A stretch of 64,000 nucleotides of DNA from Streptantibioticus parmotrematis (lineage in GTDB: Bacteria; Actinomycetota; Actinomycetes; Streptomycetales; Streptomycetaceae), in assembly GCF_019890615.1 (NCBI RefSeq), contig NZ_JAINVZ010000003.1:124001-188000 (forward strand), given 5' to 3'. Below, in pieces: positions 1 through 64,000 of the stretch. The notes below the pieces were generated by a model that saw nothing but the letters and a program-made list of their open reading frames with translations, was not told the origin of the DNA and did not search any database. Within the stretch, counting starts at the first letter, position 1; the number at the start of each line of letters is the position of its first letter. A program made the translations under genes and the position numbers.

Positions 1-10
1 GTCTGCCCGC

Positions 11-781
11 GTGACGGTCCACCACGCAGCAGGAATCGGTTACCCGCGGTCCGCGGGCGGCTACGAGCGATCGCGGCCTTCCTATCCCATGGCGGCCCTC
101 GCCCGGCTCGCGGACGCGTTGCCGTTGGAGTCGGGACGCCGGGTCGTCGATCTCGGCGCGGGCACGGGGAAGTTCACCCGCCTGCTGGCCCTGACCGGTG
201 CCGAGGTGACCGCGGTGGAGCCGGTGGCGGAGATGCGCGAGCGGCTGGCCGAGCTGCTGCCGGGGGTGGCGGTGACGGCGGGCACGGCGGAGTCCACCGG
301 GCTGCCGGACGGCTGCGCGGACGCGGTGGTGGCCGCGCAGTCGTGGCACTGGTTCGACGCCGAGCGGGCGCTGCCCGAGGTGGAACGGCTGCTGCGGCCC
401 GGCGGCGCGCTGGGGCTGGTGTGGAACACGTACGACACGACGGTGCCGTGGGTGGCCGAGTTCCAGGAGATCTACTTCCGCTGCGCGCCGCGCGATCTGC
501 CGAGCCCGCTGGACGACGGCTGGCGCGCGGCGTTCACCGGGCGGCCGGGCTGGTCGGCGGAGGGCGAAAGCCACTTCCCCAATCCCCACGTGACGACCGT
601 CGCCGACGTGGTGGAACGGATGATGTCCTCCAGTCACATCGTGGTGCTGGGCGAGCGGGAGCAGGAGGAGGTCCGGGCACAGGCGGTGGACCTGCTCCGG
701 CGGCAGGGCGTCACCCGCGGCGAGGAGCGGCTGGAGATGCCGTACACCACCGACGTGTACTGGCTGCGTCGACGCCCGTAG
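11..781 (+). CDS. Class I SAM-dependent methyltransferase
   Basis: A 256-residue cytoplasmic protein with a Rossmann-type SAM-binding fold. Motif I, VVDLGAGTG, lies at residues 45-53, an acidic residue ends the second strand (AVEP, about 68-71), and a PDG...WHWF stretch at about 100-117 matches the Methyltransf_11 group. The N-terminal half is typical of small-molecule methyltransferases; no substrate can be named. The start is a GTG ten bases into the window, so upstream control cannot be judged. It converges on metQ, and a strong hairpin separates the two. The product is a generic methyltransferase; the family is sure, the role is not. Confidence 0.85.
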   Translation: MTVHHAAGIGYPRSAGGYERSRPSYPMAALARLADALPLESGRRVVDLGAGTGKFTRLLALTGAEVTAVEPVAEMRERLAELLPGVAVTAGTAESTGLPDGCADAVVAAQSWHWFDAERALPEVERLLRPGGALGLVWNTYDTTVPWVAEFQEIYFRCAPRDLPSPLDDGWRAAFTGRPGWSAEGESHFPNPHVTTVADVVERMMSSSHIVVLGEREQEEVRAQAVDLLRRQGVTRGEERLEMPYTTDVYWLRRRP

Positions 782-805
782 CCACGTGACGTGCCGGACG
801 AGGTA

Positions 806-839
806 GTGGCCGCGGCGCCGGACGGGGCGCCGCGGCCAC
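806..839. terminator. Bidirectional intrinsic terminator
   Basis: A perfect 14-bp inverted repeat (GTGGCCGCGGCGCC and its complement) with a 6-base loop lies between the convergent methyltransferase and metQ stops. There is no U-tract, as is usual for streptomycete terminators. Confidence 0.7.
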
Positions 840-871
840 TGGTCCTGAGGGGCCCTGAGTGGCCCGACCGG

Positions 872-1723
872 TTACGCGGGCTTGCCGAAGGCGGGGACGA
901 CCGCGCCCTTGAAGGTCTTCTCTATGTACTCCTTGACCTGAGGCGAGTTGAGCAGCTTCGCGAGCTTCACCACGCGCGGGTCGTTCTGGTTGCCGTCCTT
1001 GACCGCGAGGAAGTTGGCGTAGGGGTTGCCCTGCGCCTTCTCCAGCACCAGCGCGTTCTTCGCCGGGTTCAGGCCCGCGCCGAGCGCGTAGTTGCCGTTG
1101 ATGACCGCGGCGTCCACGTCGTCCAGCGAACGCGGCAGCTCGGCGGCCTCCAGCTCCTTGAACTTCAGGTGCCTGGGGTTGCTCGCCACGCTGGACGGGG
1201 TCGCGGAGTCGCCGCTGCCCGGCTTGAGGGTGAGCAGCCCGTTGGCCTGGAGCAGGTTGAAGGCGCGGCCCTCGTTGGTGGTGTCGTTCGGCACCGCGAT
1301 CGTGGCGCCGTCCTTGAGGTCCTTCAGGGACTTCGCCTTGTGCGAGTACAGGCCCAGCGGTTCCAGCTCGACGTCGACGACCGGCACGATGTGGGTGCCG
1401 TTCTTCTTGTTGAAGTCGTCGAGGTACGGCTTGTGCTGGAAGAAGTTGGCGCCCACGTCGCCGTTCTCGGTGGCGGTGTTCGGCGTCACGTAGTCGCTGA
1501 AGACCTTCACCTGGAGCTTGAGTCCGGCCTTGGCGGCCAGGTGGTCCTTGACGTAGTCGAGGATCTGGGCGTGCGGGGTGGGGCTCGCGGCCACGATGAG
1601 CGGCGCGTCGGCGCTCTTGCTCTGGCCGCCGCCTCCGTCGGAGGAGGAGGCGCAGGCGCTCAGGGAGAAGGTGAGCGCGCCGAGCGCGAGGGCGGAGACG
1701 GTGATGCGGGTGACGTTACGCAC
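872..1723 (-). CDS. metQ: MetQ methionine-binding lipoprotein
   Basis: Substrate-binding lipoprotein of the D/L-methionine ABC importer (NlpA/MetQ family), 283 residues. The signal peptide has a charged start (MRNVTR), a hydrophobic core and the lipobox LSAC with the lipidated Cys at residue 24, followed by a Ser/Gly-rich linker. The body carries NlpA-family landmarks such as ASPTPHAQILDYV, FQHKPYLDDFN and VPNDTTNEGRA, which shape the ligand cleft. It is the last gene of metN-metI-metQ, 82 bases after metI. It acts on the outer face of the membrane. The family also includes other amino-acid binders, but the linkage to metN with an NIL domain supports methionine. Confidence 0.93.
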   Translation of the reverse strand: MRNVTRITVSALALGALTFSLSACASSSDGGGGQSKSADAPLIVAASPTPHAQILDYVKDHLAAKAGLKLQVKVFSDYVTPNTATENGDVGANFFQHKPYLDDFNKKNGTHIVPVVDVELEPLGLYSHKAKSLKDLKDGATIAVPNDTTNEGRAFNLLQANGLLTLKPGSGDSATPSSVASNPRHLKFKELEAAELPRSLDDVDAAVINGNYALGAGLNPAKNALVLEKAQGNPYANFLAVKDGNQNDPRVVKLAKLLNSPQVKEYIEKTFKGAVVPAFGKPA

Positions 1724-1805
1724 GAAAAGTGCCTTTCGCTGTTTCTCGGGTGTCGCGGGTGCGACCGCCGTAACGGGCGTTACGGGAGGGGATCGGAAGG
1801 GAGGT

Positions 1806-2531
1806 TCAGGAGGCGGTGCCCGCGGTGGGCGCCTTGGGGCGCAGCAGCCGCAGCCTCGGAGTGGCCTGCGAACGGCCGCGGTGCGCCAGGCCGCGGGCGG
1901 TGAGGTCGCCGAGCAGTTGGATGGCGGTGACCAGCGCGACCAGCACCACGAGGGTGTAGAGCATCACGTTGGTCTCGAAGCGCTGGTAGCCGTAGCGGAT
2001 GGCGAGGTCGCCCAGGCCGCCGGCGCCGATCGCACCGGCCATCGCCGAGTAGCCGACCAGGGCGACCGCGGTGGTGGTCAGCCCCGACACCAGCGACGGC
2101 AGCGACTCCGGGAGCAGCACCTTGCGCACGACCGTCCAGGTGCCGCCGCCCATCGCCTGCACGGCTTCGACGAGGCCGTGGTCCACCTCGCGCACCGCCG
2201 TCTCCACCAGCCGGGCGAAGAACGGGATCGCGCCGATGGCCAGCGGCACGACGGCCGCCTCGGAACCGATGCTGGTGCCGATCACGAACTGGGTGAACGG
2301 GATCAGCGCGACCATGAGGATGATGAACGGCAGCGAACGGCCGACGTTCACCACCGCGCCGAGCACCTTGTTGACGGCCGCGTTGCCCAGCAGGCCGCCG
2401 CGGTCGGTCAGGACGAGCAGCACGCCGACGGGCAGGCCGACCAGGACCGCGATCACGGAGGACCACAGCACCATGTAGACGGTGTCCCAACACGCGGGCC
2501 ACAGAAGGGGCTGGAGTTCGTTCCAGGTCAC
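1806..2531 (-). CDS. metI: MetI methionine ABC transporter permease
   Basis: Membrane permease of the methionine importer, 241 residues with about five hydrophobic helices. The EAA loop that contacts the ATPase is visible around residues 125-150 (VEAVQAMGGGTWTVVRKVLLPESLPS). Its ATG overlaps the metN stop in an ATGA, implying translational coupling, and metQ follows. The length matches the family (about 220-240 residues). The last 20 or so residues are basic and proline-rich and probably cytoplasmic. Confidence 0.93.
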   Translation of the reverse strand: MTWNELQPLLWPACWDTVYMVLWSSVIAVLVGLPVGVLLVLTDRGGLLGNAAVNKVLGAVVNVGRSLPFIILMVALIPFTQFVIGTSIGSEAAVVPLAIGAIPFFARLVETAVREVDHGLVEAVQAMGGGTWTVVRKVLLPESLPSLVSGLTTTAVALVGYSAMAGAIGAGGLGDLAIRYGYQRFETNVMLYTLVVLVALVTAIQLLGDLTARGLAHRGRSQATPRLRLLRPKAPTAGTAS

Positions 2532-3673
2532 TTGGCGGCCTCCTCGACCAGGGCGGCGTCCACGTCGGGCTCGGCGGCCGGCGGCTCGGTGTCGGGGGTG
2601 CCGGCGTCCGGCGTGGCCAGGTCCGCGACGTCGACCCGCAGGCCCTTCTCGCGCAGGAAGCCGATGGGGACGACGTTCTCCTCGAAGGCGCCGGGGAGTT
2701 CGACGCGCATGCGGCCGATCTGACGGCCGCCGACGGTCTCGATCGCCGCGCCCAGGATCGATATGTCGATGTTGTAGGTGCGCGCGAGCTGGGAGATCAC
2801 CGGCTGGGTGGCCACCTCGCCGTGGAAGGTGAGGTCCACCACCGTCCGGCCCGGTCGCGACGGTTCGCCGCCGACGGGGAAGAGTTCGTCGGCCAGTTCC
2901 GAGCCGGGGGTGCCCAGCAGTTCCGCGACCGTGCCGGACTCCACGATCCGTCCGGCCCGCATCAGCGCCGCCGAGTCGCAGACCGCCTTGACCACGTCCA
3001 TCTCGTGTGTGATCAGCAGGACGGTCAGTCCCAGCTGCTCGTTGAGGTCGCGCAGCAGCCGCAGGATGGAACGTGTCGTCTCCGGGTCGAGCGCCGAGGT
3101 GGCCTCGTCCGACAACAGCACCTTGGGGTCTCCGGCCAGCGCGCGGGCGATGCCGACGCGCTGCTTCTGGCCGCCGGACAGCTGGGCCGGGTACGCCTTC
3201 GCCTTGTCGGCGAGACCGACCAGGTCGAGCAGCTCCCGCGCCTTGCGGGAGCGTTCCCGCCCGGAGACGCCGAGGATCTCCAGCGGGAGTTCGACGTTGT
3301 CCTGCACTGTGCGCGAGGCGAGCAGGTTGAAGTGCTGGAAGACCATGCCGATCCGGCTGCGGGCGGCGCGCAGCGCGGGGTTGGCGCGCCGGGAGCGTCC
3401 GGCCAGCGCGGTCAGGTCGGTGCCGGCCACCTCGACCGTGCCCGACGTGGGCCGCTCCAGCAGGTTGACGCAGCGGATGAGCGTGGACTTGCCGGCGCCG
3501 CTGCGGCCGACGACGCCGAACACCTCGCCCTCACGCACGTGCAGATCGACGCCGTCGAGGGCGACGCTCTCGCGATCTCGCGAGTGGTAGACCTTCCTCA
3601 GGCCCGTGGTGGTGATCACTGGGGTTTCCGTCACTGTCGAGTACGCGACCGGGATCACCGACGCGTACGGCAT
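2528..3673 (-). CDS. metN: MetN methionine ABC transporter ATPase
   Basis: ATP-binding subunit of the methionine importer, 381 residues. Walker A is GRSGAGKST at residues 56-64, the ABC signature is LSGGQKQRVGIARAL, Walker B is KVLLSDEATSAL (the usual Asp before Glu is present but the usual Leu is Ser), and the H-loop is ITHEMD. The C-terminal 100 residues form an NIL/ACT-like domain (LTFHGEVATQPVISQLART) that in this family binds methionine and inhibits transport. A final Pro/Glu/Ala tail is unstructured. The ATG at 3673 has only a weak ribosome site; GTG at 3634 is an alternative start. First gene of metNIQ. Confidence 0.93.
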   Translation of the reverse strand: MPYASVIPVAYSTVTETPVITTTGLRKVYHSRDRESVALDGVDLHVREGEVFGVVGRSGAGKSTLIRCVNLLERPTSGTVEVAGTDLTALAGRSRRANPALRAARSRIGMVFQHFNLLASRTVQDNVELPLEILGVSGRERSRKARELLDLVGLADKAKAYPAQLSGGQKQRVGIARALAGDPKVLLSDEATSALDPETTRSILRLLRDLNEQLGLTVLLITHEMDVVKAVCDSAALMRAGRIVESGTVAELLGTPGSELADELFPVGGEPSRPGRTVVDLTFHGEVATQPVISQLARTYNIDISILGAAIETVGGRQIGRMRVELPGAFEENVVPIGFLREKGLRVDVADLATPDAGTPDTEPPAAEPDVDAALVEEAAK

Positions 3674-3753
3674 TCATCTCGGAATCTGGAACGGCACACG
3701 GATGTAGGCATGCCGAGGGCGGCCCTGGTCCGGGCCGGCGGGAGGGAAGAGCT

Positions 3754-3843
3754 TCAGACGCAGCGGGTGCCGGGCGGCTGCGGGTGGTGCGCGATCCGGC
3801 AACGGCCGATCGCGGGATTCGCTTGGTACGCGGGGAGGTTCAT
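3754..3843 (-). CDS. Candidate 29-residue leader ORF upstream of metN
   Basis: A short ORF ends 80 bases before metN. Its peptide begins MNLPAYQANPAIGRC and ends QPPGTRCV, with two Cys and two adjacent His residues. A 9-bp hairpin (GCGATC-GGC, loop CGTT, GCC-G-GATCGC, at 3791-3813) sits inside it. Leader peptides in front of sulfur-amino-acid genes are known in actinobacteria, so a control role is plausible. There is no clear ribosome site before its ATG, and the frame stays open upstream to 3969, so translation from this start is unproven. Confidence 0.3.
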   Translation of the reverse strand: MNLPAYQANPAIGRCRIAHHPQPPGTRCV

Positions 3844-4151
3844 GGTGTGCGGTGTCCGTGGTGCTGCGGGGGAACGGTCACTGCCGTTCGCGCGTCGGGT
3901 CTCGCTTCGGGGCGCGAGGCTCAGGCGGGGGCCCTCAGAGCGCACACATTCGGCACGTACGACGAACACCGGGCGTCATCGCCTCGGTCGCGCGGGTGCG
4001 GCGGTTCGTCGTCGTCATGCGCACCAGTAAACCAGACACCGGGACGCCGTTCCACATACCGGTCACCCTGTCCGGGATGCGGACGGCGATGAGGCGGGGA
4101 CGGCCCGGGCGGTGTCACGTCCGCGCGCGTCGGCGTCGCGGTTCGACCTCT
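3844..4151. other. Non-coding stretch between metN leader and membrane-protein operon
   Basis: No protein-like reading frame on either strand. It holds the divergent control regions for metN (minus) and the membrane-protein operon (plus). I looked for SAM-I and SAM-IV riboswitch cores on the metN side and found none I could support. Confidence 0.4.
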
Positions 4152-4248
4152 GCGGCGGGAATCGTGGTCGGCCCGGGCGAGAGCGGCGGGAATCGTGGTC
4201 GGCCCGGGGGAGAACCGTGATCGGTCGGCGGCGGGAGTTGTGGTCGGC
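4152..4248. repeat. Three direct repeats GCGGCGGGARTYGTGGTCGGC
   Basis: Copies of a 21-base element start at 4152, 4183 and 4228. The first two are near-identical over 31 bases. A shortened relative (ACCGTGATCGGTC) lies between copies two and three. The block ends about 55 bases before a likely -10 element, so it could be a binding array for an activator or repressor of the downstream membrane-protein genes. Confidence 0.5.
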
Positions 4249-4301
4249 GCGTGGCGGCTGTCGCGGGTCGACCCGTGGCGGGAGCGGTGACGGCGCCGTA
4301 C

Positions 4302-4307
4302 TAAAGT
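4302..4307 (+). promoter_or_regulatory. -10 element TAAAGT of a leaderless transcript
   Basis: TAAAGT lies six bases before an ATG at 4314, the spacing expected when the transcript begins at the start codon. No good -35 is visible. The same hexamer and spacing occurs before the S4-domain gene at 29953. Confidence 0.45.
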
Positions 4308-4313
4308 CACCGC

Positions 4314-4382
4314 ATGCCCCCATACGCCCGCCCGGCCGGTCCGCGCCGCCCGGTCCGTCCCGCCCTCCGGAGGATCCGGTGA
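4314..4382 (+). CDS. Possible leaderless 22-residue ORF coupled to next gene
   Basis: ATG followed by 21 codons, rich in Pro and Arg (MPPYARPAGPRR...), ending in a TGA that overlaps the GTG start at 4379 as GTGA. Together with the -10 at 4302 this looks like a leaderless upstream ORF that feeds ribosomes into the membrane-protein gene. It could instead be chance in GC-rich DNA; the downstream gene also has its own ribosome site. Confidence 0.3.
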   Translation: MPPYARPAGPRRPVRPALRRIR

Positions 4383-4747
4383 TCGGTGCGCTTACCGTCG
4401 CGGTGACGGTGACCGCCCTGCTGCTCGCGGCGTGGTGCGGTCTGGCCACCGCCCGCGACCAGTCCACCAAGGACTGGCACTTCGTCGGCATGGCCGTGGT
4501 CTCCGTACTGGCGGTGGCCCAGCTGGTGGTCGGCATCGTGAAGACGGCGGGCGGGCACAAGGCGGACGGCGGCGACGCGCTCTTCCTCGCCTACCTCGCG
4601 GGCGCCGCGCTCGCGGTCCCGGCGGCGGGCTTCATGTCGCTGCTGGAGCGCACCCGTTGGGGCTCGGCGATCGTGACGGCGGGCGGCCTGGTGCTGGCCG
4701 TCCTGGAAATCAGGCTCTTCGACATCTGGGGAGGCGGCCATGGCTGA
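4379..4747 (+). CDS. Small integral membrane protein, unknown function
   Basis: A 122-residue protein of four predicted transmembrane segments, about residues 1-22, 36-56, 66-88 and 95-112, with little extramembrane sequence. The GTG start was chosen because GGAGGA ends five bases upstream. No catalytic motif is visible. The stop overlaps the start of the next membrane-protein gene by eight bases, so the two are probably translated together and may form a complex. I do not recognise a named family. Confidence 0.7.
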   Translation: MIGALTVAVTVTALLLAAWCGLATARDQSTKDWHFVGMAVVSVLAVAQLVVGIVKTAGGHKADGGDALFLAYLAGAALAVPAAGFMSLLERTRWGSAIVTAGGLVLAVLEIRLFDIWGGGHG

Positions 4748-5237
4748 CACCGGCACGACGTCCGGCACCGGCACGGCCGGGAAGAACACCGACGGCACGA
4801 CGACGGACGCCGAGTCCGCGCAGGCCCGTCCGCGCCGCAAGATCGGCGAGGGTCCTGGGCGACTGATCGTCTCCCTCTACGGGCTGTTCACCGTGGCCGC
4901 CGGGTCGCGGTCGATCTACCAGCTGATCGCCCAGTTCCACCGCGCGCCGCTGTCCTACGTGCTGTCCGCGGTCGCCGCCGTCGTCTACGCGTTCATCCTG
5001 GTGACGCTGGTGCGCGGCGGGGAGTCGGCGCGGCGGATCGGCATCGTGTGCTGCGCGGCGGAACTCGCGGGCGTGCTGATCGTCGGCACGCTGACGATCG
5101 TGACGCCGTCGCTCTTCCACGACCAGACGGTCTGGTCCTACTACGGCGTCGACTACCTGCTGATCCCCCTGGCGCTGCCGGTGACCGGCATCCTGTGGCT
5201 GCGCCGGGCCGCCCCGGGCAAGGACGAGACGGCCTGA
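4740..5237 (+). CDS. Integral membrane protein, unknown function
   Basis: A 165-residue protein. The first 35 residues are hydrophilic, rich in Thr, Gly and Asp and then Arg/Lys, and probably cytoplasmic. Four transmembrane helices follow at about 42-63, 71-91, 100-121 and 139-154. A conserved-looking segment SLYGLFTVAAGSRSIYQLI begins the membrane part. It overlaps the previous gene by eight bases and forms a two-gene unit with it. No enzymatic motif is seen. Confidence 0.72.
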   Translation: MADTGTTSGTGTAGKNTDGTTTDAESAQARPRRKIGEGPGRLIVSLYGLFTVAAGSRSIYQLIAQFHRAPLSYVLSAVAAVVYAFILVTLVRGGESARRIGIVCCAAELAGVLIVGTLTIVTPSLFHDQTVWSYYGVDYLLIPLALPVTGILWLRRAAPGKDETA

Positions 5238-5344
5238 CGCGTTGCGCCGGGGGCAGACCCCGACACAACGCCGCACCACGACGTGGCCCTGGCACGACGC
5301 GGGCCCGGTCGAGGCCGGTCGACGCGGACCCGGTCGAGGGACGA

Positions 5345-5851
5345 TCAGGCAGTCGCGGCGAACGTCGGCGCCTGCGCGGCGGCCTTCTCCAGGGTCACCT
5401 GGCTGAAGCGCCGGCTGATCTGTTCGGTGGCGGTCTGCGCGTAGCCGAGCCTGCGGTACAGCCGCAAGTTGCCCTCGCTGCGGTGGCCGGTGAGCAGCCG
5501 GAAGCGCTTGGCCTCCCGCTCGGCGGCCAGTCGCTCCTCGATGGCGCTGAGCAGCCGCCCGCCCAGGCCGTGCCGCTGCATGCGCGGGTGGACGATGAGC
5601 TTGGCTATCCGCGCGGTGCCGTCCGCGTCGACGCTGCCCCGGACCGAGCCGACCACCTCGGAGCCGAGCCGGGCGACCAGCACGCAGCCCTCGCCGAGTT
5701 CGGCACGCAGGGCGTCGAGCGTCTGGGTCAGCGGCTCGATGCCGTAGTCGCCGTAGATCTCGGCCTCGCGCTGGAAGCAGAGGTACTGAAGCTTGAGGAT
5801 GTTCTCGGCGTCGTCGTCGGTCGCCGTAGAGACGGTCACGCTCATGCCCAT
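5345..5851 (-). CDS. GNAT family N-acetyltransferase
   Basis: A 168-residue acetyltransferase of the GCN5-related fold. The acetyl-CoA pyrophosphate loop is visible as MQRHGLGGRLL (the Q/R-x-x-G-x-G/A pattern), preceded by strand 4 (ARIAKLIVHPR) and followed by the C-terminal element GHRSEGNLRLYRRLGY. The acceptor substrate cannot be told. The ATG at 5851 is chosen because GGGGAGG lies nine bases upstream; a second ATG two codons later is possible. The frame happens to stay open far upstream, which is a GC artefact. It is transcribed alone, downstream of the sigma-like gene. Confidence 0.82.
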   Translation of the reverse strand: MGMSVTVSTATDDDAENILKLQYLCFQREAEIYGDYGIEPLTQTLDALRAELGEGCVLVARLGSEVVGSVRGSVDADGTARIAKLIVHPRMQRHGLGGRLLSAIEERLAAEREAKRFRLLTGHRSEGNLRLYRRLGYAQTATEQISRRFSQVTLEKAAAQAPTFAATA

Positions 5852-6108
5852 GTGCGCAGGCCTCCCCTGTGAGTCCCCGGACACATGAGGGTGGAGGGTG
5901 CGCGTCCGGGATGTTTGCCCTGTGATCGGAAGGCGGCGCGGCCCGCTCGGGTGCGAGAAGGTCGTTCCGACGTCCGTGGCGCCGATGATCGCACAGTCAT
6001 CCGGCTCGGCGGGCGCGGTGGACAAGACCCGTGGCACGCCGGGTCCGGACGTGAACGAGCGCCCGATCGCCGACTGTTTACCGCTCCTTACCCCGTACTC
6101 CCCCGGCT

Positions 6109-6744
6109 TCAACCCTCGGCGCCGAGCATCACTCGCAGGCATGCCAGGCACCGTGAGCGCAGCGGGCCGAGGCTGCCTTGTGAGATTCCCAACTCCCGGG
6201 ATATTTCCCGGTAAGTGAGGTCGGACCGGGACAACAGCGCCGATAGCAGCCGAGGGCAGCGGCCCGGCAGCCGTGCCACGGCGGCCCGCAGCGCGAGGCG
6301 GCGCTCGGCGTCGAGCACGTGGTTTTCGGCCGAGGGTGCGTCGGGGCCGTGGCCCGGCTCGTAGGGCACCTCGCGCAGCGCCCGCCGGCGCGCTCCGCGC
6401 ACCTCGGCCCGCACGGCGGCGCGCAGCCAGTCCGGGCCCGGCGGTGGTCCCGGGCCCCGGTCCAACAGCCGCAGCCAGACGGCCTGTTCCAGGTCGGCGG
6501 GGTCGACGCCCGCGGCGCACGCCTCGGCCGCGGCCTCGGCGGCGAGCAGTCCGGCAAGCGCTCCAGGGCCGATCGGGGCGCCGCCGCCCCCGGCCGCGAC
6601 CGCCCGCGCTTCCTCTTCCACGTCCGCGTCCGCACCGGGGGACGCGTTCTCACAAGTCCTCATGCCATCGGAACGCGCGGCCGTCCGCGGCCGGTTTCCC
6701 CTCCTCGGGGATTCACCCGTACGAGGGGCCGAGGAGGTGTTCAC
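6109..6744 (-). CDS. Small sigma-factor-like DNA-binding protein
   Basis: A protein of up to 211 residues whose C-terminal 65 residues look like sigma-70 region 4: ALRAAVARLPGRCPRLL followed by the helix-turn-helix LTYREISRELGISQGSL and CLRVML. The middle part (about 60-120) looks like a shrunken region 2, and the first 50 residues are low-complexity. From memory S. coelicolor has a sigma-factor-like gene at this locus. It may be an ECF-type factor or only a LuxR-like regulator. Start uncertain: the GTG at 6744 lacks a ribosome site and an ATG at 6663 is equally possible. It diverges from plsC. Confidence 0.65.
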   Translation of the reverse strand: MNTSSAPRTGESPRRGNRPRTAARSDGMRTCENASPGADADVEEEARAVAAGGGGAPIGPGALAGLLAAEAAAEACAAGVDPADLEQAVWLRLLDRGPGPPPGPDWLRAAVRAEVRGARRRALREVPYEPGHGPDAPSAENHVLDAERRLALRAAVARLPGRCPRLLSALLSRSDLTYREISRELGISQGSLGPLRSRCLACLRVMLGAEG

Positions 6745-6955
6745 GCGAGAGGCCGGGAAGGCGGTGTGTCAACTCGGCGTATCGACTGGGTGAACCCGGC
6801 GTGGAACTCACCGGTAACCGCGAGTATCGTCCCCACCAGGGGCGACGTGAGTCCGGCCGCACGGCCGGATCGGCCTTCGCGCCGGTTCGCCCCGGCTCCG
6901 CCCGCTGCACGCTGCACTCTGCCGCCGTACCGCCGATCACCGACGGAGGGTTCCG

Positions 6956-7651
6956 TTGTCCCGTTTCCTGCTCAAGGCGCTGCTCGGACTGCTCATGCGC
7001 GTCCTGTTCCGCCCACGGGTCGAGGGCATGGAGAACATCCCGGAGAGCGGTCCGGTGATCCTCGCGGGCAACCACGTCACGTTCATCGACTCCCTCTTCC
7101 TGAGCCTGATCGTCAAGCGGCAGGTCTACTTCATCGGCAAGGACGAGTACGTCACCGGGCGCGGGCTCAAGGGGCGGCTGATGGCGTGGTTCTTCGGCAC
7201 CGCCGGCATGATCCCGGTGGACCGGGACGGCGGGCACGGCGGCGTCGCGGCGCTGATGACCGGCAAGCGGGTGCTGGACGAGGGCAAGGTCTTCGGCATC
7301 TACCCGGAGGGCACCCGCTCCCCCGACGGCCGCCTGTACCGCGGTCGCACCGGCATCGCCCGCCTGACGCTGATGACCGGCGCGCCGGTGGTGCCGTTCG
7401 CCATGATCGGCACCGACCGGGTGCAGCCGGGCGGCAGCGGCCTGCCCCGCATCAGCCCGGTGACGGTGCGCTTCGGTCCCGCGCTGGACTTCACCCGCTA
7501 CGACGGCATGGACCGCGACCGCTACGTGCTGCGGGCGGTCACCGACGAGGTGATGAGCCACGTGATGCGGCTGGGCGGCCAGGAGTACGTGGACGTCTAC
7601 GCGACGAAGGCGAAGGCCGCGAAGGCCGCCGACCACGGCAAGGCGGCGTAG
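6956..7651 (+). CDS. 1-acyl-sn-glycerol-3-phosphate acyltransferase (PlsC family)
   Basis: Membrane-associated acyltransferase, 231 residues, which adds the second acyl chain in phospholipid synthesis or a related step. The catalytic H-x4-D is H40 and D45 in NHVTFIDS, and the acceptor-binding motif YPEGTRSPDG is at 116-125. The hydrophobic N-terminus (FLLKALLGLLMRVLF) anchors it. A TTG start at 6956 is supported by GGAGGG five bases upstream. The C-terminus is an Ala/Lys-rich tail (KAKAAKAADHGKAA). Streptomycetes carry several PlsC paralogues, so the exact acceptor is not certain. Confidence 0.87.
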   Translation: MSRFLLKALLGLLMRVLFRPRVEGMENIPESGPVILAGNHVTFIDSLFLSLIVKRQVYFIGKDEYVTGRGLKGRLMAWFFGTAGMIPVDRDGGHGGVAALMTGKRVLDEGKVFGIYPEGTRSPDGRLYRGRTGIARLTLMTGAPVVPFAMIGTDRVQPGGSGLPRISPVTVRFGPALDFTRYDGMDRDRYVLRAVTDEVMSHVMRLGGQEYVDVYATKAKAAKAADHGKAA

Positions 7652-7797
7652 CGGGACTCTCGGGGCGGTCGGGGGGCGGCGGATGCCGCGCGTCCGCCGA
7701 CCGCCCGCGCCCGTCCAATCACCCGACCGCCCGCCGCCCGGTTGACCCGTCGCCCGGTCGACCCGTCGGCCCGCCGCCCCGTTCGTGACCGCCCGCC

Positions 7798-9351
7798 TCA
7801 GCCGTGCTCGCCCGGCGCGTGGTCCGCGAGGCGCTGGCCGCGCAGCATCCGCCACGCCCAGACGGCGGCCACCAGCAGCACGGCGGCGCCGACCGCGGAA
7901 GCGGTCCGCAGTCCGTCGGTGAACGCCGTCCTGGCGGCCTCGCGCAGCGCGACGGCGGTGCCTCCCGGCAGCCCCGACGCCGCGTCCAGCGCGTCGGCGA
8001 GCGACTGCCGCGCCTGCCCGGCCGCGTGCGCCGGCACCCCTCGCGGTATCGCGATGCCGGAGTACATGCCGGTCACGATCGAGCCCAGCAGTGCGATGCC
8101 GAGCGCCGCGCCGAGTTCGTACGCGGTCTCTGAGACGGCGGAGGCGGCGCCCGCGTGCTCCTTCGGCACGGACGAGAGGATCACGTCGGCGGTCACGGTG
8201 AAGGAGAACCCGGCGCCGACACCGACCACCAGCAGGACCGCGCCCAGCACCGGATAGCCGGTGTCCGGGGTGACCGCCACCAGTGCGGCCAGCGCGGCGC
8301 CGATGACGGCGAGGGCGCCCGCCACGACGGCGCGCACGGAGTAGCGCCGGGCCGCGTTGCCCGCGATCAGGCCGGTCACGACGGCGCCGAGGGCGGCGGG
8401 GATCTCGGCGAGCCCGGCCTGCAACGGGGAGCGCCCCTGCACCATCTGGAGGTACTGCGACAGGAAGAAGATCAGGCCCGACATCCCCAGCACGGTCAGC
8501 AGGTCGGCCAGCACGGAGGCGGAGAAGCCGCGGTTGCGGAAGAGCCGCATGTCCAGCAGCGGCGCCGCGATGGTCAACTGCCGCCGCACGAAGGCCACCA
8601 GGCAGCCCAGACCCACGACACCGGCCGCCAGGTGGCCGGGGCCGAAGCCGTAGGCCGCGGTCTCCTTGACCGCGTAGACCACGCCGATCATGCCGGCCAG
8701 CGACAGCAGCACGCTGACGGTGTCCCAGGGGCCGGGGGCCGGGTTGCGGGACTCGGGCAGCACCTTGACGCCGAAGACGATGAGCACCGCCATCACCGGC
8801 AGGTTGATCAGGAACGCCGAACCCCACCAGAAGTGTTCCAGCAGGAAGCCGCCGACGACCGGTCCGGCCGCGGCGCCCGCCATCGAGGCGGAACCCCACA
8901 CGCCGATGGCGAAGCTGCGCTCACGCGCGTCGCTGAACAGGTTGCGGATCAGCGCCAGCGTGGAGGGCATCAGGGTCGCCCCGGCGACGCCCATCAGCGC
9001 GCGGGCCGCGATCAGCATGCCCGGGCTGGTCGCGTACGCGGCGAGCAGCGACAGCACGCCGAACGCCGCGGACCCGGTGAGCAGCAGCTTCTTACGGCCG
9101 ATGCGGTCGCCGAGGCCGCCCATCGACACCAGGAGCCCGGCGATGACGAACGAGTAGACGTCGCCGATCCACAGCAGCTGGGTGGAGGAGGGCCGCAGGT
9201 CCTCGCTGAGGAACGGCATGGCGAGGCCCAGCACGGTGGCGTCGACGGCGACCAGCAGCAGCGCGAGGGTGAGCACGCCCAGCGCCCACCAGCGGGCGGG
9301 GTGCGGCCGCTCGGGCCCGACGACGGGGGTGCGCAGCACACCGGAGGTCAT
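7798..9351 (-). CDS. MFS drug:proton antiporter, 14 helices (DHA2)
   Basis: A 517-residue efflux pump of the DHA2/EmrB-QacA family. Motif C-like and family signatures are seen: VDATVLGLAMP at about 29-39 in helix 1, GDRIGRKK (motif A) at about 74-81, and MGVAGATLMPSTLALI. Substrates are usually cationic drugs or dyes. The ATG at 9351 overlaps the TetR stop in an ATGA, so pump and repressor are coupled in one operon. The frame stays open upstream inside the TetR gene, but homology starts at MTSGV. Control is expected through the operator at 9895-9954. Confidence 0.9.
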   Translation of the reverse strand: MTSGVLRTPVVGPERPHPARWWALGVLTLALLLVAVDATVLGLAMPFLSEDLRPSSTQLLWIGDVYSFVIAGLLVSMGGLGDRIGRKKLLLTGSAAFGVLSLLAAYATSPGMLIAARALMGVAGATLMPSTLALIRNLFSDARERSFAIGVWGSASMAGAAAGPVVGGFLLEHFWWGSAFLINLPVMAVLIVFGVKVLPESRNPAPGPWDTVSVLLSLAGMIGVVYAVKETAAYGFGPGHLAAGVVGLGCLVAFVRRQLTIAAPLLDMRLFRNRGFSASVLADLLTVLGMSGLIFFLSQYLQMVQGRSPLQAGLAEIPAALGAVVTGLIAGNAARRYSVRAVVAGALAVIGAALAALVAVTPDTGYPVLGAVLLVVGVGAGFSFTVTADVILSSVPKEHAGAASAVSETAYELGAALGIALLGSIVTGMYSGIAIPRGVPAHAAGQARQSLADALDAASGLPGGTAVALREAARTAFTDGLRTASAVGAAVLLVAAVWAWRMLRGQRLADHAPGEHG

Positions 9352-9896
9352 GAGCGCTCCCGCAGCATGCCGCCGAGCAGCAGGTCGCCGACCATCCGGG
9401 CGGAGTCGCGCGGGGCCATCTTGCCGTCCTGCACCGACCACGCGGAGGCGGCGATCAGCGCGTAGAGCGCCTCACAGAGCCAGGCGGGGGTGAGGTCGTA
9501 GCGGAAGAGTCCCTGTTCCTGGCCGCGGTGGAAGAGCGCGCTGACGCGTTCGTCGATGCGGGCCCAGCCCGCGTTCAGCTCGGCGTCGTCGTAGAGCTGG
9601 TTCTCGCCGTAGAGGAAGGCGAGGAAGCCGGAGACCGGGATGGCCTCCTCGATCAGGCGGCGCACCGCCTCGACCGGGTCGCCCTCCTCGACGCGTGCGG
9701 CGTCGAGGCGCTCCTCGGTCTGCGCGACGCCGAGCGCGCCCAGCGCCCGCACCAGCGCCTCCCGGCCGGGGAAGTGCCGGTGCAGGGTGGCCCGGCTGAC
9801 GCCTGCGGCGCGGGCGATCTCGTCCAGCGACGCGGTGGCGCGCCGGGTCAGCAGCGCGGCCGCGTCCCGCAGGACCTGCTCACGATCGAAGCTCAT
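9348..9896 (-). CDS. TetR family transcriptional repressor
   Basis: A 182-residue regulator. Residues about 5-50 form the TetR helix-turn-helix (ATASLDEIARAAGVSRATLHRHFPGREALVRAL); the rest is a ligand-binding helical bundle with Trp- and Tyr-rich segments. It lies directly before and overlapping the MFS pump gene, so it most likely represses its own operon and is released by a pump substrate. The start at 9896 (MSFDRE) fits the family; in-frame starts at 9926 and 9923 would lie inside the operator. A -10 TATGAT at 9933-9938 would give a 30-base leader with GGGAG. Confidence 0.88.
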   Translation of the reverse strand: MSFDREQVLRDAAALLTRRATASLDEIARAAGVSRATLHRHFPGREALVRALGALGVAQTEERLDAARVEEGDPVEAVRRLIEEAIPVSGFLAFLYGENQLYDDAELNAGWARIDERVSALFHRGQEQGLFRYDLTPAWLCEALYALIAASAWSVQDGKMAPRDSARMVGDLLLGGMLRERS

Positions 9897-9954
9897 GAGA
9901 CGATGATAACTCCCATGAGACATCACTGTCTCATCATATTCAGGACAGTCTCAT
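9895..9954. promoter_or_regulatory. Four-half-site operator of the TetR-MFS operon
   Basis: ATGAGAC occurs at 9895-9901 and 9915-9921, and its complement GTCTCAT at 9928-9934 and 9948-9954. Both pairs are symmetric about 9924.5, and the two copies on each side are 20 bases apart. The inner pair forms a perfect palindrome ATGAGACA-TCAC-TGTCTCAT. The block covers a -10 TATGAT (minus strand, 9933-9938), the likely transcription start and the TetR start codon, as expected for an autorepressor. Confidence 0.8.
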
Positions 9955-10035
9955 GCCGACGATCAGTGCCGTGTCGGCTAACGAGGGGACGGCGGCGCAC
10001 GCAACGGGGCACCGCGCGGGTCGGCCCGCGAACGC

Positions 10036-10072
10036 GTCCGGCCGGTCACGTACGACACGTGACCGGCCGGAC
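10036..10072 (-). terminator. Terminator of argGH
   Basis: A perfect 16-bp stem (arm GTCCGGCCGGTCACGT) with a 5-base loop lies 26 bases beyond the argH stop. There is no U-tract. Confidence 0.75.
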
Positions 10073-10097
10073 CTTCCCACTCCTCGGGCTCTTCGCC

Positions 10098-12718
<2,621 letters not shown>

Positions 12719-12773
12719 GGCTTTCTCCTTCACTGTGGTGGCGCACTGAGGTGGCGTGCGGGTGCGGGCGACA

Positions 12774-12825
12774 GCATCCATGCGGTGCTTGGCATAAGTA
12801 TGCAGCATGCCGCATGGAAAATCAA
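12774..12825 (-). promoter_or_regulatory. argG promoter with ARG-box-like operators
   Basis: Minus-strand promoter TTGATT (12820-12825), 17-base spacer, CATACT (12797-12802). Overlapping and flanking it are GCATCCATGC, GCATA-AG-TATGC (12792-12803) and GCATGCCGCATGG, which resemble streptomycete ARG boxes and are spaced about two helical turns apart. ArgR binding here would block RNA polymerase. Confidence 0.6.
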
Positions 12826-12857
12826 AGCCCCGCATGGCCATTCATCCATGCGGGGCT
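12826..12857 (-). terminator. Terminator of argCJBDR
   Basis: Perfect 12-bp stem (arm AGCCCCGCATGG), 8-base loop, followed on the minus strand by CTTTGATTTT. The T-rich tail contains the -35 of the argG promoter, so terminator and promoter overlap. Confidence 0.78.
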
Positions 12858-12908
12858 GTTGCGGGCGTGTCGCGCCTGCTTTCCGGCGCGGGCCGTGGTC
12901 GTACGGTG

Positions 12909-13436
12909 TCAGCCGTGGTCGCGTTCGGCCAGGCGGAGCAGGTGGTCGGCGAGCGGCTGGCCGCCGGCCGGATCGCGGCTGATCAGCAGCAGCGTGTCGT
13001 CGCCCGCGATGGTGCCGAGGATGTCGTGCACCTCTGCCTGGTCGATCGCGGAGGCCAGGAACTGGGCCGCGCCCGGCGGAGTGCGCAGCACGACGAGGTT
13101 GGCGGAGGCCTCGGCACTGATCAGCAGCTCACCGGCGAGCCGGGCCATCCGCTCCTCCTTCACCGACTCGCCCAGCGGCGCCATCGGCGTGCGGAAGCCA
13201 CCCTCGGAGGGCACCGCGTAGATCAGCTCGCCGCCGGCGTTGCGGATCTTGACCGCGCCGAGTTCGTCGAGATCGCGTGAGAGCGTGGCCTGGGTGACGT
13301 TCAGCCCGTCGTCGGCCAGCATCTTGGCCAGCTGGCTCTGCGAGCGCACCGGCTGCCGGCCGAGGATGTCCACGATCCGGCGGTGCCGTGCGGTGCGGGT
13401 CTGCGGTACGGCTGGGCCGCCCTGCGCCTCGGTCAT
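12909..13436 (-). CDS. argR: Arginine repressor
   Basis: ArgR/AhrC-type repressor, 175 residues. The N-terminal winged helix includes [24 protein letters not shown] and the SR motif [14 protein letters not shown]; the C-terminal half carries the arginine-binding and oligomerisation region with [19 protein letters not shown] and [10 protein letters not shown]. In the presence of arginine the hexamer binds ARG boxes. It is the last gene of argC-J-B-D-R, seven bases after argD, so the repressor is made with the enzymes it controls. Confidence 0.95.
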
Positions 13437-13443
13437 CTCGTCG

Positions 13444-14640
13444 TCAGTCTCCGGCTCGTCGGTCCCCGTAAGCGGCGTCGAGGACGCCCGGCAGCGCCCG
13501 CGTGAACGCCTCGACCTCCTCGTCGCCGAGGATCAGCGCGGGAGCGAGCCGTACCGTGTCCGGCATGCACGCGTTCACCAGGAGACCGGCGTCCTGAGCC
13601 GCCAGTTGCACCCGCGGCGCGAGGGGCTCGGTGAGCACGATACCCAGCAGCAGGCCCGCACCGCGCACATGGTCGACGAGCGGATGCCCGATTCCCTCGA
13701 TCCCCTGCCGCAGTCGCTCCCCGGCGCGCTTGGCCCGCTCCAGCAGCCCGTCCGCCTCGATGGTGTCGAGTACGGCGAGCGCCGCAGCGCACACCGCCGG
13801 GTTGCCGCCGAAGGTGGTGCCGTGCTGACCGGGCGTCAGCAGCTCGGCCGCGGGGCCGAAGGCCAGCGTGGCGCCGATCGGCAGACCGCCGCCGAGGCCC
13901 TTGGCGAGCGTGACGACGTCCGGCTCGACGCTCTGGGCCTGGTGGGCGAACCAGTGGCCGGTGCGGCCGATGCCGGTCTGGATCTCGTCAAGTACCAGCA
14001 GGGTGCCGGTCGCCCGGGTGATCTCCCGGGCGGCGTGCAGATAGTCCTCCGGCGGCACGACCACGCCGTTCTCGCCCTGGATCGGCTCGATGAAGACGGC
14101 GGCGGTGTGTTCGGTGACCACTTCGCGCAACGCGTCGGCGTCCCCGTACGGCACGTGGGTGACCTCGCCGGGCAACGGACGGAACGGGTCCTGCTTGGCG
14201 GGCTGGCCGGTCAGGGCGAGGGCGCCCATGGTGCGGCCGTGGAATCCGCCGACGGTGGCGACGTTGTGGGTGCGGCCGGTGCGGCGCCCGATCTTGAACG
14301 CGGCCTCGATCGCCTCGGCGCCGGAGTTGCAGAACAGCACACGCCCCTGACGTCCCATCAACTGGAGTAGGCGCTCGGCGAGTTGGACCGGGGGTTCGGC
14401 GACGAAGAGGTTGGAGACGTGGCCGAGCGTGCCCAGCTGGCGGGTGACGGCCTCGACGACCGCCGGGTGCGCGTGGCCGAGGGCGTTGACGGCGATGCCA
14501 CCGACGAAGTCCAGGTACGCGTTCCCGTCGGCGTCCCACACCCGGGCGCCCTCGCCGCGTACCAACGCGAGCTTGGGCGTGCCGTAGTTGTCCATCAGCG
14601 CGTCCTGCCAGCGGGCGGTCAGCGCGGCGTTGCCGGTCAT
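13444..14640 (-). CDS. argD: Acetylornithine aminotransferase
   Basis: PLP-dependent class III aminotransferase, 398 residues, converting N-acetylglutamate semialdehyde to N-acetylornithine. Family blocks are visible: [12 protein letters not shown], the GGFHGRT phosphate-binding segment, [12 protein letters not shown], and the Lys Schiff-base region [14 protein letters not shown]. The ATG overlaps the argB stop as ATGA. Many actinomycete ArgD proteins also act on succinyldiaminopimelate; that cannot be told here. Confidence 0.95.
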
Positions 14641-15649
14641 GCCTGGTCCCCCTCGGGTGCCGGGTCCGGCACGACCATGGTGCCGATGCCCTCGTCGGTG
14701 AAGATCTCCAGCAGGATCGCGTGCTGCACCCGCCCGTCGAGCACCCGGGCGGTGCCCACCCCGCCGCGCACCGCGTACAGGCAGCCCTCCATCTTCGGCA
14801 CCATGCCGCTGGACAGGTCGGGCAGGAGTTTCTCCAGTTCGCTCGCGGTGAGCTGGCTGATCACGTCGTCACTGGCCGGCCAGTCCGCGTACAGGCCCTC
14901 GACGTCGGTCAGCACCATCAGCGTCTCGGCGCCGAGTGCCACGGCGAGCGCGGCGGCGGCGGTGTCGGCGTTGACGTTGTAGACGTGGCCGTCGTCGGCG
15001 CTGCGGGCGACGGAGGAGACGACCGGGATGCGGCCGTCGTCCAGCAGGGCCTGGATGGCGCCCGCGTCGATGCCGGTGATCTCGCCGACCCGGCCGAGGT
15101 CGACGCGTTCGCCGTCGACGTCGGCGTACCGCTTGGTGGCGGTCATGGTGTGGGCGTCCTCGCCGGTCAGGCCGACGGCGAGCGGTCCGTGGCGGTTGAG
15201 CAGGCCGACGAGTTCGCGCTGCACCTGCCCGGCGAGCACCATCCGCACGACGTCCATGGCCTCGGGCGTGGTCACCCGCAGCCCGGCCTTGAACTCGGTG
15301 ACCAGGCCCAGCTTGTCGAAGTGCGCGGTGATCTGCGGGCCGCCGCCGTGCACGACGACCGGGCGCAGTCCGGCGTGCCGCAGGAAGACCACGTCCTGCG
15401 CGAACGCGGCCTTCAACTCCTCGTCCACCATGGCGTTCCCGCCGAACTTGATGACGACGGTCTTCCCGTGGAAGCGGGTCAGCCAGGGCAGGGCCTCGAT
15501 GAGGATGCGGGCCTTGGGCAGCGCGCTGTGTGTGCGGGCGGCGGGCTGCCCGTCGGCGTCGGCCGCTTCGGGAACGTGGCCGCTGTCGGGCTGCGGGGTG
15601 TGGTCGGCCTGCGGTGTGTGCTCGGGCCGCGGAGTGTGATCGGCGTCGG

Positions 15650-15653
<4 letters not shown>
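14637..15653 (-). CDS. argB: Acetylglutamate kinase with repetitive N-terminal extension
   Basis: Phosphorylates N-acetylglutamate; usually the arginine-inhibited step. The core (from about residue 46, [15 protein letters not shown]) has the amino acid kinase motifs VIKFGGNAM and VVHGGGPQI and the C-terminal [12 protein letters not shown]. At 338 residues it is about 40 longer than usual because of a low-complexity N-terminus built from six-residue repeats ([18 protein letters not shown]). The ATG overlaps the argJ stop as ATGA, and no in-frame start lies between the repeats and the core, so the extension is probably real. Confidence 0.94.
15588..15641 (-). repeat. Three 18-bp repeats inside the argB 5' end
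   Basis: Tandem in-frame repeats of 18 bases (codons 5-22) encoding xHTPxx units, with GC-rich variation at third positions. The number of units may vary between strains. Confidence 0.6.
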
Positions 15654-17881
<2,228 letters not shown>

Positions 17882-17964
17882 TGACTGCCTGCGGGGGCCG
17901 ATCCTCGGCAGGGTGACGACGATCTGCAATCGGCCCTTCCGACGGCTGTCGGCCCCGCTGCGAC

Positions 17965-18230
17965 TCAGTAGCCGCGGCGAACGACGTGCGGGACCCCGGC
18001 GTCGAAGAGCGCGAATTGCCGATGAGCCGTTTCAGGAGTCGGTCCGGCTCGGGATACGCGCGGAGAGCACGCGCCTTGGCGGACCGACACCGGGCTCGGG
18101 CTGCGTGCCGGACGACCGGAACGGAGGTCTTGCGGTCTCGGGCCCGCACTGCGGCTTTCGCTGCGATGCGGATTGCCTCGCGAGGAACGCCCTCGGAGCC
18201 CCGGACGAGTTCGCCGAAGGCGGGCTCGGA
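17965..18230 (-). pseudogene. Decayed C-terminal fragment of an ATPase-like protein
   Basis: Two reading frames together look like the end of one protein. Frame one (18224 down to 18015) reads like FGELVRGSEGVPREAIRIAA, then KTSVPVVRHAARA and ALRAYPEPDRLLKRLIGN. A different frame (about 18021 to 17965) gives FALFDAGVPHVVRRGY and a stop. From memory this resembles the AAA/ORC-like ATPase proteins of actinomycetes, where such a C-terminal winged-helix region follows the ATPase core. A stretch of roughly 30 residues between the two pieces, and the whole N-terminal part, are missing. The assignment is tentative; the frame break is clear. Confidence 0.4.
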
Positions 18231-18271
18231 CGAAATCCCGGAGCCGGCCCGGCAGGGGCAGGTGCCGGCGC

Positions 18272-18856
18272 TCAACGCGGGCTGTGCCGGCTCCGGTAGG
18301 CCGCGACGCTGGCCCGGTGTGCGCAGGTTCGGGTGCAGTACTGCTTCGAGCCGTTGCGCGAGAGGTCCACGAAAGTGGCCCGGCAGGTCGGCCCGGCACA
18401 TACGCCGAGACGAGCGGGACCGAGCGTGGCGATCACGGCGGCCAGTGCGCTGAGCATGGTCGCGGCAAGGTGCGCCGAGCAGCGGTCGGTGTCGGAGGTC
18501 ACCTCGGTCCACCAGCGGTCGCCCTCGTGGCACAGCACCGGGGTGGCGCGGCCGCGACGCAGACCGTCGTTGATCAGAGCCGCGGCTTCGACCGCGTCCG
18601 CGTTCGCCCGTTCGAGCACCCCACGCACCGTCTCGCGCAACGCGCGGACTTCCGCCAGGTCGGCGCGGGTGAGACGCCGCGGACCGGCCCCCCGGTTCGC
18701 GGCCGGACTCGGAGGTTCAGCCGCGGGGTGGTCGTCAAGGAAGTCCCGGAGCTGCTCCACGGTCTCGAGCGCGTCCTCCCCCTTGACCGGCCTCAAGGTG
18801 TTGGCCAGGTCGACGGCCGCCTGGACCGCCAAGGGGCTGTAACACGCATCCCGCAT
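18272..18856 (-). CDS. CGNR-type zinc-finger regulator (ABATE domain)
   Basis: A 194-residue protein with an N-terminal ABATE-like region (AVQAAVDLANTLR) and a C-terminal zinc-finger: CAGPTC, then FVDLSRNGSKQYC, then TCAHR. The canonical CGNR tetrapeptide is CAHR here. Such proteins are presumed transcription regulators. The ATG at 18856 is chosen because GAGGAG lies nine bases upstream; a TTG at 18895 would overlap the divergent promoter. It diverges from the MFS gene, separated by only 51 bases, so it probably controls that gene. Confidence 0.72.
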   Translation of the reverse strand: MRDACYSPLAVQAAVDLANTLRPVKGEDALETVEQLRDFLDDHPAAEPPSPAANRGAGPRRLTRADLAEVRALRETVRGVLERANADAVEAAALINDGLRRGRATPVLCHEGDRWWTEVTSDTDRCSAHLAATMLSALAAVIATLGPARLGVCAGPTCRATFVDLSRNGSKQYCTRTCAHRASVAAYRSRHSPR

Positions 18857-18907
18857 TTGACGTATCTCCTCACTGCTCCTTAATGTCACACCCAAAGGAG
18901 CTTTTAC

Positions 18908-20353
18908 ATGTCACAACATACTCGGCAGAGGACGACGCCGCAGACGATCCCGTCCGGAGGGGCCCCGACACCGGAGCGAACCGACGCCCCGGACGGGCGT
19001 CGGCTGGGGCTGACGCTGGGAATGCTGGTGCTGCCGATGTACGTGGCGCTGGGAGCGCCGTCGGTGGCCCTGCCGGCCATCGGGCGCGCACTCGCGGTGC
19101 CGTTCGGGGCCACCGCGTGGATTCTCGCCGCGTGGTCGCTGACCTCCGCGCTCGCGATGCCGGTCGCGGGTCGGCTGCTGGCCCGCTGGAGTCCCTTCCA
19201 GGTCCTCGTCGCCGGGGTCGTGGCGCTCGCCGCGGGCTCCGCGCTCGCCGGAGCCGGGCCGACCCTGTCCGTCGTGATCGTCGGCCGACTGATCGGCGGC
19301 GCCGGGGCGGGCGCGACCGTGATCGCCGTCTTCGCCGCGGCCACCGCCCTTCCCGGGCGGCACCGGATCCAGGCCCTGGGAATCATCGCGGCGGCCAGCG
19401 CGACGGCGTCGGGGTGCGGGACACTGCTGGGCGGGGTGGTGACCGCATGGCTCGGATGGCGTGCCGTGCTCGCGATCCCGGTCCTCGCGCTGCCCCTCCT
19501 GCTGGCCGCGTTGCCGAGCAGGCGCGCGCTGACGCGCAGCGGTAGCGGCGAGCGAAACGGGTCGACCGGGCGACTCGATGTCGTCGGCGCGGCCGTGCTG
19601 TCGGTACTCGCCGGTTCGTTGATCACGTTGCTGCAGGCGCACTCGGTCGGCCTGCCCGCTCCGGTCACGCTCGTCGTGGCTGCCGCCGGGGTGCTCGCCG
19701 CCGTGGGGGTGTGGTGGCGCGTGCGAAGCACGCCCGACGGGTTCGTGCCCCGGCGGGTGATCGCGGCCCGCGGCTTCCTGGCGACCGGGCTCGTCGGCGG
19801 GACCGTCTTCGCCGGCTACTACGGGGTGCTGTTCCGCGCCCCGTCCCTGATCGAGCAGACCACGGGCGGTGGCCCCCTGGAAGCCGGCGTGATCCTGGTC
19901 CCGGCCGCCGCCTGCTCGGTGCTGGCCGGGCGGCTGGTCGGCACCTTGACCGACCGGTTCACCGGCTGGCAGGTGTCGGCCGGGCTTGCGGCAGTCACCG
20001 TCGTCGGCGTGCTCGCGGTCGCGGCCTTCAACGGGCCGATCCCCATCGTCGTCGGCACGGCGTTGACCGTGTGCGGGTTCGCCGGCGCCCAAGCCGTACT
20101 GGTGGGCCTCGCGCCGGACCTGGTCGCCGCGGACGACCGCGACACCGCGCAGGGCCTGCTCAACTTCATGAACGCCCTGGGTGGCGGGATCGGTCCGGCC
20201 ACGGTCGCGGGTCTGTCCGGCATCGTGCCGGTGCCGGTGGCCCTCGCCGTGCTCGCGGCACTCCCCCTGGCCGGACTCGTCGTCAGCCTGACCGCGCGCC
20301 CTGCCGCCGACCGTCGCCCCGAACCCGACGCCACGCGTGGGATCCCGCGATGA
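18908..20353 (+). CDS. MFS transporter
   Basis: A 481-residue major facilitator with a 33-residue hydrophilic N-terminus and about 12-14 helices. Conserved elements include VALGAPSVALPAIGRAL in helix 1, a motif A-like loop AGRLLARW, and GRLIGGAGAGATV in helix 4. AAAGGAG lies seven bases before the ATG. It is likely an exporter. The epoxide hydrolase gene follows after 52 bases, and the CGNR regulator is divergent, so the three look like one detoxification or catabolic cassette. Confidence 0.85.
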   Translation: MSQHTRQRTTPQTIPSGGAPTPERTDAPDGRRLGLTLGMLVLPMYVALGAPSVALPAIGRALAVPFGATAWILAAWSLTSALAMPVAGRLLARWSPFQVLVAGVVALAAGSALAGAGPTLSVVIVGRLIGGAGAGATVIAVFAAATALPGRHRIQALGIIAAASATASGCGTLLGGVVTAWLGWRAVLAIPVLALPLLLAALPSRRALTRSGSGERNGSTGRLDVVGAAVLSVLAGSLITLLQAHSVGLPAPVTLVVAAAGVLAAVGVWWRVRSTPDGFVPRRVIAARGFLATGLVGGTVFAGYYGVLFRAPSLIEQTTGGGPLEAGVILVPAAACSVLAGRLVGTLTDRFTGWQVSAGLAAVTVVGVLAVAAFNGPIPIVVGTALTVCGFAGAQAVLVGLAPDLVAADDRDTAQGLLNFMNALGGGIGPATVAGLSGIVPVPVALAVLAALPLAGLVVSLTARPAADRRPEPDATRGIPR

Positions 20354-20405
20354 CGGTCCGCCCGCATCCGATCCGATGATGCCTCGACCAGTAAGGAGCC
20401 TTGCC

Positions 20406-21527
20406 ATGTCCGCCGAGCCGTTCGAGGTCAGCGTCACCGATGCCGAGATCGCGGACCTGCGTGAACGATTGCGACGGACACGGTGGCCCGAGCGCGAACC
20501 GGTGGACGACTGGTCGCAGGGTGTGCCGCTGGCGTACGCGCGGGAGCTCTGCCGCAGCTGGGCCGAGGACTACGACTTCGGGTTCGCCGAGCGGCTGAAC
20601 GTGTTCCCGCAGTACCGCGACACGGTCGACGGGCTGGGCATCCACTTCCTGCACGTCCGCTCGCCGGAGCCGGACGCGTTCCCGCTCGTGCTCACGCACG
20701 GGTGGCCGGGTTCGGTGCTCGAGTTCCTGGAGGTCCTCGGGCCGCTCACCGACCCGCGCGCGCACGGCGGTGACCCGGCGGACGCGTTCCACGTGGTCGC
20801 GCCGTCGTTGCCCGGGTACGGCTGGAGTGACAAGCCGTCGACGACCGGGTGGGGCGTCACTCGCACCGCGCGCGCCTGGGACACGCTGATGGTCTCGCTG
20901 GGTTACGAACGGTACGGCGCGCAGGGCGGTGACTGGGGTTCGGCGGTGTCCGCGGTGCTGGGCGAGGTGGCGCCCGAGCGGGTCGCCGGCGTGCACCTGA
21001 ACCTGGGATCCGTGGCAGCGGGCACGTTCGACGACCCGACGCCCGCGGAACTGGCGAACCTCGAGGCCGAGAAGGAGATGCAGCGCACCGGCCGCGGGTA
21101 CTCGGCGCTCCAGGCGACCCGGCCGCAGACGCTCGGTTACGGCCTCACCGACTCCCCGGCGGGGCAGGCCGCCTGGATCGCCGAGAAGTTCTGGGCGTGG
21201 ACGGACAACGACGGCCATCCCGAGGACGCGCTGTCGCGGCAGACGATCCTCGACGAGATCTCGGTCTACTGGTTCACCGCGTCGGCCACGTCGTCGGCGC
21301 GCCTGTACTGGGAGAGCTTCGCCGGCTTCCGGGACAAGGTGACCGCGCCATCCGGGCTGTCGGTCTACCCGCGCGACATCACCCGCCCGTCGAGGCGGGA
21401 GGCCGAGCTGCGGTTCACCGACCTGCGCTGGTTCGAGGAGCTGCCGCATGGTGGCCACTTCGCCGCGCTGGAGCAGCCGGATTCGCTGGTCGAGCAGGTG
21501 CGCGGGTTCTTCCGCCTGTTCCGCTGA
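20406..21527 (+). CDS. Epoxide hydrolase (EHN family)
   Basis: A 373-residue alpha/beta hydrolase with the microsomal-type N-terminal EHN domain (residues about 5-110). The oxyanion motif HGWPGS is at 98-103, the nucleophile Asp176 is in GGDWGS, and the catalytic His is in GGHFAALEQP near residue 351. It opens epoxides to diols in the cytoplasm. AAGGAG is seven bases before the ATG; homology does not support the in-frame GTG upstream. Probably transcribed with the MFS gene and ended by the hairpin at 21538. Confidence 0.9.
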   Translation: MSAEPFEVSVTDAEIADLRERLRRTRWPEREPVDDWSQGVPLAYARELCRSWAEDYDFGFAERLNVFPQYRDTVDGLGIHFLHVRSPEPDAFPLVLTHGWPGSVLEFLEVLGPLTDPRAHGGDPADAFHVVAPSLPGYGWSDKPSTTGWGVTRTARAWDTLMVSLGYERYGAQGGDWGSAVSAVLGEVAPERVAGVHLNLGSVAAGTFDDPTPAELANLEAEKEMQRTGRGYSALQATRPQTLGYGLTDSPAGQAAWIAEKFWAWTDNDGHPEDALSRQTILDEISVYWFTASATSSARLYWESFAGFRDKVTAPSGLSVYPRDITRPSRREAELRFTDLRWFEELPHGGHFAALEQPDSLVEQVRGFFRLFR

Positions 21528-21537
21528 CTGCCCGTGC

Positions 21538-21570
21538 CATCCCCTGGGAAGCCCGCGCCCAGGGGATGGT
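21538..21570 (+). terminator. Terminator after epoxide hydrolase
   Basis: Perfect 12-bp stem (arm CCATCCCCTGGG), 9-base loop, followed by TCCTGTCC. It begins 11 bases after the stop codon. Confidence 0.72.
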
Positions 21571-21613
21571 CCTGTCCGTCCCGCCGGTTACCGGCACATC
21601 ACGTTGTGGGGCG

Positions 21614-21772
21614 GTGCAATGGGCGAACGGTGTCCGGCTCGACGGCGGCTGCGCGGAGCTGCTGGTTTTCGACCTCCGAGACGTGGACGACGCGGGCGAA
21701 CTGTTCGTTGCCCGCCTGAAGTCGTCACGTTCCTGGGTGGCCTTCGCCACCTTCGTTTCGCCCGGCCACTTC
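21614..21772 (+). pseudogene. DUF397-like fragment (possible relic)
   Basis: From a GTG at 21614 the frame reads VQWANGVRLDGGCAELL, then DLRDVDDAGELFVARL and SWVAFATFVSPGHF. The order W, GGC-x-E, RD, G-x-L, W-x-x-F and G-x-F follows the DUF397 pattern, a small family usually next to XRE/MmyB regulators like the gene that converges on it. There is no proper start, no stop after the domain and no clear ribosome site, so it is a relic at best and may be chance. Confidence 0.25.
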
Positions 21773-22619
21773 AGCCCTCGTGATGGGTCAGGTCCTGGGT
21801 GCCCAGGACGGTCAGGAGGGCCAGGCGCTCCGCGTCCTGCGTGCCGACCTCCGCCGTGTAGACCATGATGCGCAGGTCGCTCCCGGCTACGGTCAGCACG
21901 TCGCAGTCGAGGGTGACGGGGCCGACCGACGGGTGGTCGATGGTCTTGCGTGACGCCTCGTGGCGGCCCACCGCCCCCGTTGCCCACAGGTCGGCGAACC
22001 GCTCGCTGCCGGCGCGCAGTTCGCCGATCAGCCGCTGCAACCGCCGGTCGGCCGGGTAGCGTTCGGCGGCCTCACGCAGGTCGGCGACGAGTGCGGCCTC
22101 GTGGTCGCGCGCGGCCTGCGGCGTGCGCCGCACCCCGGGGCCGGGGCCGAGGAAGTGCCGCCACACGCTGTTGCGTTCGTTGCCGCGCCGGGCGGACGGG
22201 TCGCCCATCAGCGCCGCGTAGGGCGCGTTGGCGACCAGCAGGGTCCAGGACGCGTCGAAGACGGCCACCGGTGTCCCCGTGAACCGGTCCAGCAACCGCT
22301 GCACGCTCGGGGTGACGAACGCGGGCACCGTCTCCGGTCCCGGCGGCGCGAGGCCGGCCAGCCGGAACAGGTGCGCGCGTTCCTCCTCCGACAGCCGCAG
22401 CGCCCGCGCCAGCGCCTCCACCACCTGCGTCGACGGGTTCGTCGCGCGGCCCTGTTCGAGCCGGGTGACGTAGTCGACCGAGATCCCGGCGAGCAGGGCC
22501 AGTTCCTCGCGGCGCAGCCCGGCCGCGCGCCGCTGTCCGCCCGCGGGCAGTCCCGCCGCCTCGGGCGGCACCCGGTCGCGCCAGCGCCGTACCGCCTTGC
22601 CGAAGTCCGCCGTCGCCAT
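21771..22619 (-). CDS. XRE-family regulator with MmyB-like ligand domain
   Basis: A 282-residue regulator. Helix-turn-helix at about 30-80 (LRREELALLAGISVDYVTRLEQG), then a MmyB-like ligand-binding domain (about 105-270) with the typical DASWTLLVANAPYAALMG and NSVWRHFL segments. ATG at 22619 has GGGGGAG nine bases upstream. It is divergent to the SDR gene and a 21-bp palindrome lies between them. Such pairs are common in actinomycetes: the regulator represses the dehydrogenase and is thought to sense a small hydrophobic ligand. Confidence 0.9.
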   Translation of the reverse strand: MATADFGKAVRRWRDRVPPEAAGLPAGGQRRAAGLRREELALLAGISVDYVTRLEQGRATNPSTQVVEALARALRLSEEERAHLFRLAGLAPPGPETVPAFVTPSVQRLLDRFTGTPVAVFDASWTLLVANAPYAALMGDPSARRGNERNSVWRHFLGPGPGVRRTPQAARDHEAALVADLREAAERYPADRRLQRLIGELRAGSERFADLWATGAVGRHEASRKTIDHPSVGPVTLDCDVLTVAGSDLRIMVYTAEVGTQDAERLALLTVLGTQDLTHHEG

Positions 22620-22651
22620 GCGGCCAGTCTCCCCCGCCCTGCGCCGATCCG

Positions 22652-22672
22652 CCTGGTACCAGTGGTCCCAGG
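22652..22672. promoter_or_regulatory. 21-bp palindromic operator between XRE and SDR genes
   Basis: Arms CCTGGTACCA and TGGTCCCAGG flank a central G; 9 of 10 positions pair. It is the only strong symmetric site in the 101-base divergent intergenic region and is the likely XRE binding site. Confidence 0.65.
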
Positions 22673-22720
22673 AAGGCGGGACTCCTGGCTCGCCGGGCAC
22701 ACCGGAGGGAGGGTGGGGAC

Positions 22721-23434
22721 ATGACGACGACACTGATCACCGGAGCCAACAAGGGCCTCGGCCACGAGACCGCCCGCCGCCTGATCGCCGCGGGCCACAC
22801 CGTCTACGTCGGCAGCAGGGACGCCGAGCGCGGCCGCGAGGCGGCGGAGCGCCTGGGCCCGCGCGCCCGGGCCGTGCGACTGGACGTCACCGACGACGCC
22901 TCCGTCGAGGCGGCGGTGCGCGCGATCGAGGTGGACGGCGGCCTCGACGTGCTGGTCAACAACGCCGGCATCGAGGCGCGCGGCCCGCACAACGAGGTCC
23001 AGGGCGCGGCCGACCTGACCGCCGACACCATGCGCGAGGTCTTCGAGACCAACGTCTTCGGCACGGTCCGCGTACTGCACGCCTTCCTGCCGCTGCTGGG
23101 CCGGTCCGCCTCGCCGGTCGTGGTCAACGTCAGCAGCGGCCTGGCCTCGCTCACCTGGGTCTCCGACCCCGACAACCACGCCTCCGGCTACCCGGGCGTG
23201 GCCTACCCGGCGTCGAAGACCGCGGTCAACATGGTCACCGTCCAGTACGCGAAGGCGTTCCCCGGGATGCGGATCAACGCGGTCGAGCCCGGCTTCACCA
23301 AGACCGACCTGAACGGCAACACCGGCATCCAGACGGTCGAGGAGGGCGCCGAGATCATCGTGCGCATGGCCCAGGTCGGCCAGGACGGGCCCACCGGGGG
23401 CTACTTCGACGCCTCGGGACGGCTTCCCTGGTGA
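22721..23434 (+). CDS. Short-chain dehydrogenase/reductase
   Basis: A 237-residue classical SDR. The NAD(P) motif TGANKGLG is at 7-14, LDVLVNNAGI near 80-90, a Ser in NVSSGLASL, and the catalytic YPASK near 165-169. Arg residues after the second strand (GSRDAERG) suggest NADP. GGAGGGAGGG precedes the ATG. The substrate is unknown; the gene is controlled most likely by the divergent XRE protein. Confidence 0.9.
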   Translation: MTTTLITGANKGLGHETARRLIAAGHTVYVGSRDAERGREAAERLGPRARAVRLDVTDDASVEAAVRAIEVDGGLDVLVNNAGIEARGPHNEVQGAADLTADTMREVFETNVFGTVRVLHAFLPLLGRSASPVVVNVSSGLASLTWVSDPDNHASGYPGVAYPASKTAVNMVTVQYAKAFPGMRINAVEPGFTKTDLNGNTGIQTVEEGAEIIVRMAQVGQDGPTGGYFDASGRLPW

Positions 23435-23467
23435 ACTCGCCTACGAGCGCACCGAATTGACGGTACG

Positions 23468-25849
<2,382 letters not shown>

Positions 25850-25872
25850 GCTCATCGTCTCCATCCGCGTGT

Positions 25873-25944
25873 GCGTCTGCGTGTGCCGGACCGTGCGCGC
25901 CTGCGTCCGCCGGACCGTCCGCGTCTGCGTCCGCCGGGCTTCGG
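25873..25944. repeat. Three 24-bp tandem repeats in the uvrA-like leader
   Basis: Units begin GCGTCTGCGTGTGCCGG, GCGCCTGCGTCCGCCGG and GCGTCTGCGTCCGCCGG at 25873, 25897 and 25921. They lie just upstream of the start codons, between -24 and -95 relative to ATG 25849, where a promoter or leader is expected. Confidence 0.65.
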
Positions 25945-26021
25945 GCGTGCGTCAGGCCGGGCCCGGCCTCGTACGTCGCGTCAGTACGGTACGGGCCGGG
26001 CCTGTGCTCTTCGGGGCCGGG

Positions 26022-26438
26022 TTACTGCTTGCGGGGCTGGTTGAAGCGGAGCATGTTGCCCGCCGGGTCGCGGAAGGCGCAGTCGCGCACACCGTAGTGC
26101 TGGTCCACGGGCTCCTGGAGCACCTCGGCGCCGGAGGCCCGCAGGCGCTCGAAGGTGGCGTCGACGTCGTCGGTGGCGAAGATGACGGCCCGCAACAGGC
26201 CCTTGGCCAGCAGTTCCGCCATCGCCTGCTTGTCGGCGGGCGAGGCGTTGGGGTTGGCGAGCGGCGGTTCGAGGACGATCTCCACGTCGGGCTGCTCGGG
26301 CGAGCCGACGGTCACCCAGCGCATCCCCTCGTAGGCGACGTCGTTGCGGACTTCCAGGCCGAGGACGTCGCGGTAGAAGGCGAGCGCCTTGTCGTGGTCG
26401 TCGACGGCGATGAAACAGGTCGAGAGCTTGATGGTCAT
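26022..26438 (-). CDS. VOC family (glyoxalase-like) protein
   Basis: A 138-residue two-module vicinal oxygen chelate protein. The beta-alpha-beta units start with STCFIAVDDHDKALAFYRDVLG and with RAVIFATDDVDATFERLRASG; the end has YGVRDCAFRDPAGNMLRF. Metal ligands of true glyoxalase I are not all clear. It could be a ring-cleavage-like enzyme or a binding/resistance protein. It follows the AraC gene by 10 bases in the same operon. Confidence 0.85.
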   Translation of the reverse strand: MTIKLSTCFIAVDDHDKALAFYRDVLGLEVRNDVAYEGMRWVTVGSPEQPDVEIVLEPPLANPNASPADKQAMAELLAKGLLRAVIFATDDVDATFERLRASGAEVLQEPVDQHYGVRDCAFRDPAGNMLRFNQPRKQ

Positions 26439-26448
26439 GGCATCGACG

Positions 26449-26868
26449 CTACGAGGCGGCGGCGGATTCCGCTTCTTTGATCCTGACCGGTCGGGTGAGG
26501 ATCTTGGCGACGCAGGACGGGATCGCCGCGGCCGCCTCGTGGCCCCGGGCCCGGTAGGCGCTGGGGCTGACGCCGACGAGCTCGCTGAAGCGCGTGCTGA
26601 ACGACCCCAGCGAGGTGCACCCGACCGCGAAGCAGACCTCGGTGACGCTCAGGTCACCGCGCCGCAGCAGTGCCTTCGCCCGCTCGACGCGGCGGGTCAT
26701 GAGGTAGCTGTACGGCGTCTCGCCGAAGGCGGCGCGGAAGCTGCGGGAGAAGTGCCCCGGTGACATAAGGGCGACGCGCGCCAGCGCCGGGACGTCCAGG
26801 GGCCGGGCGTAGTCGCGGTCCATCGTGTCCCGGGCCCGCCGCAGCCGCACCAGGTCGTCCAGGTCCAT
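26449..26868 (-). CDS. AraC-type regulator (DNA-binding domain only)
   Basis: A 139-residue protein made up almost wholly of the two helix-turn-helix AraC domain (LARVALMSPGHFSRSFRAAFGETPYSYL and VCFAVGCTSLGSFSTRFSELVGVSPSAYR) with a short basic tail. No effector domain is present. It is translated just ahead of the VOC gene, which may be its target or its ligand-modifying partner. Divergent from the DinB gene with only 71 bases between. Confidence 0.88.
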   Translation of the reverse strand: MDLDDLVRLRRARDTMDRDYARPLDVPALARVALMSPGHFSRSFRAAFGETPYSYLMTRRVERAKALLRRGDLSVTEVCFAVGCTSLGSFSTRFSELVGVSPSAYRARGHEAAAAIPSCVAKILTRPVRIKEAESAAAS

Positions 26869-26939
26869 GCCCCCAGCATCGCACGGGACCGCGCGGGCGG
26901 AGCCGGGCCGTTGTCAGACCCCGCTGGCACGATGAGGCC

Positions 26940-27452
26940 ATGACGATCGACGAACGGGCGATGCCGCCGCTCGACGGCGACGAGCGGACCAATCTCGCCG
27001 CCTGGCTGGACTTCTACCGCGAGACGCTGGCGATGAAGTGCGAGGGGCTCACCGACGAGCAGGCCCGCACCGCTTCCGTCGCGCCCTCGCCCCTGACGCT
27101 CCAGGGCCTCGTGCAGCACCTGTCGGAGGTCGAGCGCAACTGGTTCCGCCGGATACTCGCCGGGGAGGACGCGCCGTCCCTCTACGGCCCGTCGTCCAGC
27201 GCGGAGGGCCACGACGGGGGCTTCGAGCTGAGCGACGAGGTCTCGTTCACCGCCGCGTGCGCGACGTGGCGCGAGGAGACAGCCCGGTCCCGCGCCAACT
27301 GCGCCGCGCGGTCGCTGGAGGACACCTCGCCGTTCGGCCCCGGTCGGGTGAGCCTGCGGTGGATCTACACGCACATGATCGCCGAGTACGCCCGCCACGT
27401 CGGTCACGCCGACCTCCTGCGCGAGCGCATCGACGGCAGCACGGGGGTGTGA
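26940..27452 (+). CDS. DinB family protein (DUF664)
   Basis: A 170-residue four-helix-bundle protein. The candidate metal ligands are His in LVQHLSEVE and two His in the C-terminal helix (HMIAEYARHVGHADLLRE). Family members are metal-dependent and include thiol S-transferases; the substrate is unknown. CACGAT lies six bases before the ATG, consistent with a leaderless transcript. Divergent to the AraC gene. Confidence 0.85.
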   Translation: MTIDERAMPPLDGDERTNLAAWLDFYRETLAMKCEGLTDEQARTASVAPSPLTLQGLVQHLSEVERNWFRRILAGEDAPSLYGPSSSAEGHDGGFELSDEVSFTAACATWREETARSRANCAARSLEDTSPFGPGRVSLRWIYTHMIAEYARHVGHADLLRERIDGSTGV

Positions 27453-27463
27453 CGAGGGTGTGG

Positions 27464-29820
<2,357 letters not shown>

Positions 29821-29837
29821 TCCGCACACCGCACGGC

Positions 29838-29873
29838 CCGAGGGGACCGCTCCGGCAGGGGCGGTCCCCTCGG
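29838..29873 (+). terminator. Terminator of idh
   Basis: A 16-bp stem with one G:T pair (arm CCGAGGGGACCGCTCC) and a GGCA loop begins 18 bases after the idh stop. Confidence 0.8.
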
Positions 29874-29952
29874 CGTTGCCTAGGCGTCCGCGTCGCAGCA
29901 GGTCGCGCCTGCGTCTTCGGCGTTGTCGGTGCCGCGCCGTAAAGTCGCACGT

Positions 29953-30333
29953 ATGGCAGATCACGAAGGGCCGGTGCGCGTCGACAGCTGGGTCTGGTCG
30001 GTCCGGTTGACCAAGACGCGTTCGGCGGCGGCCGCCGCGTGCCGCGCCGGGCACGTGCGCGTCAACGGTGAGCGGGCCAAGCCCGCGCAGCCGGTGCGGC
30101 CCGGCGACGAGGTGCGCCTGCGGCACGCGGGCCGCGACCGGGTCGTCGTGGTCACCAAGGTCATCACCAAGCGGGTCGGCGCGCCGGTGGCGGCCGAGTG
30201 CTACGTGGACAACAGCCCGCCGCCGCCCCGGCCGGAGCAGGTCGCCGTCGTGGCGGTGCGCGACCGCGGCGCGGGCCGCCCCACCAAGCGCGACCGCCGC
30301 GAACTGGAGCGGCTGCGCGGCCCGGGCCACTGA
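29953..30333 (+). CDS. S4-domain RNA-binding protein (Hsp15-like)
   Basis: A 126-residue basic protein. Residues about 7-65 are an S4 domain (VRVDSWVWSVRLTKTRSAAAAAC, GHVRVNGERAKPAQPVRPGDEVRL), followed by an Arg/Lys-rich tail. Relatives bind rRNA or stalled 50S subunits and help in heat or translation stress. TAAAGT ends seven bases before the ATG and there is no ribosome site, so the mRNA is probably leaderless. An in-frame GTG at 29923 is less likely. Confidence 0.87.
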   Translation: MADHEGPVRVDSWVWSVRLTKTRSAAAAACRAGHVRVNGERAKPAQPVRPGDEVRLRHAGRDRVVVVTKVITKRVGAPVAAECYVDNSPPPPRPEQVAVVAVRDRGAGRPTKRDRRELERLRGPGH

Positions 30334-30432
30334 CCTGACGCGGCCGACCCGATGTGGCTGACGTGACGTTTTCGGCCTGATGTGGCGTGATGCGGCGGTG
30401 CGCCGAGCCGTCCGCTGCGCCACGCTGGAGGG

Positions 30433-31989
30433 GTGAGCCGGACGGCGACGGACGACGGGGCGCGGGCCGGAGGACTGCGGCTGGCCTCCCCGGCCGGGCG
30501 CGGGGTGCTGGCCTGCGCCGTGCTGGGCTCCGGCATGGTGATGCTGGACGGCACGGTGGTCAACGTGGCGCTGCCGCGTATCGGCGCCGACTTCGACGTG
30601 CCGCTGTCCGCGTTGCAGTGGACGATCAACGCCTACATGCTGCCGCTCGCCGGGCTGATCCTGCTCGGCGGCGGCCTCGGTGACCGCTACGGGCGGCGCC
30701 GGGTGTTCCTGGTGGGGGCGGTCTGGTTCGCCGCCGCCTCGATGCTGTGCGGGCTGGCGCCGGGCGACGCGGCGCTGATCGGGGCGCGCGCGTTGCAGGG
30801 GGTGGGCGGCGCGCTGCTCACGCCCGGGTCGCTGGCGCTGGTGCAGGGCTCGTTCCATCCGGACGACCGCGCGAAGGCGGTCGGGCTGTGGTCGGGGCTC
30901 GGCGGGGTGGCCACGTCGGTCGGCCCGTTCCTGGGCGGCTGGCTGGTGGACGGTCCGGGGTGGCGGTGGATCTTCTTCCTCAACGTGCCGCTGGCGCTGG
31001 GCGTGCTGGCGCTGGCGCTGCGCTGGGTGCCGGAGAGCCGCGACTGGCAGGCGTCCGGGCGGTTCGACGTCTCCGGCGCGGCGCTGGCCGCGCTGGCGCT
31101 CGCCGGGATCACCTACGCGCTGATCGACGCGCCGGGCGGCGCGGGGCCCATGGTGGTCGCGGCGGGGTGCGCCGGGGTGCTGCTGGGCGTGGCGTTCGTC
31201 GTACGGGAGCGCCGCGCGGCCCATCCGATGCTGCCGCTCGCCGTCTTCCGCTCGAAGGTGTTCGCCTCCGTCAACGTGGTGACGCTGTGCCTGTACGCGG
31301 CGATCGGCGGGGTGTTCTTCCTGCTGCCGACCCAGTTGCAGAACGGCCTCGGCTACGACGCGCTGGGCGCGGGGCTGGCGAGTCTGCCGGTGACGATCCT
31401 GATGATGGCGCTGTCGGGGCCGGCCGGCGGCCTGGCCCAGCGGATCGGGCCCCGGCCGCTGCTGACGGCGGGGCCGCTGGTGGCCGCCGCCGGGCTGGCC
31501 CTGCTGCACCGGGTCCACCCCGGCGGGTCGTACTGGCTCGACGTGCTGCCCGCGGTGGTGGTGCTGGGCCTGGGCATGAGCGCGTTCGTCGCCCCGCTGA
31601 CCGCGACGGTGCTGGCGTCGGTGGAGGACCGGCACGCGGGGATCGCCAGCGGGGTCAACAACGCCGCCGCCCGCGTCGCCCAGCTGCTCGCGGTCGCCTC
31701 GCTGCCGCTGGCGGTCGGCCTGTCCGGCGCCGCGTACCGCTCGCCCGCGTCGGTGGACCGTGCCTTCGGGGCGGCGGTGCTGGTCTGCGCGGGGCTGATG
31801 GTGCTGGGCGCGCTGGTGTCGTGGTACGCCGTGCCGTCCGACGTCCTCAGCCGTACGGGCGCGGAACCGGAGGCCCGCGAGGCCGTGCCGCGCTGCTCGG
31901 TGCACTGCGCGCCCACGACGCCGCCGCTGGAGCCGGGCCCCGACCGGGACCGGGACGCGGGCGGGGACATACCGGGCAGTCCCGCCTAG
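30433..31989 (+). CDS. MFS drug:proton antiporter, 14 helices (DHA2)
   Basis: A 518-residue EmrB/QacA-type exporter. Family signatures: GSGMVMLDGTVVNVALPRIG in helix 1, GDRYGRRRV (motif A), and GVGGALLTPGSLALV. The last 50 residues are hydrophilic and cytoplasmic, rich in Pro and Asp. The GTG start follows GGAGGGG with almost no spacing, so a leaderless transcript from the CACGCT hexamer six bases upstream is an option. Substrate unknown. Confidence 0.9.
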   Translation: MSRTATDDGARAGGLRLASPAGRGVLACAVLGSGMVMLDGTVVNVALPRIGADFDVPLSALQWTINAYMLPLAGLILLGGGLGDRYGRRRVFLVGAVWFAAASMLCGLAPGDAALIGARALQGVGGALLTPGSLALVQGSFHPDDRAKAVGLWSGLGGVATSVGPFLGGWLVDGPGWRWIFFLNVPLALGVLALALRWVPESRDWQASGRFDVSGAALAALALAGITYALIDAPGGAGPMVVAAGCAGVLLGVAFVVRERRAAHPMLPLAVFRSKVFASVNVVTLCLYAAIGGVFFLLPTQLQNGLGYDALGAGLASLPVTILMMALSGPAGGLAQRIGPRPLLTAGPLVAAAGLALLHRVHPGGSYWLDVLPAVVVLGLGMSAFVAPLTATVLASVEDRHAGIASGVNNAAARVAQLLAVASLPLAVGLSGAAYRSPASVDRAFGAAVLVCAGLMVLGALVSWYAVPSDVLSRTGAEPEAREAVPRCSVHCAPTTPPLEPGPDRDRDAGGDIPGSPA

Positions 31990-32040
31990 ACTGCTGTACG
32001 GCGGCCCGGACACGTCCCCTCCTGGCGGGAGGCCATCGAC

Positions 32041-32244
32041 ATGAACGCACACGAAGGCGACAGGCTGCTGATGCACGGCAGGATCGTCGGCCAGCACGAC
32101 CGGGTCGGCGAGATCGTGGAGGTGATGGGCACCGAGGGCGAGCCGCCGTACCGGGTGAGGTTCGAGGACGGGCACGAGTGCGTGATGTCCCCGGGTCCCG
32201 ACTCGGTGGTGCGGCCGGGCGACGCGCCCACCGCGGCGCGCTGA
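32041..32244 (+). CDS. DUF1918 domain protein
   Basis: A 67-residue soluble protein with the DUF1918 pattern: GDRLLMHGRIVGQHDRVGEI, PPYRVRFEDGHECVMSPGPDSVV. The fold is SH3-like. Its role is unknown in any organism I can recall. GGGAGG lies eight bases before the ATG. It stands between the MFS gene and the DUF6314 gene, 51 and 122 bases away. Confidence 0.88.
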   Translation: MNAHEGDRLLMHGRIVGQHDRVGEIVEVMGTEGEPPYRVRFEDGHECVMSPGPDSVVRPGDAPTAAR

Positions 32245-32366
32245 CCGCCTCGCTCCGCACCCCGAAGCCTCAGCGCGAGCTCGGCACCCCAAAGCCTCGG
32301 CGAAAAGACGACCAGCACACCGGCGTTGGCCCGCCCCCGATACCATCGGGCCGGGAGGCGGACGCG

Positions 32367-32894
32367 GTGGACACCCATGACGAGACGACGCGACTCGGAC
32401 CCGTACCGTCGTCGCACGGGCGGACGGGGTCGCACGGGCCCGGCTGCCCGGTGCGCGACACGCTGGCGTATCTCGCCGGGGCCTGGCACGTCGAGCGCCT
32501 CGTGCGCGACCTGGACGGCGGTGCCGAAGGCCGGTTCACCGGGCGGGCGGACTTCACCGCCGAGCCTCCGCACGGCGCGCTGCGTCACGTCGAGGAGGGT
32601 TCCTTCACCTGGAGCGGGGTGACCAGGCCCGCGACCCGCGAGCACCGTTTCGAGCCGGCCGGCGACGGCACCGCGCTGGTGCGCTTCAGCGACGGCCGTC
32701 TCTTCCACCCCCTGGACCTGCGCACCGGGACGTGCGTGGTGGGGCATCCGTGTGCCGCCGACCACTACCGGGGCGAGTTCACCGTGCTCGGCGAGGACCG
32801 CTGGCGGGTGGTGTGGCGGGTGTCGGGGCCCGCGAAGGACCTGCTGCTCACCACCGTCCACAGCCGTATCGGGGCCGGTCCGGAGCCGGTGTAG
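32367..32894 (+). CDS. DUF6314-like lipocalin-type protein
   Basis: A 175-residue protein. After a 30-residue flexible start comes a beta-rich domain with repeated aromatic and Gly positions (YLAGAWHVERLVRD, GRFTGRADFTAEPPHG, VVGHPCAADHYRGEF, WRVVWRVSGPAKDLLLTTVHSR). This fits the DUF6314 group, a calycin-like barrel of unknown function. The GTG start is supported by GGGAGG eight bases upstream. The last strand resembles ligand-binding barrel proteins. Confidence 0.72.
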   Translation: MDTHDETTRLGPVPSSHGRTGSHGPGCPVRDTLAYLAGAWHVERLVRDLDGGAEGRFTGRADFTAEPPHGALRHVEEGSFTWSGVTRPATREHRFEPAGDGTALVRFSDGRLFHPLDLRTGTCVVGHPCAADHYRGEFTVLGEDRWRVVWRVSGPAKDLLLTTVHSRIGAGPEPV

Positions 32895-33007
32895 GGTCGC
32901 CCGGGTGGGTTACGGGTCCCTGCGACCACCCGCCGGCATGCCACCCCGCGACCCGGGGCGGCGCGAGCTTGGACACGACCGAGGGCAAGAAAGAGGCCAG
33001 GCGCCAG

Positions 33008-33886
33008 ATGAGCGATGAGTCGGGAGCGGGCGACATCCGCTTCGTCGGAGTGGTGGGCTGCGGGCAGATGGGGGCGGGCATCGCCGAGGTGTGCGCTCGC
33101 TCGGGCCTCGACGTACGGGTGGCGGAGACCACCGGCGAGGCGCTGGAGCTGGGCCGCACCCGCCTGACCAACTCGCTGGGCCGGGCCGCGGAGCGCGGCA
33201 AGATCACCGAGGCGGAGCGCGACGCGACGCTGGACCGGCTGACCTTCACCACCGACCTCGGAGAGTTCGCCGACCGCGACCTGGTCATCGAGGCCGTCGT
33301 GGAGAACGAGCAGGTCAAGACCGAGATCTTCCAGGTGCTCGACCAGGTGGTGACCCGCCAGGACGCCATCCTCGCCTCGAACACCTCGTCCATCCCGCTG
33401 GTGAAGCTCGCGGTCGCCACCTCGCGCCCCGACCACGTGCTGGGCATCCACTTCTTCAACCCGGCCCCGGTGCAGAAGCTGGTGGAGCTGATCCCGGCGC
33501 TCACCACTTCCGACCAGACCCTGCTGCGTGCCGAGAAGCTGGTCGGCGACGTGCTGGGCAAGCACGCCATCCGCGCCCAGGACCGCTCCGGCTTCGTGGT
33601 GAACGCGCTGCTGGTGCCGTACCTGCTCTCCGCGATCCGGATGTTCGAGGCGGGCAGCGCCACCCGCGAGGACATCGACAACGGCATGGAGATGGGCTGC
33701 GCCCACCCGATGGGCCCGCTCAGGCTGTCCGATCTGATCGGTCTCGACACCGTCGCCGCGATCGCGGACTCGATGTACTACGAGTACAAGGAGCCGCTGT
33801 ACGCCGCTCCCCCGCTGCTCCAGCGCATGGTCGACGCGGGCCGCCTGGGCCGCAAGACCGGCCACGGTTTCTACGACTACGTCTGA
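33008..33886 (+). CDS. 3-hydroxybutyryl-CoA dehydrogenase
   Basis: NAD(P)-dependent L-3-hydroxyacyl-CoA dehydrogenase, 292 residues, interconverting 3-hydroxybutyryl- and acetoacetyl-CoA. The Rossmann motif GCGQMGAGIAEV is at about 17-28, the catalytic His is in GIHFFNPAPVQKLVEL, and the C-terminal domain has SGFVVNALLVPYL and GHGFYDY. It acts in butyrate/fatty-acid metabolism and supplies extender-unit precursors in streptomycetes. The ATG at 33008 fits homologues; its ribosome site is weak. A terminator follows. Confidence 0.92.
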   Translation: MSDESGAGDIRFVGVVGCGQMGAGIAEVCARSGLDVRVAETTGEALELGRTRLTNSLGRAAERGKITEAERDATLDRLTFTTDLGEFADRDLVIEAVVENEQVKTEIFQVLDQVVTRQDAILASNTSSIPLVKLAVATSRPDHVLGIHFFNPAPVQKLVELIPALTTSDQTLLRAEKLVGDVLGKHAIRAQDRSGFVVNALLVPYLLSAIRMFEAGSATREDIDNGMEMGCAHPMGPLRLSDLIGLDTVAAIADSMYYEYKEPLYAAPPLLQRMVDAGRLGRKTGHGFYDYV

Positions 33887-33900
33887 GCCGCACGCGCCGA

Positions 33901-33936
33901 CGGGCCGCCGTCTCCTGCGGTGGAGGCGGCGGCCCG
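33901..33936 (+). terminator. Terminator after hydroxyacyl-CoA dehydrogenase
   Basis: A 15-bp stem with one G:T pair (arm CGGGCCGCCGTCTCC) and a 6-base loop starts 15 bases after the stop. Confidence 0.75.
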
Positions 33937-34018
33937 ATCATGTGAAGTGCCGCGTTCCCGTGTGCCGGACGGGTTCCTTCGGTCACGCTGGTGTGATCCG
34001 AGGGAACGGAGGCGTGCG

Positions 34019-34918
34019 GTGCGAAGGCTCATCGTGGTCCTACTGTCGACGGCCGGACTACTGCTGGGCGGATGCGCACCGGTCCGCACCGCCGCCCAGT
34101 CCCCTCCCGCTCCCACGGCAAGGGTCTCCGAATCCGGCGAGGCGGCGCCGTCGTCCGGCTCGTCCCACTTCCACCTGCTGTTCGAGGACGACTTCAACAC
34201 CCCCGTGCCGAAGGGCGACTTCGCCGACTGCGCGCACGACGTGGACACCCCGCAGGCGTACTGCGCCGACCTGCCGGCCTCCGTGCGGGCCGACTGGTGG
34301 GCGTACCCCTCGGGGTGGCCGGACACCGCGAGCGAGGACGGCTACCGGGTGCACGGCTCGTACGACCCGGCGAGTGACCTGTGGATCTCACCGGTCGACG
34401 GCGACGGCCAACTGCACATCAGGCTCTGGCGGTCCGCGGCGGGCGGCCCGGTGCACTCGGCGGCCGTGGTGCCCAAGAAGCTGATGGACCGCACGTACGG
34501 CAAGTTCGAGGAGCGCTTCCGCGTCTCCAGGGCCGCGCCCGGCTTCAAGGGCGCGCACATGCTCTGGCCGCAGGACGACAACGCGTGCCCCAACTGCGAG
34601 GACGACTTCGCCGAGGGCGACTGGGACGGCCGCATCTGGGGCTACGCGCACCACCAGGGCATGGCGGGCGGCGCGCAGGACCAGTACACGACGGGCGCCA
34701 CGTGGACCTCCTGGCACACCACCGACATCGTGTGGACCCCGGGCAGCGTGGAGTTCCTGCTCGACGGGAAGGTCGTCGGGCGCTCCACCCGGGGCGTGCC
34801 GGACCAGCCGATGTCGTGGATCATCCAGAACGAGTCCGCGCTCAACGGGCCCTCCGCGGCGCCGGGTTCGTGGGCGCAGCTCGACATCACCTACGTCAAG
34901 GGCTGGTCGTACAGCTGA
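34019..34918 (+). CDS. GH16-like secreted lipoprotein
   Basis: A 299-residue exported lipoprotein. The signal peptide ends in the lipobox LGGC with Cys19. A Pro/Ser/Ala linker leads to a concanavalin-like domain with FEDDFNTP at its start, GKFEERFRVSRAAPGFKGAHMLWP, the acid motif EDDFAE (fits E-x-D-x-x-E of family 16), and WHTTDIVWTPGSVEFLLDGKVVG. It should cleave or bind a beta-glucan or other polysaccharide outside the cell. GTG start supported by GGAGG six bases upstream. Its 3' end overlaps the convergent SpoIIE gene by 23 bases. Confidence 0.82.
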   Translation: MRRLIVVLLSTAGLLLGGCAPVRTAAQSPPAPTARVSESGEAAPSSGSSHFHLLFEDDFNTPVPKGDFADCAHDVDTPQAYCADLPASVRADWWAYPSGWPDTASEDGYRVHGSYDPASDLWISPVDGDGQLHIRLWRSAAGGPVHSAAVVPKKLMDRTYGKFEERFRVSRAAPGFKGAHMLWPQDDNACPNCEDDFAEGDWDGRIWGYAHHQGMAGGAQDQYTTGATWTSWHTTDIVWTPGSVEFLLDGKVVGRSTRGVPDQPMSWIIQNESALNGPSAAPGSWAQLDITYVKGWSYS

Positions 34919-36272
34919 GTTCGGCCGTGCCGTCCGTGGGACGCGACGCGGGGCGCCCGTCCGCGTGGGCGGGGTCCCGGCGCAACGCCAGCAGCGCGAC
35001 GTCGTCCGCCGGGCGGCCACCCGCGTGCCGCAGCAGCGCGTCGCGCACCGCCGCGACGAGCCGTTCGGGGGCGAGCGGGCCGTCGCCGGTGGTCGCGTTC
35101 CCGGCGGCGTGCTCCAGCGCGGCGGGCAGCGCGAAGAACTCCCCCGCCGCGTCGCGGGCGTCCTCCGCGCCGTCGGTGTGCAGGAACAGCGCCTCACCGG
35201 GCCGTAGTTTGCCGTGCTGGACGCGCGGGCGCTGGGCGCCGGGGTCGAGTACGCCCAGCGGCGCCATGGGCCGGGCGCAGGACAGCGGCGTGACGCGCAC
35301 GGGCCTGCCCGGCGCCGCCCGCACCCGATGCGGCCAGGGATGGCCGCAGTTGAGGGCGGTCAGGGTGCCGTCGCGGCGTACCTGGAGCAGCAGGACGGTG
35401 GCGAACTCCTCGCCCACCGCGGCCTGTCCGCCGCCGCCCGGCCGACCGGCGGCGGGGTGGTCCGCCTGGGCGCGCTCGCGCAGGTGGCGGGCCATCGAGC
35501 GCTCCAGCCGCCGCAGCACGCCGTCGAGCCCGGGTTCCTCGTGGGCGGCCTCCCGGAACCCGGCGAGCAGCGCCGCGACCGTGGCGAGCGCGGGCAGTCC
35601 GTGTCCGCGCACGTCGCCGAGGACGACCCGGACGCCGTACGGCGTGGCGAGCACGTCATACAGATCGCCGCCGACCTGCGCGCCGTCCTGCGCGGGCAGG
35701 TACGCACCCGCCACCCCGAAGCCGCCGATCCGGTGCGGCAGCGGACGCACCAGCGTCTGCTGGGCCGCGACGGCGACCTCCCGGACGCGTTCCAGTTCGT
35801 CGGCCAGCCGGGTGCGCCGGCCGCAGACCAGGCAGCCGGCGGCCATGACCGTCAGCACGGCGAGCGCGGTGCCCGCCCGCGTCACCAGCACGGCACCGTG
35901 GTGACCGTCGACGGCTCTGCCGAGCCCGGAGAAGGGCAGCAGCCCCAGCAGCGCGCAGGCCCCGCCGAGCAGCACGCAGCGGCGCCGTCCGCTGCCCGCG
36001 CAGGCCACCGCGGGGGTGGCGGCGAGCAGGGGGACGAGCCGGGGACCGCCGGGCACGACGGCTTCCAGGGCCACCACGGCTCCGGTCCACAGGGCGGGCA
36101 GCACGAGGACCAGGGCCTGGCGCAGGCTCGCCCGGCCGCCGGTCAGGGCGCGCGCCAGGGCCACTCTTCCGAGCGCCGCCCGGGCCGCACGCCGCGCACC
36201 GCCTTCCGCCCCGCTGCCCGCGCCATGACGTGCACCGTCGCACGCGGCGGTCGCTGTGCTGGTCCGGGTCAT
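34896..36272 (-). CDS. SpoIIE-type PP2C serine phosphatase, membrane-anchored
   Basis: A 458-residue protein. The first 60 residues are basic and Ala-rich; four to five transmembrane segments follow (about 65-165), then a coiled linker (RTRLADELERVREVAVAAQQTL), then a PP2C/RsbU phosphatase domain with GAQVGGDLYDV, VVLGDVRGHGLPA, LTALNCGHPWP and LFLHTDGAEDAR. Such proteins dephosphorylate anti-anti-sigma factors. ATG at 36272 is chosen because GGGGGAG lies seven bases upstream; in-frame starts exist further up. No partner sigma or anti-sigma gene is adjacent. Confidence 0.85.
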   Translation of the reverse strand: MTRTSTATAACDGARHGAGSGAEGGARRAARAALGRVALARALTGGRASLRQALVLVLPALWTGAVVALEAVVPGGPRLVPLLAATPAVACAGSGRRRCVLLGGACALLGLLPFSGLGRAVDGHHGAVLVTRAGTALAVLTVMAAGCLVCGRRTRLADELERVREVAVAAQQTLVRPLPHRIGGFGVAGAYLPAQDGAQVGGDLYDVLATPYGVRVVLGDVRGHGLPALATVAALLAGFREAAHEEPGLDGVLRRLERSMARHLRERAQADHPAAGRPGGGGQAAVGEEFATVLLLQVRRDGTLTALNCGHPWPHRVRAAPGRPVRVTPLSCARPMAPLGVLDPGAQRPRVQHGKLRPGEALFLHTDGAEDARDAAGEFFALPAALEHAAGNATTGDGPLAPERLVAAVRDALLRHAGGRPADDVALLALRRDPAHADGRPASRPTDGTAELSCTTSP

Positions 36273-36451
36273 CCGACGGCTCCCCCTCATGGCCGCGGCC
36301 ATGGTCGGTGATTGCGAGCCCCTTGCCGCGTCCGGTCGATTCTCGCGACCGTGCGCGCGCAAACCACCACCCTGGGTAGGCAATTCACTCGTTCGAGCTA
36401 CGGAACTCTCAGGCTCACGTCCAGGGTGAGACTCGCCGTTCCCGAGTACGT

Positions 36452-36493
36452 GTGAGGGGGCGCGCTCGGATCACTCCGGGCGCGCCCCCTCAC
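36452..36493 (-). terminator. Terminator of pheST
   Basis: A perfect 14-bp stem (arm GTGAGGGGGCGCGC) with a further inner CGGA/TCCG pairing and a TCAC loop. It lies 28 bases beyond the pheT stop and before the SpoIIE gene. Confidence 0.82.
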
Positions 36494-36521
36494 GGCACTC
36501 AGCGGCAGACCCGCCCCCGGG

Positions 36522-39010
36522 TCACACCCCGCGCAGCACGGCCCCCGTGCGCTCGGCGGCGCGTTCCACCGCCGCGTCACGGGCGGCGGACGCCTCCTCG
36601 GCGGTCAGGGTGCGGTCGGGGGCGCGGAAGCGCAGCGCGTACGCCAGCGACTTGCGGCCCTCGCCGATCTGCTCACCGGTGAAGACGTCGAACAGCCGCA
36701 GCGATTCGAGGAGTTCGCCCGCGCCGTCGCGCAGCGCGGCCTCGACCTCGGCCGCGGCCACGCCCGCGTCCATGACCAGGGCGACGTCCTGGGTGGCCAC
36801 CGGGAAGGTGGACACACGCGGCGCGCGCAAGGGACCGCCCTTGGCGCGCTCCACCAGGTCGAGGTCGAGCTCCATCGCGCTGGTGCGCTCCGGAAGGCTC
36901 ATCGCCTTGATGACGCGCGGGTGCAACTCGCCCGCGTGGCCGACCAGTTGATCACCCACGTGGAGAGCGGCGCAGCGGCCGGGGTGCCAGGGCGCGAACT
37001 GCGCCTGGCGGACGGTCAGTTCGAGGTCGGCCTCGCGGGCCACGGTGCGGGCCGCCTCGACGGCGTCCGCCCAGCTCGCGCCGTACCCCTTGCCCCACCA
37101 GCCGGCGGGCTCGCGGGAACCGGCCAGCACCACGGCGACGTGACGCGGCTGGTGCGGCAGCGCGGCGTCGAGGGCGGCGATCTCCTCGGCGGTGGGACGG
37201 CGGTCCACCGGCAGCTTCGGCGGCAGCGGTTCGTCGCCGGTGGGCAGGAAGACCAGGCCGGTCTCGAACAGGGCCAGGTCGTGCGCGCCCCGGCCCTCGT
37301 TGCGGCGCAGCGTGGCGAGCAGTCCCGGCAGCAGCGTGGTGCGCAGCCCGGGCTCCTCGTCGGACAGCGGGTTGACCAGGCGCACCGTGCGGCGGCGCGG
37401 GTCGTCCTTGTCCAGGGCCAGCTGGTCGAAGGACGCCTCGCCGACGAACGGGTAGGCCTGCACCTCGACGTAGCCCGCTGCGGCCAGCGCCCGGCCGACC
37501 CGGCGGCGCAGCAGCTGGCCCTCGGTCAGGCCGTGCCCGGACGGCGGCTTGGGCAGCGTGGAGGGCAGGTTCTCGTAGCCCTCCAGCCGGATGACCTCCT
37601 CCGCCAGGTCGTTGGGGTCGCGCAGGTCGGGCCGCCAGCTGGGGACGGTGACGACCAGCTCGTCGGAGCCGTAGACGTCGCAGCCGACCTGCTGGAGGCG
37701 GCGCACCACGGTCTCGCGGCCGTACGAGGTGCCCGCGACGCGGTCCGGGTGGTCGGCGGGGATCGCGATGGTGTGCGGCGCGGACGGCGTGATCACCTCG
37801 GTGACCCCGGCCTCCGCGGTGCCGCCGGCCAGCAGCACCAGCAGGTCCACCGTGCGCTGCGCGGCGGCCGAGGTGGTCAGCGGGTCGGTGCCGCGCTCGA
37901 AGCGCTTGGCCGCCTCGGAGGACAGCTTGTGGCGCCGCGAGGTGCGGGCGACCGCGACCGGGTCGAAGTGGGCGGCCTCGATGACGATCTCGGTGGTGGT
38001 GGCACCGGTGTCGTCGATCTCGGTGTGGGCGCCGCCCATCACACCGGCGAGCCCGATCGGACCGGAGTCGTCGGTGATCACCAGGTCCTCGGCGTCCAGG
38101 GTGCGCTGGGTGCCGTCCAGCGTGGTGAGCTTCTCGCCCCGCGCCGCGCGGCGCACCCCGATCGTCCCCTTCACCCGGGAGCGGTCGTAGGCGTGCAGCG
38201 GCTGGCCCAGCTCCAGCATCACGTAGTTGGTGATGTCGACGGCGAGCGAGATCGGCCGCATGCCCGCCTTCTGCAGGCGCCGCTGGAGCCACAGCGGGGA
38301 GACCGCGTCAGGGTTGACGTTGGTCACCGTGCGGGCGGTGAAGCGGGTGCAGCCGATCGGGTCGGCGACCTCGACCGGGTAGCCGTGGGCGTTCGGCGTG
38401 GGCACGTCCAGCAGCGCGGGGTCGCGCAGCGGCAGCCCGTAGGCGGTCGCGGTCTCCCGGGCGATCCCCCGCATCGACAGGCAGTAGCCGCGGTCGGGGG
38501 TGACCGCGATGTCCAGCACCTCGTCGACCAGTTCCAGCAGCTCGATCGCGTCGGTGCCGGCCTCGTGCTCGGGCGGCAGCACGATGATGCCGTCGTGGTC
38601 GTCGCCCATGCCCAGCTCGCGGGCCGAGCAGATCATGCCCTCGGAGGTCTTGCCGTAGGTCTTGCGGGCCGAGATCCGGAAGTCGCCGGGCAGCACGCCG
38701 CCGGGCAGGATGACGACGACCTTGTCGCCGACCCGGAAGTTGGTGGCGCCGCACACGATGTTCTGCGGCTCGCCCGAGCCGTTGGCCTTGCCGACGTCCA
38801 CCTGACAGAAGCGGATGGGCTTCTTGAAGCCGCTCAGCTCCTCGATCGCCAGCACCTCGCCGACGACCAGCGGGCCGACGAGGCCGGCGCCGAGCCGCTC
38901 GACCCTCTCGACCTCGAGGCCGGCGGCGACCAGTCGCTCCTGCACGTCGCTGCCGGTGGTGCCGGCGGGCAGGTCGACGTACTCCCGCAGCCAGGAAAGC
39001 GGGGCCCGCA

Positions 39011-39011
<1 letters not shown>
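36522..39011 (-). CDS. pheT: Phenylalanyl-tRNA synthetase beta subunit
   Basis: Editing and tRNA-binding subunit of the alpha2-beta2 enzyme, 829 residues. Domains in order: N-terminal region [15 protein letters not shown], the EMAP-like tRNA-binding domain (about 40-155), B3/B4 editing domain, B5 domain (about 405-480), the catalytic-like core, and the ferredoxin-fold anticodon-binding domain at the end ([16 protein letters not shown]). Its ATG shares one base with the pheS stop (TGATG). Core gene with nothing unusual. Confidence 0.96.
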
Positions 39012-41403
<2,392 letters not shown>

Positions 41404-41438
41404 CCCCGCATCCCCTCCCGGGCCCCAGGGGCGACACC

Positions 41439-42272
41439 CTACTGGTCGGCGGCCACCGTGCGGCACCCTCCGGGTGCGCGCTGTGCTCGGGCGGACGCGT
41501 AGAGGCACACCGCGGCGGCCGTGGCGAGGTTCAGGCTCTCCGCGCGCCCGTGCAGGGGGACGCGCACCACCTCGTCGGCGAGCGCGCGGGTCTCCTCGGG
41601 CAGCCCCCACGCCTCGTTGCCGAAGATCCACGCGGTGGGCCCGCCCATGGTGCCCGCGTCCAGCTCGCCGTCGAGGTCGCGCTCCCCCGCGCCGTCCGCC
41701 GCGAGCAGCCGCACCCCGGCCGCCCGCAGGCCGCTCGCGACCTGCTCGACGGGGACGCCGACGGCCACCGGGAGGTGGAAGAGGCTGCCGACGGAGGCGC
41801 GCACGGCCTTGGGGTTGTAGAGGTCCACCGACGCGTCGGTGAGCACGACCGCGTCGGCGCCCGCGGCGTCCGCGCAGCGCAGCACGGTACCGGCGTTGCC
41901 CGGGTCGCGGACGTTGGCCAGGACCGCGACGAGCCGGGGGGCGCCGCGCAGGATCTCCTCGAACGGGGAGTCGAGGAAGCGGCAGACGCCGACGATGCCC
42001 TGCGGGGTGACGGTGTCGCAGACCTCGGCCACCACCTCGTCGGTCGCGGTGAACACCCGCGCGCCTCCGCTGTCGGCGGCCCGCACGACGTCCGCGTGCC
42101 GCTCGGCGGCCTCCGGCGTCACGTAGACCTCGACGAGGTGGCCGACGGCCTCGCGGACGGCCTGCGGGCCCTCGGCGAGGAAACGCCGCTCCCTGCCGCG
42201 CGTGCTGCGCCTGGCCAGGCGTTTGGCGGCGGCGACGCGGGGGTTGCGGGGCGAGGTGAGGTCAGGGGTCAC
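41439..42272 (-). CDS. SpoU/TrmH-family rRNA methyltransferase
   Basis: A 277-residue 2'-O-ribose RNA methyltransferase. An N-terminal substrate-binding domain (RRFLAEGPQAVREAV) precedes the SPOUT knot domain with motif 1 LANVRDPGNAGTVLRCADAAG, motif 2 WIFGNEAWGL and motif 3 PLHGRAESLNLATAAAVCLY. It probably modifies 23S rRNA, as suggested by its place beside ribosomal protein genes. GTG start at 42272 without a strong ribosome site. The thiostrepton-resistance enzymes are in the same family, so a resistance role is not excluded. Confidence 0.9.
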   Translation of the reverse strand: MTPDLTSPRNPRVAAAKRLARRSTRGRERRFLAEGPQAVREAVGHLVEVYVTPEAAERHADVVRAADSGGARVFTATDEVVAEVCDTVTPQGIVGVCRFLDSPFEEILRGAPRLVAVLANVRDPGNAGTVLRCADAAGADAVVLTDASVDLYNPKAVRASVGSLFHLPVAVGVPVEQVASGLRAAGVRLLAADGAGERDLDGELDAGTMGGPTAWIFGNEAWGLPEETRALADEVVRVPLHGRAESLNLATAAAVCLYASARAQRAPGGCRTVAADQ

Positions 42273-42365
42273 GGTGCGCGCGCTTTCGGTGGTCGGTGCG
42301 GGCGGTGGCGGTACGGGCCGGGGTGCGGGAGGGGTCCGTCGCCGACAGGGGGCCCAGGACAGCCG

Positions 42366-42395
42366 AGGACCCGCAGGCGTGCACCTGCGGGTCCT
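42366..42395 (-). terminator. Terminator of infC-rpmI-rplT
   Basis: A perfect 12-bp stem (arm AGGACCCGCAGG) with a 6-base loop, 76 bases beyond rplT and ahead of the methyltransferase gene. Confidence 0.75.
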
Positions 42396-42471
42396 GGGTC
42401 CTGCGCGACGTCCCGAGGGCTTTCCGGAAACCGGCCGGAAGGCCCGCGATGTTACGGGCGAAGGGCGCGGG

Positions 42472-42855
42472 TCACGCGGCCTTCGGGGCGTTCACGTCGC
42501 TGGGGAGGGCCTTCTGCGCCACCTCGACCAGGGCGGCGAACGCGTTGGCGTCGTTGACGGCCAGCTCCGCGAGGATCTTGCGGTCCACCTCGACGTTGGC
42601 GGCCTTCAGACCCTGGATGAAGCGGTTGTAGGTGATGCCGTTGGCGCGGGCAGCGGCGTTGATGCGCTGGATCCACAGCTGACGGAAGTCGCCCTTGCGC
42701 TTCTTGCGGTCGTTGTAGTTGTAGACGAGGGAGTGGGTGACCTGCTCCTTCGCCTTGCGGTACAGGCGGGAGCGCTGCCCGCGGTAGCCGCTGGCCTGCT
42801 CGAGGATTGCCCGGCGCTTCTTGTGGGCGTTCACTGCCCGCTTGACGCGTGCCAC
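42472..42855 (-). CDS. rplT: 50S ribosomal protein L20
   Basis: A 127-residue rRNA-binding protein of the large subunit, needed early in 50S assembly. It starts [20 protein letters not shown] and contains [19 protein letters not shown] and [21 protein letters not shown], all standard. The basic N-terminal arm binds 23S rRNA. Last gene of infC-rpmI-rplT, 99 bases after rpmI. Confidence 0.98.
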
Positions 42856-42954
42856 TTGGTAACTCCTTGTTGGGGACCGCGGTGGGTGCTCACACGGCCC
42901 GAAAACGATTGGTCCCGGTCTGAGGGATACGCCTCCGCCAGGAGGGCGCGTCCG

Positions 42955-43149
42955 TTACTTGCCGAGAAGCTTCTTGATCTTCTTGGCGTCCGCCGGGGCC
43001 GCCTCGACGGTGCCGGTCAGGGCACGGGTCTTGGTGGACGGCTTGTGCTCCAGCAGGTGGCGCTTGCCGGCGCGCTCCCGCAGCACCTTGCCGGAGCCGG
43101 TGAGCTTGAACCGCTTGCTCGCACCGCTGTGCGTCTTGTTCTTCGGCAT
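42955..43149 (-). CDS. rpmI: 50S ribosomal protein L35
   Basis: A 64-residue basic protein beginning [20 protein letters not shown], the family signature. ATG at 43149 is chosen by homology; the frame is open 45 bases further upstream. It lies 151 bases after infC and 99 before rplT in the conserved translation operon. Confidence 0.97.
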
Positions 43150-43300
43150 GGCGCCGTAGTCTCCTCGTCGCTGGCCCTCCCGTCCGCCGGTCACGACGGA
43201 CGGAGAGCGTCAGTTCTGCATTACCGCGACGCGACGACCGCAGGGGTCATCGCACCGCCTGCCCGGAACCAGGGCTCCGGGGCTCCTCTCGGCCTGGGCC

Positions 43301-43948
43301 TCAGCCGGCGTCGGCGGGAGCCTGAGCCTGCTGCTCGTGCTCCTGCTCCTGATCCTGCTCCGACTCGTCCTGCTGCGGCTGGCGACCGGCCTTGCGGGCG
43401 GCCTGCGCCTCGCGGGCCTCGGCCATCGCCTCGGTCTTCTTCTTGTGCGGACCGAGAACCATGATCATGTTCCGGCCGTCCTGCTTGGGGTTGGACTCGA
43501 CGAAGCCCAGGTCCTGGACGTCCTCAGCGAGCCGCTGGAGCAGCCGGAAGCCCAGCTCGGGCCGGGACTGCTCGCGACCACGGAACATGATCGTGATCTT
43601 GACCTTGTCGCCCTGCTTGAGGAACCGGACGACGTGACCCTTCTTGGTGTCGTAGTCGTGCGGGTCGATCTTCGGCCGGAGCTTCATCTCCTTGATGACC
43701 GTGTGCGCCTGGTTCTTGCGCGCCTCACGGGCCTTCATGGCCGACTCGTACTTGAACTTCCCGTAGTCCATGAGCTTGCACACGGGCGGGCGGGCGGTGG
43801 CCGCCACCTCGACCAGGTCGAGGTCGTACTCCTGTGCGAGCTCCAGGGCCTTGGCAAGCGGCACGATGCCGACCTGCTCGCCACTGGGACCGACGAGTCG
43901 CACCTCGGGGACGCGAATCCGGTCGTTGATGCGGGGCTCGGCGCTGAT
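43301..43948 (-). CDS. infC: Translation initiation factor IF-3, ATC start codon
   Basis: IF-3 binds the 30S subunit and checks start codons. With the start at 43948 the protein has 215 residues and begins at the conserved [16 protein letters not shown]. The N domain, linker (about 80-90) and C domain ([22 protein letters not shown]) follow, then a Gln/Glu-rich tail of about 40 residues. An in-frame TGA at 43964-43966 is followed by AAC CGA GGA GGC CCC and then ATC, so no ATG, GTG or TTG can give the full N domain. AGGAGG at 43953-43958 sits four bases before ATC. E. coli infC starts with AUU, used for autoregulation. Confidence 0.93.
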
Positions 43949-44269
43949 GGGGCCTCCTCGGTTTCACCACGCGCCGTCTGGCGGACAGCGCGCGACTTTG
44001 AGTCTCTTGTACCTACGACCCCGTACCTCGGACGCCAAAAACGCCCCGTACGGGACACAGGCGGGGCTCCTCACAACCGGGAGCACCGCCGCGTTTATTC
44101 CGCGGGGCGCATCGGACGATCACGGCGTCGTCGACGCCGCACCGTCTGACCGGAACCCGCCGGCCCGGGGGCCGGTCAGGTGGGAGTTGGAGCTCCACTT
44201 GCGGGCCGGGCACAGGAGTGTCCGGCCGGTCGATCCACCAGCATACCAGCCGTTGACCGGCGGCAGTAA
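43949..44269 (-). promoter_or_regulatory. infC promoter and long leader with terminator-like hairpin
   Basis: A candidate minus-strand promoter is TTACTG (44264-44269), 18 bases, TATGCT (44240-44245). This gives a leader of about 285 bases. Within it, GCCCCG (44062-44067) pairs with CGGGGC (44043-44048), followed by GTTTTTGG, which looks like an intrinsic terminator. A competing CCCGTACGGG hairpin overlaps it. This could be an attenuator. The rest of the 350-base stretch holds no gene. Confidence 0.45.
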
Positions 44270-44298
44270 TCGCCCGAACGGGGCCTATCGTGTGCGTC

Positions 44299-44682
44299 AT
44301 GAGCGACACCACCCCGCACCCCGACGGCCCCGCCGCGCAGCAGCCCGGCGCCGACTTCGACACGATGACCCGCGACATCGCGGAGGTGCCCGCGGTCGAG
44401 GTGATCACCACGGTCGCGGTGCACCTGATGAGCGCCGCCGCGGTGAACCTGGGGCTGGCCGAGGAGGGCGGTCAGCACAAGGACCTCGACGAGGCGCGCA
44501 AGCTGATCACCGCGCTGGCCGGGCTGGTCACCGCCGGTGCCCCGGAGATCGGCTCCTACCACGCCGGTCCGCTGCGCGACGGGCTCAAGTCGCTCCAGCT
44601 GGCGTTCCGCGAGGCGTCCGTCGTCCCGGACGAGCCGGGTCAGGGCCCGGGCGAGAAGTACACCGGGCCGGTCTTCGGCTGA
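44299..44682 (+). CDS. DUF1844 domain protein
   Basis: A 127-residue soluble protein. After a disordered 20-residue start comes the DUF1844 helical domain: MTRDIAEVPAVEVITTVAVHLMSAAAVNLGL and DEARKLITALAGLVTAGAPE. Always next to infC in streptomycetes as far as I recall; function unknown. TATCGT ends seven bases before the ATG and there is no ribosome site, so the mRNA is probably leaderless. Divergent from infC. Confidence 0.88.
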   Translation: MSDTTPHPDGPAAQQPGADFDTMTRDIAEVPAVEVITTVAVHLMSAAAVNLGLAEEGGQHKDLDEARKLITALAGLVTAGAPEIGSYHAGPLRDGLKSLQLAFREASVVPDEPGQGPGEKYTGPVFG

Positions 44683-44734
44683 CGGCACCCCGTCCACGGG
44701 ACGGGCGACGAGGGCGGGCGCGCCGGGCGCCCGC

Positions 44735-44866
44735 CCTCAGTGCTGTCCGTGCCCGCTTTCCGTGCTGTCCGCGCCAGGCCTCACCGCTGTCGGCGTACGG
44801 CCTCACCGCTGTCGGCGCACGGCTGAGTGCCATCGGCGTGCGGACATCCGCTGTCGGCTTGCGCGA
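44735..44866. repeat. Six 22-bp tandem repeats
   Basis: Units start at 44735, 44757, 44779, 44801, 44823 and 44845 with no spacer. The middle two are nearly identical (CCTCACCGCTGTCGGCG...) and the outer ones diverge; the shared core is GCTGTCSG or its variant GCCATCGG. The array ends three bases before the SseB-like stop codon and fills the gap between two convergent genes. Confidence 0.8.
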
Positions 44867-44869
44867 GCG

Positions 44870-45619
44870 TCAGCGCGCGAACAACGGCTCGCCCGGCACC
44901 CGCGCCTCGGGCGGCAGCAGCGCGAGGTCCAGGCCGCGCACCAGCCGTGCCCGCAACGCGTCGTGCCCGGCCAGTGCGGAGGCGACCCGCTGGGCGACGA
45001 CGACCACCTCGGTGCCCGGTGCCAGCACCAGGCAGAGCGTGCCGTCCGTCGGCGCGCCGTCCCCGCCGCGCGGCGGGGTGAGGTGGGCGCGGACCACCTC
45101 GGGCTCGGCGGCCAGCGTCTCGCGCAGCGCCTCGGCGACGTCCGGGTCGGTCAGCGGGTCCACCCGGTCCCGGCCGGAGGCCAGCGAGTGCAGCGCGGGG
45201 CCTGACAGGACGTAGCGGGCCGGGCCCGCCATGTCGATCAGCAGGGTGTCCGCCCCTTCGTGCGCGAGCGCGGCCAGCGCCTGCCGGAACGGCACCGCGA
45301 CCGGCCGCGCGTCGGCCCGCCAACGGGCCAGCGTCTCGACCGAGGTGAACGCGGGCAGCGCGCGGCGGCCGTCCGGCGCCTCGATGGTCGGCACCGCCAT
45401 GTCGCTGGTCTTCTCGCGCCTGAGCCCGTCGGGCCCGGTCTCGACCTCGCCCAGCAGCGCGACGACGGGCACCAGGAGCCGTGCGGCGGGCAGTGCGGCG
45501 AGCACCTCGGGTTCGGCCGCGGGGTCGTGCGCGTACGCCTCCAGCGCGGCGCGCAGCCGGGGGTCGGCGCTGCCGTCGTCGTCCGCGAAGCCGGGGTCCG
45601 GGATGTTCTTGTCAGCCAC
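44870..45619 (-). CDS. SseB-family (enhanced serine sensitivity) protein
   Basis: A 249-residue soluble protein. The N-terminal half has the SseB core: RLLVPVVALLGE, a conserved charged segment, and RRALPAFTSVETLARW. The C-terminal half has a second domain ending in ...LDLALLPPEARVPGEPLFAR. The biochemical role is unknown; the E. coli family member alters serine sensitivity. GTG start. It is the last minus-strand gene after the mycosin pair, separated by 73 bases. Confidence 0.82.
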   Translation of the reverse strand: MADKNIPDPGFADDDGSADPRLRAALEAYAHDPAAEPEVLAALPAARLLVPVVALLGEVETGPDGLRREKTSDMAVPTIEAPDGRRALPAFTSVETLARWRADARPVAVPFRQALAALAHEGADTLLIDMAGPARYVLSGPALHSLASGRDRVDPLTDPDVAEALRETLAAEPEVVRAHLTPPRGGDGAPTDGTLCLVLAPGTEVVVVAQRVASALAGHDALRARLVRGLDLALLPPEARVPGEPLFAR

Positions 45620-45692
45620 GGCACGAGGGTATCGGCGCGGGCCCGCCGCCCGGCGCGCGGGCGGCCCGGACCCGCAGCGGCGCGCGGGCCGT

Positions 45693-46883
45693 TCAGCCGC
45701 GCAGCCGCCAGACGTACACCCGCAGCGCCCCGGCGACCGCCAGCAGGCACAGCCCCGCGATCGCGGCGGCCGGAGCCAGCCCCGAGGTGCCCGCCGCCAC
45801 GGTCCTGGGGGCGCCGGACGCGGGGCCGGAGCCGAAGTAGCGGTGGGCGTAGGCCGCGGCGGCGGGCTTCTGCGCGGTGGGCCGCAGCCGGGCCGCGGCG
45901 GCCAGTGCGGCCACCGGGTCGACCACCCCCGCGCCGACCGCGTCGTCGCGCCCGCCGGAGGGAGCGTCGGTGGCCGTCGTCTCCAGCAGGGTGCGGATCT
46001 GGCCGGGGCTCAGCCGGGGGTACGCGGAGCGGATCAGCGCGACCACGCCGGAGACGTAGGCCGACGCCGCCGAGGTGCCCCAGCCCTCGTAGTAGTCGCG
46101 GTCCGGGTCGGCGATCACCACGTCGACGCCGGGCGCCCCCACGGTCGCGTACCAGCGTTCGGTGGAGAAGGCGGCGCGGTGCCCGTAGCGGTCGACGGCG
46201 GTCGCCGCGATCACGCCGGGGTAGGCCGCCGGGTACGAGGCGGGGTCGCCGCTCTGGCCGCTGTTGCCCGCGGAGGCGACGACCACGATGCCCTTGTCCA
46301 GCGCGTACTGGATGGCGTCGTCCTCCGCCGCGTCGGGGTGGGCGGTCTTGCTGTCGTCGCCGAGCGAGAGGTTGATGACGTCGGCGCCGTGGTCGGCGGC
46401 CCAGCGGATGCCCTGGGCCAGGGCGCCGCCGCGCGTCTCGCGGGCCTGCTGCCGCTTGGGGTCGGTGTCCTCCAGGATCACCCGCACCGGGAGGATCTTC
46501 GCCCGCGGCGCGATCCCCATCACGCCCTCGCTGTCGCCGGGCCCGTGTCCGTGGCCCGCGATGATCCCGGCCATCGCGGTGCCGTGCCGGGCCCAGGAGG
46601 AGTCGCCGCGCTTCGCGCCGAAGCCGACCAGGTCGGTGCCGGGCAGCACCTGGCCGGTGAGGTCGGGGTGGGTGCCGTCCACGCCGGTGTCGAGCACCGC
46701 GACGGTGACACCCTCGCCCTCGCTGGTGCGCCACGCCTGCGCCGCGCGCAGCGTGGTCAGCGGCCACTGCTGGTCGCGTATCGAGTCGGCCCGGGCGGCG
46801 GGCGCGCCGGGCAGCAGGGCCGTCGCCAGGCACGCCAGCAGCACGGCGACGACCGCGTGGGCCCGTCGCGTTCCGCGCCTCAC
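45693..46883 (-). CDS. Mycosin-like subtilase (S8), membrane-anchored
   Basis: A 396-residue exported serine protease. Signal peptide (VVAVLLACLATALLPGAPAARA), catalytic Asp in VAVLDTGVDGTHPD, His in RHGTAMAGIIAG, Ser in GTSAASAYVSG, then a Pro/Ala-rich stretch and a C-terminal transmembrane helix (APAAAIAGLCLLAVAGAL) with a short basic tail. This layout matches mycosins, which work with type VII secretion. GTG at 46883 overlaps the previous gene's stop (GTGA). No ESX genes are nearby, so it is an orphan copy. Confidence 0.88.
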   Translation of the reverse strand: MRRGTRRAHAVVAVLLACLATALLPGAPAARADSIRDQQWPLTTLRAAQAWRTSEGEGVTVAVLDTGVDGTHPDLTGQVLPGTDLVGFGAKRGDSSWARHGTAMAGIIAGHGHGPGDSEGVMGIAPRAKILPVRVILEDTDPKRQQARETRGGALAQGIRWAADHGADVINLSLGDDSKTAHPDAAEDDAIQYALDKGIVVVASAGNSGQSGDPASYPAAYPGVIAATAVDRYGHRAAFSTERWYATVGAPGVDVVIADPDRDYYEGWGTSAASAYVSGVVALIRSAYPRLSPGQIRTLLETTATDAPSGGRDDAVGAGVVDPVAALAAAARLRPTAQKPAAAAYAHRYFGSGPASGAPRTVAAGTSGLAPAAAIAGLCLLAVAGALRVYVWRLRG

Positions 46884-47842
46884 GGTGCCCCCTGTCCGGC
46901 CGGGGTCGGGCCCGGGTCGAGCGCGTCGGGGACGGCGGCGGCGTAGCGGCCCGCGATCGCCTGCGCGAGGCCGGCCGCGTCGTCGCCCAGGCCGGACTGC
47001 GCGGGGACGGTGGTGGCGCCGCGCACGGTGGCCGCGGCGGCGGGCTGGGGCGCGTCGACGCTGCGGCCGTCGGCGAAGCCGCTGACCGCGTAGACGACGA
47101 GCGGGAGCGTGGCGGAGACGTTGACCGTCCAGCTGGCGCGCTGGGCGGCGCCGAAGCCCGCCGCGTCCGTGCCGGGGAAGGCGACCGGCCTGGGCAGGGC
47201 GTCGGTGCGGTCGCCGAGGTGCGAGGCGGTCCAGTGGGTGCTGAACGCGGCGGTGGCGGCGGGGTCCGCGGTGGTGACCAGGATGCCGACGGTGGTGACG
47301 TCGCTGGAGGTCGCGTCGGTGTACGTGGCCCGCAGCAGCCGCGCGCAGCCCAGCGGCGCGAGCGCAGTGGCGAGCGGCGGGTCGAAGGCACCAGCGCAGC
47401 CGCCGTCGGGGGCAACGCCGACCCGGGTCCAGGTGCGGTCGGCGCCGCCCGGACCCGCGTCGGTGCCCTTCACGGTGGGCGGGAAGAGAGAGTCGACCGG
47501 GGCGCTGTGCCAGGCGGAGCGTGCCTCGGTGAAGGCTCGGGCGGCGACGTCGGATCCGGTCTGCGCCTCGGCCGGGTTGTCGACCCAGTGGCCGATGAGG
47601 GCTCCGGTCAGCAGGCCCACGCCCAGGACCAGGCAGATCCCGGCGGCGACGGCGGCCCTGGCCGCCTTCCCGGCGTTCGCGGCCCGGCGGGCGATGCCCT
47701 GAGCCGAGGGCGCGGGCGGCGCGAACGGCTGCCCGGGGTGGGGGCCGTAGGCGGGTGGCGCGCCGTGCGGGATGCCGGGCGGGTGGGGCGGGCGTGGTGG
47801 CGGAGCGGGGCGCGGCGCGCCATTGTCGACTCCGGCTCCCAC
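46880..47842 (-). CDS. Membrane protein co-encoded with mycosin, unknown function
   Basis: A 320-residue protein. The first 60 residues are proline-rich (PPPRPPHPPGIPHG), followed by one transmembrane helix (about 72-95, AVAAGICLVLGVGLLTGALIG). The remaining 220 residues are extracytoplasmic, with two Cys (GGCAGAF and LGCARLL) that could form a disulfide. AGGAGG precedes the GTG start. The stop overlaps the protease start by four bases, so the two probably act together on the cell surface. No family recognised. Confidence 0.7.
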   Translation of the reverse strand: MGAGVDNGAPRPAPPPRPPHPPGIPHGAPPAYGPHPGQPFAPPAPSAQGIARRAANAGKAARAAVAAGICLVLGVGLLTGALIGHWVDNPAEAQTGSDVAARAFTEARSAWHSAPVDSLFPPTVKGTDAGPGGADRTWTRVGVAPDGGCAGAFDPPLATALAPLGCARLLRATYTDATSSDVTTVGILVTTADPAATAAFSTHWTASHLGDRTDALPRPVAFPGTDAAGFGAAQRASWTVNVSATLPLVVYAVSGFADGRSVDAPQPAAAATVRGATTVPAQSGLGDDAAGLAQAIAGRYAAAVPDALDPGPTPAGQGAP

Positions 47843-48103
47843 CCGGTGCCCCCTCCTGGCCGGTGCGTGCAGGCCACGCGTACGTGACGCCGGACCTGCG
47901 GCGGGACCGGCTGGCGGTAACTCTACGGGTTGCGCCTGTGGGTCGGCGCCCGGTCCGGCCGCCTCGCGCCGCCCGTGACACCGGTTCGGCCGTCCTCCCG
48001 CGCCGCGCGGGACGCCGGTCCGGCCGCCCCCGCGCCGCCGTGACCCGTGTGCCGGGTCGCCGTGGGGCTTGTCCGGCGGGCGGGCACGGTGCAAGCTGCC
48101 CGC

Positions 48104-49306
48104 ATGTCTGATCGCGCCGCCGACCGGGCCCGCTACGACCGGGCCACCGCCCATCTGGACGCGCCGCTCGCGGTCGTGGACCTGGACGCCTTCGACGCCA
48201 ACGCGGCGGATCTGGTGCGCCGGGCGCACGGCAAGCCGATCCGGGTGGCGAGCAAGTCCGTGCGCTGCCGTGCCCTGCTGGAACGGGTGCTGGCGCACGA
48301 CGGGTTCGCCGGGATCATGTCGTTCACCTTGGCCGAATCCCTGTGGCTCGCGCGGGCCGGGTTCGAGGACGTGCTGTTGGCGTACCCCTCGGTGGACCGC
48401 GCGGCCTACACGGAGTTGACAGGCGATCAGAAGCTCGCGGACGTGGTGACCGTGATGGTCGACGACGTCGCGCAGCTGGACCTGATCGACGCCGCGCGCG
48501 ACGGGGTCGGCCAACAGGTGCGTGTCTGCCTGGAGTTGGACACCTCGTTGCGGCTGCTGGGCGGGCGGGTACGCATCGGGGCGCGCCGCTCCCCGTTGCG
48601 CGAACCGGCCCAACTCGCGGCGCTGGCACGGGAGGTGACACGCCGTCCGGGGTTCCGGCTGGTGGGGCTGATGGCGTACGAGGGCCACGTCGCCGGGGTG
48701 GGGGACGACGTCGTCGGGCAGCCGCTGCGGTCCCGGGCGGTGCGCCTGATGCAGTCGGTCTCCCGCCGGGAGCTGGCCGCCCGGCGGGCCGAGGTGGTGC
48801 GGGCGGTGCGCGCGGTGGCGCCGGAGCTGGAGTTCGTCAACGGCGGCGGCACCGGCAGTGTGCAGCACACGGCGGCGGAGGACGCGGTCACCGAGATCGC
48901 GGCCGGGTCCGGGCTGTACGTGCCGAGGCTGTTCGACAACTACACCTCGTTCCGCGGGCGTCCGGCGGCGTTGTTCGCCCAGCCGGTGGTGCGGCGGCCC
49001 GGGGTGGGCGTGGTGACCGTGCTGGGCGGCGGCTACCCGGCCTCCGGTGCGGCGGGCCCCGACCGGCTGCCGGAGCCGTACCTGCCGCGGGGGCTGGCCT
49101 ACGACCCGCAGGAGGGCGCGGGCGAGGTGCAGACGCCGCTGCTGGGGTCGGCCGCCGACGACCTGCTGATCGGCGACAAGGTGTGGTTCCGGCACGCCAA
49201 GGCGGGCGAACTGTGCGAGAGGTTCGCGCAGTTGCACCTGATCGAGGGCGACCGGGTGACCGCGACGGTGCCCACGTACCGGGGCGAGGGCCTGACGTTC
49301 CTGTGA
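48104..49306 (+). CDS. PLP-dependent alanine racemase/D-threonine aldolase-fold enzyme
   Basis: A 400-residue type III PLP enzyme. The Schiff-base Lys lies in PIRVASKSVRC at about 48-50; the barrel continues with VCLELDTSLRLLGG, LVGLMAYEGHVAG and FVNGGGTGSV, the phosphate-binding Gly run. The C-terminal beta domain has GDKVWFRHAKAGELCERF. The best match in memory is amino acid deaminase/D-threonine aldolase-like proteins. CAAGCT lies six bases before the ATG, suggesting a leaderless transcript. It converges on the SDR gene. Confidence 0.82.
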   Translation: MSDRAADRARYDRATAHLDAPLAVVDLDAFDANAADLVRRAHGKPIRVASKSVRCRALLERVLAHDGFAGIMSFTLAESLWLARAGFEDVLLAYPSVDRAAYTELTGDQKLADVVTVMVDDVAQLDLIDAARDGVGQQVRVCLELDTSLRLLGGRVRIGARRSPLREPAQLAALAREVTRRPGFRLVGLMAYEGHVAGVGDDVVGQPLRSRAVRLMQSVSRRELAARRAEVVRAVRAVAPELEFVNGGGTGSVQHTAAEDAVTEIAAGSGLYVPRLFDNYTSFRGRPAALFAQPVVRRPGVGVVTVLGGGYPASGAAGPDRLPEPYLPRGLAYDPQEGAGEVQTPLLGSAADDLLIGDKVWFRHAKAGELCERFAQLHLIEGDRVTATVPTYRGEGLTFL

Positions 49307-49374
49307 TGTGACGTGACGTCAGGTCATCGGCCCCGGCTCGCGGGCGGCCGGCGCGGATCACACCGGGGTGCGGA

Positions 49375-50166
49375 TCACACCGGGGTGACGTAGGCGCCCG
49401 CGATGCCGCCGTCGACCAGGAACTCCGAGCCGGTGATGAACGACGAGTCGTCGCTGGCCAGGAAGGCGACCGCGGCGGCGATCTCCTCGGCCTCGGCGAA
49501 CCGGCCCAGCGGGATGTGCACCAGGCGGCGCGCCGCGCGCTCCGGGTCCTTGGCGAACAGCTCCCGCAGCAACGGGGTGTTGACCGGCCCCGGGCACAGC
49601 GCGTTGACCCGGATGCCCTCGCGGGCGAACTGCACGCCCAGCTCCCGCGACATCGCCAGCACGCCGCCCTTGGACGCGGTGTAGGAGATCTGCGAGGTGG
49701 CGGCGCCCATCACCGCGACGAACGAGGCGGTGTTGATGATGGAACCCTTGCCCTGCCGTTGCATGTAGGGCAGCGCGGCCTTGCAGCACAGGTAGACGGA
49801 GGTGAGGTTGACCTCCTGGACGCGGCGCCAGGCGTCGAGGCCGGTGGTGAGGATGGAGTCGTCGTCGGGCGGCGAGATGCCCGCGTTGTTGAAGGCGACG
49901 TCCACCGAGCCGTAGGTGTCGTACGCGGTCTTGAACAGCGCCTCGACCTGTTCGGCGTCGGTGACGTCGACCCGGACGAACAGGCCGCCGACCTCGTCGG
50001 CCACCGCCTTGCCCGCGGTCTCGTCGATGTCCGCGCACACCACGTGGGCGCCCTCGGAGGCGAGGCGGCGCGCGGTGGCCAGCCCGATGCCGCTGCCCGC
50101 GCCGGTGACGACGGCGGTACGGCCGGGCAGGCGGCGGCAGACGGGGGTGGGGTGCTGGTCGGTCAC
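49375..50166 (-). CDS. SDR oxidoreductase of the glnA4 cluster
   Basis: A 263-residue classical SDR: TGAGSGIGLATA at about 21-32, CADID for NAD preference, NNAGISPP, catalytic YTASK, and PGPVNTPLL. GTG start overlaps the aldehyde dehydrogenase stop as GTGA, so it is the third gene of the glnA4-ALDH-SDR unit. It probably oxidises an intermediate of amine breakdown. The exact substrate cannot be told. Confidence 0.88.
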   Translation of the reverse strand: MTDQHPTPVCRRLPGRTAVVTGAGSGIGLATARRLASEGAHVVCADIDETAGKAVADEVGGLFVRVDVTDAEQVEALFKTAYDTYGSVDVAFNNAGISPPDDDSILTTGLDAWRRVQEVNLTSVYLCCKAALPYMQRQGKGSIINTASFVAVMGAATSQISYTASKGGVLAMSRELGVQFAREGIRVNALCPGPVNTPLLRELFAKDPERAARRLVHIPLGRFAEAEEIAAAVAFLASDDSSFITGSEFLVDGGIAGAYVTPV

Positions 50167-51551
50167 GGTCGGCTCTCCTCGGTGCTGATGAAGACGTTCT
50201 TGGTCTCGGTGAAGGCGGTCAGCGCGTCGGGGCCCAGTTCGCGGCCGAGGCCCGATCCCTTGAAGCCGCCGAAGGGGGTCCAGTAGCGCACGCTGCTGTG
50301 CGAGTTGACCGACAGGTTGCCCGCGGCGACGGCGCGGGAGACCCGGATCGCGCGGCCGACGTCGCGGGTCCACAGCGATCCGGCGAGCCCGTAGGAGGTG
50401 GCGTTGGCCAGCCGTACGGCGTCCGCCTCGTCCTCGAAGGGCAGCACCACGGCCACCGGCCCGAAGATCTCCTCGGTGACCGCGGGCGCGTCCGGCGCGA
50501 GGCCGGTGAGCACGGTCGCCGGGTACCAGAAGCCCTTGCCGGACGGGACCTCGCCGCGGATGGCGGCCGGGGCGTCCTCGGGGACGTGGGAGCGCACGCG
50601 TTCGCGCTGGGCGGCGGAGATCAGCGGGCCCACCGCGGTCGCCGGGTCGGCCGGGTCCCCCACGGTCACGCCCAGCACGGCGGGCACCAGCAGCTCCATG
50701 AACCGCTCGTACACGGAGCGCTGCACCAGGATGCGGGTGCGGGCGCAGCAGTCCTGGCCGGTGTTGTCGAGGAACGCCATCGGCGCGGCCAGCGCGGCGG
50801 CCTCGATGTCGGCGTCGGCGAAGACGATGTTGGGGCTCTTGCCGCCGAGTTCCAGCGTGACCCGCTTGACCTGCGCGGCGCAGCGGGCCATGACCTGCTT
50901 GCCGACGGTCGTGGACCCGGTGAAGACGATCTTGGCGACGTCCGGGTGGTCGACCAGCGCCGCACCCGCGACCGGGCCCGCGCCGGGCAGCACCTGGAAG
51001 AGGTGCTCGGGCAGGCCGGATTCCAGGGCGAGTTCGGCCAGCCGCAGGGCGGTGAGCGGGGTGGTCTCGGCGGGCTTGAGCACGACGGCGTTGCCTGCGG
51101 CGAGCGCGGGGGCGGTGGCCCAGCCCGCGATGGGCAGGGGGAAGTTCCACGGCACGATGACGCCGACGACGCCCAGCGGTTCGTGGAAGGTGACGTTCAG
51201 GCCGCCGGGCACCGGGATCTGCGCGCCGTTGAGGCGCTCCACTCCCCCGGCCGCGTACTCCAGCAGGTCGCGGACGTTGCCCGCCTCCCAGCGCGCGTTG
51301 CCGATCGGGTGGCCCGCCTCGCGGACCTCCAACGCGGCCAGTTCCTCGCGGTGTTGGTCCACGACCGCGGCGAACCGGCGCAGCAGCCGGGCCCGGTCGG
51401 CGGGGGCGGTGGCGGCCCAGGCGGCTTGCGCGCGGACGGCGCGGGCGACGGCGGCGTCCACCTCCTGCGGCGAGGTGGCGGGGACGGTGGCGATCAACTC
51501 CTCGGTCGCCGGGTTGAGTACGAGGTGTTCCGTGGGGTGCTGGTCGGGCAC
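50163..51551 (-). CDS. Aldehyde dehydrogenase of the glnA4 cluster
   Basis: A 462-residue NAD(P)-dependent aldehyde dehydrogenase. The catalytic Glu is in TLELGGKSPN, the nucleophile Cys in NTGQDCCAR, and the cofactor segment is VPWNFPLPIAGW with FTGSTTVGK. The GTG start has AAAGGA eight bases upstream. By its place between a gamma-glutamylamine synthetase-like gene and an SDR it likely oxidises a gamma-glutamyl-aminoaldehyde. It is 95 bases after glnA4. Confidence 0.92.
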   Translation of the reverse strand: MPDQHPTEHLVLNPATEELIATVPATSPQEVDAAVARAVRAQAAWAATAPADRARLLRRFAAVVDQHREELAALEVREAGHPIGNARWEAGNVRDLLEYAAGGVERLNGAQIPVPGGLNVTFHEPLGVVGVIVPWNFPLPIAGWATAPALAAGNAVVLKPAETTPLTALRLAELALESGLPEHLFQVLPGAGPVAGAALVDHPDVAKIVFTGSTTVGKQVMARCAAQVKRVTLELGGKSPNIVFADADIEAAALAAPMAFLDNTGQDCCARTRILVQRSVYERFMELLVPAVLGVTVGDPADPATAVGPLISAAQRERVRSHVPEDAPAAIRGEVPSGKGFWYPATVLTGLAPDAPAVTEEIFGPVAVVLPFEDEADAVRLANATSYGLAGSLWTRDVGRAIRVSRAVAAGNLSVNSHSSVRYWTPFGGFKGSGLGRELGPDALTAFTETKNVFISTEESRP

Positions 51552-51646
51552 GGGGGTTTCCTTTGGCTGCGGGGCTCCGGGGACGGCGGGCGGCGGACTG
51601 CCCGGCTCCGGGGGCGGGCTCGTCGCGTCGCCTGCGGTCGGTCGCG

Positions 51647-53014
51647 TCACATGCGTTCGAAGGAGCGGAAGCGTTCCCAGTCGGTGACGGCGCTGTCGTA
51701 CGCGTCCTGCTCGACGCGGGCCATGTTGGCGTAGTGGTCGACCACCTCGTCGCCGAAGGCGGCCCGGGCGAGCGGTCCGCCGCTCCACAGCTCGGCGGCC
51801 TCGCGCAGGGTGGCGGGCACGTGGGCGGCGTCGGCGCGGTAGGCGTTGCCGGTGCAGGCCGCCTCCAGGTCCAGCCGCTCGTCGACGCCGTGCAGCCCTG
51901 CCGCGATCAGTCCGGCGACGGCGAGGTAGGGGTTGACGTCGCCGCCGGGGACGCGGTTCTCGAAGCGCAGCGAGTGGCCGTGGCCGACGACGCGCAGGGC
52001 GCAGGTGCGGTTGTCGGGCCCCCAGGCGACGGCGGTGGGCGCGAAGGAGCCGGGGCGGTAGCGCTTGTAGGAGTTGATGTTCGGCGCGTACAGCAGGGTG
52101 AACTCGCGCAGCGCGGCGAGCTGTCCGGCGAGGAAGTGCCGCATGGTCTTCGACATGCCCGCCTCGCCGCTGGGGTCGGCGAAGACCGGGTGTCCGGCCT
52201 CGTCGCGCAACGACAGGTGGATGTGGCAGGAGTTGCCCTCGCGCTCGTCGTACTTGGCCATGAAGGTGAGCGACTTGCCGGACTGGGCGGCGATCTCCTT
52301 GGCCCCGGTCTTGTAGATGACGTGCTGGTCGCAGGTGGTGAGCGCCTCGTCGTAGCGGAAGGCGATCTCGTGCTGGCCGAGGTTGCACTCGCCCTTGGCG
52401 GACTCCACCGTCATGCCCGCCGCGGCCATCTCGTTGCGGATGCGGCGCAGCAGCGGCTCGACGCGGCCGGTGCCGAGGACGGAGTAGTCGACGTTGTACT
52501 GGTTGGCGGGGTTCATGGCCCGGTAGCCGCGGCTCCAGGCGTCCTCGTAGGAGTCGTTGAAGACCATGAACTCCAGCTCGGTGCCGACGTGCGCGCTCCA
52601 GCCGCGTTCGGCGAGCCGGTCGAGCTGGCGGCGCAGGATCTGCCGCGGGGAGGCGACGACCGGGGTGCCGTCGTGCCAGGCGAGGTCGGCGGTGACCAGG
52701 GCGGTGCCGGGGTTCCACGGGGTGCGGCGCAGGGTGGAGAGGTCCGGGTGCATGGCGAAGTCGCCGTAGCCGCGTTCCCAGGAGGACATCGCGTAGCCGT
52801 CGACGGTGTTCATCTCGGCGTCGACGGCGAGCAGGTAGTTGCAGCCCTCGGTGCCGTGGTCGAGGACGTCGTCGAGGAAGAAGCGCGCGGCGAAGCGCTT
52901 GCCCTGGAGGCGGCCCTGCATGTCGGTGAAGGCCAGCACGACGGTGTCGATCTCGCCGGAGTCGACCAGGCGGCGCAGTTCATCTGCGGACAGCGGCGGC
53001 GTACGGTCTGCCAC
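51647..53014 (-). CDS. glnA4: Glutamine synthetase-like gamma-glutamylamine synthetase (GlnA4 type)
   Basis: A 455-residue protein of the GS fold. GS motifs: DMQGRLQGKR, the metal/glutamate site VGTELEFMVFN and GECNLGQHEIAF, NSCHIHLSLRD, NSYKRYRPGSFAP and RFENRVPGGDVNPYL. In S. coelicolor the paralogue at this position (SCO1613, GlnA4) is reported to glutamylate ethanolamine rather than ammonia; the gene symbol here is inferred from position and neighbours. The GTG start has AGGAGG eight bases upstream. Divergent from the FadR-type regulator with an operator inside its promoter. Confidence 0.85.
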   Translation of the reverse strand: MADRTPPLSADELRRLVDSGEIDTVVLAFTDMQGRLQGKRFAARFFLDDVLDHGTEGCNYLLAVDAEMNTVDGYAMSSWERGYGDFAMHPDLSTLRRTPWNPGTALVTADLAWHDGTPVVASPRQILRRQLDRLAERGWSAHVGTELEFMVFNDSYEDAWSRGYRAMNPANQYNVDYSVLGTGRVEPLLRRIRNEMAAAGMTVESAKGECNLGQHEIAFRYDEALTTCDQHVIYKTGAKEIAAQSGKSLTFMAKYDEREGNSCHIHLSLRDEAGHPVFADPSGEAGMSKTMRHFLAGQLAALREFTLLYAPNINSYKRYRPGSFAPTAVAWGPDNRTCALRVVGHGHSLRFENRVPGGDVNPYLAVAGLIAAGLHGVDERLDLEAACTGNAYRADAAHVPATLREAAELWSGGPLARAAFGDEVVDHYANMARVEQDAYDSAVTDWERFRSFERM

Positions 53015-53048
53015 GGGGTGAGCCTCCTGTCGGTGGACCGGGAGCTAT

Positions 53049-53068
53049 AAGGTATGCACAGAGACCTT
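53049..53068. promoter_or_regulatory. Operator AAGGT-N10-ACCTT in the glnA4 promoter
   Basis: AAGGTATGCACAGAGACCTT, arms AAGGT and ACCTT. It abuts a minus-strand -10 TATAGC (53044-53049), so a bound repressor would block glnA4. A matching site lies at 53988-54007. Confidence 0.6.
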
Positions 53069-53099
53069 TGGTTGGGAAGAGGGCGCGGGAGGAAGATCG

Positions 53100-53876
53100 A
53101 TGAGCGAGCCGCGGGACGCCGGGGGCGACCGCCTCCCGGGCGGCGACGAGGGGCTGTCCACCGTGCTGCGGCCGGTGCGCGCGGGCAGCGGTTTCGAGGA
53201 GGCGCTGGAGCAGATCCTCCAGGTGCTGCGGCTCGGCCTGGTCTCCTACGGCGAACGCCTGCCGTCCGAGCGGGAGTTGGCGGAACGGCTGCGGATCAGC
53301 CGGGTCACGCTGCGGGACGTGCTGAAGGTGCTCCAGGACCAGGGCCTGGTGGAGAGCAGGCGCGGACGGTACGGCGGCACCTTCGTGCGCTACCGGGCCG
53401 GCGCGCTGGCCGACGCGGACCCGGGCGCGGCGGGCCGCGACGAGCTGCGCCGGGCGGTCGCCCGGATCGACGTGGCCGACGTGCTGCGGTTCCGCGAGGT
53501 GCTGGAGGTGGGCGCCGCGGAGCTGTGCGCGTCACGGGAGCTGACCGCCGAGGAGGAGGACCGCCTCCAGATATGCCTGGCGGCGACCAACGACGCGCCG
53601 CTGGGCGAGTACCGCAGGCTGGACACCCGGTTGCACCTGACGCTGGCCGAGCTGTCCGGGTCGCCGTCGCTGGCCGCCGCGTACGCGGGCGTGCGGGCGA
53701 CCGTCAACGACCTGCTGGACCGCATCCCGCTGCTGGTGCGCAACCTGGAGCACTCGCAGAACCAGCACGCGGCGCTGCTCGACGCGATCCTGGAGGGCGA
53801 CACCGACGGGGCCCGCGAGATGATGCGCGAGCACTGCGCGGGCACGGCGTCACTGCTGCGCGGCTTCCTCACCTGA
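53100..53876 (+). CDS. FadR/GntR-type regulator of amine catabolism
   Basis: A 258-residue repressor-type protein. The winged helix at about 45-100 (GERLPSERELAERLRISRVTLRDVLKVLQDQGLV) is followed by an all-helical FCD domain with the acid/His metal-site pattern (LDTRLHLTLAELSG, EHSQNQHAALLDAIL, REHCAGT). GGGAGGAAG precedes the ATG. It is divergent from glnA4 and upstream of the amidotransferase; both promoters share its likely operator. Confidence 0.9.
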   Translation: MSEPRDAGGDRLPGGDEGLSTVLRPVRAGSGFEEALEQILQVLRLGLVSYGERLPSERELAERLRISRVTLRDVLKVLQDQGLVESRRGRYGGTFVRYRAGALADADPGAAGRDELRRAVARIDVADVLRFREVLEVGAAELCASRELTAEEEDRLQICLAATNDAPLGEYRRLDTRLHLTLAELSGSPSLAAAYAGVRATVNDLLDRIPLLVRNLEHSQNQHAALLDAILEGDTDGAREMMREHCAGTASLLRGFLT

Positions 53877-53898
53877 CCGGCGGCTCCCGGCCCGCGCG

Positions 53899-53950
53899 CC
53901 CGCGCCGCGCACCCGCGCCGCGCACCCGCGCCGCGCACCCGCGCCGCGCA
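53899..53950. repeat. Four perfect 13-bp tandem repeats, all but one base G or C
   Basis: CCCGCGCCGCGCA repeated exactly four times between the regulator stop and the amidotransferase operator. The flanks are also nearly pure GC. It may be a slippage product. Confidence 0.85.
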
Positions 53951-53987
53951 GACGCCCCGCCCGGCCGCCGCGCCCGCGAACGGGCCA

Positions 53988-54007
53988 AAGGTATGGTTGC
54001 GTACCAT
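53988..54007. promoter_or_regulatory. Operator AAGGT-N10-ACCAT before the amidotransferase
   Basis: AAGGTATGGTTGCGTACCAT shares AAGGTATG and the arm spacing with the glnA4 site. It also holds a nested ATGGT-N5-ACCAT palindrome of the kind FadR-type regulators bind. TACCAT at its right end could serve as a -10. Confidence 0.6.
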
Positions 54008-54094
54008 TGACCTGCGGCAGGGCCGGATGCCGTGGCAGGGAAGCCGTGGTGGGGCCGGATGTCGCGTGGCACCGCCGGATGGGGAGGCGACGCG

Positions 54095-54802
54095 TTGGAC
54101 AGCAAGCCGCTGATCGGGATCAGCACCTACTTCACCGAGGCGCACTGGGGCGCGTGGTCGATGCGCGCCGCGCTGCTGCCGGCCTTCTACCCCTCGTACG
54201 TGCGCGCCGCCGGAGGGCTCGCGGTGATGCTGCCGCCGGACGAGACGCCGGAGGCGGCCGCCCTGCTGGTGGAACGGCTGGACGGCCTGGTGCTGGCGGG
54301 CGGCGAGGACCTCGACCCCGAGCTGTACGGCGCCGCGCCGCATCCGCGCACCGGCACGCCCTGCCCGGAACGCGACGCGTGGGAACTCGCCCTGCTGCGG
54401 GCGGCGTTGGAGCGCGGACTGCCGGTGCTCGGCATCTGCCGGGGCATGCAGCTGATGAACGTCGCCGCGGGCGGCACGCTCGCCCAGCACCTGCCCGAGA
54501 CGGTCGGCCACGACGGCCACAACCCCCGCCCCGGCGTCTTCACCGACCACGCGGTCGAGACCGTCCCCGGCACCCGGATCGGTGAACTGCTGCCCCATGC
54601 GCTGGACGTGGCGAGCCATCACCACCAGGCCGTGGACCGGCTGGGCGCGGGCCTGGTGGCGTCGGCGACGGCCAAGGACGGCACCGTGGAGGCGCTGGAG
54701 TCGACCGGGCCGGGCTTCGCGCTGGGCGTGCAGTGGCATCCGGAGGTGGGCGACGACACCCGGGTGGTGCGGGCGTTGGTGGAAGCGGCGGCGCGCGGGT
54801 AG
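54095..54802 (+). CDS. Gamma-glutamyl-amine hydrolase (class I amidotransferase, PuuD-like)
   Basis: A 235-residue peptidase C26 family protein. The catalytic Cys is in GICRGMQLMN, the His and Glu in GVQWHPE; LVLAGGEDLDP and a late HHHQAVDRL segment are typical of gamma-glutamyl-GABA hydrolases. It would release glutamate from the glutamylated product of the glnA4 pathway. TTG at 54095 is chosen because GGGGAGG lies seven bases upstream; GTG 54032 and ATG 54059 are alternatives. It shares an operator motif with glnA4. Confidence 0.87.
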   Translation: MDSKPLIGISTYFTEAHWGAWSMRAALLPAFYPSYVRAAGGLAVMLPPDETPEAAALLVERLDGLVLAGGEDLDPELYGAAPHPRTGTPCPERDAWELALLRAALERGLPVLGICRGMQLMNVAAGGTLAQHLPETVGHDGHNPRPGVFTDHAVETVPGTRIGELLPHALDVASHHHQAVDRLGAGLVASATAKDGTVEALESTGPGFALGVQWHPEVGDDTRVVRALVEAAARG

Positions 54803-54862
54803 GAGTCCGTCACGGGGACGGAGGGGCCGCGGTCACGACCGCGGCGGGGAGGGGAAACGATC

Positions 54863-55654
54863 ATGCGCGGGCGGTCGTCGTCAGGCGGTGTGCGTCGGTG
54901 GGCCGGAATACCGGTGGCGGTGGTGGCGGCGCTGGCCCTGGTCCCGGGGTGCCGGGCGGTCGGCGGTGACGCGGCGGACGGCCCGGCGGGGTCCGGGCCC
55001 GCGACGTCGGCCGCCACCGGTCACGCCACCAGCCCGCTGGCCGACCCGGACGGCACCGAGCCGGGGCTCGCGCCCCTCACGTCGAGCGCCGACCGGGCGG
55101 CCGCGCGGGCGCTGATCGCGAAGGTGACGACGAAGGGCCGCGGCCCGAAGACCGGCTACTCGCGCGAGCAGTTCGGCTACGCCTGGATGGACTCCGCCAA
55201 TGGTGTCCCCTATGCCCACAACGGCTGCGACACCCGCGACGACGTGCTGAAGCGGGACGGCCAGGACGTGGCGTTCCGGGCCGGGTCGAACTGCGTGGTG
55301 ACGTCGATGACGCTGGACGACCCGTACACGGGAAAGGTCATCGACTGGACCAAACAACACGCCACCACCGTCCAGATCGACCACGTGATGCCGCTGTCCT
55401 ACGACTGGCAGATGGGCGCCGCCCATTGGACCAAGGCGAAGCGGGAGCAGATCGCCAACGACCCCCTCAACCTCCTGCCGGTCGACGGCCCCGCCAACTC
55501 CGCCAAGGGCGACTCGGGTCCCGCGTCCTGGCTGCCGCCGAGCAAGGCGATCCGCTGCGCGTACGTGGTGCGGTTCGCCCAGGTGGCGCTCAAGTACCAG
55601 TTGCCGGTGACCGCCCCGGACAAGAGCGTCATGCTCGGCCTCTGCGGCGGCTGA
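54863..55654 (+). CDS. Secreted HNH-type nuclease-like lipoprotein (DUF1524)
   Basis: A 263-residue exported protein. Signal peptide with lipobox VPGC (Cys about 30), a Gly/Ala/Thr linker, then a domain with CDTRDDVLKRD, NCVV, and the HNH-like core IDHVMPLSYDWQMGA, followed by NDPLNLLPVDGPANSAKGD and SWLPP. The His of DHV and the Asn residues fit the beta-beta-alpha metal finger. It may digest DNA outside the cell for nutrition or defence. GGGGAGGGGAAA precedes the ATG. Confidence 0.85.
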   Translation: MRGRSSSGGVRRWAGIPVAVVAALALVPGCRAVGGDAADGPAGSGPATSAATGHATSPLADPDGTEPGLAPLTSSADRAAARALIAKVTTKGRGPKTGYSREQFGYAWMDSANGVPYAHNGCDTRDDVLKRDGQDVAFRAGSNCVVTSMTLDDPYTGKVIDWTKQHATTVQIDHVMPLSYDWQMGAAHWTKAKREQIANDPLNLLPVDGPANSAKGDSGPASWLPPSKAIRCAYVVRFAQVALKYQLPVTAPDKSVMLGLCGG

Positions 55655-55715
55655 CCGGACCGGCCGCGCGGACCGCGCGGTCGCGGCGCCCACCGGGGCG
55701 GCCTACGCTCGGGGC

Positions 55716-57923
55716 GTGCGCGGGCTGCCTCATGGTGTCGTCGCGCGGCTGCGCGAACGGGACCCAGGACTGGTCACCGTGCGGCACGCGGTCCGCACCA
55801 CCACGGCCGCGGTCGGCGGCTTCTACGCCTGCCGTTACGGGCTGTCCGACCCGGTCATGGCCGTCTACGCGCTCTTCGGCGCGGTCGCCTTCGGCGCGCT
55901 GTCGCAGCTCGGCGGAGGCCCGGGACGCCGGGCGGCGACCCTGGTGTGCGTGCTGCCCGTCGCCTACGCCCTCATCGCGGCGGGGACGGCGCTCGCGGTG
56001 CGCACCTGGGCGGCGGCCTGCGGGATGCTGCTGGTGGGGTTCGTGGTCTCGTACGCGGGCGTGGGCGGCCCGCGCGTGGTGGGGCTGAGCAGCGGGCTCC
56101 AGCTCTTCTACATCCTGCCGTGCTTCCCGCCGTACGATCCCGGCTCGCTGTCCTCGCGGCTGGCCGGCGTCACCATCGGCGTCGGCCTGCTGGCCGTGGG
56201 CGAACTCCTCCTGTGGCCCGATCCACCGCCCTCCCCCTACACCGACCGCCTCGCCCGGGCGGCGGGTGACCTGGCGGACGCGGTGGACGCGGTGGCGGCG
56301 GGTTCCCCGGCGGCGGGCCCCGGCAGCGGCGAGCGGGCACTGCGCCGCACCCGGGAGGCGATGGAACGGCTGCGGTTCAGCACCGTGCCGCCCATGCTGC
56401 GTCCCGCGTCGCCCGGGGTGCGCGACCGGGCGCGCAGCCAGGCGGCCGCCGCCCTGCGGTACGCCGCCGTGCGCTGCGAGCGGCTGCCGGGGCTGGTGGA
56501 GTGCGCGAACGGGGCCGATCCGCGCGTCACCGGGCTCCAGGACGCGACGGCCCGCGCGCTGCGGCAGGCGGCCCACGCCTTCGCCGGTTCGGGGCCCGCG
56601 CCCCCGGCCGAGCCGCTGGACGAGGCGATCGCCGCGTTCACCGCGGAACGCGAACGTGCCGCCGCCCGCCGCACCGGGCTGCCGGACACCACACGGCTGC
56701 GGATCAACTGCGTCGCGCTGGACATGGCGATCGTCGTGCGTTTCGTGGTGCTGACCACCCGGGTGTGCCGGGGCGCGCCGGTGCCGCCGGACGACACGCC
56801 GCCCGCCGAGCGGCCGGGCCCGCTGTGGTACGCCGACCGGGGTCCGGTGGAGCTGTGGTGGCACCGGGCACGGCTGCACCTGACGCCGCGCTCGGTGCCG
56901 TTCCAGAGCGCGGTGCGTACCGCGCTCGCGCTGGCGGCGGCGCGCGTGGTGGCCGGGACGCTGGACCTGTCGCACGGCTTCTGGGTGATGCTGGCGACGC
57001 TCACGCTGATGCGCGGATCGGCGTCCGACACCCGTACCGCGCTGCGTCCGGCGCTGACCGGCACGCTGGTGGGCGCCGCGGTCGCCGCCGCGCTGCTGCT
57101 GGGCTTCGGCCACCGTCCGGTCTTCTACGTGGCCGCGCTGCCGGTGGTGATGCTGATCGCGTTCGTGCTGGGTCCGCTGCTGGGGGTGGGCTGGGGGCAG
57201 GGGCTGTTCACCGTGGTGGTGGCGATGGCGTTCGGTCAACTGGCGCCTGCGAACTGGCGGTTGGCGGAGGCGCGGGCGGAGGACGTGCTGGCCGGGGCGC
57301 TGGTGGGCGCGATGGCCGGGCTGTGCGCGTGGCCGCGCGGCGGCAGTGGCGAACTGTGCCGTACGGCGGCCGGGTTGCTGACCGCGACGGCCCGGGTGGT
57401 CGAGGACACCGCAGCGCTGCTGACCGGGCGCCCGCTGCCCCGGCCGGGTCCCGGTGAGGGCGACCGCGCGGCGCTGCCCGGGGCGCGGCACCGGATGCTG
57501 CTGGCGGAGGCGGCGTTCGCCCAGTACCAGAGCGAGCGCCGCGATCCGCGGATGACCCGCGTGGACTGGCAGGCGACGCTGCTGGCGGGCCAGTTCCTGG
57601 TGCGCGGCACGGAGGCGCTGCTGCGCCGCTGCCCGCCGGACGCCCTGGCGGCGTCACCGCGCGCGGCGGACCATCTGCTGCGGTCGGCCGCGGCGACCGC
57701 CGACGCCTACCGCGAGGAGGCGGCACACGTGCGGGCCGCCCGGGCGGAGCGGCGGTCCGGGCCGTCCGCCGAGGCGCTGCCGGTCGCGCTGCACGCGGCG
57801 GCGGCCGACCACGCGGACGGCCCGACGATGCTGCACGTGGGCGACGCCGAGGTCTGGCTGAGCGCGGCGATCGAGAACCTGGCCCGGATCTCCCCCGGGG
57901 AGCGTCCCCCGGCGAGTCCATGA
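55716..57923 (+). CDS. FUSC family membrane transporter
   Basis: A 735-residue protein with two blocks of membrane helices (about 25-175 and 400-535) and long soluble regions after each, the layout of FUSC/aromatic-acid-exporter proteins. The segment RTALALAAARVVAGTLDLSHGFWVML is typical of the second FUSC core. It probably exports organic acids or drugs. TACGCT lies six bases before the GTG start with no ribosome site, so it may be leaderless. Converges on the metal-receptor gene with a 41-base gap. Confidence 0.85.
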   Translation: MRGLPHGVVARLRERDPGLVTVRHAVRTTTAAVGGFYACRYGLSDPVMAVYALFGAVAFGALSQLGGGPGRRAATLVCVLPVAYALIAAGTALAVRTWAAACGMLLVGFVVSYAGVGGPRVVGLSSGLQLFYILPCFPPYDPGSLSSRLAGVTIGVGLLAVGELLLWPDPPPSPYTDRLARAAGDLADAVDAVAAGSPAAGPGSGERALRRTREAMERLRFSTVPPMLRPASPGVRDRARSQAAAALRYAAVRCERLPGLVECANGADPRVTGLQDATARALRQAAHAFAGSGPAPPAEPLDEAIAAFTAERERAAARRTGLPDTTRLRINCVALDMAIVVRFVVLTTRVCRGAPVPPDDTPPAERPGPLWYADRGPVELWWHRARLHLTPRSVPFQSAVRTALALAAARVVAGTLDLSHGFWVMLATLTLMRGSASDTRTALRPALTGTLVGAAVAAALLLGFGHRPVFYVAALPVVMLIAFVLGPLLGVGWGQGLFTVVVAMAFGQLAPANWRLAEARAEDVLAGALVGAMAGLCAWPRGGSGELCRTAAGLLTATARVVEDTAALLTGRPLPRPGPGEGDRAALPGARHRMLLAEAAFAQYQSERRDPRMTRVDWQATLLAGQFLVRGTEALLRRCPPDALAASPRAADHLLRSAAATADAYREEAAHVRAARAERRSGPSAEALPVALHAAAADHADGPTMLHVGDAEVWLSAAIENLARISPGERPPASP

Positions 57924-57964
57924 CCCCTCGCGCACAAGGCGGTTGAGGGGTGGCGCAAGGCCGT

Positions 57965-58675
57965 TCAGCCCCGCAGCGCCTCCCCCAGCACGGCGGGCGC
58001 CCGCGTCAACGACGGCCCGTACCAGGTGAGATGACGGCCACTCACCAGCGCGGCGGGTATCCCGGGGAACGCCTCGGGCCCGTCGTCGGCCGCGAAGCGG
58101 TACGGCTCGTCCGGCAGGACCACCAACTGCGCCCCGCAGTCGTTCAGTTCATCGATGGGGATGCGCGGATACCTTTCGGGGTGCGCGGCGTACACGGTGT
58201 CCACGCCGAGCCGCGCCAGCAGGTCGCCCGCGAAGGTGTCGCGGCCCAGCACCATCCACGGGCGCCGCCACACGGGAACGACCGCGCGCAGCCGGCGGGT
58301 CGGCGGCTCCACCGCACGCCAAGCGCGTTCGGCGTCGTCGAGCCAGCCCGGTCGGGGCAGGCGGCAGCCGTCGACCAGGACCCGGTGCAGTTCGCTGAAC
58401 GCCTGGTCGAGATCGCGGACCTCGGTGACCATCACCCGCAGGCCCGCGTCCCGCAGCGCCGCGAGGTCGGGGGCGCGGTTCTCCTCCTCGTTGGCGATCA
58501 CGAGATCGGGTCCGAGGCCGGCGATGCGGGCGGTGTCGGGGTTCTTGGTGCCACCGACGCGTACGACGTCGAGGTCTGCCGGGTGGGTGCACCAGTCGGT
58601 GGCGCCGACCAGCAGTCCCGGCGCGGTGACGGCGACCGCCTCGGTGAGCGACGGGACCAGCGAGACCACGCGCAC
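57965..58675 (-). CDS. Helical-backbone metal receptor (BtuF-like) protein
   Basis: A 236-residue single binding-protein-like domain: RVVSLVPSLTEAV, LVGATDWCTHP, DLVIANEEENR, WRRPWMVLGRDTFAGDLLARLG, and LVVLPDEPYRF. It resembles cobalamin- or metal-chelate-binding proteins, but no signal peptide or lipobox is seen with the GTG start chosen from AAGGAG six bases upstream, so it is probably cytoplasmic. No ABC permease is adjacent. Its ligand is unknown. Confidence 0.82.
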   Translation of the reverse strand: MRVVSLVPSLTEAVAVTAPGLLVGATDWCTHPADLDVVRVGGTKNPDTARIAGLGPDLVIANEEENRAPDLAALRDAGLRVMVTEVRDLDQAFSELHRVLVDGCRLPRPGWLDDAERAWRAVEPPTRRLRAVVPVWRRPWMVLGRDTFAGDLLARLGVDTVYAAHPERYPRIPIDELNDCGAQLVVLPDEPYRFAADDGPEAFPGIPAALVSGRHLTWYGPSLTRAPAVLGEALRG

Positions 58676-58775
58676 GTCGGGCTCCTTCGGCTCGGCGGAC
58701 CGCGATGCGGCTGCCCGGTCCACGATGCGGTTGCCGCCTCGATCGTACGGCGCCGGTCGTCGCCGACGGGAACGC

Positions 58776-58815
58776 CGAGGGGCGCGGCGCGGGTCGTCCC
58801 GCGCCGCGCCCCTCG
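58776..58815 (-). terminator. Terminator of the betaine ABC operon
   Basis: A perfect 18-bp stem (arm CGAGGGGCGCGGCGCGGG) with a TCGT loop lies 43 bases beyond the permease stop. It is the strongest hairpin in the window. Confidence 0.85.
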
Positions 58816-58857
58816 CGGCGGGACCGGTGTCCACAGGACAGCCGGCCGTTCACACCG

Positions 58858-60693
58858 TCAGGCCGAAGCGGCCTTCGCCGCCGCGCCCTTGACCGGGGCG
58901 AGCTGGTCGACCAGGCCGGGGTGCTTCTTCAGCCAATCGCGCACGCCCTGCTGCTCGTTGCCCTGGCCCGCGTCCTGGATGGACGCCTCCAGGCTGGTCA
59001 GGTCCTTCTCGCTCATGTGGAAGTTCTTCAGCCATCCGGCGACCGCGGGGAACTTCGACGGGAAGTCCTTGGCCCCCAGCGTGTGGATGTGGTCGCCGGT
59101 GCCGAACGCGCCCATCGGGTCCTTCAGCTTGGTCAGGCTGTACTTGTCGTACGCCCAGTGCGGCGACCACAGCACGACGGCCACCGGCTTCTTCTGCGCG
59201 TAGTCCCGCTGGAGTTCGGCCAGCATGCCCGGCGTGGAGCCGGTGGTGAGGGTGTACTCCTTGTCGAGGCCGTAGGCGGGCAGCACCTTGTTCTTGATGA
59301 TGCTCATCTCGCCCGCGCCCGGCTCGATGCCGATGATCTGGCCGTTGAACTCCGACGCCTTGCCCTTGAGGTCGGCCAGCGAGTGGACGTCCTTGACGTA
59401 GGACGGCACCGAGATCTCCTCGGAGGTCGGGCCGTACCAGGAGCCGAGGTCGGTGAGGTCCTTGCCGTACTTCTTCCAGTACTGGGCGTGCGTGGTGGGC
59501 AGCCAGGAGTCGGTCTGGAAGTCGACGTTGCCGTCGGCCATGCCGGTGTACAGGGCGCCGACGTCGTAGGTCTTGGCGTTCACCTTGTAGCCGCGTTCCT
59601 CCAGGATCTCCTTCCACAGGAAGCTGGAGGCGATGCCCTCGTCCCAGGAGATGTAGCCCAGGTTGATCGTCTTGCCCTTGCCGATGTTGTCGGCTGCGGA
59701 GACCTTGGGGGCGCCGTCGCCGTTGCCGCCCCAGATCCCGACGCCGCCGGCGACCAGCGCGAGGACGACGACGCCCACGGTGGCGACGGCGGTGCTGGGC
59801 CGGTAGCGCAGCACCTGCGAGGTGCGCGGCGACGCGGAGGCGGCCTTGGCCAGGGCGCGGCGGCCGACCGGCGAGACCCGGCTGCCGAGGGCGCCGGTCA
59901 TCCGGTCCAGGTACATCGCCAGGATGACGACGCAGATGCCGCCTTCGAAGCCCAGGCCGACGTTGACCTGGCTGATGGCGGTGAAGACCTGGGCGCCGAG
60001 GCCCCCGGCGCCGACCATGCCCGCGATGACGACCATGGACAGGGCAAGCATGATGACCTGGTTGACGCCCGCCATGATGGTCGGCAGGGCCAGCGGGAGC
60101 TGGACGCGCAGCAGGGTGTCGCGCGGGGTGGTGCCGAACGCCTCGGCGGCTTCGACGAGTTCGCCGTCGACCTGGCGGATGCCCAGCTCGGTCATGCGCA
60201 CGCCGGGCGGCATGGCGAAGACGATGGTGGCGATGACGCCGGGGACGGTGCCCAGGCCGAAGAAGATGATGCCGGGGATGAGGTAGACGAACGCGGGCAT
60301 CGTCTGCATGAAGTCCAGCACCGGGCGCACCGCGGCGGAAACGCCCTTGCGGCGGGCGGCGGCGATGCCCACGGGGACGGCGATCACGATGGTGATCACG
60401 GTCGCGACCAGCACCAGGGACAGCGACTGCATCGCCGCACCCCACTGCTGCACGGAGTCCACCAGCGCGAACCCGAGGAACGCCAGCACCGCGGCGGTCA
60501 GTCCGCGCAGCCAGAACGCCAGCACGGCCAGGATCCCGGCCATCAGCAGCGGCGAGGGCGCCGACAGCACCGCGTTGACGCCGTCGTACATGCCGGACAC
60601 GACGCTGCTGATGGCGTCGAAGAGCCAGGCGAAGTGGTGGGTGAGGAAGATGACGGCGTTGTTCACCCAGTCACCGAGACGCAGCCTAGGCAC
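58858..60693 (-). CDS. Betaine/proline ABC permease fused to substrate-binding domain
   Basis: A 611-residue fusion. Residues about 1-290 form the ProW-type permease with the EAA-like loop VEAAEAFGTTPRDTLLRVQLPLALP. A transmembrane helix at about 308-325 leads to an extracellular OpuAC-type binding domain (about 340-600; INLGYISWDEGIASSFLW, DFQTDSWLPTTHAQYW, VVLWSPHWAYDKYSLTKLKDP) with aromatic residues suited to quaternary amines. It imports glycine betaine or similar compounds for osmoprotection. GTG start overlaps the ATPase gene by eight bases. Confidence 0.92.
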   Translation of the reverse strand: MPRLRLGDWVNNAVIFLTHHFAWLFDAISSVVSGMYDGVNAVLSAPSPLLMAGILAVLAFWLRGLTAAVLAFLGFALVDSVQQWGAAMQSLSLVLVATVITIVIAVPVGIAAARRKGVSAAVRPVLDFMQTMPAFVYLIPGIIFFGLGTVPGVIATIVFAMPPGVRMTELGIRQVDGELVEAAEAFGTTPRDTLLRVQLPLALPTIMAGVNQVIMLALSMVVIAGMVGAGGLGAQVFTAISQVNVGLGFEGGICVVILAMYLDRMTGALGSRVSPVGRRALAKAASASPRTSQVLRYRPSTAVATVGVVVLALVAGGVGIWGGNGDGAPKVSAADNIGKGKTINLGYISWDEGIASSFLWKEILEERGYKVNAKTYDVGALYTGMADGNVDFQTDSWLPTTHAQYWKKYGKDLTDLGSWYGPTSEEISVPSYVKDVHSLADLKGKASEFNGQIIGIEPGAGEMSIIKNKVLPAYGLDKEYTLTTGSTPGMLAELQRDYAQKKPVAVVLWSPHWAYDKYSLTKLKDPMGAFGTGDHIHTLGAKDFPSKFPAVAGWLKNFHMSEKDLTSLEASIQDAGQGNEQQGVRDWLKKHPGLVDQLAPVKGAAAKAASA

Positions 60694-61762
60694 CGGCCAC
60701 CTCCTTGTCCGTGGAAGCGGCGTCGCAGGGCAGCGGACCGCCCTCGTGGTCGCCGAGCAGGGTCAGCAGCCGCTGCCGGGGCACGACGCCGAGCAGCGCC
60801 CCGGCCTCGTCGCGTACGGCGACCGGGTGCGGCACCCGGGCGCTCACCGCGAGCAGGTCGGCCAGCGGGGTGCCCGCGGTGACGGCCTCGCAGCCGCACG
60901 CGCCCGCGTCCGGGCGCTCCGGCTCCACCATGGCGGAGGCGGCGGTCAGCACGCGGGAGCGGTCGACGTCCTTGACGAACGAGGCCACGTAGTCGTTGGC
61001 GGGCTCGGTGACGATCTGCTCGGCGGTGCCGATCTGGGTGATCCGGCCGTCGCGCATCACGGCGATGCGGTCGCCGAGCCGCATGGCCTCGTTGAGGTCG
61101 TGGGTGATGAAGACGATGGTCTTGCGCAGGGTCCGCTGGAGTTCCAGCAGCTGGTCCTGCATGTCGCGGCGGATCAGCGGGTCCAGCGCGCTGAACGACT
61201 CGTCCATCAGCAGCAGCTTGGCGTCGGTGGCCAGCGCCCTGGCCAGGCCGACGCGCTGCTGCATGCCGCCGGACAGCTCGTCGGGCCAGGACTTCTCCCA
61301 GCCGTCGAGCCCGACCAGCCGCAGCGCCTCGGTGGCGCGGCGCAGCCGCTCGGCGCGCTCGACGCCCTGGACCTGGAGCCCGTACGCGGCGTTCTCCAGC
61401 ACGCTGCGGTGCGGGAAGAGGGCGAAGTGCTGGAAGACCATGCTGATCTCGCGGGAGCGGACCCGGCGCAGTTCGCGCGGGTCGAGCGCGGTCAGGTCCT
61501 GGCCGTCGAAGAGCACACGCCCGGTGGTCGGCTCCAGCAGTCCGTTGAGCATGCGCAGCAACGTGGACTTGCCGGAACCGGAGAGACCCATGACCACGAA
61601 GATCTCGCCGGGCTCGACGGTGAACGACGCGTCGATCACGGCGGCGGTCGTCCCGCCGTCGCGCAGCGCGTCACGCTCCGCTCCGCTCTGGAGCTCGCGT
61701 ACCGCGTCCTCGGGATGTCTCCCGAAGACCTTGAACAAGTGGTCGGCTTGAAGGGTGGACAC
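60686..61762 (-). CDS. Betaine/proline ABC transporter ATPase
   Basis: A 358-residue ProV/OpuAA-type ATPase. Walker A GLSGSGKST, Q-loop MVFQHFALFPHR, signature LSGGMQQRVGLARAL, Walker B KLLLMDESFSALD, H-loop ITHDLNEAM. The last 100 residues form a CBS-type region (AVTAGTPLADLLAVSARVPHPVAV) thought to sense ionic strength in this family. A short insert with CGC is odd. The GTG start has AGAGG five bases upstream; first gene of the two-gene importer. Confidence 0.92.
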   Translation of the reverse strand: MSTLQADHLFKVFGRHPEDAVRELQSGAERDALRDGGTTAAVIDASFTVEPGEIFVVMGLSGSGKSTLLRMLNGLLEPTTGRVLFDGQDLTALDPRELRRVRSREISMVFQHFALFPHRSVLENAAYGLQVQGVERAERLRRATEALRLVGLDGWEKSWPDELSGGMQQRVGLARALATDAKLLLMDESFSALDPLIRRDMQDQLLELQRTLRKTIVFITHDLNEAMRLGDRIAVMRDGRITQIGTAEQIVTEPANDYVASFVKDVDRSRVLTAASAMVEPERPDAGACGCEAVTAGTPLADLLAVSARVPHPVAVRDEAGALLGVVPRQRLLTLLGDHEGGPLPCDAASTDKEVAGA

Positions 61763-62030
61763 ACGTACCTCTCGGATCGAACGAAGGCGGCCCGACAGAT
61801 CCGGGCCGCTCCAGCACGAGCCGCTGCCCGGGGTTGTACGGGACAAACAAAGAGTGGGCCGGGTCACAGCGATCGAGGGCAGTACAGGGTGATTTGATCG
61901 TTTTTATGAACGGAGGGCTGCGGGACGAACGGCAGGGGCCCGCGGGACGGCTCCACACCCGGCGAGCCGCCCGCGCGGCGCACCCTGCGGCACCTCCGGG
62001 TCACGCCCCCGGTAGGGCATCATCGCCCGC

Positions 62031-62960
62031 ATGACCTCACGTCTGATGCTGCTCGACACCGCCAGCCTCTACTTCCGGGCCTACTTCGGGGTCCCCGAGT
62101 CCGTGAAGGCGCCGGACGGGACGCCGGTGAACGCCGTGCGCGGGCTGCTGGACTTCATCACCCGGCTCGTCGACGACCACGCTCCCGGCGAGCTGGTGGC
62201 ATGCATGGACGCGGACTGGCGGCCGCAGTGGCGGGTCGACCTGATCCCCTCGTACAAGGCGCACCGGGTGGCCGAGGAGGTCCCGGCGGGGTCCGACGTG
62301 GAGGAGGTGCCGGACACGTTGTCACCGCAGGTGCCGGTGATCGAGGCGGTGCTCGACGCGCTGGGCGTCGCCCGCGTCGGCGTCGCGGGCTACGAGGCGG
62401 ACGACGTCATCGGCACCCTCACCGAGCGCGCCCAGGGGCCGGTGGACATCGTCACCGGCGATCGCGACCTCTACCAGCTGGTGGACGACGCGCGCGGGGT
62501 GCGGGTGCTGTACCCGGTCAAGGGCGTCGGCACGCTGAACGTCACCGACGAGGCGGCGCTGCGCGAGAAGTACGGCGTGGACGGCGCGGGCTACGCCGAC
62601 CTGGCGCTACTGCGCGGCGACCCCAGCGACGGGCTGCCCGGGGTCCCGGGGATCGGCGAGAAGACGGCGTCGAAGCTGCTGGCGCAGTACGGCGACCTGG
62701 CCGGGATCCAGGCCGCGGCAGCCGATCCGGCCTCCGGGCTGACCCCGGCGCAGCGCAAGCGCCTGCTGGAGGCGACCGCCTATCTGGCCGTGGCGCCGAA
62801 GGTGGTCAGGGTGGCCCGGGACGTGCCGCTGCCGCGGTTCGACCCGGCGCTGCCGGGTGAGCCGGCCGACCCGGCGGCGTTGGAGGAGCTGTCGAGCCGG
62901 TGGGGTCTGGGCAGTTCGCTTCGCCGGACCGTCGAAGCTTTGGCCAACGCACACGTATGA
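62031..62960 (+). CDS. Stand-alone 5'-3' exonuclease (PolA N-domain-like)
   Basis: A 309-residue flap-endonuclease family protein. Metal-binding acids lie in LLDTASLYFRAYF, YEADDVIGTL and VTGDRDLYQLV; the helix-three-turn-helix is GVPGIGEKTASKLL. It lacks polymerase domains. It would remove RNA primers or flaps. CATCAT ends seven bases before the ATG with no ribosome site, so a leaderless transcript is likely. Streptomycetes also carry full PolA, so this is an auxiliary enzyme. Confidence 0.9.
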   Translation: MTSRLMLLDTASLYFRAYFGVPESVKAPDGTPVNAVRGLLDFITRLVDDHAPGELVACMDADWRPQWRVDLIPSYKAHRVAEEVPAGSDVEEVPDTLSPQVPVIEAVLDALGVARVGVAGYEADDVIGTLTERAQGPVDIVTGDRDLYQLVDDARGVRVLYPVKGVGTLNVTDEAALREKYGVDGAGYADLALLRGDPSDGLPGVPGIGEKTASKLLAQYGDLAGIQAAAADPASGLTPAQRKRLLEATAYLAVAPKVVRVARDVPLPRFDPALPGEPADPAALEELSSRWGLGSSLRRTVEALANAHV

Positions 62961-63024
62961 TAGACATCTGATACGTCGCCGATATATCGATGACGACCGG
63001 AAAACCCTTCCACAGAGCGGGATA

Positions 63025-63043
63025 TGAGGTTAGGCTTACCTAA
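63025..63043. promoter_or_regulatory. Iron box (DmdR/IdeR site)
   Basis: TGAGGTTAGGCTTACCTAA matches the 19-bp actinobacterial iron box (TTAGGTTAGGCTCACCTAA) at 17 positions. It sits 32 bases before the siderophore-interacting protein gene, in its promoter, and should cause repression in iron-replete cells. Confidence 0.85.
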
Positions 63044-63074
63044 CTCATAGACTTCGTGTGATCAGGGAGCGTGT

Positions 63075-63920
63075 ATGGCTGAGGCCCCGCAGCGCAGGTC
63101 GCGTCCGGTCTTCCGGGCGAGCGTCCTGCGCACCGAGCGGTTGACCCCGCACATGATCAGGGTGGTGCTCGGAGGCGGCCTCGACGGCTTCACCGCGGGC
63201 ACGTACACCGACCACTACGTGAAGCTGATCTTCCCGCAGGACGGCACCACCCTCCCGGAGCCGTTCGACCTGCGGCGCGTCCGCGAGGAACTGCCGCGCG
63301 AGCAGTGGCCCCGCACCCGCACCTACACCGTGCGGCACTGGGACCCGGACGCCGGCGAGCTGACCGTCGACTTCGTGCACCACGGCGACGAGGGCATCGC
63401 GGGCCCGTGGGCGGCGAACGCGCGGCCCGGCGACGAGCTGCTGTTCAGCGGCCCGGGAGGCGCCTACGCCCCGGACCCGACGGCCGCCTGGCACCTGCTC
63501 GCGGGCGACGAGAGCGCGCTGCCCGCGATCGCCGCGGCGGTCGAGCGGCTGCCCGAGGACGCGGTGGCGCACGTGTTCGTCGAGGTCGCCGACGAGCGGG
63601 AGGAACAGAAGCTCCAGGCCCCGTCCGGCGTCCGCATCACCTGGCTGCACCGCGACGCCCGTCCCATCGGCGAGGCGCTGGTGGGGGCCGTGCGGGCGCT
63701 GCCGTTCCCGGCCGGGACCCCGCAGGTCTTCGTGCACGGCGAGGCGAACTTCGTCAAGGAGCTGCGCCGCTACCTGCGCGTGGAGCGGCAGATCGAGCGC
63801 GAACTGCTGTCGGTCTCGGGCTACTGGCGCACCGGCGCCGACGAGGACGGCTGGCAGGCGTCGAAGTCCGACTGGAACCGCCAGGTGGAGTCCGAGCAGG
63901 AGAGCGGCACCGCTTCCTGA
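63075..63920 (+). CDS. Siderophore-interacting protein (FAD ferric-siderophore reductase)
   Basis: A 281-residue flavin reductase that releases iron from imported ferric siderophores. The FAD-binding motif is RTYTVRHWD at about 77-85, followed by a FAD pyrophosphate region (GPWAANARPGDELLFSGPGG) and the C-terminal SIP domain with HLLAGDESALPAIAA, VFVHGEANFVKELRRYL and YWRTGADEDGWQ. AGGGAG lies six bases before the ATG, and an iron box is just upstream. No siderophore genes are in the window. Confidence 0.93.
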   Translation: MAEAPQRRSRPVFRASVLRTERLTPHMIRVVLGGGLDGFTAGTYTDHYVKLIFPQDGTTLPEPFDLRRVREELPREQWPRTRTYTVRHWDPDAGELTVDFVHHGDEGIAGPWAANARPGDELLFSGPGGAYAPDPTAAWHLLAGDESALPAIAAAVERLPEDAVAHVFVEVADEREEQKLQAPSGVRITWLHRDARPIGEALVGAVRALPFPAGTPQVFVHGEANFVKELRRYLRVERQIERELLSVSGYWRTGADEDGWQASKSDWNRQVESEQESGTAS

Positions 63921-64000
63921 CCCGGCCGCACGAGACGCCATCCGACGCCGCCCCCTGACACTCCGTCATACCGGCTGCCCACGGCCGGGGTTCACCGTGA

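Follow-up and report, generated by a model that had tools for sequence, protein, structure and literature searches.

Two conserved inverted repeats bracket the gene for a GntR/FadR-type regulator in the ethanolamine cluster of Streptantibioticus parmotrematis, one lying in the promoter region that the regulator gene shares with glnA4 and the other in front of an amidotransferase-like gene. Comparison of related genomes establishes them as a real, conserved and dedicated operator pair. Very probably they are operators for the FadR/FCD-type repressor whose gene lies between them. This protein, the orthologue of EpuRI (SCO1614), would use them to switch the ethanolamine pathway jointly. Half of this control circuit was known before; the operator, its second target and the spacing of its arms are new.

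In Streptomyces coelicolor, GlnA4 is a gamma-glutamylethanolamide synthetase, and deletion of EpuRI derepresses glnA4 in ammonium (PMC6529630). Electrophoretic mobility shift assays (EMSA) in the same species showed that EpuRI shifts the glnA4 and epuRI promoters, and further targets reported were the promoters of epuRII, epuRIV, sco5652, sco5654 and sco5657 (PMC8998196). SCO1615 is absent from the EMSA targets named in that section of the article (PMC8998196). A search of the open-licence literature found no published EpuRI operator, and the sections of PMC6529630 and PMC8998196 consulted contain neither an operator sequence nor a footprint, nor any site close to SCO1615. The operator described here is explicit and testable, for a repressor whose target promoters rested on gel shifts and expression (PMC6529630, PMC8998196).

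The ethanolamine cluster and its two inverted repeats

In the window, by which we mean the whole 64,000-nucleotide stretch of DNA that was analysed, gene order and orientation around the divergent glnA4/regulator pair are like those of the S. coelicolor ethanolamine cluster SCO1610-SCO1615. The genes and predicted operators are:

49375..50163, minus strand: short-chain dehydrogenase in the SCO1611 position (PF13561, E 7.3e-70; NF004713 above cut-off), assigned to oxidation
50163..51551, minus strand: aldehyde dehydrogenase in the SCO1612 position (PF00171, E 6.6e-158 when translated from 51560), assigned to oxidation
51647..53014, minus strand: glnA4, gamma-glutamylethanolamide synthetase in the SCO1613 position (PF00120, E 2.3e-101), assigned to glutamylation, its function taken from synteny (PMC6529630)
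53047..53070, minus strand: predicted upstream operator (operator 1), a 24-bp dyad reading ATAAGGTATGCACAGAGACCTTTG on the plus strand, in the glnA4/epuRI divergent promoter, with arms AAGGT/ACCTT and 10-nt spacing
53100..53876, plus strand: GntR/FadR-type regulator with FCD domain, 258 aa, in the EpuRI (SCO1614) position; predicted binder of both operators
53986..54009, plus strand: predicted downstream operator (operator 2), a 24-bp dyad reading CAAAGGTATGGTTGCGTACCATTG, 5′ of the amidotransferase gene
54095..54802, plus strand: peptidase C26/class-I amidotransferase-like gamma-glutamyl hydrolase in the SCO1615 position (PF07722, E 2.4e-69), assigned to deglutamylation

The regulator gene stands divergent to glnA4 within the conserved cluster, which is the basis for calling its product an EpuRI orthologue, and the same divergent arrangement is found in genome G233, taken as S. 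coelicolor-like on the strength of matches to 8 of 10 published primers. A GTG start for the aldehyde dehydrogenase can be read off the sequence at 51551. No terminator-like sites were found in 49300-54900, and the aldehyde and short-chain dehydrogenase genes probably share the glnA4 transcript. The motifs GICRGM and WHPE are readable in the product of the gene at 54095..54802, where we take them to have their role as in a peptidase C26/amidotransferase-like protein. On the 3′ side of this gene, 54863-55654 encodes an HNH/GmrSD_C-domain protein (PF07510) with, by eye, a lipoprotein-signal-like start. Just past the short-chain dehydrogenase gene and convergent with it, 48047-49306 encodes a protein that is only distantly related to the 3-hydroxy-D-aspartate aldolase model NF045642 (60.5 bits, far short of the cut-off of 690).

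The initial annotation had described two repeats with the same arms and the same 10-base spacing, in promoter positions on both sides of the FadR-type gene. Both are present, at 53049-53068 (AAGGTATGCACAGAGACCTT) and 53988-54007 (AAGGTATGGTTGCGTACCAT); site 1 lies in the glnA4/regulator divergent promoter and site 2 is 5′ of the amidotransferase gene, as had been proposed. The 10-nt spacing is identical in the two, but their arms differ, with ACCTT in one and ACCAT in the other. A scan of the 7.4-Mb genome with the suggested pattern, AAGGTATG-N7-ACCWT, returned exact matches at these two sites only. Two matches with one mismatch occur elsewhere in the genome; judged from their 3-kb surroundings, one (L004) lies inside open reading frames and the other (L003) in a gap between open reading frames of at least 100 aa.

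Reduced to its arms, AAGGT-N10-ACCWT gave 3 strand-hits in the window and none away from these two sites, the count being three from two places because the arms of site 1 are self-complementary and are counted twice. Dinucleotide shuffles (n = 100) had a mean of 0.01 hits and none reached 3. Better units than the repeats as originally delimited are the 24-mers at 53047-53070 and 53986-54009, which share 14 of 24 positions as written; with site 1 on the opposite strand the agreement is 16 of 24. Orientation is therefore nearly indifferent, as in a dyad. The predicted operator is the 24-bp dyad CAAAGGTATGG-NN-CCATACCTTTG. Over 204 site copies from related loci the symmetrised consensus is CAAAGGTATGGCGCCATACCTTTG, which is laid out as outer arms CAAWGGT, weak inner arms ATGG and two free central bases. 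In site 1, TAAGGT replaces AAAGGT on the side of the candidate glnA4 -10 element.

The DNA between the regulator stop codon and operator 2 also contains, at 53892-53950, a GC-rich tandem repeat of 13 bp, CCGCGCACCCGCG, in 4.5 copies with 97% matches. The distance from the regulator gene to the amidotransferase gene is 222 bp in the window and 100 bp in a sister genome (L010).

Conservation across glnA4-regulator loci

Conservation was measured at loci in which glnA4 stands beside the regulator gene. From best-hit lists 110 such loci (30 + 80) were collected, and 104 with distinct intergenic DNA were kept (30 + 74 after de-duplication), the window's own (L009) included. Loci dropped were two copies of the window (L001, L002), six of the 110 with identical intergenic DNA and, from the site-2 count, one at which the contig ends (L067). 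Best-hit lists are biased to close relatives, and through kinship these loci are not independent of one another; 40 further loci, mostly more distant, were added.

At site 1 every one of the 104 distinct loci matches AAGGT-N10-ACCWT without a mismatch. Site 2, scored as AAGGT-N10-WCCWT, has no mismatch in 85 of 103 loci, one in 15 and two or three in 3, so that 100 of 103 carry it with at most one mismatch; the W of WCCWT, in place of ACC, was adopted post hoc after the alignment had been seen. In the stricter ACCWT form site 2 is perfect in 32 of 104 loci, one off in 59, two off in 9, and further off or truncated in 4. All perfect matches to the ACCWT form in the 892 kb of locus DNA fall inside the two site intervals, and one shuffled copy of that DNA contained none. 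The “ATG” that the earlier pattern had included fared less evenly. At site 1 its A and T are kept and its G is not (A 1.00, T 0.91, G 0.18), and at site 2 conservation is partial (A 0.79, T 0.85, G 0.85). The invariant core is the pair of outer arms with the 10-nt spacing.

Identity to the window at site 1 is 85-100% in the arms and 33% in the spacer, and the near flanks are partly conserved, with 70-99% for three of six blocks; conservation of site 1 alone could therefore reflect the promoter. At site 2 the arms are 83-96% identical, the spacer 50% and the flanks 26-39%. As the loci are related and not independent, it is the decay of the bases neighbouring site 2 that shows selection on its arms.

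The spacing itself is fixed. The 104 loci contain 189 matches with N10 spacing. The 15 matches with N5 spacing, which derive from the inner arm of site 2, are all situated 55-151 bp past the regulator gene. Matches with N13 spacing number 39, and every one is 1.9-5.7 kb downstream of the regulator start; only N10 is populated in the operator role. AAGGT-N2-WCCWT, AAGGT-N3-WCCWT and AAGGT-N4-WCCWT have 0, 1 and 0 matches, respectively, in the same loci. Looping between the two sites in a fixed phase found no support, as the distances between them (780-1200 bp in 92 loci) show no periodicity of 10-11 bp.

Dependence of the sites on the regulator gene

The distribution of the sites was compared with that of the regulator in 132 genomes of the family, of which 131 belong to a single genus and the other is that of the window. 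The search pattern, WAAGGT-N10-WCCWTTG, had been refined beforehand on loci that partly overlap the searched genomes. It was found in 128 of the 132 genomes (253 strand-hits), and the reversed pattern gave 8 matches in 8 of 132. All four genomes without the pattern are also without the regulator, and across 64 genomes searched for both, regulator and pattern coincide in every one (62 with both, 2 with neither). Among 15 genomes of other families in the order the pattern was found in none and the reversed control in 7; a loose spacing control, N9 with different flanking letters, was found in none of 147 genomes. A genome has about two occurrences of the pattern, most of them at a single locus, and the off-locus matches, at least five (G047, G135, G223, G224 and G243), come at about the control rate.

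Loss of the regulator gene gives the converse picture. Twenty regulator-less family genomes, those listed of 48, contain no match to the pattern, and 10 of these 20 nevertheless keep glnA4. In nine of the ten, the best match in the 300 bp 5′ of glnA4 has 2-4 mismatches. In the tenth (genome G022, locus L169), the regulator gene is reduced to its last 18 codons, with no operator 1 left and a single mismatch in an arm of operator 2. This locus (L169:2865-3066), with glnA4 and the amidotransferase gene retained, represents either a natural loss of the regulator or a collapse in an assembly of about 410 contigs.

One genome separates the regulator gene from its presumed targets. In G266 (L218:2117-2325 and L217) the regulator (73% identical) is encoded on another contig, and both sites still lie between glnA4 and the following genes, 153 bp apart. 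Matches so close together looked like a counter-example; with the regulator present elsewhere in the genome they became support. In the 3.7 kb around the relocated regulator gene there is no site at up to one mismatch, and self-control of the regulator seems to have been lost. That the sites stay with the target genes and not with the regulator gene is as expected of a trans-acting repressor.

These distributions bear on an alternative in which the sites belong to another regulator, such as GlnR or a paralogous GntR protein, acting alongside EpuRI. The cluster is nitrogen-regulated, with ammonium repressing glnA4 (PMC6529630), several EpuR regulators reportedly bind each other's promoters (PMC8998196), and the G266 sites persist where the adjacent regulator gene is missing, though that genome still encodes the regulator. 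Against this, the pattern disappears from the 20 listed genomes without the local regulator and follows the regulator in 64 of 64, and so small a set, some two sites per genome that mostly share a locus, is unlike that of a global regulator. GlnR in particular is reported not to bind the glnA4 promoter (PMC8998196). We consider a second regulator at these sites improbable, and the EpuRI orthologue remains by far the better candidate.

Permease-bearing loci and more distant relatives

Two consequences of the arrangement had been missed in the earlier reading. Site 1, from its position, must also serve the regulator's own promoter, and site 2 precedes an ethanolamine permease gene in those relatives that have one. 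An interval of 1.6-2.4 kb separates the regulator and amidotransferase genes in 35 of 103 loci, and in 34 of these 35 site 2 (at most one mismatch) stands in front of it. The gene in the interval scored above the cut-off of the TIGR00908 ethanolamine permease model at all three loci tested. In the window no permease gene intervenes and site 2 is directly 5′ of the amidotransferase gene; S. coelicolor likewise is described without a permease gene between the two (PMC6529630). Since site 2 precedes either the permease interval or the amidotransferase gene, the unit under control takes in the repressor and the steps of glutamylation, oxidation and deglutamylation, together with uptake where a permease gene is present.

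At 11 diverged glnA4-linked loci, whose regulators are 51-75% identical, site 1 is present at up to one mismatch in 10, and a downstream site (ACCWT, at most one mismatch) in 3, that of L138 preceding an interval of about 1.7 kb. The site downstream of the regulator is thus not universal; in diverged loci that are without it, the regulator's own transcript may carry the amidotransferase gene.

Still more distant regulators, 48-55% identical, are encoded at 29 loci, and in 27 of them the 400 bp 5′ of the regulator gene contain CAAWGG-N12-CCWTTG with no more than one mismatch. Counted over 28 of the loci (L125 was added for the count of 29), CAAWGG and CCWTTG are found 29 times at N12 spacing and not once at six other spacings, and in 23 of 28 a glnA4-like gene begins 1.7-1.9 kb upstream of the regulator. 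This distant EpuRI-like group (L197-L216, L125, L127-L136) has a 24-bp dyad of its own, for example CAATGGTCTGGAACCAGACCATTG, with outer arms as in the EpuRI dyad.

The proposal that one regulator acts on both promoters and moves the steps together is accordingly the best-supported reading of the pair: the sites track the presence of the regulator, persist in G266 and recur with distant homologues.

A candidate glnA4 promoter at site 1

On the glnA4 strand, site 1 and its surroundings read CTTCCCAA-gCAAtGGT-N10-ACCTTA, and two elements in this stretch are candidate promoter hexamers:

53073..53078, minus strand: candidate -35 element TTCCCA of glnA4, inside the almost invariant CTTCCCAA; columns at least 95% conserved over 104 loci
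53049..53054, minus strand: candidate -10 element TACCTT of glnA4, 18 bp from TTCCCA and inside one operator arm; columns at least 95% conserved over 104 loci

A scan with the sigma-70 consensus predicted a promoter at neither site 1 nor site 2, so the reading of TTCCCA and TACCTT as putative -35 and -10 elements comes from their conservation.

The arms could be suspected of being -35/-10 elements or other RNA polymerase contacts, conserved as promoter rather than as operator. Site 1 does overlap the nearly invariant TTCCCA-N18-TACCTT directed at glnA4, and its near flanks are conserved. However, site 2 repeats these arms and this spacing amid unconserved flanks, and the arms are dyad-symmetric and vanish with the regulator gene while glnA4 persists, which makes promoter elements a very unlikely explanation of the pair as a whole. 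The possibility that the two short inverted repeats resemble each other by chance is refuted by the comparative data: although AAGGTATG-N7-ACCWT at up to two mismatches is barely commoner in the 7.4-Mb genome than its control (21+26 against 25+15), 0.01 strand-hits were expected in the window against 3 found, and the repeat is conserved in 104 of 104 loci.

Proposed control circuit and the published EpuRI targets

We propose that, when substrate is missing, the repressor would sit on operator 1, which overlaps both the putative glnA4 -35/-10 region and the start of the repressor gene. Occupancy there would block the unit of glnA4, aldehyde dehydrogenase and dehydrogenase genes and would also limit synthesis of the repressor. 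Occupancy of operator 2 would block the amidotransferase gene or, in relatives, the permease gene and then the amidotransferase gene. Once ethanolamine entered the cell, a metabolite of the pathway would bind the metal-holding FCD pocket and the repressor would be released, whereupon uptake, glutamylation, oxidation and deglutamylation would rise together. That the regulator binds site 2, and that the amidotransferase gene is induced through this site, are predictions from sequence. We infer that EpuRI contacts these exact bases, that it occludes RNA polymerase and that it answers to such a ligand. The likely inducer is a metabolite bound in the FCD domain; because the ligands of such domains are usually carboxylates, our guess is a gamma-glutamyl compound. 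The model predicts a single small local regulon that switches ethanolamine uptake, glutamylation, oxidation and deglutamylation in Streptomyces.

The operator can be compared with the gel-shift targets listed above. The pattern has exactly two occurrences in the S. coelicolor-like genome G233, and both are at the glnA4-regulator locus. A stretch of about 57 kb of G233, to which we assign the sco5652-5657 numbering and which is thus expected to hold these genes, had a best weight-matrix score of 4.1 and no comparable site; on the same scale the lowest of the 204 collected sites scored 8.7 and their 5th percentile was 20.8. With no operator near sco5652-5657, the shifts observed with those promoters either depended on some other sequence or were weak or not specific. 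This calls into question part of the published list of EpuRI gel-shift targets, where the operator is absent in the genome examined.

The regulator protein and the spacing of its operator

The regulator combines a GntR winged helix (PF00392, 50.4 bits; cut-off 27) with an FCD domain (PF07729, 73.7 bits; cut-off 24.3). D175, H179, H223 and H245 are invariant in 28 of 28 aligned regulators, down to 50% identity. Such an Asp/His tetrad is the metal-binding set of the FCD pocket, and the regulator appears to retain pocket residues of the metal-binding type, forming a predicted metal site. An RPVR-G stretch just N-terminal of the winged helix is strictly conserved.

The AlphaFold model is confident (mean pLDDT 85.5), and its best fold matches in the PDB are GntR regulators, including NanR, PmiR, VanR-type Atu1419 and CGL2915 (E 9e-9 to 6e-8). 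Over the whole chain the TM-scores are no higher than 0.43-0.48, which leaves the relative placing of the two domains unmatched. LldR (2DI3), NanR (6ON4) and VanR-type Atu1419 (6Z74), which are among the best fold matches, have a winged helix and an FCD domain as here; LldR and NanR are also among the best PDB matches by sequence.

The operator departs from what is usual for this subfamily. FadR-subfamily sites consist of TKGT and ACMA boxes with 3 nt (2 in some groups) between GT and AC (PMC4494728), whereas GT-N10-AC is found in all 104 copies of site 1. Long palindromes with conserved GT and AC far from the centre, a geometry like the present one, are described for the YtrA subfamily (PMC4494728). 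Membership of the YtrA subfamily was nevertheless rejected, as the regulator has a full FCD domain and not the short YtrA C-terminus, and so was a YtrA-type ABC-transporter operon context, the neighbours being glutamylation-pathway enzymes. The spacing breaks the site-prediction rule of the FadR subfamily, and similar operators may have been overlooked elsewhere.

Seven extra base pairs do not make a whole helical turn, which points to two dimers or to an unusual pose of the DNA-binding domains. NanR binds GGTATA direct repeats as three dimers (PMC8012715), and Atu1419 is tetrameric and binds a 10-bp palindrome (PMC7797058); their DNA sites are unlike the 24-bp dyad described here, and their assemblies indicate that the fold allows higher ones. 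The chances are evenly balanced that this FadR/FCD-type family recognises a 24-bp dyad, with GT and AC 10 nt apart (seven more than the norm), in a way that goes beyond one compact FadR-like dimer. It might do so as two dimers, one per half-site and perhaps joined through RPVR-G, or with splayed DNA-binding domains in a geometry new for FCD proteins. The 10-nt GT-AC arrangement as the recognition mode of EpuRI is, in either case, a prediction.

A further parallel is HypR of S. coelicolor, the FadR-subfamily repressor of hydroxyproline use; it too is a streptomycete regulator of this type that represses its own gene, and its binding site covers a -10 region (PMC6608401). The HypR motif, CTNTGC(A/C)ATGTCAC, is of unclear symmetry and has several unlinked targets (PMC6608401), in contrast to the dyad described here, of which a genome has roughly two copies, mostly at a single locus.
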